Part shown: positions 1-64,000 of the stretch, piece by piece
How positions within the stretch are numbered: the stretch's first letter is position 1
Layout: every line of letters begins with the position of its first letter
Assembly (NCBI GenBank): GCA_028280575.1
Contig: JANQLN010000077.1
Span: 23,669-87,668 of the forward strand
Origin: Clostridia bacterium
GTDB lineage: Bacteria > Bacillota > Clostridia > Acetivibrionales > STF1-152
Direction of reading: 5' to 3'
Length of the DNA: 64,000 bases
Made by a program: the position numbers and the translations under genes
The notes under the pieces: model-generated
Database searches by the model: none
What the model saw: the letters and a program-made list of their open reading frames with translations, nothing else
What the model was told of the DNA's origin: nothing

Positions 1-448
1 CGGTAAGTGCCCCATCTCCAATTATAGATATAACAGAGTGGACCTCATTTTTAATATCCCTTGCCCTGGCCATTCCCAGTGCGGCTGAAATTGACGTACT
101 GCTGTGCCCCGTATTAAAACAATCATGACAGCTTTCATTGGTTTTGGGAAATCCCGACATCCCATCCAACTGCCTGAGACTGCAAAAATGATCCTTTCGG
201 CCGGTTATAATTTTATGTACATATGATTGATGACCCACATCCCACACAATCTTATCCCTGGGTGAATCAAAAACCCTGTGCAGAGCCAGTGACAATTCTA
301 CTACACCAAGGTTTGAAGCCAGATGTCCCCCTGTTTTTGATACATTATCTACTAAAAATTGCCTGACCTCATTTGAAAGTTGCTCAAGCTCATTATAACC
401 AAGCTTTTTCAGGTCCTCAGGACTGTTGATTGAACATAATAAATCCAA
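1..448 (-). CDS. dxs: 1-deoxy-D-xylulose-5-phosphate synthase, N-terminal part
   Basis: This is the first 149 codons of DXS, the TPP enzyme that joins pyruvate and glyceraldehyde 3-phosphate in the first step of the MEP isoprenoid pathway; the rest runs off the left edge. It is absent from the ORF track because the stop is outside the window. Translation gives the family N-terminus (SPEDLKKL), the GGHLASNLG segment, the substrate-side [12 protein letters not shown] stretch and the start of the TPP-binding IGDGALT motif. I chose a TTG start ([13 protein letters not shown]) because GAGAGG lies 7 nt upstream and no ATG fits. It follows oapA by 17 nt and ispA is upstream, so isoprenoid genes flank the OLE RNA. 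Confidence 0.95.
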
Positions 449-465
449 ATTTAGCCTCTCTCCTC

Positions 466-1053
466 CTACTTTTTCACATTATTTATTTTCCCAAGAAAAA
501 ACTCAAGTATTACACTTACCTTATAAATAATATAATTACTGTTTTTCAATGCAAATGATTTGCCTAACGCTTTCCCGCCTACTGTCAGCGAAGCAACCGC
601 ACCGCTCATAAGCAGGCCGAAAAGAACCGAGTCCGTAACGGTATTCATGCTTGCCACCTTTGTTACGATCAAAGCGCTTGCAGTTCCACTTATAACACCA
701 CATATATCGCCAACAACATCATTTGAAAAATTGGCTACCCTGTCTGCGTTCCTGATAAGAATTATGGATTGTTTCGCGCCATAACATTTTTTTGAAGCCA
801 TAGCATGAAAAGGGGTTTCTTCCGCCGCCGCAACAGCAATACCTATCATATCAAAAACAATACCTACGATTACTATAATGAGCACGACAATTATTGATAT
901 GATATAATTCACATTATCAAATATCGTTTTGGAAAGAAATAATAGTGCTGCGGATAGAATAAAAGAAACAATTGTAATAAAAACTACCCACATTTTATTA
1001 TCATTTTTTGATTTATATGAGTTTTGCCTGAATTTTATATTATTACCTTTCAA
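466..1053 (-). CDS. oapA: OLE RNA-associated membrane protein OapA
   Basis: A 195-residue integral membrane protein with about four hydrophobic segments (roughly residues 23-42, 50-75, 113-133 and 140-162) and a basic N-terminus. The segment [20 protein letters not shown] recalls the CNNM/CorB (DUF21) membrane domain, but no CBS domains follow. It carries a DxxxN motif (DRVAN, residues 104-108); a motif of this form is known as functionally important in OapA. Its place between the OLE RNA and dxs, with ispA upstream, matches the known ole-oapA arrangement. In the family, OapA binds OLE RNA at the membrane and is linked to cold, alcohol and Mg2+ stress. The start is TTG with GGAGG about 5 nt upstream. 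The identification rests on context plus sequence character; no database search was run. Confidence 0.85.
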
Positions 1054-1207
1054 GATTTCCTCCAGGCTTATATTTACTTACAGATTATTTACCTTTATAT
1101 AATGCTGTATTTTAAGCCTTACTCTATTATCCACCAGTATAAACCGTTTGTCAATCAACTATAACAGCGTTTTGCATCAAAACACACAAAAACCGCCGTT
1201 TTAACTA

Positions 1208-1254
1208 ACTATATGTAACGTCATAATTCTTGGAATTATGACGTTACATATAGT
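1208..1254. repeat. Perfect 22-bp inverted repeat between OLE RNA and oapA
   Basis: Arms 1208-1229 and 1233-1254 are perfect reverse complements around a 3-nt TTG loop (core ATGTAACGTCATAATTC). No U-tract follows on either strand, so it does not look like a classic intrinsic terminator. Degenerate relatives lie at 16164-16210 and 57280-57358. It would form a very stable hairpin at the 3' border of the OLE transcript and could mark or set its 3' end. Confidence 0.9.
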
Positions 1255-1255
1255 A

Positions 1256-1895
1256 CTTTGGTTTTCCAACTCTTTTTTAATATTAAGCGGTGGCAGTATA
1301 TTGAGTAAATTTTGCGGCTTAGGTCAGGGCGGATTTCCCCGAATTGTACTGAGATGTCGCCAAATCAGCGGTTTCCCTTTAAACAATCCGTCCATATGTT
1401 CCCATATTGGCAGCCTGATTACCACTTAGTCCACACTTCAATCCTCAATATACTTCAATCCGAACAGTCTAGGAGTTTTCCTCTACAGAGTGTCCTATTC
1501 CTAGCCTCTTTTGCAGTTAAGGTTTCAAACAGCAATAATATGCTTTTATCGGCCAATAAAACCATACCTGATCCGTTATCCACACGAAACCACTTCAAGG
1601 CAGGCTACGCTGTCCACAGCTTTTGTATACCGCAAAACAGGTTTAATCCCTTCTCGTGGTCATGCCACATTAAAAAAACTGGCTTTCTCCACAAGCAAGG
1701 GTCTCCACGGTAAAGGGGTCTACGCCTGCATGCCATTGCAGATCGCCCCTAAACCTTAACTCCCAGCATCAGCCCACAACTGGGCGTTGCAAGCCGACAC
1801 AAGGAACTTCATCGATGTGCCCTTTTACGGATTTTTAGGCCCGTCTTTGGAATAGGCATATCTGACTAGAATACTGCACCACCATTCTCTTAATA
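1256..1895 (-). ncRNA. ole: OLE (ornate, large, extremophilic) RNA
   Basis: About 640 nt without a credible ORF on the minus strand lie between ispA and oapA, the diagnostic position of OLE RNA; known examples are about 600 nt. The region is clearly richer in GC than the flanking intergenic DNA and reads as structured RNA. Visible helices include GCCCA-GTTG-TGGGC (1772-1785), CTGCA/TGCAG nested within GGGG/CCCC, ACGG/CCGT near the 5' end and GCCA/TGGC. Short plus-strand ORFs across it are shadows. In studied species OLE accumulates to very high levels and acts at the membrane with OapA. Both ends are estimates; the 3' side abuts a perfect palindrome. A covariance search against the Rfam OLE model would settle it. 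Confidence 0.88.
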
Positions 1896-2138
1896 CTCAA
1901 TCCCAAAATAAAATACCCCTTTATTTGGAATATGATTATAACATATATATATGCTTTAATAAAGATTATTAAACTCCCATATTTTCAATTAAAGCTGCAA
2001 ATTCCAGTATTATATCAAACTATCTTTTATATTCACATGCTAGTGCACCCTTGCGTAATTACGCATACACAGACTAAAGTATATTTTTCCGTATTTCTTA
2101 ATGGTCGCCGTCACTCTGCAAAAATCAAGGTACCGGCT
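1896..2138 (-). other. Intergenic region upstream of OLE RNA
   Basis: AT-rich gap between the ispA stop and the OLE 5' region. On the minus strand a TATAAT-like box (TTATAATCAT, about 1930-1937) lies some 35-40 nt before the start of the structured region and could be an OLE promoter -10, but no convincing -35 box is visible. A 12-bp palindrome, GCGTAATTACGC, lies at 2054-2065. I see no coding potential. Confidence 0.35.
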
Positions 2139-3038
2139 TTAATTGTTTCTATTTGCAAGGTATTTTGCAATTCCAATGAGAAATTCAGACTTTGTGCCAA
2201 ATATGGACAGTGAGTCAATGGCATTATTGGTAATTTCAAAAAGCATTTTTTTTGATTCTTCTGCTCCAAAAATCGTAACATACGTTGATTTACCGAGTTC
2301 TGCATCACTTCCCTGCGGTTTTCCCATAACTTCCAGGCTTGACTCAACATCCATTATATCATCCTTAATTTGAAAGGCCAATCCTATATTATCGGCATAA
2401 TCCCCAAGGGATTTTATCTGGTCCTGTGTAGCATCGCAAAGTATTGCAGGGGCTATGACAGATGCTCTTATCAAGGCACCTGTTTTACATTTATGCATGT
2501 ATTTTAAAGCATGAGGAGATAACTTTTTTCCTTCAGATTCAATATCTATTACCTGACCGGCAATCATTCCTTTTACTCCTGAAGACTGGGCGATTAATTG
2601 CATTGCATTTACTTTCTTTTTATAATCTTCCCTTGTTTGGGCAGATGATAACGTATATTTAAGCATACTCTCAAAAGCATGGTTTAAAAGCCCGTCACCT
2701 GCAAGAACAGCAACGGCATCTCCAAATACCTTGTGGTTGGTAGCCTTACCACGCCTAAAATCATCATTATCCATAGCGGGAAGGTCGTCATGAATCAGGG
2801 AATATGTATGTATAAGCTCAACAGCACATGCATATGGCAAAACAGGTCCAGGGGGGGAATCAAACAATTCCGCAACCGCTAAACCTAAAACAGGCCGGAG
2901 CCTTTTTCCTCCGGCTAAAATGCTATACCTCATTGCACTATATATTGTTTTTTCAAGCCCTTCGTTTTCTTGTATCTCATTATCCATGTAACTGTTTGCT
3001 AAATCTGCCAGTGATTGATATTTTTCTTTAAACTCCAT
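2139..3038 (-). CDS. ispA: Farnesyl/geranyl diphosphate synthase
   Basis: A 299-residue short-chain trans-prenyl diphosphate synthase that condenses isopentenyl diphosphate with allylic diphosphates to make FPP. It shows the substrate motifs GGKRLRPVL, the first aspartate-rich motif in DDLPAMDNDDFRRG (with the two-residue insert typical of bacterial FPP synthases) and the second motif FQIKDDIMD. Length is normal for the family. The start overlaps the end of xseB by 11 nt, so the two are translationally coupled. OLE RNA lies downstream. The order nusB-xseA-xseB-ispA-OLE-oapA-dxs resembles the known OLE-bearing operon but lacks folD. Confidence 0.95.
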   Translation of the reverse strand: MEFKEKYQSLADLANSYMDNEIQENEGLEKTIYSAMRYSILAGGKRLRPVLGLAVAELFDSPPGPVLPYACAVELIHTYSLIHDDLPAMDNDDFRRGKATNHKVFGDAVAVLAGDGLLNHAFESMLKYTLSSAQTREDYKKKVNAMQLIAQSSGVKGMIAGQVIDIESEGKKLSPHALKYMHKCKTGALIRASVIAPAILCDATQDQIKSLGDYADNIGLAFQIKDDIMDVESSLEVMGKPQGSDAELGKSTYVTIFGAEESKKMLFEITNNAIDSLSIFGTKSEFLIGIAKYLANRNN

Positions 3039-3273
3039 TAATGTCCTCCTGCTCTATAAAGCTCTTTTCAGTTAATTCCCCATTTTCATCTTCAAGCAGT
3101 ATTGTTATTTTTTTCTCTACTTCATCCAACCGCTTAGAACATAGCCTGGACAATTCCATGCCCTTTTGAAACCACTTTATACTCTCGTCAAGCGTCATAT
3201 CCCCATTTTCCATCTTTTCAACTATTTTTTCCAGTTCCTCCATGGTTTTTTCAAAGTCTATTTTTGAAGACAT
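3028..3273 (-). CDS. xseB: Exodeoxyribonuclease VII small subunit
   Basis: An 81-residue protein, the usual size. It contains the family helices FEKTMEELEKIVEKMENGDMTLDESIKWFQKGMEL, which pack against the large subunit; several copies assemble with one XseA to form the nuclease that degrades single-stranded DNA. It overlaps xseA upstream (23 nt) and ispA downstream (11 nt), consistent with coupled translation in one operon. Confidence 0.95.
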   Translation of the reverse strand: MSSKIDFEKTMEELEKIVEKMENGDMTLDESIKWFQKGMELSRLCSKRLDEVEKKITILLEDENGELTEKSFIEQEDINGV

Positions 3274-4495
3274 CCTTATCCTCCTTTATTTCCTCAATCC
3301 TACAGCTCATTTCACCATCTGATACAGATACGGAAACAGCATCGCCTTCACTTATTTGTGACACTGATTTTATAACATCTTTACTCTTCGGATGTTTTAC
3401 AATACCATATCCTCTGGACAAAATATTCAAAGGATTTGTTGAATTCAAACTGTTGACTAGAATGGCAAAATCATTCTTGTTTTTTTCTATTATCCCTTTT
3501 GCTTCCTTTTTCAATGTTTTCATTAGTAAATCCAGTCCCATTCTTGCCTGGTATACCTTGTTATATGGCTGTCTGAAAACCATACTGCCGCTAAGTCTTT
3601 TGAGCTGTTCCTTTTTTAGTGTAACCACTCTTACCAAAGAGGATTTCAACCTTTTATCAATACCGTTTATTCTTCCTGCCAGCTGCAGCTTTTCCGGAAC
3701 AGTAAGCTCGGCTGCAGCAGAAGGAGTAGGCGCCCTCACATCCGCTACAAAGTCCGCTATTGTAAAATCAGTTTCATGTCCCACAGCAGATATAACAGGT
3801 ATTTTCGAATCATATATGCTTATAGCTACAATTTCTTCATTGAATGCCCAAAGCTCCTCAAGGGAGCCGCCGCCTCTTGCTACAATTATTATATCTCCAA
3901 GCCCATGCTCATTAATATCATTAATTGCATTTGATATCTGGTGGGCCGCACGTTCTCCCTGCACCGCTACAGGATAAAGTCTTAATTTGACATTGGGAAA
4001 CCTCCTGGCAAGCACATTAATTATGTCCCTTATCACTGAACCCGTAGACGAAGTTACAACACATATGGCAGAAGGTATAAGGGGCAGCTTCTTTTTATGG
4101 GCTTCATCAAACAATCCTTTCTCACCAAGTTTTACCTTAAGCTGTTCAAATGCTTTATGTAAACTTCCAATACCTTCGGGCTCCAATTCCTGAACATATA
4201 ATTGGTATTGTCCGTCCCTCTCATATATTGAAATATAACCATATGCAACCACACTCATACCATTTTCTGGCCGGAAATTAAGATATTGATTTGAACTTTT
4301 GAACATGACACATCTTATCAATGAACTTTTGTCCTTTAATGTAAAATACATGTGCCCTGAATAATGATTTTTATAATTCGATATTTCTCCCTTTACACGA
4401 ACATCCGAGAGAATAAAGTCACGAGACAGGACAGACTTCAGATATTTACTTATTTCACTAACCGTCAGTATCTGTCTCATAATTTTTATTGGCAT
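3251..4495 (-). CDS. xseA: Exodeoxyribonuclease VII large subunit
   Basis: A 414-residue catalytic subunit. It has an N-terminal OB-fold (ILTVSEISKYLKSVL... DVRVKGEISNYK), the catalytic domain with ARGGGSLEELWAFNEE and SAVGHETDFTIADFVADVRAPTPSAAAEL, and a coiled-coil C-terminal region ending in a GYGIVK element. It makes acid-insoluble oligonucleotides from single-stranded DNA. It overlaps nusB by 38 nt. The track start (MPIKIMRQIL) has only a weak SD; the second ATG (4480, MRQILTVSE) matches the usual family start and is an equally good choice. Confidence 0.95.
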   Translation of the reverse strand: MPIKIMRQILTVSEISKYLKSVLSRDFILSDVRVKGEISNYKNHYSGHMYFTLKDKSSLIRCVMFKSSNQYLNFRPENGMSVVAYGYISIYERDGQYQLYVQELEPEGIGSLHKAFEQLKVKLGEKGLFDEAHKKKLPLIPSAICVVTSSTGSVIRDIINVLARRFPNVKLRLYPVAVQGERAAHQISNAINDINEHGLGDIIIVARGGGSLEELWAFNEEIVAISIYDSKIPVISAVGHETDFTIADFVADVRAPTPSAAAELTVPEKLQLAGRINGIDKRLKSSLVRVVTLKKEQLKRLSGSMVFRQPYNKVYQARMGLDLLMKTLKKEAKGIIEKNKNDFAILVNSLNSTNPLNILSRGYGIVKHPKSKDVIKSVSQISEGDAVSVSVSDGEMSCRIEEIKEDKDVFKNRL

Positions 4496-4898
4496 TTTCG
4501 TCTATTATTGCAGCATTTACCTTACTCAATACTCCATTAATATATGAAGACGACTCCATTGTACTATATTTCTTTGCAAGCTCAACAGCCTCATTTATTG
4601 ATACACTGTTTGGAATATCTTTCTTCCATATCATTTCAAATATTGCCAGTCTTAATATGGATAAATCCACCTTTGATATTCTCTCAATGGTCCAGCCCCT
4701 CAAATATGAATTAATATATCCGTCTATGGATGAAATATATTCATTTATACCGTCAAGCATTGATTCGATGTAACCAGAGTCCAATTTTTCTTCCAATTTA
4801 CTAATAGTTGAAGCTATAATTTCATCCTTGTCCTGTTTATGTATTTCCAACTGGTATAAAAGCTTCATTACCGTTTCTCTTGAAGCTCTTCTTTTCAT
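4458..4898 (-). CDS. nusB: Transcription antitermination factor NusB
   Basis: A 146-residue all-helical NusB protein (RRASRETVMKLLYQLEI at the start; VSINEAVELAKKYS and SYINGVLSKV near the end). It pairs with NusE/S10 on boxA RNA for rRNA antitermination. The track ORF begins 17 codons earlier, but the ATG at 4898 has GGAGG 8 nt upstream and gives the conserved N-terminus, so I use that. It sits between the DUF2273 gene and xseA and overlaps xseA. Confidence 0.93.
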   Translation of the reverse strand: MKRRASRETVMKLLYQLEIHKQDKDEIIASTISKLEEKLDSGYIESMLDGINEYISSIDGYINSYLRGWTIERISKVDLSILRLAIFEMIWKKDIPNSVSINEAVELAKKYSTMESSSYINGVLSKVNAAIIDENANKNYETDTDG

Positions 4899-4924
4899 TG
4901 ACTTTTTCCTCCATCCATTGCCAC

Positions 4925-5155
4925 TTACCTGTAGTTTCCAGGCGGCCAAAATCTGTCAAGCAGATTTTTTAAAAATTTCTTGCCCATATTGAATCTTTTC
5001 CCAATATAATATCCTACAATTACACATAATGCAACAAAAAGTACATTAAACAATCCGAATATCAGTATGGAAACAGCAAATACCAAGCCAATCAATGCAC
5101 CGCTTATACCATTTTTATTAGCGTTATAATATTCATAGATTTTTTCCTGCTTCAT
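4925..5155 (-). CDS. DUF2273 small membrane protein
   Basis: A 76-residue protein with two adjacent transmembrane segments (GALIGLVFAVSILIFGLF and VLFVALCVIVGYYIG) and a basic tail, the form of DUF2273 proteins that sit beside AmaP and Asp23 in Firmicutes. The track start (TTG, five codons upstream) overlaps the SD (GGAGG); the ATG at 5155 is correctly spaced. It probably belongs to the Asp23 membrane scaffold; the biochemical role is unknown. Confidence 0.8.
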   Translation of the reverse strand: MKQEKIYEYYNANKNGISGALIGLVFAVSILIFGLFNVLFVALCVIVGYYIGKRFNMGKKFLKNLLDRFWPPGNYR

Positions 5156-5250
5156 TCTATCGACCTCCAAATATAGGAAAACACTACAATAAAACTAAAA
5201 TAATTTAAATCAAGCAATCCGTTAATCCCCTTTTTATCGGAAACCTTATT

Positions 5251-5820
5251 TTAAGTGCGGCTTATATAGTCTACCACAGGCTTTTGTGAATCCTGTGAAG
5301 ATATATTCTCCACAACTACCTTAACATCGCTCACCATAATGCCGGAACTGCTTTCAACGGCCTTTTTTACAACGGACTGCATCTCTTCGGAAAGTGCCGG
5401 TATGTTAACATCCGGCAAGACTTCCATCCTCACCGTAATCGACACATTCTGGTCCATCTTAAAAACGTTTGCTTTCGTCTCATGAATTCCCTTCACTTTC
5501 TTTGATGCTCTTAGCGCAATACTTTCAATTGATCCGAGCGATATTTTTATTTCACCTATATCAGTGTGTTTGCTGACAGCTCTTTTGTCTTTTCCAGATT
5601 TAAAACCGGACAATAAAAATACAATACTGAGTATGAAAAAAACCAGTGATATTAACATCATTATAATCCTTGTGGAATTATTCCCAAGAACATTTTGGTT
5701 TATATACAAGTAAATATCCGCCAGCAAGCTTTTCTCAAAGGTAATCAGCAAAGCTACTGCTGAAATAATCGCAAGGCAAAACGCATATATAGCCAAGAGT
5801 ATCCTAAAAACAATATTCAT
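5251..5820 (-). CDS. amaP: Alkaline shock response membrane anchor protein AmaP
   Basis: A 189-residue protein with two N-terminal transmembrane helices (FRILLAIYAFCLAIISAVALLI and IIMMLISLVFFILSIVFLL) followed by a cytoplasmic Asp23-like domain. In staphylococci AmaP tethers Asp23 to the membrane. The ATG at 5820 is preceded by a GGGAGAGGA SD. It is separated from the asp23-like gene by a strong terminator, so the two are probably expressed at different levels despite adjacency. Confidence 0.85.
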   Translation of the reverse strand: MNIVFRILLAIYAFCLAIISAVALLITFEKSLLADIYLYINQNVLGNNSTRIIMMLISLVFFILSIVFLLSGFKSGKDKRAVSKHTDIGEIKISLGSIESIALRASKKVKGIHETKANVFKMDQNVSITVRMEVLPDVNIPALSEEMQSVVKKAVESSSGIMVSDVKVVVENISSQDSQKPVVDYISRT

Positions 5821-5876
5821 ACAATCCTCTCCCACTTTTTAGAAAAGTTGTCCTAACATAATAATTATATTGCATA

Positions 5877-5910
5877 ACAAAAAAAAAATAAACCCCGAAG
5901 GTTTATTTTT
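5877..5910 (-). terminator. Intrinsic terminator between asp23-like gene and amaP
   Basis: On the minus strand an 8-bp stem AATAAACC/GGTTTATT around TTCGG is followed by a run of about ten T residues. It lies about 40 nt after the asp23-like stop codon. A shorter T run on the other side means it could act in both directions. Confidence 0.85.
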
Positions 5911-5948
5911 AATAATTATTTCCATCAAAATGGGTACCGGCTTTATAT

Positions 5949-6398
5949 TTATTTTTCTTGCTGGATTTCATCTTCTTCTGGTATCTTCTTCTTTTCTTTT
6001 TCTATATTGACACCCTGTATATGTATATTTACTGCAGAAACTTCAAGTCCCGTCATATTTTCCACCGATTTTTTTACCTTTTCCTGGATACTCCATGCCA
6101 CCTCGGGAATGCGGCATCCGTAATCTACAATAATAAACAGGTCAATGCTTGCCTGTTTTTCATTTATCTCAACACGAACACCCTTTGAAAGGTTTTTTCT
6201 TCCAAGCATTTCGGATATGCCGCCCGCAAACCCTCCGCTCATACTTACTACCCCAGGTACTTCCATTGCGGCAATACCTGCAATTATAGCCACAACCTCA
6301 TCGGTAATCCTTATTGCTCCTATATCATTTACAACACCATTCTCATTTTCTCCCATAGTAAATTCAAACCTTTCATCATGATTGTTCGATAAATCCAA
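5949..6398 (-). CDS. Asp23/Gls24 family envelope stress protein
   Basis: A 149-residue Asp23 family protein: GAIRITDEVVAIIAGIAAMEVPGVVSMSGG, then RVEINEKQASIDLFIIVDYGCRIPEVAWSIQEKVKKSVENMTGLEVSAVNIHIQGV, the complete family core, with a charged tail. The family forms abundant membrane-associated filaments under alkaline or envelope stress, held by AmaP. No transmembrane segment. It lies between spoIIIAH and a strong terminator, so it ends a transcription unit. Confidence 0.9.
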   Translation of the reverse strand: MDLSNNHDERFEFTMGENENGVVNDIGAIRITDEVVAIIAGIAAMEVPGVVSMSGGFAGGISEMLGRKNLSKGVRVEINEKQASIDLFIIVDYGCRIPEVAWSIQEKVKKSVENMTGLEVSAVNIHIQGVNIEKEKKKIPEEDEIQQEK

Positions 6399-6509
6399 AT
6401 GTATTATATCACTTAAAACATATTAATGGCAACACAATTTCCAAAGCACGCCCTTCTTTTTAATACCAAAGCTTTTATTATCCTATACTTAATATGGGCA
6501 TTTTGGCAG

Positions 6510-7082
6510 TTAATATATAATCTTTATATGTATTGACGGTATATCTACATTTGCCTGCCTTGAAGTAATATCAGAAATTTGGGCGACCTCTGCAGACGAA
6601 AGGCTTGGTGCTTTGACAATAATATCAACACTGCCGTCATCTCCAAATAAAGCTATAACATCTGCAAAACCTCTTTCCTTAATTAAAGTTTCAATACGCA
6701 TTTCCTTTTCGGAAGTATCCATAATACTCATCATCTTCTCGTAAGCTTCACTCTTTATTTCCTTGCTAGCGTTGACGTCTTCGGTTATTTCTCCATACAC
6801 ATCCACATCTCTGCTCCGGGTAATTTCCCTGTCCAGCTTAGCTTGTGAAAAAAAATCATTTGTTTCGGCCGATGCGCTTATGCCAAGATCATTATTTAAT
6901 TCGGAAAATAATTTATCCTGTTCTTCATTATTATCCACATATACTGCTTCACCCAGCCTGCCTTTCTCATCATTTTCTGCGGACATACTGCTTTTATTAT
7001 AGCTGTACTGCAAATAACCGGCTATAATAATCATTAAAACCAAAGACAATACTACAACCTGTTTCCTCTTGAAAATCATCAT
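6510..7082 (-). CDS. spoIIIAH: Stage III sporulation protein AH
   Basis: A 190-residue protein: one N-terminal transmembrane helix (VVVLSLVLMIIIAGYLQY), an acidic linker and a C-terminal ring-building domain of the YscJ/FliF type (IETLIKERGFADVIALFGDDGSVDIIVKAPSLSSAEVAQISDI). SpoIIIAH in the mother cell membrane binds SpoIIQ of the forespore to form the feeding-tube channel. The first of two tandem ATGs (7082) is preceded by GGAGG; the track start lies 15 codons too far upstream. It is the last gene of the spoIIIA set but is separated from spoIIIAG by 244 nt. Confidence 0.92.
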   Translation of the reverse strand: MMIFKRKQVVVLSLVLMIIIAGYLQYSYNKSSMSAENDEKGRLGEAVYVDNNEEQDKLFSELNNDLGISASAETNDFFSQAKLDREITRSRDVDVYGEITEDVNASKEIKSEAYEKMMSIMDTSEKEMRIETLIKERGFADVIALFGDDGSVDIIVKAPSLSSAEVAQISDITSRQANVDIPSIHIKIIY

Positions 7083-7326
7083 TCTCAAACCTCCAATTAA
7101 CTTAAGTTTGTAATTTATAGTTTTCATCTGCTCCGTATTAAGCTCCGCCGGCTATCTGCAGATGGTTTTGAGCATAGGTAACCTTAAGCCGCCAAAATCT
7201 CATTTGTAAAAAGTATTTCTTTGCGCAAATTGCTTTTCCTTATATGTTTATGTCCATCAATTGAAATTTATGTTATTAAAATAATTTCACATTAATATAT
7301 GATGCCGGCAGTCATTTGCAAAACAT
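7083..7326 (-). other. Long gap inside the spoIIIA cluster
   Basis: 244 nt separate spoIIIAG from spoIIIAH, while the other spoIIIA genes overlap or are 1-61 nt apart. No ORF is convincing. It contains GCGCAAATTGC (core 7225-7233), the end motif of the MITE-like elements described at 44218 and 57438. It may hold a separate promoter for spoIIIAH or be the scar of a small insertion. Confidence 0.5.
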
Positions 7327-7923
7327 TTATTTTCTGTCAAAAACCTGGATTTTGTGAATAGGTACATCCAGTAATACTTCAACGGCTTTTATGAGTTTTT
7401 CCCTGGTAGACATCCTGTCTGCACCCTCTGCAATAACTACTACCCCTTTTACAATTGGTTTTATTTCTTTTATTACTACCGGCCTTTTGCCTCCTGAATA
7501 ATCTTCATATGCTATACTTGACTCGGAGTCTGTCTGGCTTGTACTCCTTGTGCCACCCTGGCTGTCCTTTTCAATTGTTTCATTGCTGTTATTGCGCGTA
7601 TCATATGCAAGGACAATTTCTTCCCCGGACACATAGGTTATCATTACATTTACTTTGCCCGCACCGCTGATTTGGGACAATATATCTGAAAGTTTTTCTT
7701 CCATACTCATTTTTGCCTGCATGGAATATACCTCTTGATCACTATCTTTTATAACAGCTCCTCCTTTATTTTCTTCATCTTTTTTTCCCGGAAAAGAGCT
7801 TGCCGCAATCAAAATTATGACACCGAATATTATCACGATTACACATATTTCCCTGAGCTTTTTCTTTTCAGAACTCTTTATATAAGTTTTCAGCTTTTCA
7901 ACTAATTTTTTGTAAAAATCCAT
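7327..7923 (-). CDS. spoIIIAG: Stage III sporulation protein AG
   Basis: A 198-residue protein with one transmembrane helix near residues 24-45 (EICVIVIIFGVIILIAASSF) and the conserved GAGKVNVMITY and VIAEGADRMSTREKLIKAVEVLLDVPIHKIQVF segments of the ring-building domain. SpoIIIAG forms a large ring in the channel between mother cell and forespore. GGGAGG precedes the ATG. It ends 1 nt before the spoIIIAF stop region in a tightly packed operon. Confidence 0.93.
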   Translation of the reverse strand: MDFYKKLVEKLKTYIKSSEKKKLREICVIVIIFGVIILIAASSFPGKKDEENKGGAVIKDSDQEVYSMQAKMSMEEKLSDILSQISGAGKVNVMITYVSGEEIVLAYDTRNNSNETIEKDSQGGTRSTSQTDSESSIAYEDYSGGKRPVVIKEIKPIVKGVVVIAEGADRMSTREKLIKAVEVLLDVPIHKIQVFDRK

Positions 7924-7924
7924 T

Positions 7925-8539
7925 TCAATTCCTCCCTATTGAAATAACCACCTGTTCTTCATTTATATTTAACAATGCCGCCACTTTTTTTCGTATTTCT
8001 TCCGCATTTTCGTTATCGGACCCTTCAATCTCCTTTTGCTCAGCAGGTTCTTTACTGTCTATCAATATCCTGTCTATTTTTATGCCGGATGAGGTATTTG
8101 CGCTTTCCCTGTCCAGCCAAAAATAAATTCTTTCAACCTGTCCAAAATCTTCGGATTCCAAATCTTCATTTATAATAATATCGGACCTGAAAGGTTTACC
8201 GCCTTCCAAATTCGATAATGTGCTGTTTATCCTGTCCAGCAGTTTTTGCCTGTATAATTCAATAACTTGATTTACCTGGGCTTGTTCCATACTCTTACTG
8301 TTTGCTTCAATCTCACTAATATCCAAAAAATTACTGCTTGCTATAAAAGCTTTATCTATATTGATGTTTTTTCCAAATAAACCCACTACCGGCTTGACAA
8401 TTGAAATTATCATAATAAAACCTGCGGCCATGCCAACGACCTTTCGAATTTTACCTGATGGAATTATTATATCTACCATCAGTAAAAAGATTGCTATGTA
8501 TACGATTGTTAAAAGCCAGCTCCTGAGAAAATCAACCAC
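7925..8539 (-). CDS. spoIIIAF: Stage III sporulation protein AF
   Basis: A 204-residue protein with two N-terminal transmembrane helices (SWLLTIVYIAIFLLMVDIIIP and VVGMAAGFIMIISIVKPVVGLF) and a soluble C-terminal domain ending EVRKKV-like, INEEQVVISIG. Start is GTG behind AGGTGGG. It is one of the membrane components of the SpoIIIA complex made in the mother cell under sigma E. Confidence 0.9.
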   Translation of the reverse strand: MVDFLRSWLLTIVYIAIFLLMVDIIIPSGKIRKVVGMAAGFIMIISIVKPVVGLFGKNINIDKAFIASSNFLDISEIEANSKSMEQAQVNQVIELYRQKLLDRINSTLSNLEGGKPFRSDIIINEDLESEDFGQVERIYFWLDRESANTSSGIKIDRILIDSKEPAEQKEIEGSDNENAEEIRKKVAALLNINEEQVVISIGRN

Positions 8540-8549
8540 TTTTGCCCAC

Positions 8550-9749
8550 CTACCTTATCATGGCGGAAATATTACCGGCACCTATTATTGTTGAAACGGT
8601 TATAATAAACATAAAAGCAACTAAAACTACCACAGCAAAAATCATACCCATTGATTTTGAAACATCATTCATGCATTCTGTTATTCTCTCATCTGAAATA
8701 GGCTCTACAAGTACAGTTGCAGCTTTAAACAGAAGTATTACGGCTCCGATTTTGAGCAGAGGGAAAAGGCATATTCCAATAAGCCCTATCATAACAGCCA
8801 GTCCTGCGGCGTTCTTTACCATAAGCGTACAGCCCAATACGGTATCTGCAGCATCGGACAGGTAACCTCCTATAACAGGTATGGTTCTTACAATGAATTT
8901 CAAGGATTTACCTGTTATGCCGTCCGCAATGGCTCCTACCGTGCCCTGTACGGTCATAAGAAAAATAAAGACCGTCAGTATAAAGCCTAACAAAAATGTG
9001 CAGCCTTTTGAAAGCACTTCTGCCAATTTGTATAATTGAACTCTTTCCGATATACTGTTTAAAATGGCTAGCACAACACTAAATATTATCAGAGGTACAA
9101 ATACATTACTTGCCAAAGTAGCAAGGAATTCTACGGCCAAAATCAGCAGTGGCTTCATAACGGCACCTGATGCCAGTCCGCCTGATGATGCCATTAATGT
9201 AACGAGAACAGGAGAAGTTGAGTACATGAAATCTACCATATCTCCTATTATGCCTCTTGCCATGCTCGAAATTTCACTAAAACTTATTACAACAACGGAT
9301 ATAAGCACTATATATGACACAAAAAATGCCACTTCTCCAACACTTTTACTTAAAAAATTCGACTGCATATTTTTAAGAACAGCACATACAACTGCTATAA
9401 CAACCAGTTTGATTAAAAGTGCCATATTCACGTATATTTCATCCAAAAACAACATAAGAAAGCGTTTAAGAGCATTCTTATAGTTAAGCTTGAAGCTTCC
9501 CCTGGCAGCATCCTTCAAAAGTGACTTGGGGTCGTAACCATCTATGATTTCCTTTAAGGCTTTCCCGCCATACCGGTCCATATTACGGCCGATATCATCA
9601 AGCTCAGCCGCGTCAATCTGCTGCTGTATCATATTGTCCATATCCGGTTCTTCACCATGGACATAAACCACAGGGACAGATAAAAAGAATATTATTACGG
9701 ATAAGGATACCATTGCTTTTAATATACTTTGTCTTCTGTAATCTTCCAT
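8550..9749 (-). CDS. spoIIIAE: Stage III sporulation protein AE
   Basis: A 399-residue polytopic membrane protein with a cleavable-looking N-terminal hydrophobic segment (AMVSLSVIIFFLSVPVVYVHG) and about seven further helices, including the family stretches SISERVQLYKLAEVLSKGCTFLLGFILTVF and VRTIPVIGGYLSDAADTVLGCTLMVKNA. It is related to transport permeases and is part of the SpoIIIA channel. The ATG at 9749 (MEDYRRQS) is preceded by AGAGGA; the track TTG lies seven codons upstream, within the SD. Confidence 0.93.
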   Translation of the reverse strand: MEDYRRQSILKAMVSLSVIIFFLSVPVVYVHGEEPDMDNMIQQQIDAAELDDIGRNMDRYGGKALKEIIDGYDPKSLLKDAARGSFKLNYKNALKRFLMLFLDEIYVNMALLIKLVVIAVVCAVLKNMQSNFLSKSVGEVAFFVSYIVLISVVVISFSEISSMARGIIGDMVDFMYSTSPVLVTLMASSGGLASGAVMKPLLILAVEFLATLASNVFVPLIIFSVVLAILNSISERVQLYKLAEVLSKGCTFLLGFILTVFIFLMTVQGTVGAIADGITGKSLKFIVRTIPVIGGYLSDAADTVLGCTLMVKNAAGLAVMIGLIGICLFPLLKIGAVILLFKAATVLVEPISDERITECMNDVSKSMGMIFAVVVLVAFMFIITVSTIIGAGNISAMIR

Positions 9750-9810
9750 CACTTTTGTCCTCTCTTTCAACTTTATAAGCCCTATGTAACAAATATGCTC
9801 CTCTTTCCTG

Positions 9811-10197
9811 TCAAGGCATTATATCAATTATCAAGTCAAGTAGTGAAGTTACAATAGGTATTGCAAGAACAACTATTATGACTTTACCCCCTAATTCAAT
9901 CTTGGAAGCAATTGCACTTTCCCCCGCATCCTTGCAAATTTCCGCGGCAAATTCGGAGATATATGCTATTCCCACAATTTTTAAAAGTGTGCTAAAATAT
10001 ACCATATCTATATTTGCCTTTTTATTATAGGTCTCTAATAACTTTACAACGGACGATATTTTTCCTATCAGCATAATAAAAATGATTATACCTGCCGCTA
10101 TACTGACCTGTATACTTATTTCAGGCTTTACAGGCTTTAAAATCACTGCAATAAATGCAGCCAGCAAACCTATTCCTACTATTTGCATTATCTCCAA
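9811..10197 (-). CDS. spoIIIAD: Stage III sporulation protein AD
   Basis: A 128-residue membrane protein with about four helices; MQIVGIGLLAAFIAVILKPVKPEISIQVSIAAGIIIF and the YFSTLLKIVGIAYISEFAAEICKDAGESAIASKIELGGKVIIVVLAIPI stretch are typical of SpoIIIAD. Start TTG with AGGGA upstream; an ATG three codons later has poorer spacing. Fourth gene of the operon. Confidence 0.93.
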   Translation of the reverse strand: MEIMQIVGIGLLAAFIAVILKPVKPEISIQVSIAAGIIIFIMLIGKISSVVKLLETYNKKANIDMVYFSTLLKIVGIAYISEFAAEICKDAGESAIASKIELGGKVIIVVLAIPIVTSLLDLIIDIMP

Positions 10198-10212
10198 TGT
10201 TTTTCATTCCCT

Positions 10213-10407
10213 TTAAAATAAAAATATTGTTTTTATGGTGTCAAAAAATTCTCTAATATGTGGGACAAGCATTATTATCACAATAATGATACCTGTCAAA
10301 TTTGCAAGAGGTATCAATTCCTTTTTATCTGATTTTTCAAGTATTGAATTTACAATTGACAGCAATATGCCGATAGCTGCTATCCTGAATATTAATTCCA
10401 GTTCCAT
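10213..10407 (-). CDS. spoIIIAC: Stage III sporulation protein AC
   Basis: A 64-residue protein of two transmembrane helices (LIFRIAAIGILLSIVNSILE and IPLANLTGIIIVIIMLV), the normal size for SpoIIIAC. AGAGG precedes the ATG. It lies between spoIIIAB and spoIIIAD in the sigma-E operon. Confidence 0.92.
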   Translation of the reverse strand: MELELIFRIAAIGILLSIVNSILEKSDKKELIPLANLTGIIIVIIMLVPHIREFFDTIKTIFLF

Positions 10408-10432
10408 TTTTTATACCTCTCCGATTTTATGC

Positions 10433-10951
10433 TTATATTAATATGATTACAATAGCACTCCCCACAAGTATCCCAAGCCTTCTAAACATCAATTCACTTT
10501 TTTTTCTCTTTTCCTCGGCTTTTTTCACCTGGATTTCAAGCTGGCCGATTGTAAGTCTGATATTCTTTAACTGCCCGTCCAGGTCCGAATTTCCGAGCAT
10601 TTTTCCAAATGAAATCAATATGCTTTCATCCTCCTTTATAAGTGATGTCCTATTTATATTTTTTTTCACAGCCCTTTCCCATGCCAGCGAAGCCGGCATT
10701 TCAGCATTTGAAAGATTACTTACCGTATCTTTAAAAATACCTGTAACAGCATCATCGCAAGTTTTGCTTATTTTTCCGAAGGCTTCATACAAAAGCTCCG
10801 TCAAATAGCAGATACTGTTCTCAAACATCTGAAAATGACCTATCAGCTTTCTCAATTCGGCCGGCCTTTCCGAAAGGTTTGATGATAAAAAATAACCAAA
10901 CATTGTACAGCCTGCCAATACGATAATACTTCCCGCAATCTTAAGAAACAT
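10433..10951 (-). CDS. spoIIIAB: Stage III sporulation protein AB
   Basis: A 172-residue protein with an N-terminal membrane helix (IAGSIIVLAGCTMFGYFLS), a helical body resembling type II secretion F proteins (ELRKLIGHFQMFENSICYL, SLIKEDESILISFGKMLGNSDLDGQ) and a C-terminal helix (LGILVGSAIVIILI). The start overlaps the spoIIIAA stop by 11 nt. Confidence 0.92.
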   Translation of the reverse strand: MFLKIAGSIIVLAGCTMFGYFLSSNLSERPAELRKLIGHFQMFENSICYLTELLYEAFGKISKTCDDAVTGIFKDTVSNLSNAEMPASLAWERAVKKNINRTSLIKEDESILISFGKMLGNSDLDGQLKNIRLTIGQLEIQVKKAEEKRKKSELMFRRLGILVGSAIVIILI

Positions 10952-11960
10952 CTTCTATTCTCCTGTATATAAGTTTCATATCCTGACCGTCTACAATTTC
11001 TTCTACCGTACCCGGTCCGTTAATATTACTCAGCACCACATATCTTTCAAACACACGGGACTTTATAAGCTTAAGCACCTCATCCCTGCTTTTCAACTCG
11101 GAAATGTTGTAGCCATGTGCTGAAGTAATTATTTTAACGCCGGCATTTAAGGTTTTTATTATTGCATCAAAATCACCGGAATCACCGATTTCATCAGTAA
11201 CCAAAATATGCGGAGACATGGATCTGATAAGGATTTCCAGGCCGGAAACCTTGGGACAGCAATCAATTACATCCGTTCTTATTCCAACATCGTATTGGGG
11301 GATTCCGTTATAGCAGGATGCTATTTCAGCTCTCTCATCGACTATACCTACCTTCAAGCCCTTTAAGCTGCTAAAGCCGTTACTTAACAGCCTTGATAAA
11401 TCCCTCAATATTGTAGTCTTACCACATTGGGGCGGGGAAACAATCAATGTGTTGAATATATCATTCTCAGCCTTCCGGTTTACCAGATAATTCAATATCT
11501 TTCTGCCGCAGCCTTTTACTTCCCTGGCAATTCTTATATTCAACCCCGAAATATCCTTAAGGGTTTTAATATTTTTGTTATTCACTACTGCTTTACCGGT
11601 AATACCTACTCTATGCCCGCCTTTAAGAGTTATATATCCCATCCTCAGCTCTTCCTGGTATGCATAAATTGAACTTTGGCTCATTAACTCAAGAGTATTT
11701 TGAATGTTTTCCATGCTTGTTACATATGCATTATCATGCTTTTTGGAAAGGATACCGTTTTTTTTTACAAACCAGTCCCCTTCATAGCTTTGAACCATTA
11801 AGGGACGTCCGGCCCTCATTCTTATTTCCTCAATATCATTTACCCTTTCAGTATCCAGGGCCGTCATTATATTGGATACTTCCCGGGTAATATATTTCAA
11901 AACTTCACCATATAATCTTTTGTGTTCCTTCTCTTTTACAAACTTGTCCTGTGTAAGCAC
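10941..11960 (-). CDS. spoIIIAA: Stage III sporulation protein AA (ATPase)
   Basis: A 339-residue ATPase related to secretion ATPases that powers or assembles the SpoIIIA channel. It has the family signature EEIRMRAGRPLMV, the Walker A motif SPPQCGKTTILRDLSR, VGIVDERAEIA and the Walker B-like HILVTDEIG. Start GTG with an AGGGGG SD about 10 nt upstream. First gene of the spoIIIA operon; a sigma-E-like promoter lies upstream. Confidence 0.95.
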   Translation of the reverse strand: MLTQDKFVKEKEHKRLYGEVLKYITREVSNIMTALDTERVNDIEEIRMRAGRPLMVQSYEGDWFVKKNGILSKKHDNAYVTSMENIQNTLELMSQSSIYAYQEELRMGYITLKGGHRVGITGKAVVNNKNIKTLKDISGLNIRIAREVKGCGRKILNYLVNRKAENDIFNTLIVSPPQCGKTTILRDLSRLLSNGFSSLKGLKVGIVDERAEIASCYNGIPQYDVGIRTDVIDCCPKVSGLEILIRSMSPHILVTDEIGDSGDFDAIIKTLNAGVKIITSAHGYNISELKSRDEVLKLIKSRVFERYVVLSNINGPGTVEEIVDGQDMKLIYRRIEDVS

Positions 11961-12007
11961 TGCCCGGTCCCCCTGAATTAAAAATATCGCTTTAATTTCT
12001 TTGTATC

Positions 12008-12036
12008 ATTTTATTCGCCTTCACAGGAATTATGAC
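12008..12036 (-). promoter_or_regulatory. Candidate sigma-E promoter of spoIIIA operon
   Basis: On the minus strand GTCATAAT (12029-12036), a 13-nt spacer and AATAAAAT (12008-12015) resemble the sigma-E consensus (-35 GKCATATT, -10 CATACAMT; spacing 13-15). It lies 48 nt upstream of the spoIIIAA GTG. The match in the -10 is partial. Confidence 0.45.
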
Positions 12037-12245
12037 AACTATTATATTTTTAAAATAAAATTTTCCGCAAAAAAAAACTCTTATAGCGATTCGGATATGA
12101 AAAAATCATACAATATGTTCCATGTAAACGCCGCAGCAAAATCCCTTTTGTTTTATCAATTTTACTTGCGGCGTCCATGGCCTTAAAGTGAGATACCTTA
12201 ATAAGGTTAAAGATTAATACGGAAATGATATATAGGATGGAGTAT
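12037..12245. other. Intergenic gap before spoIIIA
   Basis: No credible gene. It contains a 7-bp inverted repeat CGCCGCA/TGCGGCG (about 12130-12176) with a long loop. It separates the zinc-ribbon gene from the sporulation operon; the short ORFs in the track here are AT-rich noise. Confidence 0.5.
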
Positions 12246-12662
12246 TCATTGTTGTTCTTGTTCTTCTTCCTTGCAATCTTCACAATCACACTGCCATACA
12301 ATGTCAATTGCCTTACTACATATAGGGCAATCGATCTGGTCATCCTTTATTGAATCCGGGTCCAGCTCAAAGCTTTCTCCGCAATGGGGACAATTGATTA
12401 ATTTATCCTCCTCATGTGCTTCATCTTTTTCATCTGAATCTTCATAGAGTAATGATTCAATTTCGCCCAGGTCTTCATCAATCTCATCAACCTGGTAACC
12501 GAGCTCTTCCTGGATTTCCTCAATATCATCCACAGCCAGTGCCAGATCATCCATTACATGGATTACTGCTTTAAGCAGTTTAACTTCATTAGTAGAATCA
12601 TCAAGCTCCATACCTTCCGCCAGCCCTTTTAAATATGCAACCTTTTCCTTTAAATCTTTCAT
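12246..12662 (-). CDS. CD1247-type protein with zinc ribbon
   Basis: A 138-residue protein: an N-terminal helical domain (MKDLKEKVAYLKGLAEGMELDDSTNEVKLLKAVIHVMDDLALAVDDIEEIQEELG) followed by an acidic linker and C-terminal zinc-binding pairs (CPHCGESF, CPICSKAI, CDCEDC). This is the layout of the clostridial CD1247 N-terminal domain family, sometimes wrongly called AraC regulators. Function unknown. I moved the start to the ATG at 12662, with GGAGG 6 nt upstream; the track TTG overlaps the SD. Confidence 0.75.
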   Translation of the reverse strand: MKDLKEKVAYLKGLAEGMELDDSTNEVKLLKAVIHVMDDLALAVDDIEEIQEELGYQVDEIDEDLGEIESLLYEDSDEKDEAHEEDKLINCPHCGESFELDPDSIKDDQIDCPICSKAIDIVWQCDCEDCKEEEQEQQ

Positions 12663-12730
12663 AACATCCTCCAAAGATATGTATTTGTTTTTGTCCCGAC
12701 AAGCATTTATTATATGTACCTTTTAAAACC

Positions 12731-13288
12731 TTATGCACGTTCCATGTATTCTCCTGTTCTTGTGTCTATTCTTATTTTTTCTCCCTGTTCAATAAAAAGA
12801 GGAACTTTTATAATTGCACCTGTTTCTACCGTTGCATGTTTGGTAGCACCTGTTGCCGTATCACCCTTAAAACCTGGCTCAGTTTCAACTATTTCAAGCT
12901 CTACAAAAGTCGGCGGCTCAACTCCAAACACGTTGTTTTTATAGGAAAGCACAGTAACAATCATATTTTCTTTGACAAACTTTAGTGCATCTCCCAGCTT
13001 TTCTTTACCGAGAGGCATTTGCTCATAAGTTTCAGTATCCATAAAATAATACAATTCACCGTCATTATATAAATATTCCATTGACTTTTTTTCAATACGG
13101 GCCTTTTGCATTTTGTCGTTGGGGTTAAAGGTTTTTTCAACAGTTGCACCTGTTATTATATTCTTAATCCTGGTTCTGACAAAAGCTGCACCCTTTCCCG
13201 GCTTTACATGCTGGAATTCAATAATCTGAAACAGCTGTCCGTCCATTTCAAAAGTAATCCCATTTTTAAAATCACCTGCTGATATCAT
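12731..13288 (-). CDS. efp: Translation elongation factor P
   Basis: A 185-residue EF-P of three beta-barrel domains. The KOW-like N-terminus ends in the loop [13 protein letters not shown] with Lys32 at the tip, the residue that contacts the peptidyl-tRNA and is modified in some bacteria. The OB domain ([36 protein letters not shown]) and the C-terminal [14 protein letters not shown] are intact. EF-P relieves stalling at polyproline. GGAGG precedes the ATG. It often lies next to a Xaa-Pro peptidase gene, as here. Confidence 0.97.
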
Positions 13289-13427
13289 TACTATACCTCC
13301 GTTATACTACATATAGATTATTTAACTTTATTAATATATACCTATTCCTTCACTTTTTCAAGTAGTATATAATTTTGAGCATTCCCCATTTTCAGAACTG
13401 ATAATATTTATGTGTATAATGAAACAT

Positions 13428-14489
13428 TTATAAAATTATCATCTCTCTTCTTGCTCCTGTTAAAACATCAGCGGTTCCGTCCTTGAATGCTACCATATCT
13501 TCAATTCTGACTCCGCCTTTATTACTAATGTAAATACCGGGTTCTATAGTAAAAACCATCCCGTCTGTAACTACAGACTCTCCGTGGGGAGATATTCTTG
13601 GCATTTCATGAATTTCAATCCCCACCCCATGTCCGAGTCCATGTCCAAAATACCCGCCAAATCCTGCTTTTATAATATATTCTCGGGCCAGTATATCTAT
13701 TTGTTTTCCCTTCATACCTGCGGCGGCAGTCTCTTTGGCTAATTCCAATGCCCCTAAAACCGTGTAATATATCTTTTTCATTTCATCATCAGGCTTATTG
13801 ACAAATACGGTACGTGTAATGTCCGAACAATATCCTTTATAAAGCGCTCCAAAGTCCATAGTAACCGTATCACCGGATTCTATCAGCTTTTCCGAAGCTA
13901 TTCCATGGGGAAGTGACGCCCTGCTGCCTGACGCAACAATTGTATTAAATGAAGGTCCCAGTGCCCCGTTTTTTTTCATAAAATACTCCAATTCCGCACT
14001 CACTTCGGTTTCTCTGACTCCTGGTTTTATGTAATCCAGAATATGCTCAAAAGCCATGTCTGCAATTTTTACAGCTTTCCTGATTATTTCAATTTCATCT
14101 TCATCTTTTACCCTTCTCATAGCCTCAATTGTCCGGCCGATTGGGACCATTTCTACTTTAATCTTTTCCCTGTATTCATTATACTGGTTAAAAGTCATAT
14201 ACCTGTCTTCAAAACCTATTTTCTTTATGGCTTTTGAAAACAATATGTCCTTGATAAAAACCAGCGGACTTACCTTGTATTCGTGTATTTCATAGAGAGG
14301 GCACTGGTAAGAAGCCTGTTCGGTGTACCGGGAGTCGGTAATAAGAACCCTTAAATTTTCTCCTATCAGTAAAACAGCTTCACTTCCCGTAAAGCCTGAC
14401 AAATACATGATATTTTCAGGTTTTTTAACCAAAACGGCACTTAAATCCAGTTCATTTACAAGCTTTTCAATCCTTCTTTCATAATTCAT
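13428..14489 (-). CDS. Xaa-Pro aminopeptidase (M24 family)
   Basis: A 353-residue cytosolic metallopeptidase, of the short YqhT/PepQ-like type. The N-terminal creatinase domain runs to about residue 125; the pita-bread domain carries all five metal ligands: D in MDFGALYKGYCSDITRT (two), H in HGLGHGVGIEIHE, E in FTIEPGIYI and E in GVRIEDM. It cleaves N-terminal residues before proline. The start overlaps the aroQ stop by 11 nt and has GGAGGG upstream, so the two are coupled. Confidence 0.93.
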   Translation of the reverse strand: MNYERRIEKLVNELDLSAVLVKKPENIMYLSGFTGSEAVLLIGENLRVLITDSRYTEQASYQCPLYEIHEYKVSPLVFIKDILFSKAIKKIGFEDRYMTFNQYNEYREKIKVEMVPIGRTIEAMRRVKDEDEIEIIRKAVKIADMAFEHILDYIKPGVRETEVSAELEYFMKKNGALGPSFNTIVASGSRASLPHGIASEKLIESGDTVTMDFGALYKGYCSDITRTVFVNKPDDEMKKIYYTVLGALELAKETAAAGMKGKQIDILAREYIIKAGFGGYFGHGLGHGVGIEIHEMPRISPHGESVVTDGMVFTIEPGIYISNKGGVRIEDMVAFKDGTADVLTGARREMIIL

Positions 14490-14937
14490 TCTTATTCCCT
14501 CCGGAAATCATTTGTGCCGCCGCATAAAGTGCCACAAGGTAACCTTTTGTCCCTAAACCGCTTATTTGTCCCATACACACGGGAGCTATCACGGAAGTTT
14601 TCCGAAATTCTTCTCTGCAATGTATGTTGGAAATATGAATTTCTATAGCAGGTATTTCAACAGCTTTTATTGCGTCCCTGATTGCATAGCTGTAATGTGT
14701 ATAAGCTCCGGGATTTATTATTATAATATCAGCCGTACCCTTAGCACCATGTATTTTATCAATAATTCCACCTTCGTAATTGGACTGGTAAAACTCAACG
14801 GATAAATTCAATTGCCCGGCTTTTTCACAAATGATATCATTTAGTTTATCAAGTGTCATATTCCCGTAAATACTATTTTCCCTTAAACCAAGCAGGTTTA
14901 AATTCGGACCGTTAACAATAAGTACTCTTTTTCCCAA
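14479..14937 (-). CDS. aroQ: 3-dehydroquinate dehydratase, type II
   Basis: A 152-residue type II dehydroquinase of the shikimate pathway. Motifs: NGPNLNLLGLRENSIYG with the active-site Tyr, YQSNYEGGIIDKIH, NPGAYTHYSYAIRDA and EIHISNIHCREEFR. Acts as a dodecamer in the family. Start TTG with GGAGG about 8 nt upstream. It shares this cluster with aroE (16.2 kb), the next shikimate enzyme, but three genes apart. Confidence 0.96.
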   Translation of the reverse strand: MGKRVLIVNGPNLNLLGLRENSIYGNMTLDKLNDIICEKAGQLNLSVEFYQSNYEGGIIDKIHGAKGTADIIIINPGAYTHYSYAIRDAIKAVEIPAIEIHISNIHCREEFRKTSVIAPVCMGQISGLGTKGYLVALYAAAQMISGGNKNEL

Positions 14938-14963
14938 CTTCTTACCTCCATCTTTTTATATAC

Positions 14964-15233
14964 TTACTCCTCATGCCTCGGATTTCTTTTAACAATAACA
15001 GCCGCCTTTGTTATTGCCGCTGTTATATCCACTTCAAACTGCTGTCTGAGTGCATCAATTTTAGAATAAAGCACACCCTTTTCCGTAACAATATATTTGG
15101 GTGGAAGATCGTTTAAAGCAATTGCGGCAATATCATGCCTGCATTTTTCACACTTGCATACATTAATATCATTAAGTATATCCTCTTCCATCTTGATGAC
15201 AACTTCTTCCATATAGTTTCTTAAGCTAAACAT
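14964..15233 (-). CDS. comFB: ComFB-like late competence protein
   Basis: An 89-residue protein: LRNYMEEVVIKMEEDIL, then CKCEKCRHDIAAIALNDLPPKYIVTEKGVLYSKI and a helical tail. The Cys pairs and the NDLPPKY segment are typical of the ComFB family found next to competence and pilus genes; its role is unclear (a zinc or nucleotide-binding function has been proposed). GGAGGAGG precedes the ATG. It follows a prepilin peptidase, consistent with a competence or type IV pilus link. Confidence 0.8.
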   Translation of the reverse strand: MFSLRNYMEEVVIKMEEDILNDINVCKCEKCRHDIAAIALNDLPPKYIVTEKGVLYSKIDALRQQFEVDITAAITKAAVIVKRNPRHEE

Positions 15234-15306
15234 ATAACCTCCTCCGCCTTACGCTGTCCAAAAAATCTACTGCAATTCAACCCTAAATTATTCACTTTAC
15301 AGACCG

Positions 15307-16089
15307 CTAATATACATACCAATATATTATATCCCATCCCCAAAGCAGTGTAACAAAGCTTCCCAGTACAATAAAGGGTCCGAAGGGAATAGTGTCTTTC
15401 CTCTTCTTTACACCGGTTGCAATGAGTATCACGCCTATAAGTCCGCCGGCAATAACCGAAATCAATAATGCAAGAATACAAAGCCTCCATCCCAGGAACA
15501 ATCCAATAGGGGCAAACAGTTTTACATCCCCCAGTCCCATGGCACTATCGGTTTTATAGATTATTATTCCAATCAGGAATACAATAAACAGGAATACCGA
15601 CCCCGGTATTATTCCCAGCAGCGGGGTCCACCAATTTGTATCTCCATAAATCTCCATAGGTCTGAATATATTGTACACAAACACCGCCAAACCGCCGTAA
15701 ATCCCTGCAATTACAATACCATTAGGAATTATCATGTGTTTAAGGTCAATGAATACAACGGCCACCAGCAATATCATCAAATAGGCATACATTACAAAAT
15801 CGAATGTGAATCCATATCTATGAAATATCAATACAAACAAAACACCTGTAAGCAATTCCACAATAACATACCTGGGGCTTAACCTTACTCCGCAATACCT
15901 GCATTTTCCTCCAATCATCAAATAACTGAGCACCGGAATCAGGTCATATGCCCTGAGAGTCCTTCCACATGAAGTACAGTGAGATCTAGGAACTGCTACA
16001 GACATATCTTTAGGCGTTCTATATATACAAACGTTAACAAACGAACCTGCGGCAAATCCAAAAGCTAGTACTAAAAAATATGCTAACAT
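15307..16089 (-). CDS. Type IV prepilin peptidase / N-methyltransferase
   Basis: A 260-residue polytopic membrane protein of the A24A family (PilD/ComC). The cytoplasmic loop has two Cys pairs (CTSCGRTL, CRYCGVRL) associated with the methyltransferase domain, and both catalytic aspartates are present, in FIDLKHMIIPN and GLGDVKLFAPIGLFLGW. It cleaves and methylates prepilin-like leader peptides. No pilin genes lie nearby; comFB is the only related neighbour. Confidence 0.93.
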   Translation of the reverse strand: MLAYFLVLAFGFAAGSFVNVCIYRTPKDMSVAVPRSHCTSCGRTLRAYDLIPVLSYLMIGGKCRYCGVRLSPRYVIVELLTGVLFVLIFHRYGFTFDFVMYAYLMILLVAVVFIDLKHMIIPNGIVIAGIYGGLAVFVYNIFRPMEIYGDTNWWTPLLGIIPGSVFLFIVFLIGIIIYKTDSAMGLGDVKLFAPIGLFLGWRLCILALLISVIAGGLIGVILIATGVKKRKDTIPFGPFIVLGSFVTLLWGWDIIYWYVY

Positions 16090-16163
16090 AACCTGTTACC
16101 TTTTCTTTTATTAATTTATGCCCGCTTAAAAGCAAGCAAGATTTTAGAGGGAAAACCTCTAAT

Positions 16164-16210
16164 CTTATATGGAACGTCTTTATTTTTAGGAATATGGCGT
16201 TACATATAGG
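16164..16210. repeat. Degenerate palindromic repeat, copy 2
   Basis: TATATGGAACGTCTTTATT followed by GAATATGGCGTTACATATAG resembles the two arms of the perfect palindrome at 1208-1254 (TATATGTAACGTC and GACGTTACATATA). It lies in the aroE-prepilin peptidase gap, next to a small hairpin TTAGAGG/CCTCTAA (16144-16162). Confidence 0.65.
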
Positions 16211-16247
16211 TTTATAATTCTTCAACAGAACTTAAAAATCCTTTGTT

Positions 16248-17126
16248 TTAAAGATAATTTTTAAAAAGTTCCTTTATTATTCTTGCATCTTCTTTGCTTA
16301 TGCTTACATCATTCCATATTTCGTAGGCCTCAATGCCTTGATATATAAGCATTCCCAGTCCATTAACAATTTTGCAGCCTGCTTTTTCCGCCTCCGCTAA
16401 AAGCTTTGTTTTGGGGGGATTATATATAAGGTCATAAACTATTTGTCCTCTTGAGAAAATATTCCCGCTTTCAACAGGCATTGAATCCATATGAGGATGC
16501 ATGCCTGCCGAAGTAGTATTAATAATAATATCGGCTTCCGAAAGCCTGCTTTTAGCTTCGCATGCATTAATTCCAAAAGCTTTGGCTATGTCCGATATAT
16601 TTTTGTTTATATATCCGGCCAGCAGTTCGGCTTTTTCTGCTGTCCTGTTAAGTATGCTGATTCCTTTCGCACCTTCCAGGGCGATCTTTACGCATATTGC
16701 CCTGGAGGACCCGCCTGCTCCTAAAACAACTATATTTTTATCAAAAAAATTTGTTCCCGTTTCCTCCGCAAAATCTCTCTTAAAGCCACTGCAGTCCGTA
16801 TTATACCCGTAAAGCTTTCCATTTACATTCTTAACCGTGTTTACTGCTTCAATAAGCCGTGCTTCCTCCGAAATATTATCCAAAAGCTCCAGGATAGCAT
16901 TTTTATATGGAATTGTAACATTAAATCCAACCAGGCTGCAGGCCTTAAATCCTTCAATTGCTTCTTTCAAACTCTCTTTTTTTACTAAAAAGGGGATATA
17001 TGCTAAATCAATGCCCAGATAAGAGCTTATAGTGTTGTGTATCTGGGGTGATACCGAATGTGCTATTGGATTGCCAATTACACATGCAATTTTCGTTTTA
17101 CCCTTTATTGATTCATTTATCGTCAT
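16248..17126 (-). CDS. aroE: Shikimate dehydrogenase
   Basis: A 292-residue NADP-dependent enzyme reducing 3-dehydroshikimate to shikimate. Motifs: IGNPIAHSVSPQIHN (shikimate binding), FNVTIPYK with the catalytic Lys, NTDCSGF with the catalytic Asp, and the NADP loop VLGAGGSSRAI followed by LNRTAEKA. The ATG at 17126 has GGAGG 9 nt upstream and gives the standard N-terminus; the track start adds 14 spurious residues. Confidence 0.96.
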   Translation of the reverse strand: MTINESIKGKTKIACVIGNPIAHSVSPQIHNTISSYLGIDLAYIPFLVKKESLKEAIEGFKACSLVGFNVTIPYKNAILELLDNISEEARLIEAVNTVKNVNGKLYGYNTDCSGFKRDFAEETGTNFFDKNIVVLGAGGSSRAICVKIALEGAKGISILNRTAEKAELLAGYINKNISDIAKAFGINACEAKSRLSEADIIINTTSAGMHPHMDSMPVESGNIFSRGQIVYDLIYNPPKTKLLAEAEKAGCKIVNGLGMLIYQGIEAYEIWNDVSISKEDARIIKELFKNYL

Positions 17127-17313
17127 GCAATATACCTCCAATTTAGTATTCTCCGTTAAAAAAATCATAACAACGCAAATCGCTTTAATTTGACTCTTGC
17201 TTTATTTTAAATAACATTATATTATAATATGAATATAGTATATATTACAGTATGGATTATAGCAATCAAATTAAAATTTTATATAAACAAACAAAACGAG
17301 AGGAGTATGGAAA
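17127..17313. promoter_or_regulatory. Divergent aroE-ilvE promoter region
   Basis: Very AT-rich gap between divergent genes. On plus, TTGCTT, 17 nt and TATTAT (followed by AATATG) could be an ilvE promoter; TTGACT just upstream is spaced too far for the TATAAT. No T-box leader is recognisable. Confidence 0.35.
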
Positions 17314-18381
17314 GTGTCTAAACATATCAGGATTGAAAAATCAAAGCAGCTTAAAGAAAAACCTGATTGGAATGCCCTTGGATTTGGAAGGAATTTCACT
17401 GATCATATGTTTGTAATGGATTATACAGAAGGTAAGGGATGGCATGATCCGAGAATCATTCCATATGCTCCGTTAAGCCTGGACCCTGCAACAATGGTGC
17501 TCCACTACGGCCAGGCAATATTTGAAGGATTGAAGGCATACAAAGCCATGGATGGAAGAATACTGCTTTTCAGGCCTGGCAGCAATATGGAAAGAATAAA
17601 TGTGTCCAACCAGAGAATGTGTATTCCCCAGATAGATACGGATTTTGCAGTTGAAGCAGTCAAAACGCTGGTCAAGCTTGAGGAGGAATGGATTCCCAAA
17701 GCTGAGGGAACTTCTTTATATATCAGGCCCTTTATAATATCAACCGACCCGTTCCTTGGTGTCAGACCGTCACTGACATACAAATTTATTATAATCCTCT
17801 GTCCGGTAGGAGCATATTACCCCGAAGGATTAAATCCTGTAAAAATATATGTAGAAAACAAATACGTAAGGGCAGTAAAAGGAGGGGTAGGTTTTTCAAA
17901 AACTCCCTGTAACTATGCCGCAAGCCTTAAAGCGCAAATGGAAGCAAATGAAAAAGGTTACACCCAGGTTTTATGGCTTGACGGAATTGAGAGAAAATAT
18001 ATTGAAGAAGTGGGAACCAGCAACGTATTTTTCAAAATTGGCGACGAGGTAATTACACCGGCGCTGGAGGGCACCATACTTAAAGGTATTACCAGGGATT
18101 CAGCCATTCGGTTATTAAAAAGCTGGGGCATTAATGTAATAGAGCGAAGGATTTCAATTGATGAGGTTTTTAAGGCCCATTACAGCGGTAAGCTTGCGGA
18201 AGCCTTTGCCACCGGTACGGCTGCAGTTATTTCTCCAATTGGGGAACTGAACAGGAACGGCAATATTATAACCATAAATGACTTTGAAATCGGTGGGCTT
18301 TCGTCAAGGCTTTACGAAACTATTACAGGTATTCAAAGCGGCCAATTGGAAGACGTAATGAATTGGACTGTTCAAATATAA
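17314..18381 (+). CDS. ilvE: Branched-chain amino acid aminotransferase
   Basis: A 355-residue class IV PLP aminotransferase, BCAT type II size. Conserved segments: HYGQAIFEGLKAYK, RMCIPQID, SLYIRPFIISTDPFLGV, the PLP-lysine region GGVGFSKTPCNYAASLKAQ, WLDGIERKYIEEVGTSNVFF and EAFATGTAAVISPIG. It carries out the last step of leucine, isoleucine and valine synthesis. GTG start with an AGAGGAG SD. Probably monocistronic; an imperfect CCGTAAAAA/TTTTTACGG repeat follows the stop. Confidence 0.96.
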   Translation: MSKHIRIEKSKQLKEKPDWNALGFGRNFTDHMFVMDYTEGKGWHDPRIIPYAPLSLDPATMVLHYGQAIFEGLKAYKAMDGRILLFRPGSNMERINVSNQRMCIPQIDTDFAVEAVKTLVKLEEEWIPKAEGTSLYIRPFIISTDPFLGVRPSLTYKFIIILCPVGAYYPEGLNPVKIYVENKYVRAVKGGVGFSKTPCNYAASLKAQMEANEKGYTQVLWLDGIERKYIEEVGTSNVFFKIGDEVITPALEGTILKGITRDSAIRLLKSWGINVIERRISIDEVFKAHYSGKLAEAFATGTAAVISPIGELNRNGNIITINDFEIGGLSSRLYETITGIQSGQLEDVMNWTVQI

Positions 18382-18467
18382 AGCCGTAAAAAAAGCTCTG
18401 ATAAACTGCATATTTTTACGGACATTTTCATATTGATAAATGATTATAATATAAGGGTTCATTTATT

Positions 18468-19661
18468 ATGGGAAAATGGTACGGGAAAATCAAAAAACCA
18501 ATATTAGCTTCCTTTTGCTTGCTTTTCATTATTTTATTAATATTATATTCAAACACATCCGTCAAATCAGGACTTGAAGGTCTTAACCTCTGGCTTAACA
18601 TAGTCATACCTTCACTGTTTCCCTTTATGACGGCATCATATCTGCTGGTTAAGTCAGGTCTGGTGAAAATCGCGGGCAATATAATGGAACCTTTAATGCG
18701 CCCGGTTTTCAATGTCCCGGGGTCAAGCTCGTTTGCATTTATAATAGGAATCGCCAGCGGTTATCCTTTAGGGGCAAAAATCACATCCCGTCTATGGAAG
18801 GATAAGCTTATTTCCACAAGTGAAGCAGAACGTGTACTGGCATTTTCCAACAATTGCGGACCCTTATTCATAATCGGCTCGGTTGCAGCAGGCATGCTTC
18901 ATAATCAAAGGGCCGGATATATACTTTTAACAAGCCATATCCTGGCAGGCCTCTCAGTTGGAATTCTGCTTAATCTTTTAAGCAGAAAAAAAAGAAACCC
19001 GCATACTCCGGATATTAACAAAAACATGATTATCCGTAAGACTTCAAAGGGTGAAAGCTTTGGCACCCTGCTCAAAGATGCTGTCTTAAGCTCGGTTAAT
19101 ACATTGCTTTTAATAGGAGGATTTATAATACTTTTTTCAGTTATTATAAGTATACTCACACAAACCGGTATAATATCCTCAATTGCTTATATATTAAGTC
19201 CTTTAGCCAGCTTTCTGGGAATTGGTAATGAGCTTTTAATATCAGCCATAAGCGGCTTTTTTGAAATAACCTCGGGTACAAGAATGATAAGTGGCCTGAC
19301 CACAATACCAATCCTGCACAAACTGCCTGCATTAAGCCTTATAATAGGATGGGCAGGCCTTTCCGTCCACTCGCAGGTATTGGGAATTTTAGCAGGAACC
19401 AACCTTAAAATGGGTATTTATATTATTGGTAAATTTCTCCACGGAGCCATATCTGCGTTTTATACATTCCTAATACTGAAATTCACCGATATTACATATT
19501 TAAAACCAATACCGGCTTCCGGTCATCTGGGAGACAACATGAGTAAAATACAACAGCATACATATATAACATTAGGTAAATACATAACCATAATCCTTCT
19601 TCTATTAACAGCAATTATAATTTTATCCAGGAAATTTCACCAAAACAGAAAACTATTTTAA
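18468..19661 (+). CDS. ylbJ: Sporulation integral membrane protein YlbJ
   Basis: A 397-residue polytopic membrane protein with about nine hydrophobic segments. The stretches GLNLWLNIVIPSLFPFMTASYLLVKSG, SGYPLGAKITSRL, FSNNCGPLFIIGSVAAGML and SGFFEITSGTRMISGL fit the YlbJ/nucleoside-recognition Gate family. In Bacillus, YlbJ is a sigma-E gene needed for normal spore coat or cortex. It runs convergently into the next minus-strand gene, with a 9-nt overlap of the ends. Confidence 0.9.
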   Translation: MGKWYGKIKKPILASFCLLFIILLILYSNTSVKSGLEGLNLWLNIVIPSLFPFMTASYLLVKSGLVKIAGNIMEPLMRPVFNVPGSSSFAFIIGIASGYPLGAKITSRLWKDKLISTSEAERVLAFSNNCGPLFIIGSVAAGMLHNQRAGYILLTSHILAGLSVGILLNLLSRKKRNPHTPDINKNMIIRKTSKGESFGTLLKDAVLSSVNTLLLIGGFIILFSVIISILTQTGIISSIAYILSPLASFLGIGNELLISAISGFFEITSGTRMISGLTTIPILHKLPALSLIIGWAGLSVHSQVLGILAGTNLKMGIYIIGKFLHGAISAFYTFLILKFTDITYLKPIPASGHLGDNMSKIQQHTYITLGKYITIILLLLTAIIILSRKFHQNRKLF

Positions 19662-20090
19662 TTCTTCCCTGTTCATGGAAATAACATCAAGTGTGTCGTT
19701 CAAAATCTGTTCAACCTTATTAAGAATGCCATCTGCATATTCTTTAGTCCCCAGCCTGATTTCCCTGGCATTTTTCTGAGCATTGGAAATAATTTCATCA
19801 GCTTGTTCGTATGCCTTTTTAGTAATTTCATGCTCGTCAACAAGGGAAGCTATTTTCCCTTCAGCATCCTGGACAATGCTGTTTGCTTCTTTTTGGGCAT
19901 CCAGAAGTATTTTTTGCCTTTCCTCCTTGATCCACTTTGCCTGTTTGATATCGTCAGGAAGCTTAAGCCTTAATTCTTTTACAATCTCCAGTATTTCCTC
20001 CTTGTCAATCATGGATTTACCGGAAAAAGGTACAGCAACACTCTTTTCAACCAGGTCTTCCAGTGTTTCAAGTATAGATAATATTTCCAT
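19653..20090 (-). CDS. DivIVA/ATPase-B-like coiled-coil protein
   Basis: A 145-residue, highly charged, mostly helical protein: IKEERQKILLDAQKEANSIVQDAEGKIASLVDEHEITKKAYEQADEIISNAQKNAREIRLGTKEYADGILNKVEQIL. The repeated A..EA.....A pattern is a coiled coil like that of ATP synthase b or DivIVA-related proteins, and genes annotated as ATPase are found at this coaD-adjacent position in many Clostridia. No transmembrane segment. Exact role unknown; possibly a cytoskeletal scaffold. Confidence 0.75.
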   Translation of the reverse strand: MEILSILETLEDLVEKSVAVPFSGKSMIDKEEILEIVKELRLKLPDDIKQAKWIKEERQKILLDAQKEANSIVQDAEGKIASLVDEHEITKKAYEQADEIISNAQKNAREIRLGTKEYADGILNKVEQILNDTLDVISMNREELK

Positions 20091-20134
20091 AACAACGTCC
20101 CCCGTGAAGTTATTTATTACTTAAGCAATTTGCT

Positions 20135-20617
20135 CTACTTGGCAGAGAATTTTTCCATAACCTTTTGTTTTATGCAATCAGGTACCAATCCTTCAATATC
20201 CCCTCCATTTTTTGCAAGCTCCTTAACAGCACTGGAACTAAGATAGGAATAATTGACATTTGTCATCATAAACAGTGTTTCTATATTGTAATCAAGCCTC
20301 TTATTAAGAAGAGCCATTTGAAATTCATATTCAAAGTCGGACACTGCCCTTAATCCTTTTACAATGGCCGATGCTTCCTTTCTTTTCGCAAAGTCTATTA
20401 ACAGTCCGTCAAAGCAATCTATTTCAACATCGGGCAAATTAACAAGTGCACAATGCAAAAAACCCATTCTCTCTTCTATTGTAAAGGTTGTCTTCTTAAC
20501 TTTGTTATTCCCAACTGCAACAATTACTTTTTCGCATAATTTCGATGCCCTGCTTATAATATCTATGTGTCCGTTTGTAACCGGGTCAAAGCTCCCCGGG
20601 CATATGCATATTTTCAT
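20135..20617 (-). CDS. coaD: Phosphopantetheine adenylyltransferase
   Basis: A 160-residue enzyme of CoA synthesis that adds AMP to 4'-phosphopantetheine. It has the nucleotidyltransferase signature [54 protein letters not shown] and [24 protein letters not shown]. The ATG at 20617 gives the family start [12 protein letters not shown]; the track ORF starts 21 codons upstream. It is adjacent to rsmD, the standard bacterial pairing. Confidence 0.96.
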
Positions 20618-20680
20618 ACTGGGTCCATCTCCTTCAGCATTTTGCTTTTTCACAGGTGTCCTCCTGTTGCAAAACAGCAC

Positions 20681-21247
20681 TTATTTTTCAAGCATTTTTC
20701 CACTAAAAAATGATATTACGGTTCCCCCATACGCCTGTTCCCTGAAAAGAACAAGTTTACCCACAGCTTCCGGTATTTTTTCATCCATATCCCTCTCAAC
20801 TGCAATAATTCCATTTGTTTTAATTATACCATTTTTTTCAATAATATTTAAAGTCTGCAAAACATATCCTTTATTATATGGTGGATCCATTAAAATTATA
20901 TCAAATTTTTTAGCAGAATGCGACATTTTTTGTATAACACCACCGGCAGTGCCTTTTTCAACCTCAGCTTTGCCTGCTAGGCCCGTATGAGCGAGGTTTT
21001 CCTTGATTAAAGCAATGCAAGTACTGCTTTTGTCTGCAAACACGGCGCTGAAAGCACCCCTGCTGAGAGACTCTATTCCAAGGCTGCCGGTACCTGCAAA
21101 AAGGTCAAGAACCTGTGCACCGCCAATATATGATGAAATTATATTAAACAGTGATTCCTTAACCCTGTCCGAAGTTGGCCTGACCATATACCCCTTTGGT
21201 GTTTTAAGCTTATGCCCCTTGGCACTTCCTGAAATTACCCGTAAAAT
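20681..21247 (-). CDS. rsmD: 16S rRNA (guanine966-N2)-methyltransferase, apparent ATT start
   Basis: The track ORF begins at MVRPTSDRVKESLFNI, but the upstream codons in frame read LRVISGSAKGHKLKTPKGY, the conserved RsmD N-terminus. The only codon that can start this is ATT at 21245-21247, 3 nt after the recG stop (GAC GGG TAA AAC ATT TTA CGG), with GGGAGG about 11 nt upstream inside recG. This gives 188 residues, the normal length, with the SAM motif LDLFAGTGSLGIESLSRG and catalytic LMDPPYNKGY. It methylates G966 of 16S rRNA. A sequencing error at the start codon is the alternative. Confidence 0.88.
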   Translation of the reverse strand: MLRVISGSAKGHKLKTPKGYMVRPTSDRVKESLFNIISSYIGGAQVLDLFAGTGSLGIESLSRGAFSAVFADKSSTCIALIKENLAHTGLAGKAEVEKGTAGGVIQKMSHSAKKFDIILMDPPYNKGYVLQTLNIIEKNGIIKTNGIIAVERDMDEKIPEAVGKLVLFREQAYGGTVISFFSGKMLEK

Positions 21248-21250
21248 GTT

Positions 21251-23320
21251 TTACCCGTCCTCCCTATCGCAAACTAATTTTTTGATAAATTCACCAATTT
21301 TTCTGTTTTGGCTTTCCGAAAGGTCCTTGTCCTCCTGCAAAATTTCCAATGCTGTGCGTCTTGTTTCTTTCAATATTTCAACATCTCTATAAAGGTTTGC
21401 TATTTTCAAATCAGGTATTCCATGCTGCCTGGTTCCAAAAAACTCTCCAGGCCCCCTTATTTCCAGATCTTTTTCCGCAATCACAAATCCGTCGCCGGTC
21501 TTCTGCATAACATTCATTCTTTCCTTGGCCACCTTGGATTTACCCATATTATATAAAATACAGTAGGATTGATGCTCCCCTCTGCCAACCCTTCCTCTCA
21601 ATTGGTGAAGCTGGGCAAGCCCGAATCTTTCGGAATTCTCAACCACCATCACCGTTGCATTTTGAACGTTGACGCCGACCTCTATAACCGTTGTTGAGAC
21701 CAGTATATCAATATTGCCTTCCGTAAATTCCTTCATAACCTTTTCTTTACGGCCGGCTTTCATTTTACCATGTACCAGCTCCACTTTCAAATCACTGAAT
21801 TCCCTTTTTGCAATTTGCTCTTCAAGTTTTACTGCGGAATTGGCTTCTATTGTTTCCGATTCATCAACCAGGGGGCAAACTATATATACCTGTCTGCCTT
21901 CACCGACCTTTTTCCTTATAAACCTGTTTATTCTTTCTCTCATGCTGTCATCAACAACGTAAGTTTCGACAGGCTTTCTCCCTGGGGGCAGCTCGTCGAC
22001 TGCTGAAATATCAAGGTCCCCGTAAACTATCATTGCCAGGGTTCTTGGAATAGGGGTTGCCGTCATGACAAGAACATCGGGAGTAATTCCTTTTTCTTTT
22101 AAAACCTCCCTTTGGCGTACACCGAATCTGTGCTGTTCATCCGTAATAACCAGGCCCAGCTTTTTAAAAGCGACTCCCTTTTGAATAAGTGCGTGAGTGC
22201 CGACCGTTATATCGGCCCTGCCTTCCGCTATGAGCTTCAAAGCTTCTTCTCTTTCAGTTTTTTTCATGCTTCCTGTCAAGAGGACCACATTGACTCCTTC
22301 ACCTTTGAGGAATTTCGTCACAGTACAAAAATGCTGCTCCGATAATATTTCGGTTGGAATCATCATAGCTGACTGGTAGCCGCTGTAATAGGCCTTAAGC
22401 ATTGCCAGGATTGCAAGAATAGTTTTGCCTGAGCCTACATCTCCCTGTACAAGCCTGCTCATAGGATTGCTGCTTTCCATATCTTTTTCAATTTCCTTAA
22501 AAACCCGTGCCTGTGCACCCGTCAATTTAAAAGGAAGCTTCTTTATAAAAGCATCAAGCCTTCCGTCCCTGGTAAAGGGAATACCGGCATGGTCCGAACC
22601 ATACGACTTTTTCACCAGCATAAGTCCGAGCTGCAGTATAAAAAGCTCCTCAAAAATAAGCCTGTGCCTTGAATTTTTCAAGCTTTCTTCATCTTCAGGA
22701 AAATGTATGTTTTTTACCGCATAATTAATCTCACATAGCTTATGTTCCTTCCTTATATTAAAGGGTAAGATTTCATCAAGGCCACAGTCTATGATCTCCA
22801 AAGCCTTTTCAATAGTTTTCCTCATAATATTTTGAGTCAGCCTTGCAGTCAAAGGATAAACAGGAGCAATTGTGCACAGGCTGCTTTTTATCCCCGGATC
22901 ATATTTTTCAAAAACAGGATTTTGAATTTGAACACTGCCGTATTTTATTTCGGCCCTGCCATAGAAAATATATTCCTTTCCCTCTGTAAGGGTATTTTTC
23001 ACATAGCTTTGATTAAACCATACCAGTGTAGCCATGCTGTAATTATCCTTGACTTTGACTTTTTGTATTGTAAGGTTTCTTCTTGGCCTTGACTCAGAAA
23101 CAGCGGATAGTATCCTGGCTTTAAACGTACAAAATTCTTCATCCTTAATATCCTTGATTTCAACAATATTTCTCCGGTCTTCATATTCCCTTGGGTAAAA
23201 GGTTATAATGTCCTCAAGGGTAAAAATGCCCAGCTTTTCAAAAAGCCCTGCTCTTGCTTCTCCTACTCCTTTTAACAATCTTATGGGTTTTTTCAGCATC
23301 AAGCTTGAACTGTTATCCAC
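21251..23320 (-). CDS. recG: ATP-dependent DNA helicase RecG
   Basis: A 689-residue helicase that reverses stalled forks and processes Holliday junctions. The N-terminal wedge/OB domain occupies about residues 60-160 (DIKDEEFCTFKARILS), followed by helicase motifs: QGDVGSGKTILAILAM (Walker A), VITDEQHRFGVRQR (DEQH box), VMTATPIPRTLAM, VSTTVIEVGVNVQNATVMVVENSERFGLAQLHQLRGRVGRG. The start is GTG at 23320; an ATG seven codons later (MLKKPIRLLKGVG) is also possible. It is followed within 3 nt by rsmD. Confidence 0.96.
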   Translation of the reverse strand: MDNSSSLMLKKPIRLLKGVGEARAGLFEKLGIFTLEDIITFYPREYEDRRNIVEIKDIKDEEFCTFKARILSAVSESRPRRNLTIQKVKVKDNYSMATLVWFNQSYVKNTLTEGKEYIFYGRAEIKYGSVQIQNPVFEKYDPGIKSSLCTIAPVYPLTARLTQNIMRKTIEKALEIIDCGLDEILPFNIRKEHKLCEINYAVKNIHFPEDEESLKNSRHRLIFEELFILQLGLMLVKKSYGSDHAGIPFTRDGRLDAFIKKLPFKLTGAQARVFKEIEKDMESSNPMSRLVQGDVGSGKTILAILAMLKAYYSGYQSAMMIPTEILSEQHFCTVTKFLKGEGVNVVLLTGSMKKTEREEALKLIAEGRADITVGTHALIQKGVAFKKLGLVITDEQHRFGVRQREVLKEKGITPDVLVMTATPIPRTLAMIVYGDLDISAVDELPPGRKPVETYVVDDSMRERINRFIRKKVGEGRQVYIVCPLVDESETIEANSAVKLEEQIAKREFSDLKVELVHGKMKAGRKEKVMKEFTEGNIDILVSTTVIEVGVNVQNATVMVVENSERFGLAQLHQLRGRVGRGEHQSYCILYNMGKSKVAKERMNVMQKTGDGFVIAEKDLEIRGPGEFFGTRQHGIPDLKIANLYRDVEILKETRRTALEILQEDKDLSESQNRKIGEFIKKLVCDREDG

Positions 23321-23418
23321 AAAAAAATCATTCCTTTTATTTCCTGATTAACACCGCAGTATTAGTATACAATATTTTGTTACCTTTTCCTATAAGCAAT
23401 TTGCTTAGTACCAGCTTT

Positions 23419-25029
23419 CTAGTTTTTGGTGTCTAATTGATTTCTGTATTCACTAGGGGTCATTCCCTTTACTTTTTTGAAAAGCTTAATAAAGTATTTA
23501 TAATCGGAAATGCCTACATTTTGTGCGATTACCGCTGCTTTGTCGTTAGTGGTGCTCAGAAAATATGCAGCATATTCAATCCTGACAAGATTCAAATAGT
23601 TAATGATACCCACTCCGATTTCGTCTTTAAATATATGACTAAGATAATTAGGACTGATAAAAAGAGAGTCACTAATGTTCTTCACGCGGACGCGTTCGTG
23701 ATAATGCATATTTATATAGCTAAGAGCACTTCTAACATAAGGATTGCCGGAGGTTTCATAATCTATTTGTATGATGTTCTTTTTCTTGATTATAAGAGAA
23801 AGCAGATATTCTTCTATATCATTAAGACTTTCAATGTATTTAATTTTGTTCAAATTTGGATTATCCTCGACCCCTGATGAGGATAATTTATTGGTCAGGT
23901 CAATGAGCCACATTATTACTTCTTCCGGGCGTATCCAAAATCCTTTTATGGTATTTGACAAAGTCGTTAATTTGTCCTGTATTGCGATAGGTTCGTGTTC
24001 ACCGGTTACCACTGAGAAGACAAAATCAAGCTTTTCTTTGATATAACTGCTCAGAGTAGCAAAACGCTTTTCTTTGGAATATATTTTAAGTCTTGTGTTA
24101 TTTATATGGTAGAAAAATGTATCAACAGCCAGCTTGCTTTCGGCAATCATTTCGGATATAGAAATGTTTAGTGCCTCTGTATCGGATGTGCTTCGAATTT
24201 TACTTGCACCGCATACTATCGGCACTTGCAGTTTATTCTCTACTGCGTCGTGGCACTCATTGACGATTTTTTTAATCGTATCACTATTAAGACTGACTGC
24301 AATTTTATGATTGGTTATTATAATGCCCAACTTGTTGTTTTCCCAAAGGAACGGATATAGATTTACTTGCTCGAAGCTTAATTCCTCAAATATTGTCAGC
24401 ACATCTGTCTTCAATTTAATGCCCCGGTCTGCTGTAATGATATCCAAAATACGATTATAGCCACAGATTTTTATCTGCACAACACATATATCAGTCATCG
24501 TATTATATGAGCCTAACTCTTTGGATAGCTGTTCCTGTGAGATATTGGTCCTAGTATCTATTAGACTTTTAACAAGCTCACTGCGACGGGCATATTTGCT
24601 GGGCCCATTACTGTCTATTAAGGTGTTTTTAATCTTGCTGCGGCTGTTCAAAATATCCGGTTTAAGCCTGTCAAGAATTTTTTTGATATCCAGAAATTCG
24701 GCATTAGCTTTAAGAAGATATTCACTGGCACCCAGAGACAGTGCTTTTTGAGCAAAACTGAATTTCTCGTGGCATGACAGAAGAATAACCTTGATATGAG
24801 AGTATTGTTCCTTGATTTGCTTGGTTAGCTCTATGCCGTCCATCAGAGGCATAACTATATCCGTAATTACAACATCAATATCAAGCGTTCTGCAATGTTC
24901 CAGCGCTTCTATTCCATTGGAAGCTTCACCGACTATCTCGTAGCCGTATTGTTTGAAAGGAAAGGCTTTCACAAACCTATCCCTTATCAGGTCCTCGTCA
25001 TCAACTACTAGTATTTTTATCAAGCTCAT
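23419..25029 (-). CDS. YesN-type response regulator with AraC domain
   Basis: A 536-residue regulator. The receiver domain (1-120) has KILVVDDEDLIRDRF, the phosphoacceptor in DVVITDIVMPLMDG and the KANAEF lysine. A long middle region (about 150-420) follows, then a C-terminal AraC/XylS pair of helix-turn-helix motifs (YINMHYHERVRVKNISDSLFISPNYLSHIFKDEIGVGIINYLNLVRIEYAAYFL... MTPSEYRNQ). It partners the histidine kinase 19 nt upstream and most likely controls the divergent sugar transporter. AGAGGA precedes the ATG. Confidence 0.93.
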   Translation of the reverse strand: MSLIKILVVDDEDLIRDRFVKAFPFKQYGYEIVGEASNGIEALEHCRTLDIDVVITDIVMPLMDGIELTKQIKEQYSHIKVILLSCHEKFSFAQKALSLGASEYLLKANAEFLDIKKILDRLKPDILNSRSKIKNTLIDSNGPSKYARRSELVKSLIDTRTNISQEQLSKELGSYNTMTDICVVQIKICGYNRILDIITADRGIKLKTDVLTIFEELSFEQVNLYPFLWENNKLGIIITNHKIAVSLNSDTIKKIVNECHDAVENKLQVPIVCGASKIRSTSDTEALNISISEMIAESKLAVDTFFYHINNTRLKIYSKEKRFATLSSYIKEKLDFVFSVVTGEHEPIAIQDKLTTLSNTIKGFWIRPEEVIMWLIDLTNKLSSSGVEDNPNLNKIKYIESLNDIEEYLLSLIIKKKNIIQIDYETSGNPYVRSALSYINMHYHERVRVKNISDSLFISPNYLSHIFKDEIGVGIINYLNLVRIEYAAYFLSTTNDKAAVIAQNVGISDYKYFIKLFKKVKGMTPSEYRNQLDTKN

Positions 25030-25048
25030 ATATTTATCCTCTTTGCTA

Positions 25049-26779
25049 TTAGAAGTCTCTGTTAGGAATCAAAACAGTCACTTCCGTCCTTTTGTCCGGT
25101 TCGCTTTCTAGTCGGAGACCGTACTTATCACCATAATAGAGCTTTAATCTGTCATGCACATTTTTGATTCCAATACTTACATATCTGTTTTTAGTTTGAT
25201 ATAAATCCTTAATGTCCACATCTATACTATTATCTTTCATTATCTCTTTGATTTTTTGATCACTTATTCCAATGCCGTTATCTCTGATAATTAAACAGAT
25301 ACTTTCTCCGTCTTTTGCAATGTATCCCGAAATATCTATTATACCGTTTTTGGTATCTTTATACGGAAATCCGTGGAATATTGCATTTTCCACCAACGGC
25401 ATTATTGACATATGGAGTATGGTTTTGGACATTATCTCCTCGTTCAGAGATACTTTGAGCGAAAAACGGTTATTGTATCGTATCTTTTGCATATCCACAT
25501 ATTTGGTTACCAGCTCTATCTCTTCACCAATTCTTACGGCTTGCCCGTTTTTTGCGAGACTATAGGATAGCATGGATATAAGCGCAGTATTAATAGACCG
25601 GATATCCCCATACCTTTTTAAATCAAGTAATGCATTAATGGAGTTAAGGGTATTGTACAGAAAATGAGGATTAACCTGTGCAATGAGCGCCCTGTATTCA
25701 TAGTATTGACGTGTTCTTTCTGCCTTTAGTTTCTGGTTAATAGTATTGTGAAGGTCTTCTGACATGTCGTTAAATGCCTCCACAATCGGGACAAATTCTC
25801 GTGCATAGACTTTTGAGACCTTTGAACCGAATATATTGTTGCGTATGTTTTGTATGTGAACGATAATTTCATTGAATGCTTTGGTGATTATGCTCCACTC
25901 AATAGTAGTAGCTATAAACTGTATAATCAGGAATAATATTATAAAACCTATAATATAGAAAACAACGGACTCAGTTTCAGTAGCGATATCACCTATCTTT
26001 GAAAAAACCGTCAGCTTCCATCCCATAGAATTGATATTCACAGAATAGGCATAGTAGGTCTGATTGGAAGCTGATGTTATAACTTTAGTTGTTTCCTCCG
26101 AGTTGAAGTATGATATTAAATCATTTTTAATTTCAGAGTATGCTTGATTCGTCAGATTCACATCACTAAGCACTATATTATTATTGTTGTCGGATACAAC
26201 GACAGAATTGAACTTTGAGTAGTTAAGCGTATTGATATATTCATTAAGTTCATAAAGATTGATATCATAGCACAAAAGCCTTATTTTAGCACTTGTATTT
26301 TCTATTGCCGTAATATATGTATAAGTTAAGGGATTTAAATCTTGAATATCCAGAGAAAACAGCTTAGCTGACTGTTTGGTTTCAAATAGGTTAATAATCG
26401 CTGACTGTTTTTTTTTAGATATATTCCGTCCTAACAATGAGTATGTATTTTCATTGTCTGTGTCAATATAATAAATATCGTGGAAAAATGCCAATGGCAC
26501 AATCATTCGTGTCTGCATATAATATTCAATATCATCTTCATATTTTGGGCCCATCCTTAACGCTGCATTTATTCTGTTAAATTGATTTGTAAGGATGGAA
26601 ACCTGTTCTTGTAATGTACTGGAGACATAATTGGCTGTAGTAGCAATGTGCATCTTTTCCTGCTGCCGTGAATATGAGAAAATATAGCTTCTGACAAAAC
26701 TTGAAGCTGCCACTACAGCAGTCAGTGTTATCATAGAGCTTATAAGCATTATTCTTCTAAATATAGAGATTTTTTTCAT
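25049..26779 (-). CDS. YesM-type sensor histidine kinase
   Basis: A 576-residue membrane sensor: transmembrane helix at the N-terminus (IMLISSMITLTAVVAASSF), an extracellular sensing region of about 230 residues, a second helix (VVFYIIGFIILFLIIQFI), a HAMP-like linker, the His_kinase motif RALIAQVNPHFLYNTLNSINALLDL with the phosphoacceptor His, and an ATPase domain with MPLVENAIFHG and IRDNGIGIS. This architecture belongs to carbohydrate-sensing systems of Firmicutes. I use the ATG at 26779 (MKKISIFRR). It faces the transporter genes and probably senses the imported sugar or its binding protein. Confidence 0.93.
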   Translation of the reverse strand: MKKISIFRRIMLISSMITLTAVVAASSFVRSYIFSYSRQQEKMHIATTANYVSSTLQEQVSILTNQFNRINAALRMGPKYEDDIEYYMQTRMIVPLAFFHDIYYIDTDNENTYSLLGRNISKKKQSAIINLFETKQSAKLFSLDIQDLNPLTYTYITAIENTSAKIRLLCYDINLYELNEYINTLNYSKFNSVVVSDNNNNIVLSDVNLTNQAYSEIKNDLISYFNSEETTKVITSASNQTYYAYSVNINSMGWKLTVFSKIGDIATETESVVFYIIGFIILFLIIQFIATTIEWSIITKAFNEIIVHIQNIRNNIFGSKVSKVYAREFVPIVEAFNDMSEDLHNTINQKLKAERTRQYYEYRALIAQVNPHFLYNTLNSINALLDLKRYGDIRSINTALISMLSYSLAKNGQAVRIGEEIELVTKYVDMQKIRYNNRFSLKVSLNEEIMSKTILHMSIMPLVENAIFHGFPYKDTKNGIIDISGYIAKDGESICLIIRDNGIGISDQKIKEIMKDNSIDVDIKDLYQTKNRYVSIGIKNVHDRLKLYYGDKYGLRLESEPDKRTEVTVLIPNRDF

Positions 26780-26797
26780 GCTATTTATCCCATCCTT

Positions 26798-26812
26798 GTG
26801 TGTAATACACAC
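26798..26812. promoter_or_regulatory. Palindrome upstream of the sensor kinase
   Basis: GTGTGTA-A-TACACAC is a perfect 15-bp palindrome 18 nt upstream of the kinase ATG, in the 5' leader. It could be an operator of the two-component operon. Confidence 0.4.
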
Positions 26813-26974
26813 TATAACATAATGCTATAATTATTTTGATGCAAAATATAGATATTAACAGAATTATTATAACATATAGGCAGTGTATTGTATAATATTA
26901 CACCTGACCAATGAAACTGTTGTTAGAATTGTATAGCTTTTGAGCAGTAATCTAAGGTGACTTAGCATTTATAC

Positions 26975-27003
26975 TTGATTATAATGTATTTATTAAATAA
27001 TAA
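26975..27003 (+). promoter_or_regulatory. Candidate promoter of sugar ABC operon
   Basis: TTGATT (26975-26980), a 17-nt spacer and TAATAA (26998-27003) lie just upstream of the solute-binding protein gene. The rest of the gap (26813-26974) is AT-rich, contains an imperfect ATTGTATAATATTAC repeat and holds no gene. Confidence 0.5.
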
Positions 27004-27031
27004 TTCTTAAGAAATACTAATTCTTAAGAAA
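27001..27031 (+). repeat. Direct repeat TAATTCTTAAGAAA, candidate operator
   Basis: Two exact 14-nt copies (27001-27014 and 27018-27031), 17 nt apart start to start, each centred on the palindrome TTCTTAAGAA. They overlap the predicted -10 and transcription start and end next to the SD (AAGGAGGAG). Paired direct repeats are typical of AraC-family binding. Confidence 0.65.
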
Positions 27032-27044
27032 AAAGGAGGAGAAA

Positions 27045-28562
27045 ATGAAAAGACTACTAGCAATTATTATGGTACTTTTAATCATGGTTTCATTGCTGGG
27101 CTGTGCTGCAACTCCAGATGCACCTGAAGGTAAACCTGCAGACGATCCTAAGGAAAGTACCGGAGTGAAAGACGAGGGTCCTGCGGAACCTGTTGAGGTA
27201 AGTTTAGTACTGCCTGGCCCTGCTCATGAAGAGGATTTCTATATTTCAATGATAGAGGAATTCGAAAAAGCAAATTATAACATTAAGGTAAACTTGATGT
27301 TCACACCTAATGATAATGAAGCATACGGAAACGCAATTCAGCTTATGTACACAGGTGATGAAGGACTTCCCGATATTTTCAGAGTGAGCGGGTCTTTACC
27401 TACATCAATGCTAATATCATATGAAAAAGGCTGGTTGATGCCTTTAGATGATTTTATTACAGAAGATATGAAAGGCAGCTATCCTGACGGCGCATTTGCT
27501 CCGAATGGCGGACTGATGATTGAAGGTCAAATTTATGGATTACCATTAATAGCAAACCAATTCCCTGCCTTCAGGCCATTTATCTACAACATGGATATAC
27601 TTAATAAGTATGGCTACAAAGAACCAGCTAAGACTTGGGACGAATTTAAGGAAATGCTTTCAACAATTACAGAGGGCGGTGCTGGAAAGGAATTTGGTTT
27701 GGGCATCGTGGGAACGAATGCAGCAAGCTGCTTCTATGAATTAGCAGAAACAATAAGAACAAGAGTTGTTGATGCTCATCTGACAGAAGGTAACTTTGTC
27801 TTCAACATTGATACAGGTGAATCACAAGCAGCAAATGAAGCATTTATTGCCGCAGCAGAATATGTAAAAGGATTACACAAAGATGGTCTGTTGCTTCCGG
27901 GATATGAGTCTGCAAATGCAGATACTTTAATACAAAGCTTTGCTATGGGACAAGTAGCAATATTAGCCGGCCAAGCTTGGTACTCACCAAGAATAATCGA
28001 AGCAAATCCTGATTCAAACTTGAAAGTGGCATTACCACCAAAACGCGCTGCAGATGACAACGGATATCGCTACATCTATGCACCGGTTGACCCGTACTAT
28101 GCTATGAGCAGTCAATGTGAAAATCCGGAAGCTGCTTGGAAAGTACTGGAGTTTATCTCCTCTGTAGAATTCCAACAAGACTTCTATGATACACAAGGCA
28201 GGGTTACAGTCAGTTATAATAGCTATGCAGAAGGTACAATGCCAGATTACATGGCTGAAAACATGGCATTAGCAGACGAGTTCTTAAGAGTTGCGCCAAA
28301 TCCAATAGATATACATCCCGAAGCTAATATTCTTATTTCTAAAATTTTGGCTAACGCCCCAAAACCAGCTTTGAAAGATTTGTTTATGCTAAGCATTGTT
28401 GATGATGTATCCTTTGAAGAATTGGCAAAAGAGTATGATACAAAAATGAATCAAGTTATAGACGAACAAATTGCTGCAATGCAGGCAGAGGGAAGCGATA
28501 TTACAAGAGAGGCTTTAATATATCCTTCAGATTGGAATCAAGACAAAGATTATATCAAATAA
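27045..28562 (+). CDS. Sugar ABC transporter solute-binding lipoprotein
   Basis: A 505-residue family 1 extracellular solute-binding protein. The signal peptide MKRLLAIIMVLLIMVSLLGC ends in a lipobox with Cys20, so it is tethered to the membrane outside the cell. An acidic, Pro-rich linker follows, then the binding fold (VSLVLPGPAHEEDFYISMIEEFEKAN, YGLPLIANQFPAFRPFIYNMDILNKYG, AAWKVLEFISSVEFQQDFYD). It delivers a carbohydrate to the two permeases downstream. The size is at the large end for the family, fitting an oligosaccharide ligand; the ligand is not readable from sequence. Confidence 0.93.
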   Translation: MKRLLAIIMVLLIMVSLLGCAATPDAPEGKPADDPKESTGVKDEGPAEPVEVSLVLPGPAHEEDFYISMIEEFEKANYNIKVNLMFTPNDNEAYGNAIQLMYTGDEGLPDIFRVSGSLPTSMLISYEKGWLMPLDDFITEDMKGSYPDGAFAPNGGLMIEGQIYGLPLIANQFPAFRPFIYNMDILNKYGYKEPAKTWDEFKEMLSTITEGGAGKEFGLGIVGTNAASCFYELAETIRTRVVDAHLTEGNFVFNIDTGESQAANEAFIAAAEYVKGLHKDGLLLPGYESANADTLIQSFAMGQVAILAGQAWYSPRIIEANPDSNLKVALPPKRAADDNGYRYIYAPVDPYYAMSSQCENPEAAWKVLEFISSVEFQQDFYDTQGRVTVSYNSYAEGTMPDYMAENMALADEFLRVAPNPIDIHPEANILISKILANAPKPALKDLFMLSIVDDVSFEELAKEYDTKMNQVIDEQIAAMQAEGSDITREALIYPSDWNQDKDYIK

Positions 28563-28613
28563 GGATGTAAAACTAAATAGTTACACATAGAGATTCGGCT
28601 AAAAATGCATGAG

Positions 28614-28638
28614 AAAATGCTGTTTAATTACAGCAATT
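28614..28638 (+). other. Small stem-loop between binding protein and permease genes
   Basis: GCTGT/ACAGC around TTAATT, extended by AAAT/ATTT on both sides, in the 174-nt gap after the binding-protein gene. Such hairpins often give unequal mRNA levels for binding protein and permeases. There is no U-tract. Nothing else is recognisable in the gap. Confidence 0.3.
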
Positions 28639-28736
28639 TAGTAGAATTTAGCATTCACAGGATACAAAGATGGTTACAGGACTGACTTTAAGGAAGATTT
28701 AGACAGCTCTACGGATTATTTTCGTAAGGAGAAATT

Positions 28737-29648
28737 ATGAAGACAAAATTGAAAAATATTATAGATAACAAGTGGAATTATGCGTTTTTGCTTCCTATGC
28801 TTGTGCTGTTTGTTATGTTTACTCTTTATCCGATATACAATATCATTTCATACTCATTTTATGAATGGGATGGCTTCGGTCCTTTGAACAAGTTTGTTGG
28901 ATTAAGAAACTACAAAGAAGCAATCAGTGATCCTTATTACTGGAAAGCTCTTAAGAACACACTTGTATTCGCAGCGTCGCATTTATTATTTCAGGCGGGT
29001 ATATCGCTTTTAATAGCTGTAGCGCTTAATAATACCACCGCTAAATTGAAAAATATTTACAGGCTTATGATATTTCTGCCCGTTATAACCACTACCTCTG
29101 TAATAGGTATGGTAATGGCAATGATCTTCGGACCTATAAACGGACCGATAAATATGGCTCTGACAGAGCTGGGAATTATTAAAAAGCCTATAATGTTTTT
29201 AAGTTCCCCCGATCTTTCGCTTTGGAGCACTATTGCTGTATCAATTTGGAAGAATATCGGTGTAAGCCTTGTATACTGGCTTGCAGCATTGCAAACAGTA
29301 CCCAGAGATGTTTACAAGGCTGCAAAAATTGATGGTGCTAATTCTGTGCAGACTTTTTGGCGAATAACGCTTCCCATAATAGCTCCATTCGGCTTAGTTA
29401 TCGCTCTATTTGCATTTAAAAACGGATTATATCCTTTCGATATAGTTAAAACAATGACCAATGGCGGTCCCGCATTTGCTTCTGATGTTATCGATACCTA
29501 TTTGTACCGCTATGCATTCAATCCTGAGCAGTCTGTTATCAAATATGGTTTTGCATCGGCTGGAGGAATATTCTTTGCTCTGGTTGTTATAGGCATTACG
29601 TTAATTTTCAACGGCATTACAGCAAGAGTACAGGAAAAGAACAAATAA
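28737..29648 (+). CDS. Sugar ABC transporter permease (MalF/UgpA type)
   Basis: A 303-residue permease with six transmembrane segments. The typical sequences are present: FLLPMLVLFVMFTLYPIYNIISYSFYEWDGFG, a PFVGLRNY-like FVGLRNYKEA segment and the EAA loop VPRDVYKAAKIDGANSVQTFWRITLPIIAP that contacts the ATPase. TAAGGAG precedes the ATG. No ATPase gene is in the locus, so the importer probably uses a shared MsmK/UgpC-type ATPase encoded elsewhere. Confidence 0.95.
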   Translation: MKTKLKNIIDNKWNYAFLLPMLVLFVMFTLYPIYNIISYSFYEWDGFGPLNKFVGLRNYKEAISDPYYWKALKNTLVFAASHLLFQAGISLLIAVALNNTTAKLKNIYRLMIFLPVITTTSVIGMVMAMIFGPINGPINMALTELGIIKKPIMFLSSPDLSLWSTIAVSIWKNIGVSLVYWLAALQTVPRDVYKAAKIDGANSVQTFWRITLPIIAPFGLVIALFAFKNGLYPFDIVKTMTNGGPAFASDVIDTYLYRYAFNPEQSVIKYGFASAGGIFFALVVIGITLIFNGITARVQEKNK

Positions 29649-29656
29649 GAAGGAGG

Positions 29657-29702
29657 CTAGGAGCCTGTCACAGGCTCCTAGGAGTCCGCTCGGACTCTTA
29701 GG
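29657..29702 (+). repeat. Two overlapping hairpins between SD and permease start
   Basis: CTAGGAGCCTG-TCA-CAGGCTCCTAG (29657-29681, perfect 11-bp stem) overlaps CCTAGGAGTCCG-CT-CGGACTCTTAGG (29677-29702, one mismatch). Both stand between an AAGGAGG SD-like site (29650-29656) and the ATG at 29711. CTAGGAGTCCGCTCGG recurs inverted with one change at 36344-36359. It looks like a small inserted palindromic module. Confidence 0.75.
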
Positions 29703-29710
29703 CAAAGAAT

Positions 29711-30583
29711 ATGACAACAATAAAAAAGACTGTTAAGTCTAGTAAACTTTTTAAATTAAACTATATGAAAAAAAGCATTGCAACTAATGTTATATTTATC
29801 CCTTTATGCTTTTTATGGTGTTATCCATTTTTGTGGATGGTATCAAATGCATTTAAAACACCTCCTGAAATGTTCTTGAAAGGGCTGAGAATAATACCGG
29901 AAAAACCTGTATTGTATAATTTTGTCAGGGCATGGAAAGCAGCACGATTTGAGCAGTATTTGCTTAACTCAGTTATTATCACCTGCGGTGTTGTAATATT
30001 GGTGCTGATAGTGGCTTCAATGGCAGGATATGCGTTTGCTAAACAAAATCTTGCGGGGAAAAAGCTATTGCTTGCAGTATTGTTGGCGACAATGTTTTTT
30101 CCAAAAAGCGTAGGTATAATACCCATATATAAGATTATTAATGCCTTAGGACTAAACAATACCTATTTGGGAGTCATACTGGCAATTGGAGGTCCTGCAC
30201 ATGTTATGGCAATCCTGCTGTTTATGAGGTACTTTATGTCAGTTCCGAAGGAGTTGGAGGAATCAGTTAGAATAGACGGCGGAGGTTATTTAACTGTTTT
30301 TATAAGAATTATGCTTCCATTGGCTAAGCCGGTCTTTGCGACTGTCGGTATATTTAACTTCATCAGCGCATGGAACGACTTTATGGTTCCGCTTATATTT
30401 ACACTGAATAAACCCAGCATGAGAACTATAGGCGTAGGGCTATATGCATTCTTTGGCGAAGGTACAGCGGACTGGACAGGATTGTGTGCAGCGGCTACTA
30501 TAGCGATTATTCCTATTATAACAGTATTTTTAGCTTTCCAGAGGTTCTTCATAGAAGGATTGGAAGGATCTGTTAAAGGATAG
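29711..30583 (+). CDS. Sugar ABC transporter permease (MalG/UgpE type)
   Basis: A 290-residue permease with six transmembrane segments, WCYPFLWMVSNAFKTPPEMF at the start and the EAA loop VPKELEESVRIDGGGYLTVFIRIMLPLAKPV near residue 190. It pairs with the upstream permease. The start is ATG at 29711 after the double hairpin; the nearest SD-like sequence is AGGCAAAG immediately upstream, weaker than the AAGGAGG on the far side of the hairpins. Confidence 0.95.
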   Translation: MTTIKKTVKSSKLFKLNYMKKSIATNVIFIPLCFLWCYPFLWMVSNAFKTPPEMFLKGLRIIPEKPVLYNFVRAWKAARFEQYLLNSVIITCGVVILVLIVASMAGYAFAKQNLAGKKLLLAVLLATMFFPKSVGIIPIYKIINALGLNNTYLGVILAIGGPAHVMAILLFMRYFMSVPKELEESVRIDGGGYLTVFIRIMLPLAKPVFATVGIFNFISAWNDFMVPLIFTLNKPSMRTIGVGLYAFFGEGTADWTGLCAAATIAIIPIITVFLAFQRFFIEGLEGSVKG

Positions 30584-30613
30584 TGGCAGCACAGGAAGCA
30601 AAGGAGGTAAATT

Positions 30614-32200
30614 TTGGAGAATAAAAGATATAATATATTATTCATACATACAGACCAGCAGCGAGCTGACACATTGGGCTGCTATGGTAATAAGATAGTT
30701 AAAACTCCCAATATTGACAGACTTGCAGAACAGGGAACAACTTTTTTAAATGCACACTGCAGCCATCCCCTTTGTTCACCATCCAGAGCTACCTGGGTAA
30801 CGGGGGAGTATATTCATTCACATGGGTTGTGGAGAAATGGTACTGCTCTTTCATACGACAGGGACAATGTGGTCAAGGAGCTTAATCAAAATGGTTATCA
30901 AACAGGTGCTATTGGAAAAATACATCTGACTCCATACCACGGAAATCCAAATTTATATCCCGAATCAATGAGCCTGCACAATGTTGATTATGAAATTGAC
31001 AGTGAAACCTGCTGGGAATACTGGCGCAATTTCGATATGAATTATTTTGGTTATGATCATGTTCGTATGACGCTAGGACACGGTGATTACTGTATTGACG
31101 GCGGTCATTACGGACTATGGCTTGAAGATAACCATAAAGATAAAAAGGAATTATTCCTTCGTGAAAACTCCTTAGTTGATGACAAGAGTTATGATGCATG
31201 GAAATCACCCTTTGATATGGATATACATCCGGCATCATGGATAGCTGAACAAGCGGATGAGTTTTTTGAATCAAATGCTGATAATCCCTTCTTTTTATCA
31301 ATAGGAATACCTGAACCCCATCCGCCATTTCAACCTCCTCGTCCGTACTGTGATATGTATGATCCAAAGGATATTGGGCTGCCGCCAAAGCGCGAAGGTG
31401 AATGGGGCGATACACTTCCGTCCCATATTGACCATTATATATACAGGGATAAAAACGATAAGATCTCTGATAGAAGACTCCAGGAGATAATTGCGTTGTA
31501 TTACGGTATGGTCTCTCTTGTTGATGCTGCAGTTGGCAGGATACTTAATTCATTGGAGAAGCAGAATCTTTCAGACAACACAATCGTTGTGTACACATCA
31601 GATCATGGCGACTGGATGGGAGACCACGGATTGCATAGGAAGGGTGCTGTTCACATCACAGGAGTAACAAAAGTACCTATGATTATTAAGTGGCCCTTTA
31701 TATCAAAGAAGAATAATATTGTAAATGAAGTCAGCAGTCAGATAGACCTTGCGGCAACTTTCTATGATGCTTCCGGCATTAAACCCCATTCTGCAAATCA
31801 AGGAACAACTTTACGAAATGTAGTATCGGGTGAAACTGGCTCTGTAAGGGATTATGCATTGATTGAACACAGGCATGAGTGTTATGACCCGGATGGTGGA
31901 TTAAGCAAAAACATATTCGGACATCTAAAAGATGAGAGGAACAGGGAAGCGACACAGCGGGACCTTATTAACCATTTAGACCGGGATATATTTATGAAAA
32001 CGATAGTTACAGATGATTATAGATTCAGCTATGTTCCTGCACTAAACTATGGGGAATTGTTTGATCATAAAAATGATCCTCATGAGTTAAATAATCTATG
32101 GGGTAAAGGTACCGGACTAGAATCAACGGCAATGCATCGTATGCTGGATGTTCTTATAGAAACCACGTCAAAAAACTGCGAAAGGATATGGAGAGTTTAA
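30614..32200 (+). CDS. Sulfatase (type I, Cys-type), cytoplasmic
   Basis: A 528-residue sulfatase of the alkaline phosphatase superfamily. N-terminal metal site NILFIHTDQQRADTLGCYG; formylglycine site C54 in LCSPSRAT (CxPxR, the Cys that an anaerobic radical-SAM maturase would oxidise); second metal site YTSDHGDWMGDHGLHRKG. There is no signal peptide, so it should act in the cytoplasm on an imported sulfated sugar. TTG start with AAGGAGG. It follows the importer by 30 nt in the same operon. The C-terminal layout recalls choline-sulfatase and phosphonate monoester hydrolase relatives; substrate unknown. Confidence 0.92.
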   Translation: MENKRYNILFIHTDQQRADTLGCYGNKIVKTPNIDRLAEQGTTFLNAHCSHPLCSPSRATWVTGEYIHSHGLWRNGTALSYDRDNVVKELNQNGYQTGAIGKIHLTPYHGNPNLYPESMSLHNVDYEIDSETCWEYWRNFDMNYFGYDHVRMTLGHGDYCIDGGHYGLWLEDNHKDKKELFLRENSLVDDKSYDAWKSPFDMDIHPASWIAEQADEFFESNADNPFFLSIGIPEPHPPFQPPRPYCDMYDPKDIGLPPKREGEWGDTLPSHIDHYIYRDKNDKISDRRLQEIIALYYGMVSLVDAAVGRILNSLEKQNLSDNTIVVYTSDHGDWMGDHGLHRKGAVHITGVTKVPMIIKWPFISKKNNIVNEVSSQIDLAATFYDASGIKPHSANQGTTLRNVVSGETGSVRDYALIEHRHECYDPDGGLSKNIFGHLKDERNREATQRDLINHLDRDIFMKTIVTDDYRFSYVPALNYGELFDHKNDPHELNNLWGKGTGLESTAMHRMLDVLIETTSKNCERIWRV

Positions 32201-32254
32201 TAAATCTTATAGGTTTTATAACAAAAATATATAATAATAAAGGAAGTATATCAT

Positions 32255-33403
32255 ATGAAAATTAAAACAATAGAAACATTTTTAGTACCGCCTAGATGGC
32301 TGTTCTTAAAGATATCAACAGACAATGGAATATCGGGCTGGGGTGAACCTGTAGTTGAAGGAAGGGCCAGGACAGTACGGGCATGCATACATGAAATGGA
32401 AGACTATCTAATTGCTGAAGATGCAAATAATATCGAAGATATTTGGCAGAAACTATATAGATCAGGATTCTACAGAGGTGGCCCTGTATTAATGTCAGCA
32501 ATTTCAGGCATAGACCAGGCATTATGGGATATAAAAGGTAAAGCTTTAGGTGTTCCTATATATGAGCTTTTCGGAGGACAGGTCAGGCATAAAGTACGGC
32601 TTTATTCCTGGATAGCCGGGGATAAACCCAGTAATGCGGCAGTAGAAGCAAAAGAAAAGCGCGAATTGGGCTTTACAGCAATAAAAATGAATGCAACAGA
32701 TGAAACAGACTATATAGACAGCAATGGGAAGATTGATGAAGTTATTGAGCGTGTCGGTGCAATACGAGATGCCTGCGGGAATAGTTTAGGTATTGCTTTG
32801 GATTTCCACGGGCGGCTGCATAAAGCCACGGCCAAAGCACTTATGAAGGAGTTAGTGCCATATAGAATTATGTTTATTGAGGAACCGGTCCTGGCAGAGA
32901 ATCTGGATGCTCTAAAAGTAATAGCACAGCATACACCAGCACCGATTGCTACGGGTGAAAGAATGTATTCCCGCTGGGACTTTAAAAGGATATTACATGA
33001 AGGATATGTGGATATTATACAGCCGGATTTATCCCATGCGGGCGGTATTAGCGAATGCAGGAAGATTGCAGCCATGGCAGAAGCATATGATGTGTCAGTA
33101 GCTCCTCACTGTCCGTTAGGTCCAATAGCCTTAGCTTCGTGTTTGCAGCTGGACACTTGTACTCCAAATGCGACTATACAGGAACAGAGCCTGGGAATCC
33201 ATTATAATAAGGGAAATGATTTGTTGGATTATCTGCAGGATAACTCTGTATTCGAGTTTAAAGAAGGATACGTAGATGCGTTTAAAAATCCCGGCCTTGG
33301 CATAGAAATCAATGAAGATTATGTAAGACAGCAAAGCCAAACAGAGCACAACTGGAAGAGCCCTGTATGGCGCCATGAAGATGGCAGTATTGCAGAATGG
33401 TAA
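32255..33403 (+). CDS. dgoD: Galactonate dehydratase-like enolase superfamily enzyme
   Basis: A 382-residue member of the mandelate racemase branch of the enolase superfamily, very like D-galactonate dehydratase (DgoD, yielding 2-keto-3-deoxygalactonate). Visible: KISTDNGISGWGEPVVEGR, IDQALWDIKGKALGVPIYELFGG, metal/catalytic segments DFHGRLHKA, FIEEPV, TGERMYSRWDF and the C-terminal HCPLGPIALASCLQLD and EQSLGIHYN. AAGGAAG precedes the ATG. Together with the sulfatases this suggests breakdown of a sulfated galactose-type or related sugar acid; other aldonate substrates remain possible. No kinase or aldolase for the next steps is in the window. Confidence 0.85.
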   Translation: MKIKTIETFLVPPRWLFLKISTDNGISGWGEPVVEGRARTVRACIHEMEDYLIAEDANNIEDIWQKLYRSGFYRGGPVLMSAISGIDQALWDIKGKALGVPIYELFGGQVRHKVRLYSWIAGDKPSNAAVEAKEKRELGFTAIKMNATDETDYIDSNGKIDEVIERVGAIRDACGNSLGIALDFHGRLHKATAKALMKELVPYRIMFIEEPVLAENLDALKVIAQHTPAPIATGERMYSRWDFKRILHEGYVDIIQPDLSHAGGISECRKIAAMAEAYDVSVAPHCPLGPIALASCLQLDTCTPNATIQEQSLGIHYNKGNDLLDYLQDNSVFEFKEGYVDAFKNPGLGIEINEDYVRQQSQTEHNWKSPVWRHEDGSIAEW

Positions 33404-33496
33404 ACATAGCAAAAAGTGAATTTGAGGTATGGCGTGAAAAAGAATATTCTTTTTTTCTTGTTGATCAAAAGGTCTAAATGACTGAAACAAAACGCA

Positions 33497-33526
33497 TTAC
33501 CTTTTTTCTACAATTAGTGTTATAAT
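33497..33526 (+). promoter_or_regulatory. Candidate promoter of hipA-like gene
   Basis: TTACCT (33497-33502), 18-nt spacer and a perfect TATAAT (33521-33526), about 70 nt upstream of the GTG start. It suggests the kinase gene has its own transcription start inside the sulfatase locus. Confidence 0.45.
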
Positions 33527-33598
33527 ATATAGCAATAAAGGATAGCCTTCAAGATAGATGAGCTACGCAAATCTGTGATGAACAGGAGGGATATTTCC

Positions 33599-34804
33599 GT
33601 GATATATACATTAATGAGCAAAAATACACCTGTATTGGATTTGGAAATTCATGGGGAAACGGCAAGCATATTAAAAATTGTTGAGATTCATAATAAAAAG
33701 CATCTGCCTGTTGGTGTACGCATATCAGAAAAAAAAACTGATATAAGCTCATTAAACAAGTGGTGGCAGGGACGCTCAATTCCCGCAAGCCGTTACGGTA
33801 TAAGGGATGCGCTTGAAATTATGCAAGTACCGTATACTGAGCAACTGCTGCTAAAATGCTTCGGACTTAGCCTGTCCGACCAGTACTGGATAAATCCAAA
33901 AAGTAATCCGATGGAATGGAATAAGGTGAATTTTTTTGAGAACACATTCAGTGATGATGTCGGTAATGTATTGTTTGGTCAAGAAGTACAGAGCGAGGAC
34001 CTGGATTTAATGTCACCGGATAATACTTCCGATGGCTGGCTGAAGAAGAAATGGAAAATTATTGACGGGAAACTCTGCCTCATCAAAGCAGGAAGTAATC
34101 CATTTAACCAGGAGCCGTTAAATGAAGTTGTTGCAAGTGCCATTCAAAGACGACTTAAAAAAGAACCATATACATCATATGCATTAGTGTGGGAGAACAA
34201 CTATCCATACAGTGTATGCGAAAACTTCATTAATACCGATACCGAATTGGTGAGCGCGTGGAACATCTGCCAAACGGAGAAAAAACCGAATCATGTATCG
34301 CCATACAACCATTATTTGAGTTGCTGTGAGCACCTGGGAATACCCAATATTAAAGAGAGCATTGACTATATGCTGGCTGTTGATTTCATTATCGCCAATA
34401 GTGACCGTCACTATAGCAATTTCGGTGCGGTAAGGGATGTAAACACTCTTGAATGGACCGGTGCAGCACCCCTGTTCGATTGTGGCACAAGTATGTGGCA
34501 TGACCAACTGGTGCAAAACATCAAACCTCACAAGGATGTACCAAGCAAACCGTTTAAAAGTTACCATTCAGAGCAGATAAAATTGGCTGGTTCACTTGAA
34601 TGGATAGATTTTTCAGCACTTCATGGAATAGATGAAGAATGCAAAGAAATACTTAAAGCTTCTGCATACATAGATACGGCAAGGTGCGATGCTTTGTGTT
34701 ATGGAATCCGTAAAAGAATTGAATTGCTTCAAAGCCTGATGATGAAACAAGGTGTTATTAATGTCAATGGAAAAACACACCAGGAAATGAATCTTAAAAT
34801 GTAA
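33599..34804 (+). CDS. Orphan HipA-like kinase domain protein
   Basis: A 401-residue protein with a HipA-type kinase fold in its second half: KLCLIKAGSNPFNQEPLNEVVASAI (nucleotide-binding Lys region), the catalytic-loop-like IIANSDRHYSNFGAVRD and PLFDCGTSMW in place of the metal-binding DFG-type motif. The N-terminal 130 residues are not the usual HipA N-domain. No HipB-like DNA-binding antitoxin is adjacent. I use the GTG at 33599, with AGGAGGG 10 nt upstream, since the track start overlaps this SD. HipA kinases phosphorylate proteins such as tRNA synthetases; here the target is unknown. Confidence 0.75.
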   Translation: MIYTLMSKNTPVLDLEIHGETASILKIVEIHNKKHLPVGVRISEKKTDISSLNKWWQGRSIPASRYGIRDALEIMQVPYTEQLLLKCFGLSLSDQYWINPKSNPMEWNKVNFFENTFSDDVGNVLFGQEVQSEDLDLMSPDNTSDGWLKKKWKIIDGKLCLIKAGSNPFNQEPLNEVVASAIQRRLKKEPYTSYALVWENNYPYSVCENFINTDTELVSAWNICQTEKKPNHVSPYNHYLSCCEHLGIPNIKESIDYMLAVDFIIANSDRHYSNFGAVRDVNTLEWTGAAPLFDCGTSMWHDQLVQNIKPHKDVPSKPFKSYHSEQIKLAGSLEWIDFSALHGIDEECKEILKASAYIDTARCDALCYGIRKRIELLQSLMMKQGVINVNGKTHQEMNLKM

Positions 34805-34853
34805 TTTGTATTTAATATCAAGTTGAAATATATAATCAAAGGGAGTTGATTAA

Positions 34854-36311
34854 ATGTCTGTTAAAAACAGCAAAAAACCGAACATTGTTTTTATATTGTC
34901 AGATGATCAAGGGCCATGGGCAATGGGGTGCTCAGGGAATAAAGAATTAATAACACCGAATATAGATAGATTGGCAGAAGAAGGTATTCGATTCAACAAT
35001 TTTTTCTGTGTATCACCGGTATGTTCACCTGCACGTGCGTCAATTCTAACAGGAAGAATACCCTCACAGCATGGAGTGCATGACTGGATTCGTTCCGGTA
35101 ATATTGATTATGACAGTTTATCGGATGAAATGAAACAATTTGGAAGCTTAAAGGATGAAAGTAAACCCATAGATTATCTAAAAGGACAATTAGCTTATAC
35201 CGAAATACTTGCACAAAATAGTTACAAGTGCGGCATGGTGGGTAAATGGCATTTAGGGAATAGCGTGGTTAGGCAGAAAGGGTTTGAATATTGGTCGGTT
35301 CTTGCCAAAGGAGGCTGTAAATACTTTCAGCCTGAACTGATACGAAATGATAAAGTGGTCCTGGGAAATAAATATGTAACCGACCTCATTACCGAAGATG
35401 CTGTAAAATTTTTGGACCAAAGCAGGGATGAAGATAGGCCTTTTTATTTAAGTGTCCATTATACCGCACCTCACGCTCCCTGGAGTAAAGATGACCATCC
35501 GGAAGAAATTTGGAATTTGTACAAGGATTGTGAATTTGCGTCCGTACCAAATGTACCTATGCACCCATGGATCATTGAAGGAGCCAAGCGTTTTAAAGGA
35601 GATAAAAGAAGAGAAGCCCTTCAAGGTTACTTTGCCGCAATAACGGCTATGGATAGAGGTATTGGCAGAATAATACAAAAACTTGAGCAAACGGGACTAA
35701 GAGAAAATACAGTCATTATTTTTACTTCTGACAATGGCATGAATATGGGCCATCACGGCATTTTCGGAAAAGGGAACGGAACATTCCCTCTAAATATGTA
35801 TGATACATCGGTAAAAGTGCCTATGTTAATATCTTTACCGGATTTAAGCATTAAAAATGAAGTCTGTGAAGAAATGTTAAGCCATTACGATATAATGCCT
35901 ACATTATTGGAATACTTAGGATTTGAAAATCCCGTCAAAGAAAAACTGCCGGGACAAAGCTTCATGCCCATATTAAAGGGAGTAAAAAAAGCAGGAAGAG
36001 AAGACGTTGTCATATTTGATGAATATGGTCCTGTCCGGATGATACGTACAAAAGAGTGGAAATATGTACACAGGTATCCCTATGGCCCTCATGAATTATA
36101 TGACCTGATTAATGACCCGGACGAAAGCAAAAATTTAATTGGTGAAGATTCATGTAGACAAATAACACTTGATTTAAAAGGCAGATTGGAAGCATGGTTT
36201 ATAAAATATGCAGATCCCGCTTTTGACGGCAGCAAAGAAGGAGTAAAAGGAAAAGGCCAGTTAAATCTGGCAGGGCCTGCAGGAAAAGGAAACAAAAATT
36301 TCTATGGTTAG
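34854..36311 (+). CDS. Second sulfatase (type I, Cys-type), cytoplasmic
   Basis: A 485-residue sulfatase distinct from the one at 30.6 kb. Metal-binding IVFILSDDQGPWAMGC, formylglycine site C57 in VCSPARASILTG, GMVGKWHLG, the second metal site FTSDNGMNMGHHGIFGKGNG, and HELYDLINDPDESKNLIGE near the C-terminus. No signal peptide, so it is predicted to be cytoplasmic. GGGAG precedes the ATG. It closes the sugar locus and is followed by a hairpin. Two different sulfatases suggest a substrate sulfated at more than one position. Confidence 0.92.
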   Translation: MSVKNSKKPNIVFILSDDQGPWAMGCSGNKELITPNIDRLAEEGIRFNNFFCVSPVCSPARASILTGRIPSQHGVHDWIRSGNIDYDSLSDEMKQFGSLKDESKPIDYLKGQLAYTEILAQNSYKCGMVGKWHLGNSVVRQKGFEYWSVLAKGGCKYFQPELIRNDKVVLGNKYVTDLITEDAVKFLDQSRDEDRPFYLSVHYTAPHAPWSKDDHPEEIWNLYKDCEFASVPNVPMHPWIIEGAKRFKGDKRREALQGYFAAITAMDRGIGRIIQKLEQTGLRENTVIIFTSDNGMNMGHHGIFGKGNGTFPLNMYDTSVKVPMLISLPDLSIKNEVCEEMLSHYDIMPTLLEYLGFENPVKEKLPGQSFMPILKGVKKAGREDVVIFDEYGPVRMIRTKEWKYVHRYPYGPHELYDLINDPDESKNLIGEDSCRQITLDLKGRLEAWFIKYADPAFDGSKEGVKGKGQLNLAGPAGKGNKNFYG

Positions 36312-36316
36312 TTGAG

Positions 36317-36365
36317 GCTCGGAAAGTCTTGCATGCAGATTTCCCGAGCAGACTCCTAGTTTTTG
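36317..36365 (+). terminator. Hairpin after second sulfatase, with repeated module
   Basis: GCTCGGAAA...TTTCCCGAGC (36317-36349) forms a near-perfect long stem, then GACTCCTAG and five Ts. It may terminate the sugar operon. Its right flank (36344-36359) is the reverse complement of CTAGGAGTCTGCTCGG, one base different from the module at 29678-29693. Confidence 0.55.
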
Positions 36366-36388
36366 ACAAAACCGGTCCTATGTCAAGT

Positions 36389-36601
36389 TTACTCAATGGT
36401 TATTTTTTTTAAAGCTTCATCCTTTTTATTTGTATTTGAATCCTTTAATGCTTCGTCGGCTGCCTCACCAACTGCTTTGATTATTTCCCGGTGCAAATCT
36501 AAGGCACTTTCCCTTATATCAGGGGGAAGTACGTTTATCAGCCTGTTAATTAATTCAATCTTAATTGAAATAATATTTTTTATAATATCCTTATTATCCA
36601 T
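36389..36601 (-). CDS. Small helical protein coupled to arsA
   Basis: A 70-residue charged helical protein (MDNKDIIKNIISIKIELINRLINVLPPDIRESALDLHREIIKAVGEAADEAL...) that I do not recognise. Its ATG (36601) overlaps the arsA stop in ATGGATAA and its SD (GGAGG) lies inside arsA, so translation is coupled and a shared function is likely. The track start five codons earlier overlaps the SD. No membrane segment, no Cys. Confidence 0.7.
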   Translation of the reverse strand: MDNKDIIKNIISIKIELINRLINVLPPDIRESALDLHREIIKAVGEAADEALKDSNTNKKDEALKKITIE

Positions 36602-37769
36602 TTTCCTGACCTCCAAACCTGATTTTTAACATTTCGTTCTCAAACTTTGCTCCCTTAACCGACATATTAAGCAATGTCCTTGGCAGTGTCATACTTCGCT
36701 TAACATTACCCACCCTGACAATCATCTCATCATATTTCTGATTCAAGGTTACGTCCTTCTTTTCTACGAAAGGCATATAAATGGAAAAAATATATTCTTC
36801 GTCAACCTTTGTGAACTCCTGGATACGGGAATTATATTTTATGCTTATGGGATCTTCGTCAATAAAAATCTCATCACCCATCCTTTTTAACATTTCAAAT
36901 CCGACAACCTCTTTTTCAAAAAGCGGCGAATAGTAAATTGGGAGGGGTGAAAAGCTTTCCATTATCATCTCCTTGTATTTTTTCTGTATATCCTTCCAGA
37001 CCTTGAAATAATCGTCGGAAACATTTTCCGGGATAACCCTGTTCACGACAACGGCATCAATATTATAATCATAAATATTTAAATATGTGAAGCTTCTCTG
37101 TGCCTCTTTTATAACCATTTTTTCAGGATTCACAACTATCCTGACACTGGTTATTTCCCTGTTTGCAAGTATTTTCCTCATTTCATCCAACTGGTTGTAT
37201 ATCCTTTCAATCTCACCCATTACATTGTCGGAAGGCATGGGAATTCCAAGGATTGGCTCTGCAATTGGCTTTACAAGCTTTACGGCCTTCCTTTTTAAAG
37301 GGAATAATTTGTCCATCCACCACCTGAGCATATCGGGAAAGCTCAGCAAAGCCAGTGTTTCACCTGTGGGCGCACAGTCTATTATAATGACATCAAAGGT
37401 TTTCTCCTTATAATATTTGAGAATCCTTAAAAGGCTTAATAAATCCTCCATTCCCGGAAATACAGTCAATTCTTCCGTAGTAATATTCTTAATGGTTTTG
37501 GATGTTAAAAGTGCCGTCAGGTATTCTTGAACCTTGCCCCAGCCTTGCTCCACTTCATGGATGGAATCTATTTCCTGTGCCCAGAGATTTTCTTTTATTT
37601 CCACCGGCTCCGGGGACAGCCCTATATCAAATGAATCTCTCAGGCTGTGGGCAGCATCAGTACTTACAACCAAAGTTTTCAAGCCCTTTTCTGCACTTTT
37701 CACTGCTGTAGCTGCAGCTATGCTTGTTTTTCCTACCCCGCCTTTTCCCGTATACAATATAATCCTCAT
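36594..37769 (-). CDS. ArsA/GET3-family ATPase
   Basis: A 391-residue P-loop ATPase. Deviant Walker A YTGKGGVGKTSIAAATAV, switch I STDAAHSLRDSF, switch II IIIDCAPTGETLALLSFPDML, a NRVIPE nucleotide-recognition segment and a C-terminal HSP20-like domain (about 320-388) as in many bacterial ArsA relatives. Single ATPase domain, so it would act as a dimer. No arsenic genes (arsB, arsC, arsR) are nearby, so an arsenite pump role is not supported; tail-anchored or membrane protein handling is possible. Regulated by a MarR protein upstream. Confidence 0.88.
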   Translation of the reverse strand: MRIILYTGKGGVGKTSIAAATAVKSAEKGLKTLVVSTDAAHSLRDSFDIGLSPEPVEIKENLWAQEIDSIHEVEQGWGKVQEYLTALLTSKTIKNITTEELTVFPGMEDLLSLLRILKYYKEKTFDVIIIDCAPTGETLALLSFPDMLRWWMDKLFPLKRKAVKLVKPIAEPILGIPMPSDNVMGEIERIYNQLDEMRKILANREITSVRIVVNPEKMVIKEAQRSFTYLNIYDYNIDAVVVNRVIPENVSDDYFKVWKDIQKKYKEMIMESFSPLPIYYSPLFEKEVVGFEMLKRMGDEIFIDEDPISIKYNSRIQEFTKVDEEYIFSIYMPFVEKKDVTLNQKYDEMIVRVGNVKRSMTLPRTLLNMSVKGAKFENEMLKIRFGGQENG

Positions 37770-37813
37770 ACTATTACCTCCTAAAATTTTGATTGCGTAA
37801 AATTCATTTAATG

Positions 37814-37836
37814 AATATTTCGCAAGTCGTAATATT
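37814..37836 (-). promoter_or_regulatory. Candidate MarR operator upstream of arsA
   Basis: AATATTTCG-CAAGT-CGTAATATT: an inverted repeat with one mismatch and 5-nt spacer, 45 nt upstream of the arsA start. Its half-site AATATTTCG matches the perfect operator before marR (38369-38399), so the MarR protein probably controls both genes. Confidence 0.7.
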
Positions 37837-37849
37837 TGTTTTATTTAAA

Positions 37850-37868
37850 GCCCATTTTTTAAATGGGC
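37850..37868 (-). terminator. Hairpin between marR and arsA
   Basis: GCCCATTT-AAA-AAATGGGC on the minus strand, 4 nt after the marR stop codon, followed by TTTAAAT. The U-tract is short, so termination may be partial. Confidence 0.5.
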
Positions 37869-37871
37869 CGC

Positions 37872-38357
37872 TTATTGGATATTAATTTTTTTAATTTCTT
37901 TGTTTTCAGTCTTTTGAAGGCTTTCATCCGTATTTTTGTTTTCTATTATATTTACTACCTTTAAAAATACATTATATATCATTTGACGTTCTTCATACGT
38001 CAAGGCATCATAGACCATCTGTATATACTTTTGCATGGTGTTTTTCAACCTGACAACCTGTTCCTTGCCTTTATCTGTCAGCTTTATTACTACATGCCTT
38101 CTGTCGGCCTCGCTTCTTTCCCTCCTTAAATAACTGTTTTTAACCAGCCTATCCACTATACCCGTAGCAGTACTCATAGGAATATTTATATAATCTGCAA
38201 CCTGGCTCATTATTATTTCTCCATGCCTGTCAACAAGCATTATGGTGAAAATTTCAGACTTGGAAAGCTCCAGGTCTATTTTAATCCATTCCTCAGGGTA
38301 GAAAAGCTTTTTAATATATTTAAATACAAAATCAAGTATTTCATCATAGTCAAGCAT
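37872..38357 (-). CDS. MarR-family transcriptional regulator
   Basis: A 161-residue MarR protein: helical dimer interface, winged helix with GEIIMSQVADYINIPMSTATGIVDRLVKNSYLRRERSEADRRHVVIKLTDKGKEQV. The DRR wing loop is complete. GGAGG precedes the ATG and overlaps a perfect palindromic operator, pointing to autoregulation; the same half-site lies before arsA. The signal it senses is unknown. Confidence 0.92.
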   Translation of the reverse strand: MLDYDEILDFVFKYIKKLFYPEEWIKIDLELSKSEIFTIMLVDRHGEIIMSQVADYINIPMSTATGIVDRLVKNSYLRRERSEADRRHVVIKLTDKGKEQVVRLKNTMQKYIQMVYDALTYEERQMIYNVFLKVVNIIENKNTDESLQKTENKEIKKINIQ

Positions 38358-38368
38358 AAATTACCTCC

Positions 38369-38399
38369 ATAGAATATTTCGTGTTGCGAAATATTCTAT
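38369..38399 (-). promoter_or_regulatory. MarR operator (perfect palindrome)
   Basis: ATAGAATATTTCG-TGTTG-CGAAATATTCTAT, a perfect 13-bp inverted repeat with 5-nt centre, between the -10 box and the marR SD. A repressor bound here would block marR transcription. Confidence 0.8.
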
Positions 38400-38403
38400 T
38401 TAT

Positions 38404-38432
38404 ATATTACTCCCTTTTTAAGCTTTTGTCAA
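38404..38432 (-). promoter_or_regulatory. marR promoter
   Basis: TTGACA (38427-38432), 17-nt spacer, TAATAT (38404-38409) on the minus strand, immediately upstream of the operator. Confidence 0.7.
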
Positions 38433-38435
38433 TTT

Positions 38436-38810
38436 TTATTCTGCTAATTTTTCTACGTTATTCGTTGCTGCAATGTTAATACCTGAATTCAAAATGTTCT
38501 CTACCAGTATATCTCCAATGTGAACCGGTGCCGTTGCTTTTAAATTATTAACAGCTTCCATGCATTCCATTAATAAATGTTTGGGTAAGCCCTTTTCCGA
38601 TTTCACTGGGACCAAAGGATATTTTCCTTTTTCAACTCTCATTGTTGTGGTTAAAATTCTAGTGGGATTTGTACATTCTGTTTGTGCATAACAAACCCCC
38701 TTTTTGCAGCCATTGCCTTTTACACTTTTAACCATGCCATTTCCCATGACTATATCCATACCGCATCCAAGAGGACATGCAATACATATTAAGCTTCTCT
38801 TTTCAGTCAT
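38436..38810 (-). CDS. DUF1667 protein of glycerol-3-phosphate oxidation operon
   Basis: A 124-residue protein with Cys motifs CIACPLGCGMDI and CKKGVCYAQTECTNPTRILTTTMRV, then VPVKSEKGLPKHLLMECMEAVN; this is DUF1667. Its genes almost always follow the two FAD oxidoreductase genes seen here, and it probably supplies an electron-transfer or iron-sulfur part of a multi-subunit glycerol-3-phosphate dehydrogenase. Last gene of the operon, 2 nt after the previous stop. Confidence 0.87.
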   Translation of the reverse strand: MTEKRSLICIACPLGCGMDIVMGNGMVKSVKGNGCKKGVCYAQTECTNPTRILTTTMRVEKGKYPLVPVKSEKGLPKHLLMECMEAVNNLKATAPVHIGDILVENILNSGINIAATNNVEKLAE

Positions 38811-38812
38811 TT

Positions 38813-40078
38813 TTAACCCTCCTCCAATTCAACATAAATGTCACTTTTTTGATTTAAAAATTCCATTTGTTTTTTTGAAAGCCTGATGCTTTCCATTTCA
38901 CCCGGTGTTACTTTCAGCTTCTTCTGCGTGTTCAATAAACTATTACCTGATTTTATTACTACGTTAATATTTTTATAAATATTTTTTACCCTGAAAAAAA
39001 ATTTGATTTCATCCTTTACAAAATTTTTACGGATAATCTGGGGTACAACATAAAGTACACTATTTCCCGCAAGAGTTTTATATATTTTGCCTTCATGGAT
39101 TTCACCTGTGCCCTTCACATATTCTGCGGCACACCTTCCTGCCATTTTGCTCTCCTGTGTTACATAATCTACCAGGTCATGGACATGTACCACATTCCCG
39201 CATGCAAATATTCCTTCAACGGATGTTTCCATTGATTCATTGACAACCGGCCCTGAAGTTGCCGGATCAATTTCTATACCTGCTTCTTCAGACAGCTCGT
39301 TCTCAGGTATCAAACCTACCGATAAAAGCAAAGTATCACACTCAACATATTCTGCGGTTTCCATGATGGGCCTTCTATTTTCATCAACCCGGCAAACTGT
39401 AACACCTTCCAACCTTTCCCTGCCGTCAATAGCAACAACCGTATGACTTAATTTTAAAGGAATTCCGAAATCATGGAGACATTGGACAATATTGCGGGTC
39501 AATCCTCCCGAATATGGAAGAAGCTCACATACCATCTTGACCTTAGCGCCTTCTAATGTCATCCTCCGGGCCATGATAAGCCCAATGTCACCTGACCCTA
39601 GAATAACAGCTTTTTTTCCCGGTAAATATCCTTCCATATTCACAAACCTCTGTGCTGTACCGGCGGTATAAACTCCTGCCGGCCTGGTCCCCGGAATATT
39701 CAATGCCCCTCTGGTACGCTCCCTGCAACCCATTGCCAGTATAACAGCTTTCCCTCTTAAACGTATAAGGCCGTCATTGCTGTTTACCGCTGTAACAATT
39801 TTATCATGGCTAATATTCAATACCGTTGTATTCAGCTTATATACAATTCCCAATTCTTTTAACTGCTTAATATAACGCCATGCATATTCAGGACCTGTCA
39901 GCTCCTCTCCAAATATATGCAAACCAAAACCATTGTGAATGCATTGTTTCAGTATACCTCCCAGCTCCCTTTCCCTCTCCAAAACCAGTATATCCCTTAC
40001 GCCGTTTTTATAAGCTTCTATTGCGGCGGCAAGCCCTGCAGGGCCCCCACCTATGACAACCAGGCCAATGTTCTCCAT
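38813..40078 (-). CDS. NAD(P)/FAD-dependent oxidoreductase subunit
   Basis: A 421-residue flavoprotein of the pyridine nucleotide-disulfide oxidoreductase fold: FAD motif LVVIGGGPAGLAAAIEA, GCRERTRGALNIPGTRPAGVYTAGTAQRFVN, NAD motif AVILGSGDIGLIMARRMTLEGAKV and C-terminal FAD motif GIFACGNVVHVHDLVDYV. It acts with the GlpA-like subunit upstream. The ATG at 40078 has AGGAGG 9 nt upstream; the track start lies nine codons further up. Confidence 0.9.
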   Translation of the reverse strand: MENIGLVVIGGGPAGLAAAIEAYKNGVRDILVLERERELGGILKQCIHNGFGLHIFGEELTGPEYAWRYIKQLKELGIVYKLNTTVLNISHDKIVTAVNSNDGLIRLRGKAVILAMGCRERTRGALNIPGTRPAGVYTAGTAQRFVNMEGYLPGKKAVILGSGDIGLIMARRMTLEGAKVKMVCELLPYSGGLTRNIVQCLHDFGIPLKLSHTVVAIDGRERLEGVTVCRVDENRRPIMETAEYVECDTLLLSVGLIPENELSEEAGIEIDPATSGPVVNESMETSVEGIFACGNVVHVHDLVDYVTQESKMAGRCAAEYVKGTGEIHEGKIYKTLAGNSVLYVVPQIIRKNFVKDEIKFFFRVKNIYKNINVVIKSGNSLLNTQKKLKVTPGEMESIRLSKKQMEFLNQKSDIYVELEEG

Positions 40079-40101
40079 CCAAAGAAACCTCCTCGTAAAA
40101 G

Positions 40102-41535
40102 TCATTTCGTTTTTCGCAGCAGCAGCCTGGAATTGCCGCCGAATTTTGTAACTTTATCTGCCGGAATATCTAATTCACGTGCCAGTATACCCACTACTCC
40201 AGGCATACAGAATCCTCCCTGGCACCTGCCCATCCCTGCTCTTGTCCTTCTTTTTACAGCGTCTGAATTCCTTGCGCCGGCAGGTCTGTGAATACAATCT
40301 ACAATTTCACCTTCCGTTACTTTTTCACACCTGCAGATAATATTCCCATAGCGGGGATCCTCTTTTATAATCCGCACTTTTTGATTATCGTTAATTTCTC
40401 TGAAACGAATGACAGGCCTCCTCACTAAATAATAATTTTTCTTTTTGTTCAATGTTAGCCCTTCGGATATAAGAATATCCCTTACATATTCTGCAATTGC
40501 AGGAGCAGCAGATAATCCCGGTGATTCTATCCCTCCTGCATTCACAAAACCCTTTGTTGTTTGTGAAGCTTTAATTATAAAATCTTCCGTAGATGGGGCT
40601 GCCCGGATACCTGCAAATGATGTTATAATTTCACGCTGATTAAAAGCGGGAATTAATTTGCCTGCGCCTTCAAGTACTTCCTGCATGCCTTCAGCCGTTG
40701 TTGAAACATCATTTTTGTCCTTAATATCATGTGCATTCGGGCCAATTAGAAGATTGCCGTCAACAGTGGGTGTAGCCAAAATGCCTTTTCCCGTCGCGGA
40801 AGGAGTATTGAAGATTATACTGCTTACAATATTTCCAATCTTTTTATCAAAAAGCATGTACTCTCCCCTCCTGGGTATTATTGAGAATTCGGTTTCACCC
40901 ACCATTGCAGAAATCAAATCTGCATAAACTCCCGCCGCATTGATAACATATCTGCTGTATATCACATCTGTTCCCATTATTATGGTAAACTTTCCCTTGT
41001 ATGGTTTTATATCCAGGACTTTTTTTCCCAGTATAAGCTCAATTCCATTTTCAGCTGCATTTTCAACTGCTCCTACCGTCAAATCGTATGGAGAAACAAT
41101 GCCTGCTGTTGGTGCATACAATGCACCAGTAATTTTCCGGGACAATTGGGGCTCCATCTCCAGTACCCGTCTTCTGCTTAAAATTTCAATATCAGGAACA
41201 TGGTTTTTAATTCCCTTTTGGTATAATTTCTCCAACTGTAACATATCTTTTTCATTAAATGCCAGTACAAGGGAGCCTATTCTTTTAAAGGGAACATCCA
41301 ATTCTCTTGCCAACTTCTCCATAAGCATATTTCCCCGTACATTCAGCATGGCTTTTAAACTCCCCGGATTTGCATCGTAACCGGCATGAATAACTGCGCT
41401 ATTGGCTTTACTGCTGCCCATTGCCACATCTTCCGCCTTTTCAATTAAACAAACATTAAGATCATATTTTGAAAGCTCCCTTCCAATTAAAGAGCCTACC
41501 ACCCCGGCACCTATTATTGCTGCATCATACTCCAT
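40102..41535 (-). CDS. GlpA-like FAD-dependent glycerol-3-phosphate dehydrogenase
   Basis: A 477-residue DAO-family flavoprotein: FAD motif AAIIGAGVVGSLIGRELSKY, NSAVIHAGYDANPGS, RGEYMLFD and FAGIRAAPSTEDFII; the C-terminal part carries a BFD-type [2Fe-2S] motif (CRCEKVTEGEIVDC... CQGGFCMP). This matches anaerobic glycerol-3-phosphate dehydrogenases; an L-2-hydroxyglutarate oxidase-like role is less likely given glpP next door. The ATG at 41535 is the right start; the track ORF adds 37 residues translated from the terminator leader. It heads a three-gene operon under GlpP control. Confidence 0.87.
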   Translation of the reverse strand: MEYDAAIIGAGVVGSLIGRELSKYDLNVCLIEKAEDVAMGSSKANSAVIHAGYDANPGSLKAMLNVRGNMLMEKLARELDVPFKRIGSLVLAFNEKDMLQLEKLYQKGIKNHVPDIEILSRRRVLEMEPQLSRKITGALYAPTAGIVSPYDLTVGAVENAAENGIELILGKKVLDIKPYKGKFTIIMGTDVIYSRYVINAAGVYADLISAMVGETEFSIIPRRGEYMLFDKKIGNIVSSIIFNTPSATGKGILATPTVDGNLLIGPNAHDIKDKNDVSTTAEGMQEVLEGAGKLIPAFNQREIITSFAGIRAAPSTEDFIIKASQTTKGFVNAGGIESPGLSAAPAIAEYVRDILISEGLTLNKKKNYYLVRRPVIRFREINDNQKVRIIKEDPRYGNIICRCEKVTEGEIVDCIHRPAGARNSDAVKRRTRAGMGRCQGGFCMPGVVGILARELDIPADKVTKFGGNSRLLLRKTK

Positions 41536-41561
41536 ATAGAACACTTCCCGGCTTAAAGTAT

Positions 41562-41623
41562 TAAAAAAACAAAAAAGCCACATCAAAACACTAGGCTTAT
41601 AATGCCCATGTTTCAATGTGACT
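41562..41623 (-). promoter_or_regulatory. GlpP-type antitermination leader terminator
   Basis: In the untranslated leader of the glpA-like gene the minus strand reads AGTCACAT-TG-AAACA ... TGTTT-TG-ATGTGGCT followed by TTTTTTGTTTTTTT. The two-part stem plus U-tract is an intrinsic terminator before the first gene, the arrangement regulated by GlpP antitermination with glycerol 3-phosphate. glpP is the next gene upstream. Confidence 0.75.
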
Positions 41624-41716
41624 CCAGGTCTCCACACATTCATCATATTTGATTTTCTGAAAGCCCAAAAAGCATGTTAACTGTTTTCCAACCAAGCTTA
41701 ACAGGCCACTATCCAA

Positions 41717-41745
41717 TTATACCACTTTTATCATTATATCTCAAG
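41717..41745 (-). promoter_or_regulatory. Promoter of the glycerol-3-phosphate operon
   Basis: TTGAGA (41740-41745), 17-nt spacer, TATAAT (41717-41722) on the minus strand. Transcription would start near 41710 and give a leader of about 175 nt that contains the terminator. Confidence 0.7.
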
Positions 41746-41829
41746 GCTTCAAAACAAAGCTGTTTACTTTCTATCATAAACAATTTGCTTTGTATATGTT
41801 CCAAATAATGACCATACCAGATGTTTTGT

Positions 41830-42393
41830 TTATATATCCCAAAGCTCTTTTTTCCCGGTAGAAACTCCTAAAGCTCCGGCCTTTATAACTTCTATAATAT
41901 CATTTTTTTTATCTACAAGTCCCCCTGCAATAATTGGTACAAAAATCTGGCTGCTAAGCCTTTTTATAACGCCGGGTATTACTCCCGGCATTACTTCCAC
42001 CATATCCGGCATAATAGATTTCACTGTTTTGACTGCTGTTTCATATGACAGGCTGTCAATCATGAAAAATCTTTGTATTGTAAAAACACCCTGTTTTTTC
42101 ACATATTTGATATGTGCACTGCGGGTGCTGATAATACCATCTGGTTTGATTGCCTTCATAATATAGTCAAGTGCCTTATGGTCATTACCAAGTCCTTCTA
42201 TAAAATCCATATGGACAAATACTTTTTTTCCCGCTCCTTTTATCCTCTTTACCAGTTCATGAATGTTAAAGATGTCTGCCTGGAGTAGAAAAACTACTCT
42301 CACACCCGATTGCATAACATCTTCCATATCTGCTTCTTTTCTGATTGCCCCGATAATAGGATAAGCTTCAACGGCTTCAATAATCTCATTCAA
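41830..42393 (-). CDS. glpP: Glycerol-3-phosphate responsive antiterminator GlpP
   Basis: A 187-residue GlpP family protein with a TIM-barrel-like fold: EAYPIIGAIRK, VRVVFLLQADIFNIHELVKRIKGAGKKVFVHMDFIEGLG, IKPDGIISTRSAHIKYVKKQG, QRFFMIDSLSYETAVKTVKSI and PDMVEVMPGVIPGVIKRLSSQIFVPIIAGGLVDKK. When bound to glycerol 3-phosphate it lets RNA polymerase pass leader terminators such as that at 41.6 kb. I favour the TTG at 42393, with GGAAGG about 10 nt upstream; the track start lies 11 codons earlier. No glpF or glpK is in the window. Confidence 0.9.
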   Translation of the reverse strand: MNEIIEAVEAYPIIGAIRKEADMEDVMQSGVRVVFLLQADIFNIHELVKRIKGAGKKVFVHMDFIEGLGNDHKALDYIMKAIKPDGIISTRSAHIKYVKKQGVFTIQRFFMIDSLSYETAVKTVKSIMPDMVEVMPGVIPGVIKRLSSQIFVPIIAGGLVDKKNDIIEVIKAGALGVSTGKKELWDI

Positions 42394-42538
42394 ATATATC
42401 AATCCTTCCCAGCGTACCCATATCACTTAATCTTACGGATAAGTTTGAAGAAAGCCTCCGAAATACCACGGATATGCACGCTGTCTTTCGAATCAAAACA
42501 GGAAGTATCACTTACCATTGAGAAGATTTATACCTGTT

Positions 42539-44110
42539 TTACATACCCCATATCACTACTTTTTTACCCTCAACTATTCTTTCTTCTTTAAATATTTTAT
42601 CATCCCAACTCCTATTTTCTCTTCTATCAAATATTAAAAGGTGCCCAATTTTTGTAGCTGTTTTGTCCATGTACTCTATTGTTTGACTTATACCCTGTGA
42701 TCTGGTGTGTTCTAAAGATTTATGCAGGATTTTTAATTCTAGTACATATTTTTTATTATCTTTCCATTCTATTAACAAATCTGTTCGCATTCTGCCAAGA
42801 CCATATTCTCTAAATATTCTTCCTCCTCCATTTACTATTCTCTGTAGAAAGGCTTGAAGCAGTAATTGTGGTCCTGATTCTTTATATTGAAAACGTTCTA
42901 CCCAGCTTTCTGAATTTTCTCTAAAAAATTCTTGAAAACTTTCAATTAGTTTAATTATGTCCAGACTTCCGTCTTCATTAACATACCATTGAGGCTCAAA
43001 ATAAGCTGCTAAACTAATTTGAGTTATATATGTCAATTCTCTGGGTATTACTTCCTGATATATTAAATTTGATATTTTAGCTTTCCCATTTTCCACTTTT
43101 ACCAAACCTAAGTCAACCACATATTGCAAATCATCCTGTGGAATCTCATGGAATGAAGCTCCTTCTAATATAGGTGATATTACTCTTCTTACCCTTTCCT
43201 CTTTTAATTTGTCTACCAGTTGATCTAAATGAGTAACTCTTGCTTTTATTAAATTTTCTTTTGCTATGCTTATTATTTCCTTGGTTATCGTGTTTTCTCT
43301 GTTTTTACCTTCTGTTATTTCAAAACAAGCTTCATAGGCAAGGGCATTTGCTAACCATGGTTGACCATTTGTAAGCTGCCATGCATATTCTATAACTTCA
43401 TTACTAAATTTTTGTCCGGTTTCTTTAGTATGCTGATTATATAAATATTCAACTTCTGCTCTTGTAAAATTTCCAAGACTTAGAGATTTAGCATTTACAT
43501 TAAAACAGCTTCCTCCGGTAATTACCTCTTTTTCTTTACTTGAGTATATTCTGTAATCTTTAACATCTCTAATACCGCAAAGAATTAAACTTTGAGGGAA
43601 TGCACAAGGTCTTGAAGTATAACCGCTTCTAAGCTGACGAAGTACAGAAATCAAAGAGTCACCCACTAATGAATCTATTTCATCAATGAAAAGAATTGTT
43701 GGTAGTTCACTTTCTAAAGACCAGTATGTCAGAATATTTGCCAATGCTGTAAACTCACTTTTTTCCAATGCTTTTTTTGAATTTTTTTCAAATATACTCT
43801 CTTTTAAATAGATTTTCTCCATTCTTTCCAACATTTCAATAATAGCTTTATTTGTCTCTACCACATTTTCCCTCGTTACTTGTGCACTTTCAACATTTAC
43901 ATAGAGACATTTATACTTACCACTGTCATTTAGTATCTTCATGAGTGTTAAGAGACTGGTAGTTTTACCACTTTGTCTTGGTGCATGTAATATAAAATAC
44001 TTATTTTGTCCAATCAATTCTAATATTTTATCTATATTTATCCGGTCAGCGATAGGTACATGATAATGTTTTTCTGGTACTATTGGTCCTGCCGTATTAA
44101 AAAATCTCAT
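42539..44110 (-). CDS. AAA ATPase with nuclease-like C-terminal domain
   Basis: A 523-residue protein. The N-terminal AAA-like ATPase domain has Walker A LHAPRQSGKTTSLLTL, Walker B ILFIDEIDSLVGD and a sensor region LILCGIRDVKDY. A winged-helix-like middle follows, and the C-terminus reads RMRTDLLIEWKDNKKYVLELKIL, a D...ExK pattern of PD-(D/E)XK nuclease folds. Such proteins occur in many copies in Clostridia and are possibly linked to mobile or defence functions, but the role is unknown. The ATG at 44110 (MRFFNTAGP) is preferred. It stands alone, 108 nt from a MITE-like element. Confidence 0.75.
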   Translation of the reverse strand: MRFFNTAGPIVPEKHYHVPIADRINIDKILELIGQNKYFILHAPRQSGKTTSLLTLMKILNDSGKYKCLYVNVESAQVTRENVVETNKAIIEMLERMEKIYLKESIFEKNSKKALEKSEFTALANILTYWSLESELPTILFIDEIDSLVGDSLISVLRQLRSGYTSRPCAFPQSLILCGIRDVKDYRIYSSKEKEVITGGSCFNVNAKSLSLGNFTRAEVEYLYNQHTKETGQKFSNEVIEYAWQLTNGQPWLANALAYEACFEITEGKNRENTITKEIISIAKENLIKARVTHLDQLVDKLKEERVRRVISPILEGASFHEIPQDDLQYVVDLGLVKVENGKAKISNLIYQEVIPRELTYITQISLAAYFEPQWYVNEDGSLDIIKLIESFQEFFRENSESWVERFQYKESGPQLLLQAFLQRIVNGGGRIFREYGLGRMRTDLLIEWKDNKKYVLELKILHKSLEHTRSQGISQTIEYMDKTATKIGHLLIFDRRENRSWDDKIFKEERIVEGKKVVIWGM

Positions 44111-44217
44111 TTTTATAGCTCCCAACATATTTTCATTCTCTTAGATCATCAAGTATATTATATCCCTACATATATTATAATACAAGAATATGATTTATTA
44201 GGACAAAAATCCAGGGT

Positions 44218-44337
44218 GAGCAATTTGCTTATGTTATGATTTTCTTAATGAAGCATACTAAATTTAGTAGTATGAATAATAAGCATATACAACATCTAGT
44301 ATGCTCCTTGCTTGAAATTGATTAAGGCGCAAATTGC
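44218..44337 (+). mobile_element. MITE-like element, copy A
   Basis: A 120-nt non-coding element with inverted ends (GAGCAATTTGC ... GCGCAAATTGC) and internal inverted repeats (AGCATACTA/TAGTATGCT, CTTAAT/ATTAAG). It matches the reverse complement of 57438-57558 at nearly every position. No target duplication is obvious. Confidence 0.75.
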
Positions 44338-44374
44338 TTAGGGTGTGAATATTGCAGTTCATGATTAATATTCA

Positions 44375-44418
44375 GCAAAACCTCTTACTCAGGATTCCAG
44401 TGCCGTAAGAGGTTTTGC
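44375..44418. repeat. 14-bp perfect inverted repeat upstream of xylA end
   Basis: GCAAAACCTCTTAC (44375-44388) and GTAAGAGGTTTTGC (44405-44418) with a 16-nt loop. No U-tract on either side; it may still end transcription of xylA, whose stop codon is 100 nt away. The rest of the 44129-44517 gap contains the MITE-like element and no gene. Confidence 0.6.
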
Positions 44419-44517
44419 CTCTTCATATCTTCATTGATATGGATGTAATACATTTGGGAGCCTGTTAACCTTGAATTTAAACCTAAATTCCCCGGCCTTT
44501 TTTGAGTTTATGATTTG

Positions 44518-45831
44518 TTATCCTTCCAGGATATACTGGTTAAGTATACTTTCAAGCATTTCCTGCCTGCCTGATTTATTCCGGATGTCTGTATTCATGG
44601 CATATGCCTCCAGCTCTTTGAATCCGGCCCTGCCCTCTATAATATCTTTGCCTATACCCGACCGGTAGCTGGCATATCGTTCTTCAACAAATCTTTCAAT
44701 TTTTCCGTCTTCAAGCATTTTACCTGCTATTTTAAGACCCTTTGCGAAGGCATCCATACCTGCTATGTGTGAGTAAAACAGGTCCTCCGGTTCAAATGAT
44801 CCCCTTCTCACCTTGGCATCAAAATTGAGTCCGCCCTTTTTGAATCCGCCGTCTTTTAAAACCTCATACATTGCCATTGCAGTTTCATAAATGTTTGTTG
44901 GAAACTGGTCCGTATCCCAGCCGAGTAAAAGATCTCCCTGGTTGGCATCAATACTTCCGAGCATTCCATTTATTCTTGATATCCTAAGCTCGTGCTGGAA
45001 GGTATGGCCCGCTAAAGTTGCATGATTGGCCTCTATATTCATTTTAAAATGCTTATCCAGTCCGTAGCTTTTTAGAAATCCTATTACGGCAGCGGCATCA
45101 AAATCATACTGATGCTTTGTTGGTTCCTTAGGCTTCGGTTCAATCAAGAACTGCCCGTCGAAGCCTATTTCCCGGGCATAATCCACAGCCATCTTGAGAA
45201 ATCGTGCAAAATTGTCAAGCTCAAGCTTCATATTTGTATTCAAAAGGGTTTCATATCCTTCCCTGCCTCCCCAGAATACATAGTTTTGTCCACCCAGCTC
45301 CATGGTGATTTCCATTGCCTTTTTAACCTGGGCCGCAGCGTATGCAAAAACATCTGCATTACATGATGTAGATGCCCCATGTACAAACCTGGCATTGAAA
45401 AATGTATTGGTAGTTCCCCATAAAAGCTTCACATCACTATTTTTCATCCTGTCTTTAATCATGCCGGCTATTACATCCAGTCTCCTGTTGGTTTCTTTCA
45501 AAGTTTCGGCTTCCGGCGAAATATCCCTGTCATGAAAACAGAAAAACGGAACCCCCAGCTTTTCACAAAGCTCAAAGTTAGCTTCAACTTTTGCTTTTGC
45601 CAGCTCCATTTCATCACTTATGCTGTCCCAGGGTCTTACCGCTGTTCCGGGACCAAACGGATCATCCCCCCTGCCCTGGTATGTATGCCAGTAAGCTACG
45701 GCAAACCTTAAATGATCTTTCATTGTCTTTGTGCCAATCTTTTCATCAGGGTTGTAGTACTTGAAGGCGAGAGGATTATCTGATCCTTTACCTTCATACT
45801 TGATTTTTGGTACATTTGTAAAATATTCCAT
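44518..45831 (-). CDS. xylA: Xylose isomerase
   Basis: A 437-residue class II xylose isomerase, converting D-xylose to D-xylulose. Active-site segments: [12 protein letters not shown] with the catalytic His, [58 protein letters not shown] and [13 protein letters not shown]. Start ATG at 45831 with AGGAGG; the track begins one codon earlier at TTG. No xylB or xylR is adjacent, so it is probably monocistronic, and a palindrome overlaps its promoter. Confidence 0.97.
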
Positions 45832-45908
45832 CAAACCATACCTCCTTGTTTTTTACATAATATAAAAAAATCCTTTATTTCCCAGCACGGCATTAGATAT
45901 GCTATGAA

Positions 45909-45948
45909 ACTTACTAATATTATATTATTAAGTATGCAGGTAAGTCAA
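45909..45948 (-). promoter_or_regulatory. xylA promoter with overlapping palindrome
   Basis: TTGACT (45943-45948), 18-nt spacer, TATAAT (45919-45924). The -10 is embedded in the 25-bp imperfect palindrome ACTTAATAATATAATATTAGTAAGT (45909-45933), a plausible operator for a sugar repressor such as XylR. Confidence 0.65.
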
Positions 45949-45955
45949 TAATTTT

Positions 45956-46771
45956 TTAACTTTCCATATATATCACAGCAGCCTGGCTGCCCCTCTTTCC
46001 CCTGTGCCCCCTGTGGGAAAAAAATGTGTCTTTATTGCATGCCGTACAGATTTGAGATATGGTTATGTTGTTATGTTGTATTCCTGTCTTTACAAGATTT
46101 GCTTCATTTATTTTCCACAGGTCCGTCATATACTTGCCATTTGACCTGTAATGCATAAATTTTAAATTATCCTTATCATTCCTTTCAATCTCATTTCTTA
46201 CGTCCTCGCCTGTTTCAAAACAGCATACTCCTATTGACGGCCCAATACCGGCAATTATGTCGGCTTTTTCCGATGAATAATCTGAAACAAAAACTTCTAC
46301 CATCTTCGCCGCAATGTTTTTCACCGTCCCCCTCCATCCTGCATGAGCAAGTCCGATTATTTTTTTAACAGGATCAAAAAAAAACAGCGGGACACAATCT
46401 GCATAAACAGTAACAAGTGCAATCTTGTTCTCATCTGTAACAAGTCCGTCGACGCATTCATAATCCCGTTCCCTTATAATGCCCTTTCCCCTGTCATTTG
46501 CATTCACTTTCCTTATTCGGGTTTCATGACATTGAGAAGAAAGTACCATATTATTGCAATTTATGCCCAAAGCTTTTGCAAACAGCTCATAGTTTTTCAA
46601 AACATTTTTATTTTCATCACCCAGATTAAAGCCAAGATTCATTGACTCATATATCCCCCTGCTGGTTCCTCCATATCTGCTGCTGTAACCATGCTTTATA
46701 AAACTGTATTCGTCAAGGCGCGGAAAAGTATAATATGTAACTTCGTTCTTTTTATTAACAGCCATTTTCAC
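45956..46771 (-). CDS. pgeF: Peptidoglycan editing factor PgeF (YfiH/YlmD family)
   Basis: A 271-residue multicopper-oxidase-fold-like protein of the YfiH family. Zinc/active-site residues lie in SSQCHETRIRKV, VDGLVTDENKIALVTVYADCVPLFFFDPVKKIIGLAHAGWRGTVKNIAAKM and GPSIGVCCFETG. Bacterial members remove wrongly added amino acids from peptidoglycan precursors and have purine nucleoside activity. The track ATG (46798) has no SD; the GTG at 46771 has AAGGTGG at good spacing, so I use it. It follows recO directly. Confidence 0.88.
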   Translation of the reverse strand: MKMAVNKKNEVTYYTFPRLDEYSFIKHGYSSRYGGTSRGIYESMNLGFNLGDENKNVLKNYELFAKALGINCNNMVLSSQCHETRIRKVNANDRGKGIIRERDYECVDGLVTDENKIALVTVYADCVPLFFFDPVKKIIGLAHAGWRGTVKNIAAKMVEVFVSDYSSEKADIIAGIGPSIGVCCFETGEDVRNEIERNDKDNLKFMHYRSNGKYMTDLWKINEANLVKTGIQHNNITISQICTACNKDTFFSHRGHRGKRGSQAAVIYMES

Positions 46772-46800
46772 AAAAATACTACCACCTTTATTTTCCATAG

Positions 46801-47541
46801 CTAAATTTTTTGTATATAATCAAGCTTCCTATAATCTTTTTCAAGCCTTTCCCTTAAATACTGTCTCGTTAAATTACCAAGCTCTTCAAGAGATTGTTTT
46901 GAAATCTGAAAGCTGAAAAGGCTTTTTGCATCGGAAAACACTATATGCATCAAAGCTTTTGCCGTTGCTTTTGTAATTGGCTTTGCCTCCTCGCCTTTTT
47001 TTATACATTTTTCACAGATAAATCCACATTTTGAAAAGCTGAAAAAGAACAAATCTATCTCTTTGCTTCCACATAGTGAACAGGAAGAAACTCCGGGAGA
47101 ATAACCAATCAGTGAAAGCATCCTTAATTCAAAAATTGATGTTATTAAATCCGGGTCCTTTTCTTTTTTTGCAAGTAAATGCAAGGTATTCAAAAAAAGC
47201 TTTAACAAATCCTGTGAAGATTGATTTTCCTGTATTACGTCCCTGATTATATCTATAAGGTGAGCCGCATATGTAAGTTTTATTATATCATCCCTGATAG
47301 GGTAAAATGATTGTATTACATCACAGGTATTTACCCTGTACATGTCCCTGCTCCTGTATAATAGAAAATCACTATAGCATAAAAGCTGGGTTCCGGCAAC
47401 CAATTTGCTTTTTGGTCTTTTTGCACTATTGGCTATTGCACTTATTTTTCCATGGCTTTCGGAAAATATTGTAATTATCTTGTCTGCCTCACCTGTGTTT
47501 TTTTCACGTATCACAATACCTTTTGTTTTTAAATATGACAT
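46801..47541 (-). CDS. recO: DNA repair protein RecO
   Basis: A 246-residue RecO: N-terminal OB fold (KTKGIVIREKNTGEADKIITIFSESHGKISAIANSAKRPKSKL), helical domain and a zinc module CSLCGSKEIDLFFFSFSKCGFICEKC. It loads RecA on SSB-coated single strands with RecR. Lies between the yqzL-era side and pgeF; recO next to era and yqzL is the usual clostridial order. Confidence 0.95.
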   Translation of the reverse strand: MSYLKTKGIVIREKNTGEADKIITIFSESHGKISAIANSAKRPKSKLVAGTQLLCYSDFLLYRSRDMYRVNTCDVIQSFYPIRDDIIKLTYAAHLIDIIRDVIQENQSSQDLLKLFLNTLHLLAKKEKDPDLITSIFELRMLSLIGYSPGVSSCSLCGSKEIDLFFFSFSKCGFICEKCIKKGEEAKPITKATAKALMHIVFSDAKSLFSFQISKQSLEELGNLTRQYLRERLEKDYRKLDYIQKI

Positions 47542-47660
47542 ATTACCAGCCTGTTTTTTAACATTTTGCGTTATTATAAAGGCGCAAATTGCTATATTTA
47601 AAATATTTCCTTTTATAATATCATGTTTTTTAAAAAAATTTATACTGCATTTTTATGCTT
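47542..47660 (-). other. recO upstream gap with MITE-end motif
   Basis: AT-rich spacer between yqzL and recO. It contains AAGGCGCAAATTGC (core GCAAATTGC 47584-47592), the end of the MITE-like elements, without the rest of the element. No gene seen. Confidence 0.5.
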
Positions 47661-47834
47661 TCATACCATAACGCCGGTAACCCCGGCTTCATTTGTGGCA
47701 CCAATTTTCAATTCATTTACATAAACAGCTTCTCTATTTTGCCCATTTTCAATATATGACAATTCTTTAAAGAACATATAACTATTAATATTACCGGTGT
47801 TTTCAAATGTTTTCCACATAATATCCTTTAGCAT
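47661..47834 (-). CDS. yqzL: YqzL family small protein
   Basis: A 57-residue ORF not in the track: MLKDIMWKTFENTGNINSYMFFKELSYIEN... ending GVTGVMV. The WKTFENTGNINSYMFFKE core is that of the YqzL family, short proteins often encoded between era and recO in Firmicutes; function unknown. AGGGGGA lies about 10 nt upstream of the ATG. Confidence 0.85.
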   Translation of the reverse strand: MLKDIMWKTFENTGNINSYMFFKELSYIENGQNREAVYVNELKIGATNEAGVTGVMV

Positions 47835-47998
47835 ATTCTGTCTTCCCCCTCAAAGTTTCCTTTCATATGTGCCGGCAAAAATTTTTTGAAATTGATTTAA
47901 AAAATTTTATCTGCCGCACTATTATGTAGGATGCTTCATAAAAACTTTTGTATACTGAAAATTATTTCATGTATAAGTTTGATTAACAAAAACCTAAA

Positions 47999-48889
47999 TT
48001 ATTTATAGCCTAAATCCTTTAATACCATGTTATTATCTCTCCAGGCCTGCTTTGTTTTAACCCATAATTGAAGGAAAACCCTGGCTCCCAATAATATTTC
48101 TATGTCCTGTCTTGCAAGCTGTCCGGCTTTTTTAAGCTTGCTGCCTTTCTTTCCTATAATAATACCTTTATGTGACTCTTTTTCACAGTAAATATTAGCA
48201 TCTATATCTATTATTCCCTTATCCTTTCTTTCATTGAAAGTTATAATTTCTACTCCTGTTCCGTGGGGTACTTCATCATTGAGTAAATGCAAAAGCTTTT
48301 CACGGATTATTTCAGTAACAATAAATCTCTCCGGCTGGTCGGATATAACATCTTCAGGGTAATACTTGGGACCGCATGTTAAATATTTGAGGATTTCTAA
48401 GTTTAAAGCCCCCAGGCCGTCATTTTTTTTTGCAGATACCGGAATAAATGCATCAAAGCCGTATATTTCGGAATACAGCTGGATTAAAGGTAAAATACTC
48501 TCCTTTCCTACAAGATCAACCTTGTTTATGACCAGAACAACAGGAGTATCAACCTGTTTAAGCTGCTCAATGATTTTAAGCTCCCCGCTTCCAGGGCCGG
48601 CCTTAATTGCTTCGACTACAAACAGTATCAAGTCTACACCATTCAATGTATCAATAGCTGAATTCACCATAAATTCACCGAGTTTGGTTTTGGGTTTATG
48701 AATTCCCGGAGTATCAATAAAAACCATTTGATATTTTTCCGTTGTAGCAATAGACCTTATCGAATTTCTTGTGGTTTGCGGTTTGGAAGATGTTATTGAT
48801 ATCCTGTTTCCTGACAATGAATTGACAAGAGTTGATTTACCAACATTTGGTCTTCCTATTACAGTAATAAATCCCGATTTGAATTCCAT
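47999..48889 (-). CDS. era: GTPase Era
   Basis: A 296-residue GTPase for 16S rRNA maturation and 30S assembly. G1 GRPNVGKSTLVN, G3 DTPGIHKPKTKLGE, G4 NKVDL, G5 SAKKNDG; the C-terminal KH domain has ESHKGIIIGKKGSKLKKAGQLARQDIE. The track start (TTG) overlaps the SD (GGAGG); the ATG at 48889 is correct. It lies in the usual cluster phoH-HD protein-ybeY-dgk-cdd-era-recO. Confidence 0.97.
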   Translation of the reverse strand: MEFKSGFITVIGRPNVGKSTLVNSLSGNRISITSSKPQTTRNSIRSIATTEKYQMVFIDTPGIHKPKTKLGEFMVNSAIDTLNGVDLILFVVEAIKAGPGSGELKIIEQLKQVDTPVVLVINKVDLVGKESILPLIQLYSEIYGFDAFIPVSAKKNDGLGALNLEILKYLTCGPKYYPEDVISDQPERFIVTEIIREKLLHLLNDEVPHGTGVEIITFNERKDKGIIDIDANIYCEKESHKGIIIGKKGSKLKKAGQLARQDIEILLGARVFLQLWVKTKQAWRDNNMVLKDLGYK

Positions 48890-48944
48890 TTTATCCTCCA
48901 ATGCTTCCAGTAAAATCAGTAAACGGCAACATACAATTTATTAT

Positions 48945-49334
48945 TCAATCCTCAAGCTTAAACGCTTTAGGCATTAATTCCCCTATGCTGTATTTTTCAA
49001 ATTCTCCGTCATTACTTGCACACAGTACAACAGTATTCTCATATGAAAACTCACTTATTACCTGTCTGCAAATACCACAGGGTGTTACTGCACTTTTACT
49101 GTCTGATGCAATAGCTATCCTTTTTATCCTTCTTCTGCCGTCGGAAACAGCTGAAAAAACAGCACATCTTTCCGCACAAACCGTTGCCCCGAATGAGGAG
49201 TTTTCAACATTGGCACCCGTATATACGGTTCCGTCATCCATTTCCACGCAAGCTCCAACCTTAAAGCCCGAGTATGGAACATATGCATTCTTTTTTGATT
49301 TTAGAGCAATATAAACAAGCTCATTATTTGTCAT
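48945..49334 (-). CDS. cdd: Cytidine deaminase
   Basis: A 129-residue homotetrameric-type cytidine deaminase: KKNAYVPYSGFKVGACVEMDDGTVYTGANVENSSFGATVCAERCAVFSAVSDG with the CAE zinc/proton-shuttle motif, and TPCGICRQVISEF with the remaining zinc Cys residues. It converts cytidine and deoxycytidine to uridines. The ATG at 49334 has GGAGAG 6 nt upstream; the track ORF starts 21 codons too early. Confidence 0.95.
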   Translation of the reverse strand: MTNNELVYIALKSKKNAYVPYSGFKVGACVEMDDGTVYTGANVENSSFGATVCAERCAVFSAVSDGRRRIKRIAIASDSKSAVTPCGICRQVISEFSYENTVVLCASNDGEFEKYSIGELMPKAFKLED

Positions 49335-49492
49335 TTCTACTCTCCATTCCCGGTTATTTATATTCCAAAAACCATATAACAGGCTGCCGGTATTCATTCA
49401 AAGCCTTTTCAAAAATTTATCTTTCCGCCTGCTTTTATTATATCATCATATGGCTTGTTTACACCAGGATTTTATTACATTAAAACAGGTTT

Positions 49493-50215
49493 TTACCTTA
49501 TAAGGGTTTGAAATAAAAAAAGTGTAACCAGAAAACCCAGAAAAGCACCTGCTAAGACCTCAAAAAAATTATGTATTTTTGATTCAAGCCTGCTTTGTAC
49601 CAGCAGGATTGTAACTGTAAGACAAAGAATGGTATAGGAGGCATTTTCACTCAAAAGCGCTATGGCCGTTGTGATGGAAAATGCTATTGCCGCATGGCCG
49701 CTGGGCATTCCTCCGCTTAATGGGGACCCTTTCTTTGTAATTGCTTTGATTATAAGCACCAGTATTATTGTGACCGACAGTGCAATAAAAGTAACATGTT
49801 CGGGTGAATCTCTCAAATGGCTTATGCCTATTTCGAGGTCACCGCTCAGCCTATCAAAAAAAACGAAGTACGCAATCATTATTGAAAGAAAAGCTGCGAT
49901 CAGAACGGCACCTGCCGACATATCCTTGATGGCTTTTGCCCTTCTATTATATTTACCGGTAAATGTGTCTACAATTAATTCAAGTGCCGTATTAAACAAT
50001 TCACATATAATAACAATTGCAACGGCAACGCAAACTAATAAAAACTCAAGTCTGCTGATTTTATAAAAAAGACTAAGCACTAAAATACCAACTGCTGCGG
50101 TAATATGTATTTTCATATTCCTTTCCGCCGCAATAGAGTAAATTAACCCATTTATTGCATTGTTAAAACTTTTAAGCAAGCCAAAGCTACTCCATATCCT
50201 TCTTACTTTTTTCAT
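49493..50215 (-). CDS. Undecaprenol/diacylglycerol kinase fused to PAP2 phosphatase
   Basis: A 240-residue membrane protein made of two domains. Residues 1-125 are a DgkA-type kinase (SFNNAINGLIYSIAAERNMKIH, CELFNTALELIVDTFTGKYNRRAKAIKDMSAGAVLI); residues 140-235 are a PAP2 domain with GGMPSGHAAIAFS and a downstream SRLESKIHNFFEVLAGAFLG His motif. One half would phosphorylate and the other dephosphorylate lipid carriers such as undecaprenol. It overlaps ybeY by 29 nt. The kinase domain alone is the common form in this cluster. Confidence 0.88.
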   Translation of the reverse strand: MKKVRRIWSSFGLLKSFNNAINGLIYSIAAERNMKIHITAAVGILVLSLFYKISRLEFLLVCVAVAIVIICELFNTALELIVDTFTGKYNRRAKAIKDMSAGAVLIAAFLSIMIAYFVFFDRLSGDLEIGISHLRDSPEHVTFIALSVTIILVLIIKAITKKGSPLSGGMPSGHAAIAFSITTAIALLSENASYTILCLTVTILLVQSRLESKIHNFFEVLAGAFLGFLVTLFLFQTLIR

Positions 50216-50699
50216 TATTCCATACCCGCTTCAGTATTTCTTCCTGTCTATCAATCATAGTATTATCATTTTCATTATGGTTATAACCCAGCAGATGATA
50301 TACGCCGTGTGTTATTAAAAACAGGATTTCCCTTTCAAATGAATGTCCGTATTTATATGCTTGCTCACCGGCTTTTTCAACAGAAATTATTATGTCGCCG
50401 AGTAATAAAACTCCTGAGTCAAGGTTTAAATCCCCCTCAGCTGATATAATTTTACCATCCTCCATTGTGGTAATAGGAAATGAAAGTACATCTGTAGCTT
50501 TGTCAATATGCCTGTACTGGTTGTTAATCAGCCTGATTTTATTATTATCGGTAAATTGTATATCTATTTGGCACTTCCTGTCTATGCCTTCATGCAGCAG
50601 GCACTCTTTCACGGCAGCTGCAATTTTATCTTCAATGTGCTTTTCAATAGTAAAAAGGCTTTGGTCATTAAAAATTTCTATATAAAACAGATCACTCAT
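50187..50699 (-). CDS. ybeY: Endoribonuclease YbeY
   Basis: A 170-residue metalloprotein for 16S rRNA 3' end maturation and ribosome quality control. The zinc motif HGVYHLLGYNHNEND (HxxxHxxGxxH) is intact and NNQYRHIDKATDVLSFPI is conserved. The ATG at 50699 has AGAGGAG upstream and overlaps the end of the HD-domain gene by 8 nt. Confidence 0.96.
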   Translation of the reverse strand: MSDLFYIEIFNDQSLFTIEKHIEDKIAAAVKECLLHEGIDRKCQIDIQFTDNNKIRLINNQYRHIDKATDVLSFPITTMEDGKIISAEGDLNLDSGVLLLGDIIISVEKAGEQAYKYGHSFEREILFLITHGVYHLLGYNHNENDNTMIDRQEEILKRVWNNEKSKKDME

Positions 50700-52194
50700 G
50701 TTTTTCTCCTCTGGCACTCATTGCCTCGACCTGTTCAATAGTTGTTATCAGGCCGGTATGGTTCACATGGGCTTTTGTATCCGGATACTGGAGTCTTCCA
50801 TGGAAATACCCGCTGAATACTCTTAAAAATCCGTTAGCTATATCGTTAAGGTCCTTAAGTGTCAACTCACACATATCAAATTGTCCGTCCTCCAGCTTAT
50901 CCTTGATTATTTTTCTTATCAATCCTTCAATCTTGCCTTCAGTCCTGTCCGTCATCGAGCGGACGGCTGCCTCAACAGAATCTGCAAGCATAACCACTGC
51001 CGCTTCCCTGGACGTAGGTCTTGGGCCATTATATCTGAAGTCTTCCTGTCTGACCTTTTTTCCTGCGCCGTCTTTTTGTGCCTTGTGATAAAAACATGCT
51101 ACCATTGTTGAGCCATGATGCTGTTTAATTATATCAATGATATCCTGGGGTATTTTATGTTCCCGTGCAATTTCGGCCCCATCATGTGTATGTGATGTTA
51201 TAACAAGTGTGCTTAAGTTAGGAGTCATTCTGTCATGCGGATTGTCTGAAAGTTGGTTTTCCTTGAAAAAATTTGGTCTTTTTATTTTGCCTACATCATG
51301 ATAATATGCACCTACCCTTGCTAAAAGTGCATTTCCCCCTATGGCTTCTGCCGCTACCTCAGCCATGTTTCCAACCATAAGACTGTGATGGTAAGTGCCC
51401 GGAGCTTCCACCAGAAGCCTTTTTAAAAGAGGATGGTTTGGATTTGCAAGCTCTAAGAGCTTAAGGGGAGTCACAATGTTGAATCCTGTTTCAATAAAGG
51501 GCAAAATGCCTATTGTAAGAATTATGGATATCAACCCATTGAGAGCAGCAACCATACTGTCGGAAACGATTTTTTGGAAATCTCCCCTTGAAATAACACC
51601 TATGCTCATTATCACAGCCGCGTTTATCCCCGCAGTGAGCAGTCCCGCTGCCGAAAGCTTGCTTCGCTGCTTGGCTTTGGAAATAACAAACGACGTAATG
51701 GTACCACTTATTACCGACATAACCAGAAAACCAAACTCACCCTTTGTTATTAATGATACGGCTATGGTGAGAATAATATTTGAAATAACCGCAAGGCCTA
51801 GGTCCAAAAGTATTGATATCAGCATTGGAGCTAAAAATATTGGAATAATCAGTATTGAATAACCGGATATGAATTTTGCTGCAGTGAGGGTAATAATTAT
51901 TATAATTGAAAGAGCCACAACCTTTTGAATATTATTATATACGCTTTTGCAGAATTTTCTCATAAACAGGATTAATATTAATTCCAGCAGTATAAGCAGA
52001 ATAAGAATACCTGCCGCAATTTTATAATCAAATGCATTGGCATCCGGCAGGCTTGTATCCAGTATTATCAAAAATGATAACAGCAGAGTTATTAAAGCAG
52101 TACAAGCCTTTTGAAAAATTATACCGCTAACAAGCTTTTTTACTTTTTTGAAAGCTTGTCCAAACATTTTGCTCCATTTGGGTAACATTCCCAT
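50692..52194 (-). CDS. PgpH-like HD phosphohydrolase lacking the extracellular domain
   Basis: A 500-residue protein: about eight transmembrane helices in the first 265 residues, then a cytoplasmic HD domain with EAPGTYHHSLMVGNMAEVAAEAIGGNALLARVGAYYHDVGKIKRPNFF, ITSHTHDGAEIAREHKIP, IKQHHGST and MLADSVEAAVRSM. These match c-di-AMP phosphodiesterase PgpH (YqfF). Typical PgpH proteins are about 700 residues with a large extracellular 7TMR-HDED domain after the first helix; here only about 20 residues separate the first two helices. It follows phoH in the usual order. Confidence 0.88.
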   Translation of the reverse strand: MGMLPKWSKMFGQAFKKVKKLVSGIIFQKACTALITLLLSFLIILDTSLPDANAFDYKIAAGILILLILLELILILFMRKFCKSVYNNIQKVVALSIIIIITLTAAKFISGYSILIIPIFLAPMLISILLDLGLAVISNIILTIAVSLITKGEFGFLVMSVISGTITSFVISKAKQRSKLSAAGLLTAGINAAVIMSIGVISRGDFQKIVSDSMVAALNGLISIILTIGILPFIETGFNIVTPLKLLELANPNHPLLKRLLVEAPGTYHHSLMVGNMAEVAAEAIGGNALLARVGAYYHDVGKIKRPNFFKENQLSDNPHDRMTPNLSTLVITSHTHDGAEIAREHKIPQDIIDIIKQHHGSTMVACFYHKAQKDGAGKKVRQEDFRYNGPRPTSREAAVVMLADSVEAAVRSMTDRTEGKIEGLIRKIIKDKLEDGQFDMCELTLKDLNDIANGFLRVFSGYFHGRLQYPDTKAHVNHTGLITTIEQVEAMSARGEKHE

Positions 52195-52215
52195 AAGACC
52201 TCCAAGTGTCAGTTG

Positions 52216-53187
52216 TTATTTTTTGTTCCTGCAGCACTCATCATATGCCTTTATTATTTTTTGAACCAGTTCATGCCTTACAACATCCTTTTCCGTAAGT
52301 CTTATAAACTCTATGCCATCTATTTTGTTGAGTATTTTCATTACCTCTTTAAGCCCTGATTTTTTATCTCCCGGTAAATCAACCTGGGTAATATCTCCTG
52401 TTATCACCGCTTTAGAACCAACCCCTATTCTTGTCAGGAACATTTTCATCTGCTGGTTTGTCGTATTCTGTGCCTCATCAAGTATTATAAAAGAATCATC
52501 AAGGGTCCTTCCTCTCATATACGCTAAAGGAGCAACCTCTATCATTCCTTTTTCAAGGTATTTTTGATATGTCTCTGCTCCCATTATTTCATAAAGTGAA
52601 TCATATAAAGGCCTTAAATACGGGTCTACTTTGTTTTGAAGGTCTCCCGGCAGAAAGCCCAGCTTTTCCCCAGCTTCAACAGCCGGTCTTGTAAGGATTA
52701 TCCTGTTGACTATCCTGCTTTTGAATGCCATAGCCGCCATTGCAACTGCAAGAAATGTTTTTCCAGTACCTGCAGGGCCTATTCCAAAAACAATATCCTT
52801 ATTTCTTATTGCATTTACATAATGCTTTTGCCCTACTGTTTTTGCCCTGATTTTCCTGCCTCGTGAAGTCAGGCATATAATATCTGTATAATATGATTCT
52901 TCATCCTCCGTATTTGTATCCTGGGAAGCAAGGCCGACAAGATAGCTGACGGTTTGCTTGGTTATTAAATCTCCCTGGAGGGACATATCAAGCAGCTTGC
53001 TTATCACACCCGATGCTTTTTCTATGTTTCCATGTTCTCCTTGAACCCTGATTTCTCCGCCTCTATATAATATTTTTACATTAAATTCTTTTTCAATCAC
53101 CTTGATATTTTCATCACAATAACCAAAAATATTAATTGCATCATCCAGCCTGTCGAATTCCAGAATTTTTTCCATTGTGTTGTCCAA
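52216..53187 (-). CDS. phoH: PhoH-like ATPase
   Basis: A 323-residue P-loop ATPase with an N-terminal KH-like segment (VKILYRGGEIRVQGEHGNIEKA), Walker A GIGPAGTGKTFLAVAMA, Walker B DDSFIILDEAQNTTNQQMKMFLTRIG and VITGDITQVDLPG. PhoH proteins are linked to RNA metabolism and typically precede ybeY, as here. Start TTG with GGAGG 8 nt upstream; 1 nt after yqfD. Confidence 0.95.
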   Translation of the reverse strand: MDNTMEKILEFDRLDDAINIFGYCDENIKVIEKEFNVKILYRGGEIRVQGEHGNIEKASGVISKLLDMSLQGDLITKQTVSYLVGLASQDTNTEDEESYYTDIICLTSRGRKIRAKTVGQKHYVNAIRNKDIVFGIGPAGTGKTFLAVAMAAMAFKSRIVNRIILTRPAVEAGEKLGFLPGDLQNKVDPYLRPLYDSLYEIMGAETYQKYLEKGMIEVAPLAYMRGRTLDDSFIILDEAQNTTNQQMKMFLTRIGVGSKAVITGDITQVDLPGDKKSGLKEVMKILNKIDGIEFIRLTEKDVVRHELVQKIIKAYDECCRNKK

Positions 53188-54396
53188 TCAATATCCTCCA
53201 ATCTTTTGTTTAACCCCTATACTTTCAAGGCATTCTATTAATACACTGGCATTAAGATTGCCTTTTTCATCTTGAACAAACTCCAGGGATGTTTGACTTA
53301 TTACCGCATTTTCAGGTATGGTCTCCAATGCTTTGCTATATGCATTGTCGCCTGCTATCTGTTTTGCTTCCTGCATATCAATTTCCCTTTCAAATTCATT
53401 GATTTCAGAATATTTATCACTTATAACAGCAAAGGGCAAAATAAAATTTTCACCTATTCTTATGTTCTTTTTTACAGATGTCAATTCATACTTTTCAAAG
53501 TTAACCCTTCCTGCCGGAATATTTATTGTTTTGGCAAACAGCTCCAGCGCATATCTATTCTCCACCTCTCCTGTTTTAACCTGCTCTTTAATTACACGGC
53601 TGACAATTGAACTTCCTTCATACCACGTCCTGGCTTTAACTTCTGCTATGGCATGAACAAGCTTATTCTCAGTTTTTTCAATACTGTTTTCCAGAATACC
53701 TGATACCAAAATTTGGCCTTTTGTTACCGTATCGCCAATCTTTACAAGCTCTTGCCCTTTTTTTACAACAATGTTTTCTATCATACCGTCTTTTGCTGCA
53801 ATTATACTGCATGGAGTATCCAGTGATATTAACTCGGGAGGTTTTATTCTCTCCGCCACCGAAATTTTCAGTTTAGTCCCTTTTACTTCAACTCCGGCCC
53901 AGGCAAGGTCACCTAATTTTAACATTAACAGTCTTACCAATTCTTTTGTATCAATTTTGTATTTAAGTATTCCTGCTTTAATACCCTGTTCCGTTAATAC
54001 CTCTGTTATCTTCTCCGTATCAATTTTATCATTTCCTCTTATTTCCACATTCCATATGAAGGAGCTCATCAAATTCAATAAAATAATAAAAACAACTGCT
54101 CCTGCCAAAAATGCCTTCCTTTTTTTATATCTGCCGATTATAAAAGGTAATCCCTTCTTTTTTCCGATTCTTACCTTACACCCTGTTTTTTTAGCAACGG
54201 GCCTAAGCTTTTTAAAACCTTTTATACCGATATTCATTTTCATTGAGGAGTTTCCCTCACGTCTGATATTCCAGAGAAATATCTGCCTGTGGGTACATAT
54301 ATTCAAAAATTTCTCTAAAAAATATCCTTCAACTATAATAATAACATATCCCTTTAAATAATTCCATATCCTATGTATCAGCATTTTCTTAAACAT
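53188..54396 (-). CDS. yqfD: Sporulation protein YqfD
   Basis: A 402-residue protein with a basic N-terminal domain (WNYLKGYVIIIVEGYFLEKFLNICTHRQIFLWNIRRE), a transmembrane helix (AFLAGAVVFIILLNLMSSFIW), a VEIRGNDKIDTEKITEVLTEQGIKAG POTRA-like segment and a beta-rich C-terminal part. In Bacillus YqfD is a sigma-E-controlled sporulation protein. It follows yqfC, the usual pair. The ATG at 54396 has GAGGTG just upstream; the track start is five codons earlier. Confidence 0.92.
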   Translation of the reverse strand: MFKKMLIHRIWNYLKGYVIIIVEGYFLEKFLNICTHRQIFLWNIRREGNSSMKMNIGIKGFKKLRPVAKKTGCKVRIGKKKGLPFIIGRYKKRKAFLAGAVVFIILLNLMSSFIWNVEIRGNDKIDTEKITEVLTEQGIKAGILKYKIDTKELVRLLMLKLGDLAWAGVEVKGTKLKISVAERIKPPELISLDTPCSIIAAKDGMIENIVVKKGQELVKIGDTVTKGQILVSGILENSIEKTENKLVHAIAEVKARTWYEGSSIVSRVIKEQVKTGEVENRYALELFAKTINIPAGRVNFEKYELTSVKKNIRIGENFILPFAVISDKYSEINEFEREIDMQEAKQIAGDNAYSKALETIPENAVISQTSLEFVQDEKGNLNASVLIECLESIGVKQKIGGY

Positions 54397-54411
54397 ACAC
54401 CTCACATACAT

Positions 54412-54753
54412 TCATAGAAATTCCAGTTGTTTGATTTCTCCTGTAATCATTACATCTTCACTTGTAATTTCCAGAATACTCATATTAAGACCGTTCAGGC
54501 TCACTATTCCACATCCTGTATTAAGCCGTATTCTCTCAACTCCATATTCAATTACTCCTTTGTAATTTTCAACGATTAAAGATTTATTTCCCATCATAAC
54601 CAACTGGGGCATATCAAGTATTATTTCAGCAGGTAATTCAAATACTTTTGATACCTTTTCCTTGACGGTAACCTTTGCTTTTCTTTTCTTTTTTTTATAA
54701 TTATTTTTTTTATTATATTTTTTCTTTATATCAATCACCTCAAAACCCTGCAA
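54412..54753 (-). CDS. yqfC: Sporulation protein YqfC
   Basis: A 113-residue protein; after a Lys-rich leader comes the YabP/YqfC core KVFELPAEIILDMPQLVMMGNKSLIVENYKGVIEYGVERIRLNTGCGIVSLNGLNMSILEITSEDVMITGEI. Partner of YqfD. The start is unclear: the track uses TTG at 54753 with a weak SD, while a strong GAGGTGA lies inside the ORF ahead of ATT/ATA codons but no ATG or GTG at proper spacing. Confidence 0.87.
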   Translation of the reverse strand: MQGFEVIDIKKKYNKKNNYKKKKRKAKVTVKEKVSKVFELPAEIILDMPQLVMMGNKSLIVENYKGVIEYGVERIRLNTGCGIVSLNGLNMSILEITSEDVMITGEIKQLEFL

Positions 54754-54757
54754 TATT

Positions 54758-55663
54758 TCAATATGCCTTAACTATTTCATTAATGTCTCCAAATTCATAA
54801 CCCTGTCTTTTAAGCTCCTTAATAATACCGTCAAGGGCGTCCGCGTTATCTTTTGAAACCGCATGAAGCAATATCACGGCGCCGTTATGAATATTGGATA
54901 CTACTTTGTCAAATGCATATTCGGCGCCCCTGGTTTTATCTTTATACCAGTCATCATAGGCAAAACTCCAAAAAAGGTTGACATATCCAAGCCTATTGGT
55001 TATATCCAGTGTCCTTTCACTGTATTCTCCTTTAGGAGGCCTTAAGAACTTCATGTCTTTATTGAATTTTTCCTTGAAAGCCCTTTCCAGCTCTATCAGC
55101 TCATTTTCAATTTCTGTATTGCTTATTGCCGGAAGGCTTGGATGATGCACCGTATGATTACCCACCGTATGACCTTCCTCCACCATTCTCCTTACAAGAT
55201 CCTGGTGGCCTTTCAAATAAGGACCGGTTATGAAAAATGCGGCTTTAACATTATTGGCGGAAAGCACATCAAGAATTTTAGGGGTGTAACCATTTTCATA
55301 CCCTTCGTCAAAAGTCAAGTATATTGTTTTTTTCTCAATATCTCCAATGTATTTGCCATTGTATTTTTCCAAAAGGGCAGGAGCTCCAGGGTCGGCCTGG
55401 GGGGGTAAATTATCCTTGTTTCTTTTTATTCCCCACCTCAGTATACTGCTCGCTTTGTCAGCGGAAGTATAAATATCTTTAGCATCAGGAAATAGGCTTG
55501 CATCACCGGATACCATTTCATCGAAATGGGCAGGGTCATATCCGGTTGTATAAATATTTGAAGAAAAGTGTTCATTCTCCGGTCTGTCCGGATATGCGCT
55601 GAAATATATATAAGAAGCGGCTATAAAAATTGTCACTAAACCCACTGTTAATTTTCCAAGCAT
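54758..55663 (-). CDS. pdaA: Delta-lactam-biosynthetic polysaccharide deacetylase (PdaA type)
   Basis: A 301-residue secreted or anchored deacetylase: N-terminal signal/anchor helix (LTVGLVTIFIAASYIYFSAY), NodB domain with TIYLTFDEGYENGYTPKILDVL (metal Asp), GNHTVHHPSLP (metal His pair), LRPPKGEYS and the PdaA-specific SFAYDDWYKDKTRGAEYAFDKVVSNIHNGAVILLHAVSKDNADAL. In spores PdaA deacetylates muramic residues to make muramic-delta-lactam of the cortex. It lies beside yqfC/yqfD. Confidence 0.9.
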   Translation of the reverse strand: MLGKLTVGLVTIFIAASYIYFSAYPDRPENEHFSSNIYTTGYDPAHFDEMVSGDASLFPDAKDIYTSADKASSILRWGIKRNKDNLPPQADPGAPALLEKYNGKYIGDIEKKTIYLTFDEGYENGYTPKILDVLSANNVKAAFFITGPYLKGHQDLVRRMVEEGHTVGNHTVHHPSLPAISNTEIENELIELERAFKEKFNKDMKFLRPPKGEYSERTLDITNRLGYVNLFWSFAYDDWYKDKTRGAEYAFDKVVSNIHNGAVILLHAVSKDNADALDGIIKELKRQGYEFGDINEIVKAY

Positions 55664-55830
55664 TCAAATACCCCCTTAAAAAAAATAGGTAAAAATTCTA
55701 TTATTACTATTCTATATTTGAATACTTAAAAAAATTACTTGTTAATCAAGGAATAAATAATTATCATAACAGTAAGAAAATTGTTATTAATATTAAAAAG
55801 CAACAGCTTTATACTGTATTAATCAGATGT

Positions 55831-56532
55831 TCATTCTGCTTCAACAGGAGTCAGCAAATCGGTTTTTATTACCGTTCCGTCATCACGTACGGCAGGAGTA
55901 ACAATACTCGACGACTTTTCTACCCCAACCTTAAAGCCATAGCTGATAAATCCCTCTATAACTCCGCCTATCATTTTTAATGAATGCTCCATTTTTTCAG
56001 GATCGCCTATTGCCTTAATTACATAAGGCTCAAATATCTGATTGCTGTTTACCATTATATATGAGTTTGACACTGCACGGATTTCCGACATTGCAACAAT
56101 TCTTTCATCATTTATGGATATAGCCTGTGCATCCGCCGCCCTTAGCTCATTTATAAGAAGCAGAAGGTCCGCACCCTGAACATTAAACGTAGTGCCGCTG
56201 CTCAAGGTGATAAAAAGCCCCGAACCGCTTACAGGCAGAGTTCCTGCAAACATTTTTGTTTTTATCAATCTATTTTTAAGATCTTCTTCAATATTACCCA
56301 CATTTTCATACTGCTCATTTATTCCTTTTAATTCTTTAAGCCTGTTTTCAAGGTTATAATTTTTATTTTGAAGGTTTATTATTTCATCCTTTAGCTCTTC
56401 TTCTCTTTTGTTTTGAAATGCGGAAAGCTTTCTATTATTATTTATACTCTTAAACTGGACCGCTATCATAAATCCCAATAAAATACAAACAATGGTAATT
56501 GCAGTATTTCTACTTATTTTATTGATTATCAT
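55831..56532 (-). CDS. DUF881 family protein, second copy
   Basis: A 233-residue protein with one N-terminal transmembrane helix (AITIVCILLGFMIAVQF), a coiled coil (about 35-75) and the DUF881 domain GSGLFITLSSG... DLLLLINELRAADAQAISINDERIVAMSEIRAVSNSYIMVNSNQIFEPYVIKAIGDPEKMEHSL. Paralogue of its upstream neighbour, whose stop it overlaps. Function unknown; DUF881 genes often lie near division and sporulation genes. Confidence 0.85.
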   Translation of the reverse strand: MIINKISRNTAITIVCILLGFMIAVQFKSINNNRKLSAFQNKREEELKDEIINLQNKNYNLENRLKELKGINEQYENVGNIEEDLKNRLIKTKMFAGTLPVSGSGLFITLSSGTTFNVQGADLLLLINELRAADAQAISINDERIVAMSEIRAVSNSYIMVNSNQIFEPYVIKAIGDPEKMEHSLKMIGGVIEGFISYGFKVGVEKSSSIVTPAVRDDGTVIKTDLLTPVEAE

Positions 56533-57260
56533 TTTACTACCTCCAATTTGTTTATAAAAGCGTCGAGGCCTTTTTCTCCTGTTTTCAGCGCAGGAATAAA
56601 TACATTATTTGAAGTTTTAACTTCAACTCTTATTTTATCCCTCAGCAAAAAAGCAATTCTCTGGCTGTTGTTAACAGCTCTGTTAAGCTTATCGGGGTCT
56701 CCTATGACTTTTATTATATATGGAACACTATACCGGTTTTTATTAATTCTGATTGTAGGACCTGCACACACCTGTTCACTGGTTGCAACAATACGTTCTC
56801 CATTTATGGAAATTGCCTGTGCACCTGCTATTTTCAACTCATTTAGAATTTCCTTGATATCTACATCATGTATTAACAAGGAATTGGGTATTTCGTCTTT
56901 TCTCGCTATCGCATCATCCAGTTTAATTATTAACCCGGGTCCTTTGACGTCAATAAGACAGCCCTTTAGCATTTCCGTTTTTCTTTCATAGTATTGCTCT
57001 CTCAGTGGAATATTATCATGCTGTTGAGCATAATCAAGCACCAGCTTATCTGCTTTGTCCGATTCTATCTTTATCAGGTCTTCCAATTCCCTGTACTTGT
57101 TTTTTTGCATTTCCAACTGCTCAATAAGCTTTTCTACTTTCAAAACCTTTTGAGCGCTGCTTTTCCTGTTATCAATAGTACTTCTAATTTGTACGGTAAT
57201 AATTGTTCCCAGAACAAGGAATGTTATAAACATCATATACCCCTTGCCTTTTCTATTCAT
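56529..57260 (-). CDS. DUF881 family protein, first copy
   Basis: A 243-residue protein built like the next gene: membrane helix (MMFITFLVLGTIITVQI), coiled coil and DUF881 core GPGLIIKLDDA... VDIKEILNELKIAGAQAISINGERIVATSEQVCAGPTIRINKNRYSVPYIIKVIGDPDKLNRAV. I use the ATG at 57260 (MNRKGKGYM), 9 nt after GGGGG. The track adds 46 residues that are translated from a palindromic repeat (57280-57358) and are not part of the gene. Confidence 0.85.
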   Translation of the reverse strand: MNRKGKGYMMFITFLVLGTIITVQIRSTIDNRKSSAQKVLKVEKLIEQLEMQKNKYRELEDLIKIESDKADKLVLDYAQQHDNIPLREQYYERKTEMLKGCLIDVKGPGLIIKLDDAIARKDEIPNSLLIHDVDIKEILNELKIAGAQAISINGERIVATSEQVCAGPTIRINKNRYSVPYIIKVIGDPDKLNRAVNNSQRIAFLLRDKIRVEVKTSNNVFIPALKTGEKGLDAFINKLEVVK

Positions 57261-57279
57261 TATCATATCCCCCAGCATT

Positions 57280-57358
57280 CTATATGGAACATCTTTAATT
57301 CTTGCGATACGGCCTATTTTAAATACACAAGAATTTTCTATTATGACGCTGCATATAT
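57280..57358. repeat. Degenerate palindromic repeat, copy 3
   Basis: CTATATGGAACATCTTTAATTCTTG and, after a 26-nt insert ending CAA, GAATTTTCTATTATGACGCTGCATATA. These correspond to the left and right arms of the perfect palindrome at 1208-1254, upstream of the first DUF881 gene. Confidence 0.65.
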
Positions 57359-57437
57359 TCATATAATATATTTTACTTCTAAAAATATCTGTTTTCAAGT
57401 GTATTCCTTATAAAAAGCAAATTGCGCTCATCATAAA

Positions 57438-57558
57438 GCAATTTGCGCCTTAATCAATTTCAAGCAAGGAGCATACTAAATGCTGTATATGCTGTATTAT
57501 TCATACTACTAAATTTAGTATGCTCCATTAAGAAAATCATAACATAAGCAAATTGCTC
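57438..57558 (-). mobile_element. MITE-like element, copy B
   Basis: A 121-nt element nearly identical, in reverse orientation, to 44218-44337: ends GAGCAATTTGC and GCGCAAATTGC, internal GGAGCATACTAAA/TTTAGTATGCTCC stem. An extra GCAAATTGC lies at 57417-57425 just outside. It separates the DUF881 genes from the ABC exporter and encodes nothing. Confidence 0.75.
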
Positions 57559-57572
57559 TCATAAGCTGCCAC

Positions 57573-57628
57573 TTGACAAAATGCAAAATATATATTACCT
57601 TTAAAATGTAATATATATTTTGCATTTT
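57573..57628 (+). promoter_or_regulatory. 21-bp inverted repeat upstream of ABC exporter
   Basis: AAAATGCAAAATATATATTAC (57578-57598) and its perfect reverse complement (57608-57628) around a 9-nt loop. A consensus -35 box TTGACA (57573-57578) overlaps the left edge, so the repeat covers the likely promoter and could be an operator, for example of a GntR-type repressor. Confidence 0.6.
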
Positions 57629-57687
57629 AGCATTGCGGCAAATAAAAATATGTTGGGAAATATTATAAGAAGGAGTGGTCAAAATAC

Positions 57688-58443
57688 ATGCTTGATATAT
57701 GTAATCTTGTAAAAAACTATGGCAAAAAACAGGCAGTTAAAGGAATAAATTTTACAGTCAATCCGGGAGAAATTTTTGGTTTTTTAGGCCATAACGGAGC
57801 AGGAAAAACAACAACTATCAAGATTAGCTCAGGACTTTTAAAACCTACATCGGGAACTGTAAAAATATGCGGGTATGATATAGTAAGCCAGCCTGTGGAA
57901 GCAAAAAAAAATCTCGGATATGTTCCTGAAGCTCCCTATTTATATAACAAGCTGACAGGCCGTGAGTTTTTAAGCATGGTTTCGGGTATATATATGAAAA
58001 ATTCATATGATCTGGCAAAAAAAAGGATCAACAGTTTACTGGGACAGTTCCAGATGTCAAATGATGCGGATAAACTTATAGGCAGCTATTCCCAGGGTAT
58101 GCGCCGAAAAATAACCTTATGTGCCGCTCTGTTGCACAAACCAAAAGTGATTCTTCTTGATGAGCCGACTTCCGGGCTTGATGCCGTGAGTGCCAAAGCT
58201 GCAAAGGACATGTTCAGAAAACATGCAAATGAAAATGCAGCCGTGCTTCTTACAACACATATACTGGAAATTGCTGAAAGAATCTGTGACAGGATAGGAG
58301 TCATTTACCAGGGAGAATTGATTGCGGCAGGCACGCTGGATGAGCTTAAGGAAAGGGCATCATCTCCGGGCTCCACACTGGAGGATATATTCATGGAGCT
58401 TACGCAGGAAAACAAAAATGAAACTGAAAAGGGTGAGGATTGA
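57688..58443 (+). CDS. ABC transporter ATP-binding protein
   Basis: A 251-residue ABC-2-type ATPase: Walker A GHNGAGKTTTIK, Q-loop, signature YSQGMRRKITLCAALLHKP, Walker B VILLDEPTSGLD and the H-loop TTHILEIAERICD. The C-terminal tail is short. AGAAGGAG precedes the ATG. It overlaps the permease gene by 4 nt. Probably an exporter of unknown cargo. Confidence 0.94.
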   Translation: MLDICNLVKNYGKKQAVKGINFTVNPGEIFGFLGHNGAGKTTTIKISSGLLKPTSGTVKICGYDIVSQPVEAKKNLGYVPEAPYLYNKLTGREFLSMVSGIYMKNSYDLAKKRINSLLGQFQMSNDADKLIGSYSQGMRRKITLCAALLHKPKVILLDEPTSGLDAVSAKAAKDMFRKHANENAAVLLTTHILEIAERICDRIGVIYQGELIAAGTLDELKERASSPGSTLEDIFMELTQENKNETEKGED

Positions 58444-60104
58444 TGGATTATCTCATGTGGTTTTTGAAATTGAGGCTTTTGTCTGTGCGAAACAGCTTGT
58501 GGATAGATAAAAACAGGATTATGAGGACTGTAAAAATCGGTATAATTATAATATGTGCTCAAATACTGTTGGTATATTTGTTTAAAAATTATATATTTGA
58601 CGGATTGCTGCCTTCCGGTGAAACTGGGACAAAAGCTTTGCTTTTAATACTCTTTACAGGAGTTGTGATCTGGATATATTTTATTTCTTTTGTTGACAGC
58701 ATAAGCAATATCATCCGGAATTTGTACAGGTCACCGGACCTGAATTACCTGATGTCCCTTCCGGTGCCGGTAAACAATGTTTTCATGTCCAAATATGCAG
58801 AATATATTTTTAACAGCATCAAAGTCAAAATCTTTATAATATTTCCATTCCTTGCTGCAATGGGATGGTCCGTATCAGCACCATGGTTTTTTTATCTTCT
58901 CATAATACCTTTTTATTTCCTGATATCGATTATTCCATGTACAATAGGAATTATTATCGGTATGCTAAGTTTAAGGGTAATTTCTACAAAAATATTAACC
59001 AAGATCACCATGTTTCTTTCCTTTGCAATTAATATTGTGTTTGTAGTCATTCTGTCGGATAAGGTAAAAGAAATATCTCCTTTGTACATAAAAAATCTTA
59101 TGGAATTTATTGAAAAGCCCTTTATATCAGATATTGTACCTGTAACGGCAGGTGTCAGGATATTATTTTTTTCTGCTTTCCAGGAGCCGGGAGGGTTTTT
59201 TGCATCTTTGAGCTCATTTGCAGTGATTACTTTTTTATTTATAATATTTATATTCTTTTTATCTCGAAAGCTTTTTTACGAAGGGTGGAGTAAAAGCCAG
59301 CATTCCGAATCGAAAGTCTATAAAATGGAATCCTCCAAATCCGGCAATTTAGAAAAAACTTACAGTAATTCAGCATGGAGCTGGATTAAAGGGGAATGGA
59401 AAATGGCTTTAAGAAATCACGAAATGCTTATGGGAGCTTTTTTATTATTACTGTTTTTTGGCATAACGTTAATTCTATTTATTTTCAAAGGCTACCTTTC
59501 GGCAAATCCTTTACTGGCACTCTATATTTTAATAGGTATAGCAGTCATATTCAATATTATGGCAGTTTCAATACCCTTTAACCCCATAGAAATAGCAGCA
59601 GACAAAAGCCTTACAAAGAAAAGATTCTGGCTGCTTAAAGTGATGCCTTTAAATGGTCTCAAGATATTTCACATGCAGTGTACCATGATTTTCATACCAG
59701 GTTATCTGATAAGCCTTTTAGGGATAACCATATTTTCGGCTGTGAAGTCAATCCCTTTGCCTGTAATACTTATATCCGGACTGGCACTGCTGGTTATACT
59801 CTATGGGAGTGCCGCACTATATACGGCCCTGGAAATTATGCTTATGGAAAAATTTTTTGAAGATACCAGGTTCGTAGGAGACTTTTTAAGCATTGTATTG
59901 CCTGTGGTCTACGGAGTCCTTTCCGTAGGTCCCATGATTTTGTTTATTTTAAAAGATATTCCTGTAGATATATGGATGGTTTCAAGATTAAGCAATGTGT
60001 TAAGCTTGCCCTATGCCATAGCAGCTTCTGCCGTCACAGTTATTATAACATTTTTACTCTCAAGGAGGATTAGCGCAGCGGTATGGGATAAAATTGAAAT
60101 ATAA
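58440..60104 (+). CDS. ABC-2 type exporter membrane protein
   Basis: A 554-residue polytopic membrane protein with about twelve hydrophobic segments in two halves (IGIIIICAQILLVYLF ... ILTKITMFLSFAINIVFVVIL and MLMGAFLLLLFFGITLILFIF ... VIITFLLSRRI). It includes RNLYRSPDLNYLMSLPVPVNNVFMSKY, typical of the putative ABC exporter/YdbJ-like bacterial permeases. It pairs with the ATPase upstream (ATGA overlap). Substrate unknown. Confidence 0.85.
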   Translation: MMDYLMWFLKLRLLSVRNSLWIDKNRIMRTVKIGIIIICAQILLVYLFKNYIFDGLLPSGETGTKALLLILFTGVVIWIYFISFVDSISNIIRNLYRSPDLNYLMSLPVPVNNVFMSKYAEYIFNSIKVKIFIIFPFLAAMGWSVSAPWFFYLLIIPFYFLISIIPCTIGIIIGMLSLRVISTKILTKITMFLSFAINIVFVVILSDKVKEISPLYIKNLMEFIEKPFISDIVPVTAGVRILFFSAFQEPGGFFASLSSFAVITFLFIIFIFFLSRKLFYEGWSKSQHSESKVYKMESSKSGNLEKTYSNSAWSWIKGEWKMALRNHEMLMGAFLLLLFFGITLILFIFKGYLSANPLLALYILIGIAVIFNIMAVSIPFNPIEIAADKSLTKKRFWLLKVMPLNGLKIFHMQCTMIFIPGYLISLLGITIFSAVKSIPLPVILISGLALLVILYGSAALYTALEIMLMEKFFEDTRFVGDFLSIVLPVVYGVLSVGPMILFILKDIPVDIWMVSRLSNVLSLPYAIAASAVTVIITFLLSRRISAAVWDKIEI

Positions 60105-60511
60105 AGACAATCTGCCTGCATAGTGGTCTGTAAAAGGACGAAGCCTGTTGATTTATGCATATAATGAAACATTTACCAGTCCAATCATTAAAAAAATTTT
60201 TGGAAATAAAAAAGCTTGTTCTATAGGGATGAGGGGTATAAAGACATCACTTTTTAATATTGGATTTACGTTAAAGCAGGTCTGTTTTTCCGTCCGAATG
60301 GAACAATTAAGACGAAACGGAGCTGAAATATTTGTGATTTTGCGGTATACTTTACCGGTACATTATTTCGTGCCCAACATTTTAAATGGTGCTTAGCTTA
60401 GGTCATTTTAATGCTTATATGGCGAAATGACAGGATAGCCAAAAGGCTATTTTTTATAACATTATAGTTAGCTCATTCTAACATTTGGATATTATGGAGG
60501 AGGCAGAAAAC
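60105..60511 (+). other. Gap before ECF operon with terminator and dyad
   Basis: A 400-nt gap. An 82-residue ORF (60148-60396) has no SD, an unconvincing start and no recognisable sequence. Near the end are a hairpin with U-tract (60435-60455) and a dyad GTTAG-N6-CTAAC (60467-60482), 30 nt before the ECF S-component start, which could be a regulator site. Confidence 0.5.
60435..60455 (+). terminator. Intrinsic terminator upstream of ECF operon
   Basis: ATAGCC-AAAA-GGCTAT followed by TTTTT. Either the end of an upstream transcript or an attenuator for the ECF genes 57 nt downstream. Confidence 0.65.
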
Positions 60512-61117
60512 ATGCCCGAGACAAAACAGAGCAGGATTTTAAAAGGAAAAGAACTGATCACTATCGGTATCTTTTCGGCAATCTATTTTGCAATCAATTT
60601 CTTATTTATGCTTTTGGGAGCATTCCATCCGATAATGTGGATTTTTATGCCCGCTTTTATTGCCCTTTTTACAGGCATTCCCTTTATGATTATGACAGCC
60701 AAGGTTCAAAAACCCTTTGCAGTGGCAATAATGGGGGCTATTACTGCACTCATCTATTTTGCAACCGGACAGTTTACGATGGTGATTCTCATTACATTTG
60801 TGACTTCCTGTACCCTTGCGGAGATTTGCCGCCGGGCCACAAAATACAACAGCTTTTGGGGCAACACATTGGCCTTTGCTTTCTTCTCCTTAGGCATGAC
60901 GGGCTCACCCCTTCCTGTCTGGTTATTCCGGGATGATTTTTTTGCGCAGATCCGCGACCAGGGTATCCCGGCTGATTATCTCGTAAGCATAGAATCCCTT
61001 GCATCGACAGAGATGCTTTTTGCCATGTTAGCCGCCCCTTTTTTACTGGCGATTATCGGTTCTTTCATTGCAAAGGCCCTGACTAAAAAACACTTTAAAA
61101 AAGCCGGTATCGTATGA
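60512..61117 (+). CDS. ECF transporter S component, MptD/Trep_Strep family
   Basis: A 201-residue membrane protein with about five helices (KELITIGIFSAIYFAINFLFMLLGAFHPIMWIFMPAFIALFTGIPFMIMTAKVQKPFAVAIMGAITALIYFATG...). This fits the MptD/Trep_Strep family of substrate-binding S components. The ATG at 60512 follows GGAGGAGG; the track start is nine codons earlier. Its start and the following T and ATPase genes overlap or abut, so they form one importer. Substrate is not known from sequence. Confidence 0.85.
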   Translation: MPETKQSRILKGKELITIGIFSAIYFAINFLFMLLGAFHPIMWIFMPAFIALFTGIPFMIMTAKVQKPFAVAIMGAITALIYFATGQFTMVILITFVTSCTLAEICRRATKYNSFWGNTLAFAFFSLGMTGSPLPVWLFRDDFFAQIRDQGIPADYLVSIESLASTEMLFAMLAAPFLLAIIGSFIAKALTKKHFKKAGIV

Positions 61118-61797
61118 GTGTAAAAGACATAAAAAAGACAAACTTGCCCATTGACCCAAGAAGTGCAATTTTGCTTTTATTTATTGCCAACGTTGTCGGG
61201 TTTATGCAGGATTCGCTTTTAGTCGAATTTGCGACATTTACCGCGCTTACCATTCTTCTGGTCTATTGCGGCTGCGTCAGGCAGGGCCTGAAGTGGGGCC
61301 TGATATTCGGGCTGGTGCTTGCATTACAATATCATATATTTCTTATAGTGCCTCCATTTGTTGCCGCTTCGTTTACAGTCCTTTTCGTCTATATACGGAA
61401 GATGCTTCCGTGCCTTATGATCGGCACTATTATTGTACGGAAGATACATATGCGCTATCTGCTTCTTGCACTGCGCAAATGGCGTGTTCCACAAAAGCTG
61501 ATCATTCCCCTTTCCGTAACCCTGCGTTATTTTCCTGCCATCAAGGAGGAAATTATGCACATACGGGATGCTATGAAGCTTCGTCGTATTAATGGCATCG
61601 AAAGGTTCGAATGCCTGGTTGTGCCTCTTATTGTTTCGGCGGCAGGTACGGCGGAGGAGCTCGCGGCGGCAGCGGTAACAAGGGGTATTGATAATCCTGT
61701 CAAGAAAACGAGTGCGGTCGATATCCGCTTTTCGCCTATTGACTATATTAGCCTTGCAGCCGGTGTTTTGCTGGTTGGGGCAGCCTTTTGTCTCTAA
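61114..61797 (+). CDS. ECF transporter T component
   Basis: A 227-residue membrane protein of the EcfT/CbiQ family, with about five N-terminal helices and the cytoplasmic coupling motif region (LRYFPAIKEEIMHIRDAMKLRRING...AEELAAAAVTRGI) that contacts the ATPases. Its ATG overlaps the S-component stop by 4 nt. Confidence 0.9.
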   Translation: MSVKDIKKTNLPIDPRSAILLLFIANVVGFMQDSLLVEFATFTALTILLVYCGCVRQGLKWGLIFGLVLALQYHIFLIVPPFVAASFTVLFVYIRKMLPCLMIGTIIVRKIHMRYLLLALRKWRVPQKLIIPLSVTLRYFPAIKEEIMHIRDAMKLRRINGIERFECLVVPLIVSAAGTAEELAAAAVTRGIDNPVKKTSAVDIRFSPIDYISLAAGVLLVGAAFCL

Positions 61798-61808
61798 GGA
61801 GGTTAATG

Positions 61809-63188
61809 ATGATAAAGATTCACAATGTATCTTTTGGTTATACACAAGAGGAGCAAATACTCAAGAATATTGATTTACATATCAATAAAGGTGAATGCGT
61901 GCTGCTTTGCGGGAAAAGCGGATGCGGCAAAACGACCGTGACAAAGCTGATAAACGGTCTAATCCCACATTTCACGGATAATTGCCGTTTAGAGGGAACC
62001 GTTACCGTAGAGGGGAAAAATGTGGCCGAGACACAAATTTATGAACTGGCCGAAAAAATCGGTTCTGTCTTTCAAAATCCCAAATCCCAGTTTTTCAATC
62101 TTGATTCGGACACTGAAATTGTGTTCGGGCTTGAAAATGCGGGGGCTTCTCCTGATTTTATCGACGAAAGATTGAGGGTAACCACAAAAACGTTAAATAT
62201 AGAGAAGCTACGCCGGCGCAGCATTTTTTCCATGTCGGCAGGTGAAAAACAGAGCCTTGCCTTTGCTTCCGTATACGCCATGAATCCCCATGCATATGTC
62301 TTGGACGAACCGACGGCGAACCTGGACGAAGGTGCTATTGAGGTGCTGAGAGCGCAGATTGGGAAAATAAAAGAGGAAGGGAAAGCCGTGTTAATTGCGG
62401 AGCACCGGATATATTTTCTGATGGATTTGATTGACCGTGCCGTATTTATGGAAAAGGAAGAGATTGTTCGTATCTTTACCCGCGAGGCCTTTCTTGCCCT
62501 TTCGGAGGATGAGCGCATTAAAATGGGCCTTAGGACCCTTGGCAAAAAATCCGTGTGCTCGTTTCCCCATATTCCCGGTCATTCTGCCGAAGCGTTGACT
62601 GTAAAAAACCTTTGCTGTAAGATAAAAGAGAATATTATCTTTGAAAAGCTCTCTTTTTCGGTGAAAAGCAGGGAAATACTGGGTATTACAGGCAGCAACG
62701 GCGCCGGTAAAACCACTCTGCTCCGATGTATCGCGGGGTTGATTAAGCAAAGTGAGGGCGAGCTGTTATTGGACGGGCGGCCCCTGAAGAAAAAAGAACG
62801 GAGCCGCCTTTGCTATTTGATCATGCAGGATGTAAACCATCAGCTTTTCAGCGACAGCCTGTGGAATGAATGTGAACTTTCCAGGACTGAGGCCGAAGAG
62901 GCTAAAATCGAAGAGGTTCTGCGACAATTTGATTTATCGGAGTTAAAACACAGCCATCCTATGGCGCTGTCCGGCGGACAAAAGCAAAGGCTTGCCATCG
63001 CTGCGGGGGTTTTAGAGGATAAAAAAATAGTTCTGTTCGACGAACCGACAAGCGGTCTGGATTATGAACATATGCTTGCCGTTAGCGCGACCATAAAAGG
63101 CCTTGCCCAAAAAGGCCATATTGTCATCATTGTAACCCATGATACGGAGTTCTTAAGATGTACCTGCAACCGGACGATTGTGCTTTAA
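61809..63188 (+). CDS. ECF transporter ATPase, two fused ABC domains
   Basis: A 459-residue protein with two ABC domains in tandem. First: CGKSGCGKTTVTKLI, SMSAGEKQSLAFASVYAMNPHAYVLDEPTANLD, AEHRIYF. Second (from about residue 255): GSNGAGKTTLLRCIAGL, LSGGQKQRLAIAAGVLEDKKIVLFDEPTSGLD, VTHDTEF. It replaces the usual EcfA1/EcfA2 pair. AAGGAGG precedes tandem ATGs; I use the second (61809), the first is 61806. The track start is seven codons upstream. Confidence 0.93.
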   Translation: MIKIHNVSFGYTQEEQILKNIDLHINKGECVLLCGKSGCGKTTVTKLINGLIPHFTDNCRLEGTVTVEGKNVAETQIYELAEKIGSVFQNPKSQFFNLDSDTEIVFGLENAGASPDFIDERLRVTTKTLNIEKLRRRSIFSMSAGEKQSLAFASVYAMNPHAYVLDEPTANLDEGAIEVLRAQIGKIKEEGKAVLIAEHRIYFLMDLIDRAVFMEKEEIVRIFTREAFLALSEDERIKMGLRTLGKKSVCSFPHIPGHSAEALTVKNLCCKIKENIIFEKLSFSVKSREILGITGSNGAGKTTLLRCIAGLIKQSEGELLLDGRPLKKKERSRLCYLIMQDVNHQLFSDSLWNECELSRTEAEEAKIEEVLRQFDLSELKHSHPMALSGGQKQRLAIAAGVLEDKKIVLFDEPTSGLDYEHMLAVSATIKGLAQKGHIVIIVTHDTEFLRCTCNRTIVL

Positions 63189-63222
63189 GGCAAAACCGCA
63201 TATGCAAAAATGGAGGAAAGCG

Positions 63223-64000
63223 ATGAATGAAATGAAAAAACTGTCCCTTAGCGAAAATGTCTTTTCCGTAACAGCCGGTGAAAACTGCCAGGTGTATCGG
63301 ACGCGTGACCACAGCGGTGAAGGCGTAATGACATTATACAGGGTTTTTGAGGGCGTCTATTTAATGTATAACGACTTTCATATGCAAAATTGCCGTGCTA
63401 AGGTTATTGCGAATACGGAACTGTTCTGCATTGACCATTGCCGTGAAGGCAGCCTTGAGCACATTGCAGCAAATGGCGGTTACTCTTACATTAAAGCAGG
63501 CGATTTGAGGATTGACGATAGGAGCAATGATTATAATACCGATTGCGTACTTCCCCTTTCTCATTACCATGGCATAACAATTGCTTTTTTTCTTGAAACT
63601 GCTCCTAAATCTTTGTCCGATTGTTTTTCCGGGTTTCCGGTGGATTTAAAGAAGCTGAAACATAAGTATTGCCGTCAGAAAACTTCTTTTGTCATCCGCA
63701 GAGAACCGTCTGTCGAGCATATATTTACCGAATTATATGCCGTACCCGAAAAGACAAGAACCTATTATTTTAAAATCAAAATTTTTGAGCTTTTGCTTTA
63801 TCTGGATGCCCTTGTTATTCCGGAGCACACGGATATACGTCCATATTTTCATAAAACCCAGGTTGAAAAAGTCAAAGCAATTCACGCACATATGACAAAT
63901 AATCTGGAGCATCATTTTACCCTTGAGGACCTGTCGAAGTGCTTCGATATTTCCCTTACACCTATGAAAACTTGTTTTAAGGGTATATACGGCACATCCG
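63223..64000 (+). CDS. AraC-family transcriptional regulator, N-terminal part
   Basis: An ORF open to the right edge and therefore missing from the track: 259 codons, MNEMKKLSLSENVFSVTAGENCQVYRTRDHSGEGVMTLYRVFEGVYLMYNDFH. An N-terminal ligand-binding domain is followed near residue 225 by the first helix-turn-helix of AraC/XylS regulators (HMTNNLEHHFTLEDLSKCFDISLTPMKTCFKGIYG). The layout resembles siderophore-type AraC regulators. GGAGG lies 6 nt before the ATG, 35 nt after the ECF ATPase gene, so it probably regulates this transporter. Confidence 0.85.
   Translation, partial: MNEMKKLSLSENVFSVTAGENCQVYRTRDHSGEGVMTLYRVFEGVYLMYNDFHMQNCRAKVIANTELFCIDHCREGSLEHIAANGGYSYIKAGDLRIDDRSNDYNTDCVLPLSHYHGITIAFFLETAPKSLSDCFSGFPVDLKKLKHKYCRQKTSFVIRREPSVEHIFTELYAVPEKTRTYYFKIKIFELLLYLDALVIPEHTDIRPYFHKTQVEKVKAIHAHMTNNLEHHFTLEDLSKCFDISLTPMKTCFKGIYGTS

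Follow-up and report, generated by a model that had tools for sequence, protein, structure and literature searches.

OLE RNA is a large membrane-associated bacterial RNA and, to our knowledge, among the largest with no known reaction. Thousands of OLE examples have already been published, and one further copy adds little alone; what is useful in the locus described here are corrected OLE boundaries, a directly testable candidate promoter and comparative evidence against an anti-Shine-Dalgarno mimic as a class-wide feature. Cryo-EM work has identified the A-rich P4 loop, the P5.1 GCCCA, the P6.1 UGGCAU and the P9.3 GGCC as contacts within an OLE dimer (PMC12286853, PMC12265935), the P5.1 loop being a kissing-loop partner and the P9.3 GGCC a symmetric kissing loop, the latter described in PMC12286853. 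The P6 helix of Halalkalibacterium halodurans carries CCUCCU, a perfect anti-Shine-Dalgarno match, and mutants M1-M3, in which this mimic was altered, kept bS21 binding (PMC12054373). In H. halodurans the cluster reportedly yields a single polycistronic transcript (PMC12265935), and OLE and the magnesium exporter MpfA have been reported to be anticorrelated (PMC11332333).

The window analyzed here is a 64-kb stretch of the draft genome of a Clostridia bacterium. A first-pass annotation had placed OLE RNA between ispA and oapA and had named a search with the OLE covariance model as its check, the lack of a match counting against it. This search returned a full-length match of minus strand 1274-1898 to the Rfam OLE family RF01071 (model positions 1-616 of 616, 525.8 bits, E 2.4e-151, cut-off 50), and no family besides OLE scored above its own cut-off in the Rfam scan of the 64-kb window. 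The sole addition in a permissive rescan was a match of 24.7 bits, against a cut-off of 90, between a neighboring palindrome and a microRNA family, which was dismissed as chance. The sequence features first noticed were also confirmed: the gap of about 1 kb without a minus-strand reading frame measures 1085 nt from the end of ispA at 2139 to the start of oapA at 1053 and contains no minus-strand ORF of at least 60 aa; the dense local helices correspond to a folding energy of -205.6 kcal/mol versus -178.0 +/- 6.5 kcal/mol for shuffles (z -4.3); and the raised GC content amounts to 45.0% in 1274-1898 versus 30.8% and 31.8% in the flanking spacers (1899-2138 and 1054-1273, respectively), with 37.8% for the window. 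The extent initially given, 1256-1895, lay close to that of the model, its 3' boundary having been stretched towards the palindrome, a separate dispersed repeat. The structured RNA is bounded by the closing helix P1 at about 1288-1884. Because the P7, P8, P9 and P13 model regions are all present, this OLE is of the full-length type and is not variant 1 or variant 2. It is single-copy in the genome (4.35 Mb, 143 contigs), and 37 of the 40 genomes searched, its own included, carry OLE.

The gene order at the locus is nusB-xseA-xseB-ispA-OLE-oapA-dxs, with the xse/isp cluster upstream and dxs downstream, and thus includes the ispA-OLE-oapA-dxs arrangement originally proposed; the terminal frame, which we take to be dxs, was assigned by recognition and not by a family search. 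A dxs-like ORF follows oapA in most relatives too. AmaP-like and Asp23 envelope-stress proteins are encoded upstream in the same cluster (5251-5835 and 5949-6398 of the window). No Pfam or NCBIfam model names OapA, and a PDB sequence search with this protein gave chance matches only. Its identification as the OLE partner was upheld by comparison: an OapA relative lies directly after OLE in the loci of 30/30 relatives, with 43-55% identity in the alignment, the closest among named relatives including those of Ruminiclostridium, Acetivibrio and Anaerobacterium, and the family resembles CNNM proteins. These named relatives place the source among the clostridia of their order. Specifically, 17 of 21 OapA family members weakly matched CNNM (DUF21), with a best E of 1.7e-6, the window protein itself not being matched. 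Four transmembrane helices are expected of OapA; the AlphaFold model of the window protein, of moderate confidence (mean pLDDT 76), is all-helical and has CNNM proteins as its best fold matches, headed by archaeal MtCorB (probability 1.00, E 0.029). As expected, this predicted likeness agrees with the published OapA-MpfA relationship. A promoter-like site also precedes oapA; the scan that lists it finds no more promoter-like sites overall than shuffles do, and this one is therefore weak.

Table 1. Positions of the OLE RNA, its structural elements and adjacent features in the 64-kb window.
Feature	Position	Strand	Remarks
dxs, 5' part	1..452	-	runs off window; reading frame
oapA, OLE-associated membrane protein A	466..1053	-	195 aa; TTG start; GGAGG ribosome-binding site
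Promoter-like site before oapA	1126..1154	-	TTGACA-17-GATAAT, 11 of 12; weak
Dispersed palindromic repeat, short form	1208..1254	.	22-bp perfect stem, 3-nt loop; outside OLE model
OLE RNA, full-length type	1274..1898	-	RF01071 match; pairing; two-sided pair changes
P1 3' strand, CCACCG	1288..1293	-	CCACC 1293-1289; pairs with 1879-1884
P9.3 loop, self-complementary GGCC	1549..1556	-	GGCC invariant in 30 sequences
P6, GGGGCGAU...GACCCCU	1714..1749	-	published bS21 site; four G-C pairs invariant 30/30
L6 loop within P6, AAUGGCAUG	1729-1737	-	
P5.1 loop, GCCCAG	1780..1785	-	invariant 30/30
A-rich P4 loop, CCUAAAAAUCC	1829..1839	-	hardly varies across 30 sequences
P1 5' strand, closing helix	1879..1884	-	GGUGG 1883-1879 plus U1884; pairs with 1288-1293
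Extended -10 element TGTTATAAT, proposed OLE promoter	1935..1943	-	-35-like TTTATT 1958-1963, spacer 17
Second extended -10 element, TGATATAAT	2009..2017	-	
ispA, farnesyl diphosphate synthase	2139..3038	-	NF045485, 348 bits, cut-off 275

The other known OLE partners are encoded elsewhere in the genome. The gene for OapB (L060, 2657-2938, minus strand, 93 aa) lies between map and infA in a ribosomal-protein operon, and its product has as its best PDB match 7k9b, "OLE-associated protein B" (E 4.7e-11). Matches to the KOW family were rejected as OapB, since they look like ribosomal protein L24, NusG and a pair of NusG-like frames; these two extra frames with KOW motifs (L056 and L057, contigs C132 and C55) include one that is apparently truncated. 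OapC/YbxF is encoded just before rpsL (L052, 1492-1740; PDB YbxF, E 3.9e-18), OapB and OapC both being common among OLE carriers and not universal, and a bS21 gene is present. No CNNM (MpfA-type) protein exceeded the Pfam cut-off in one family search of the draft assembly, which is 99% complete; this fits the published OLE-MpfA anticorrelation.

The secondary structure was examined by carrying over the Rfam pairing to an alignment of 30 order-level OLE sequences with a mean column identity of 77%, in which 89.4% of the cells form standard pairs. Two-sided changes occurred in 82 of 164 pairs, a number that none of 500 shuffles reached; column shuffling gave 46 and sliding the structure 24-46. 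Because these values come from related sequences and from a structure supplied by the family model, they support the fold and are no independent discovery of it. The closing helix P1 covaries, with 97.8% of cells paired and two-sided changes in three of its six pairs, including a G-C to A-U change in two relatives. Several Rfam pairs of P7, P9 and inner P6 (helices 4, 6 and 9) are unformed across the order, a result that agrees with how cryo-EM has revised P6 but is in part also due to the alignment. In addition to the conserved loops listed in Table 1, the P6.1 loop with UGGCAU is present in the window OLE. On the 3' side of P1, many relatives carry CCACCUGUUUUU, with ACAGGGUGG at the 5' end, so that a U-run comes after a long-range stem, an arrangement not seen in the window. 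At least five T occur in the 8 nt after P1 in 24/31 loci; such runs are to be expected where spacers are AT-rich, and P1 closes over a long range of 600 nt, so no terminator is claimed at this point.

The palindrome had been described as a 3' feature of OLE itself, which was not borne out. Its half-site occurs at 34 sites in its own genome at up to three mismatches (reversed control 0), and at 28 sites at up to one mismatch, versus 0 in 39 relatives, so that among the 40 genomes searched the repeat is private to this one. Most other copies are imperfect hairpins of about 100 bp (CTATATGTAACGTCATAATTC...GAATTAAAGACGTTTCATATAG), accompanied by short forms of about 46 bp and by tandem copies on contig C34; two further degenerate copies lie in the window near 16168-16206 and 57271-57355. 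In the nearest relative, a genome of the same family (L141), OLE is followed by a short spacer lacking the palindrome and then by oapA. We read the palindrome as a MITE-like dispersed repeat lodged between OLE and oapA, presumably mobile; neither a transposase nor a clear target duplication was identified for it. It could still slow 3' exonucleases.

Upstream of OLE, the motif TGNTATAAT was found within 250 nt on the OLE strand in 30/35 order-level loci, versus a mean of 0.75 and a maximum of 5 in shuffles, with 0 on the opposite strand and 4/31 on the downstream side. The wider Bacillota set had it in 42 of 68 loci, again with 0 on the opposite strand. Since the loci share ancestry, neither count is made up of independent cases, but distances and spacers differ between loci; some order-level genomes belong to both sets. 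In Bacilli the motif mostly lies 20-31 nt before the OLE RNA. It is a common promoter element, with 23 sites in the window versus 7 expected, and the claim made here is limited to OLE having its own promoter. The extended -10 motif points to a promoter dedicated to OLE across Bacillota and, in the window, likely places the OLE start near 1928 on the minus strand; at least part of OLE transcription would begin at this promoter, rather than all of it coming with the xseA-xseB-ispA cluster.

The bS21 site in P6 differs from that of H. halodurans. The window P6 reads GACCCCUUUACC, and the anti-Shine-Dalgarno mimic CCUCCU (also CCUCC) is absent from its 3' strand; a search of the assembly for the 3' end of the 16S rRNA, which carries the organism's own anti-Shine-Dalgarno, recovered nothing. 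Among order-level and wider loci, CCTCC occurred in 1 of 75 P6 regions. In the named loci, reduced from 80 to 75 rows and then to 70 by leaving out five mis-hits outside OLE (L069, L078, L083, L137 and L140), CCTCCT was found in 0/70 and CCTCC in 2/70, the two P6 sets overlapping and together covering about 100 RNAs. The mimic has been reported for H. halodurans only and is not required for OLE membership. Its near-lack, together with the invariant P6 G-C pairs, suggests that the conserved pairs and not mimicry matter, in agreement with mutants M1-M3. More broadly, we lean towards the view that OLE generally has a dedicated sigma-A promoter of the extended -10 type across Bacillota, which uncouples it from the cluster, and that anti-Shine-Dalgarno mimicry is peculiar to a few species, with the invariant P6 G-C pairs as the real bS21 determinant.

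As a whole, the locus is best explained as a full-length OLE RNA gene (probability about 0.93), for which sequence, structure, gene order and partner genes are in place; it is a genuine and typical example. A decaying, non-functional copy might be suspected from the 19 non-standard pairs among the 158 modeled in the window OLE (139 standard) and from its score of 525.8 bits, which is low within the range of 508-562 for intact full-length matches in the 40 genomes. However, most of these pairs lie in parts where relatives fail to pair as well (the P6 inner loop, P7 and P9), and neither the invariant loops nor the partner genes show damage, which makes decay very improbable. That the plus-strand frame at 1312-1713, open over 133 aa, is a real gene is hardly credible at all, since the region belongs to a known RNA family (RF01071) and covaries as minus-strand RNA helices in the 30 sequences.

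The remaining alternatives concern the ends of the full-length OLE RNA. Since its perfect 22-bp stem directly follows OLE on the 3' side, the palindrome might be taken to terminate OLE transcription or to be a functional element at the 3' end of the RNA; its many sites in this genome, their absence from relatives and the palindrome-free OLE-oapA spacer in L141 speak against this. On the OLE strand, moreover, no U-run follows it, and the terminator scan lists it for the plus strand only; we regard such a role as distinctly unlikely. At the 5' end, OLE sits in a same-strand gene cluster, and the polycistronic transcription reported in H. halodurans (PMC12265935) would allow it to be made solely by processing of the ispA operon transcript. 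The recurrence of the extended -10 motif in both sets of loci, its absence from the opposite strand and its rarity in shuffles make this origin rather doubtful.

For the full-length OLE RNA of the window, the H. halodurans and cryo-EM work, together with the loop conservation, suggests that the RNA would fold as a dimer through its P4, P5/P6 and P9.3 loops. By analogy, OapA dimers would hold it at the membrane, while OapC would bind it at a kink turn, OapB at P13 and bS21 at P6; it may act as a stress-response ribonucleoprotein. Its role may overlap that of the CNNM magnesium exporters, which are seemingly missing from the genome.

Compared with the OLE RF01071 examples of H. halodurans and Clostridium acetobutylicum, the window locus shares the full-length match, P1, the dimer loops, oapA directly downstream and the xseA/xseB/ispA and dxs neighbors, whereas P7 and P9 vary in length and sequence, P6 is without the anti-Shine-Dalgarno mimic and a private repeat separates OLE from oapA. 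It has the conserved core in common with OLE variant 1 and variant 2 of the TANB77 and RF39 clades (PMC11332333) but differs from them in keeping P7, P8, P9 and P13, and its genome keeps the OapB and OapC genes. The OapA family weakly resembles the CNNM/MpfA magnesium exporters in both sequence and fold, whereas OapA itself is a protein of 195 aa without CBS and CorC/HlyC domains that sits with an RNA.
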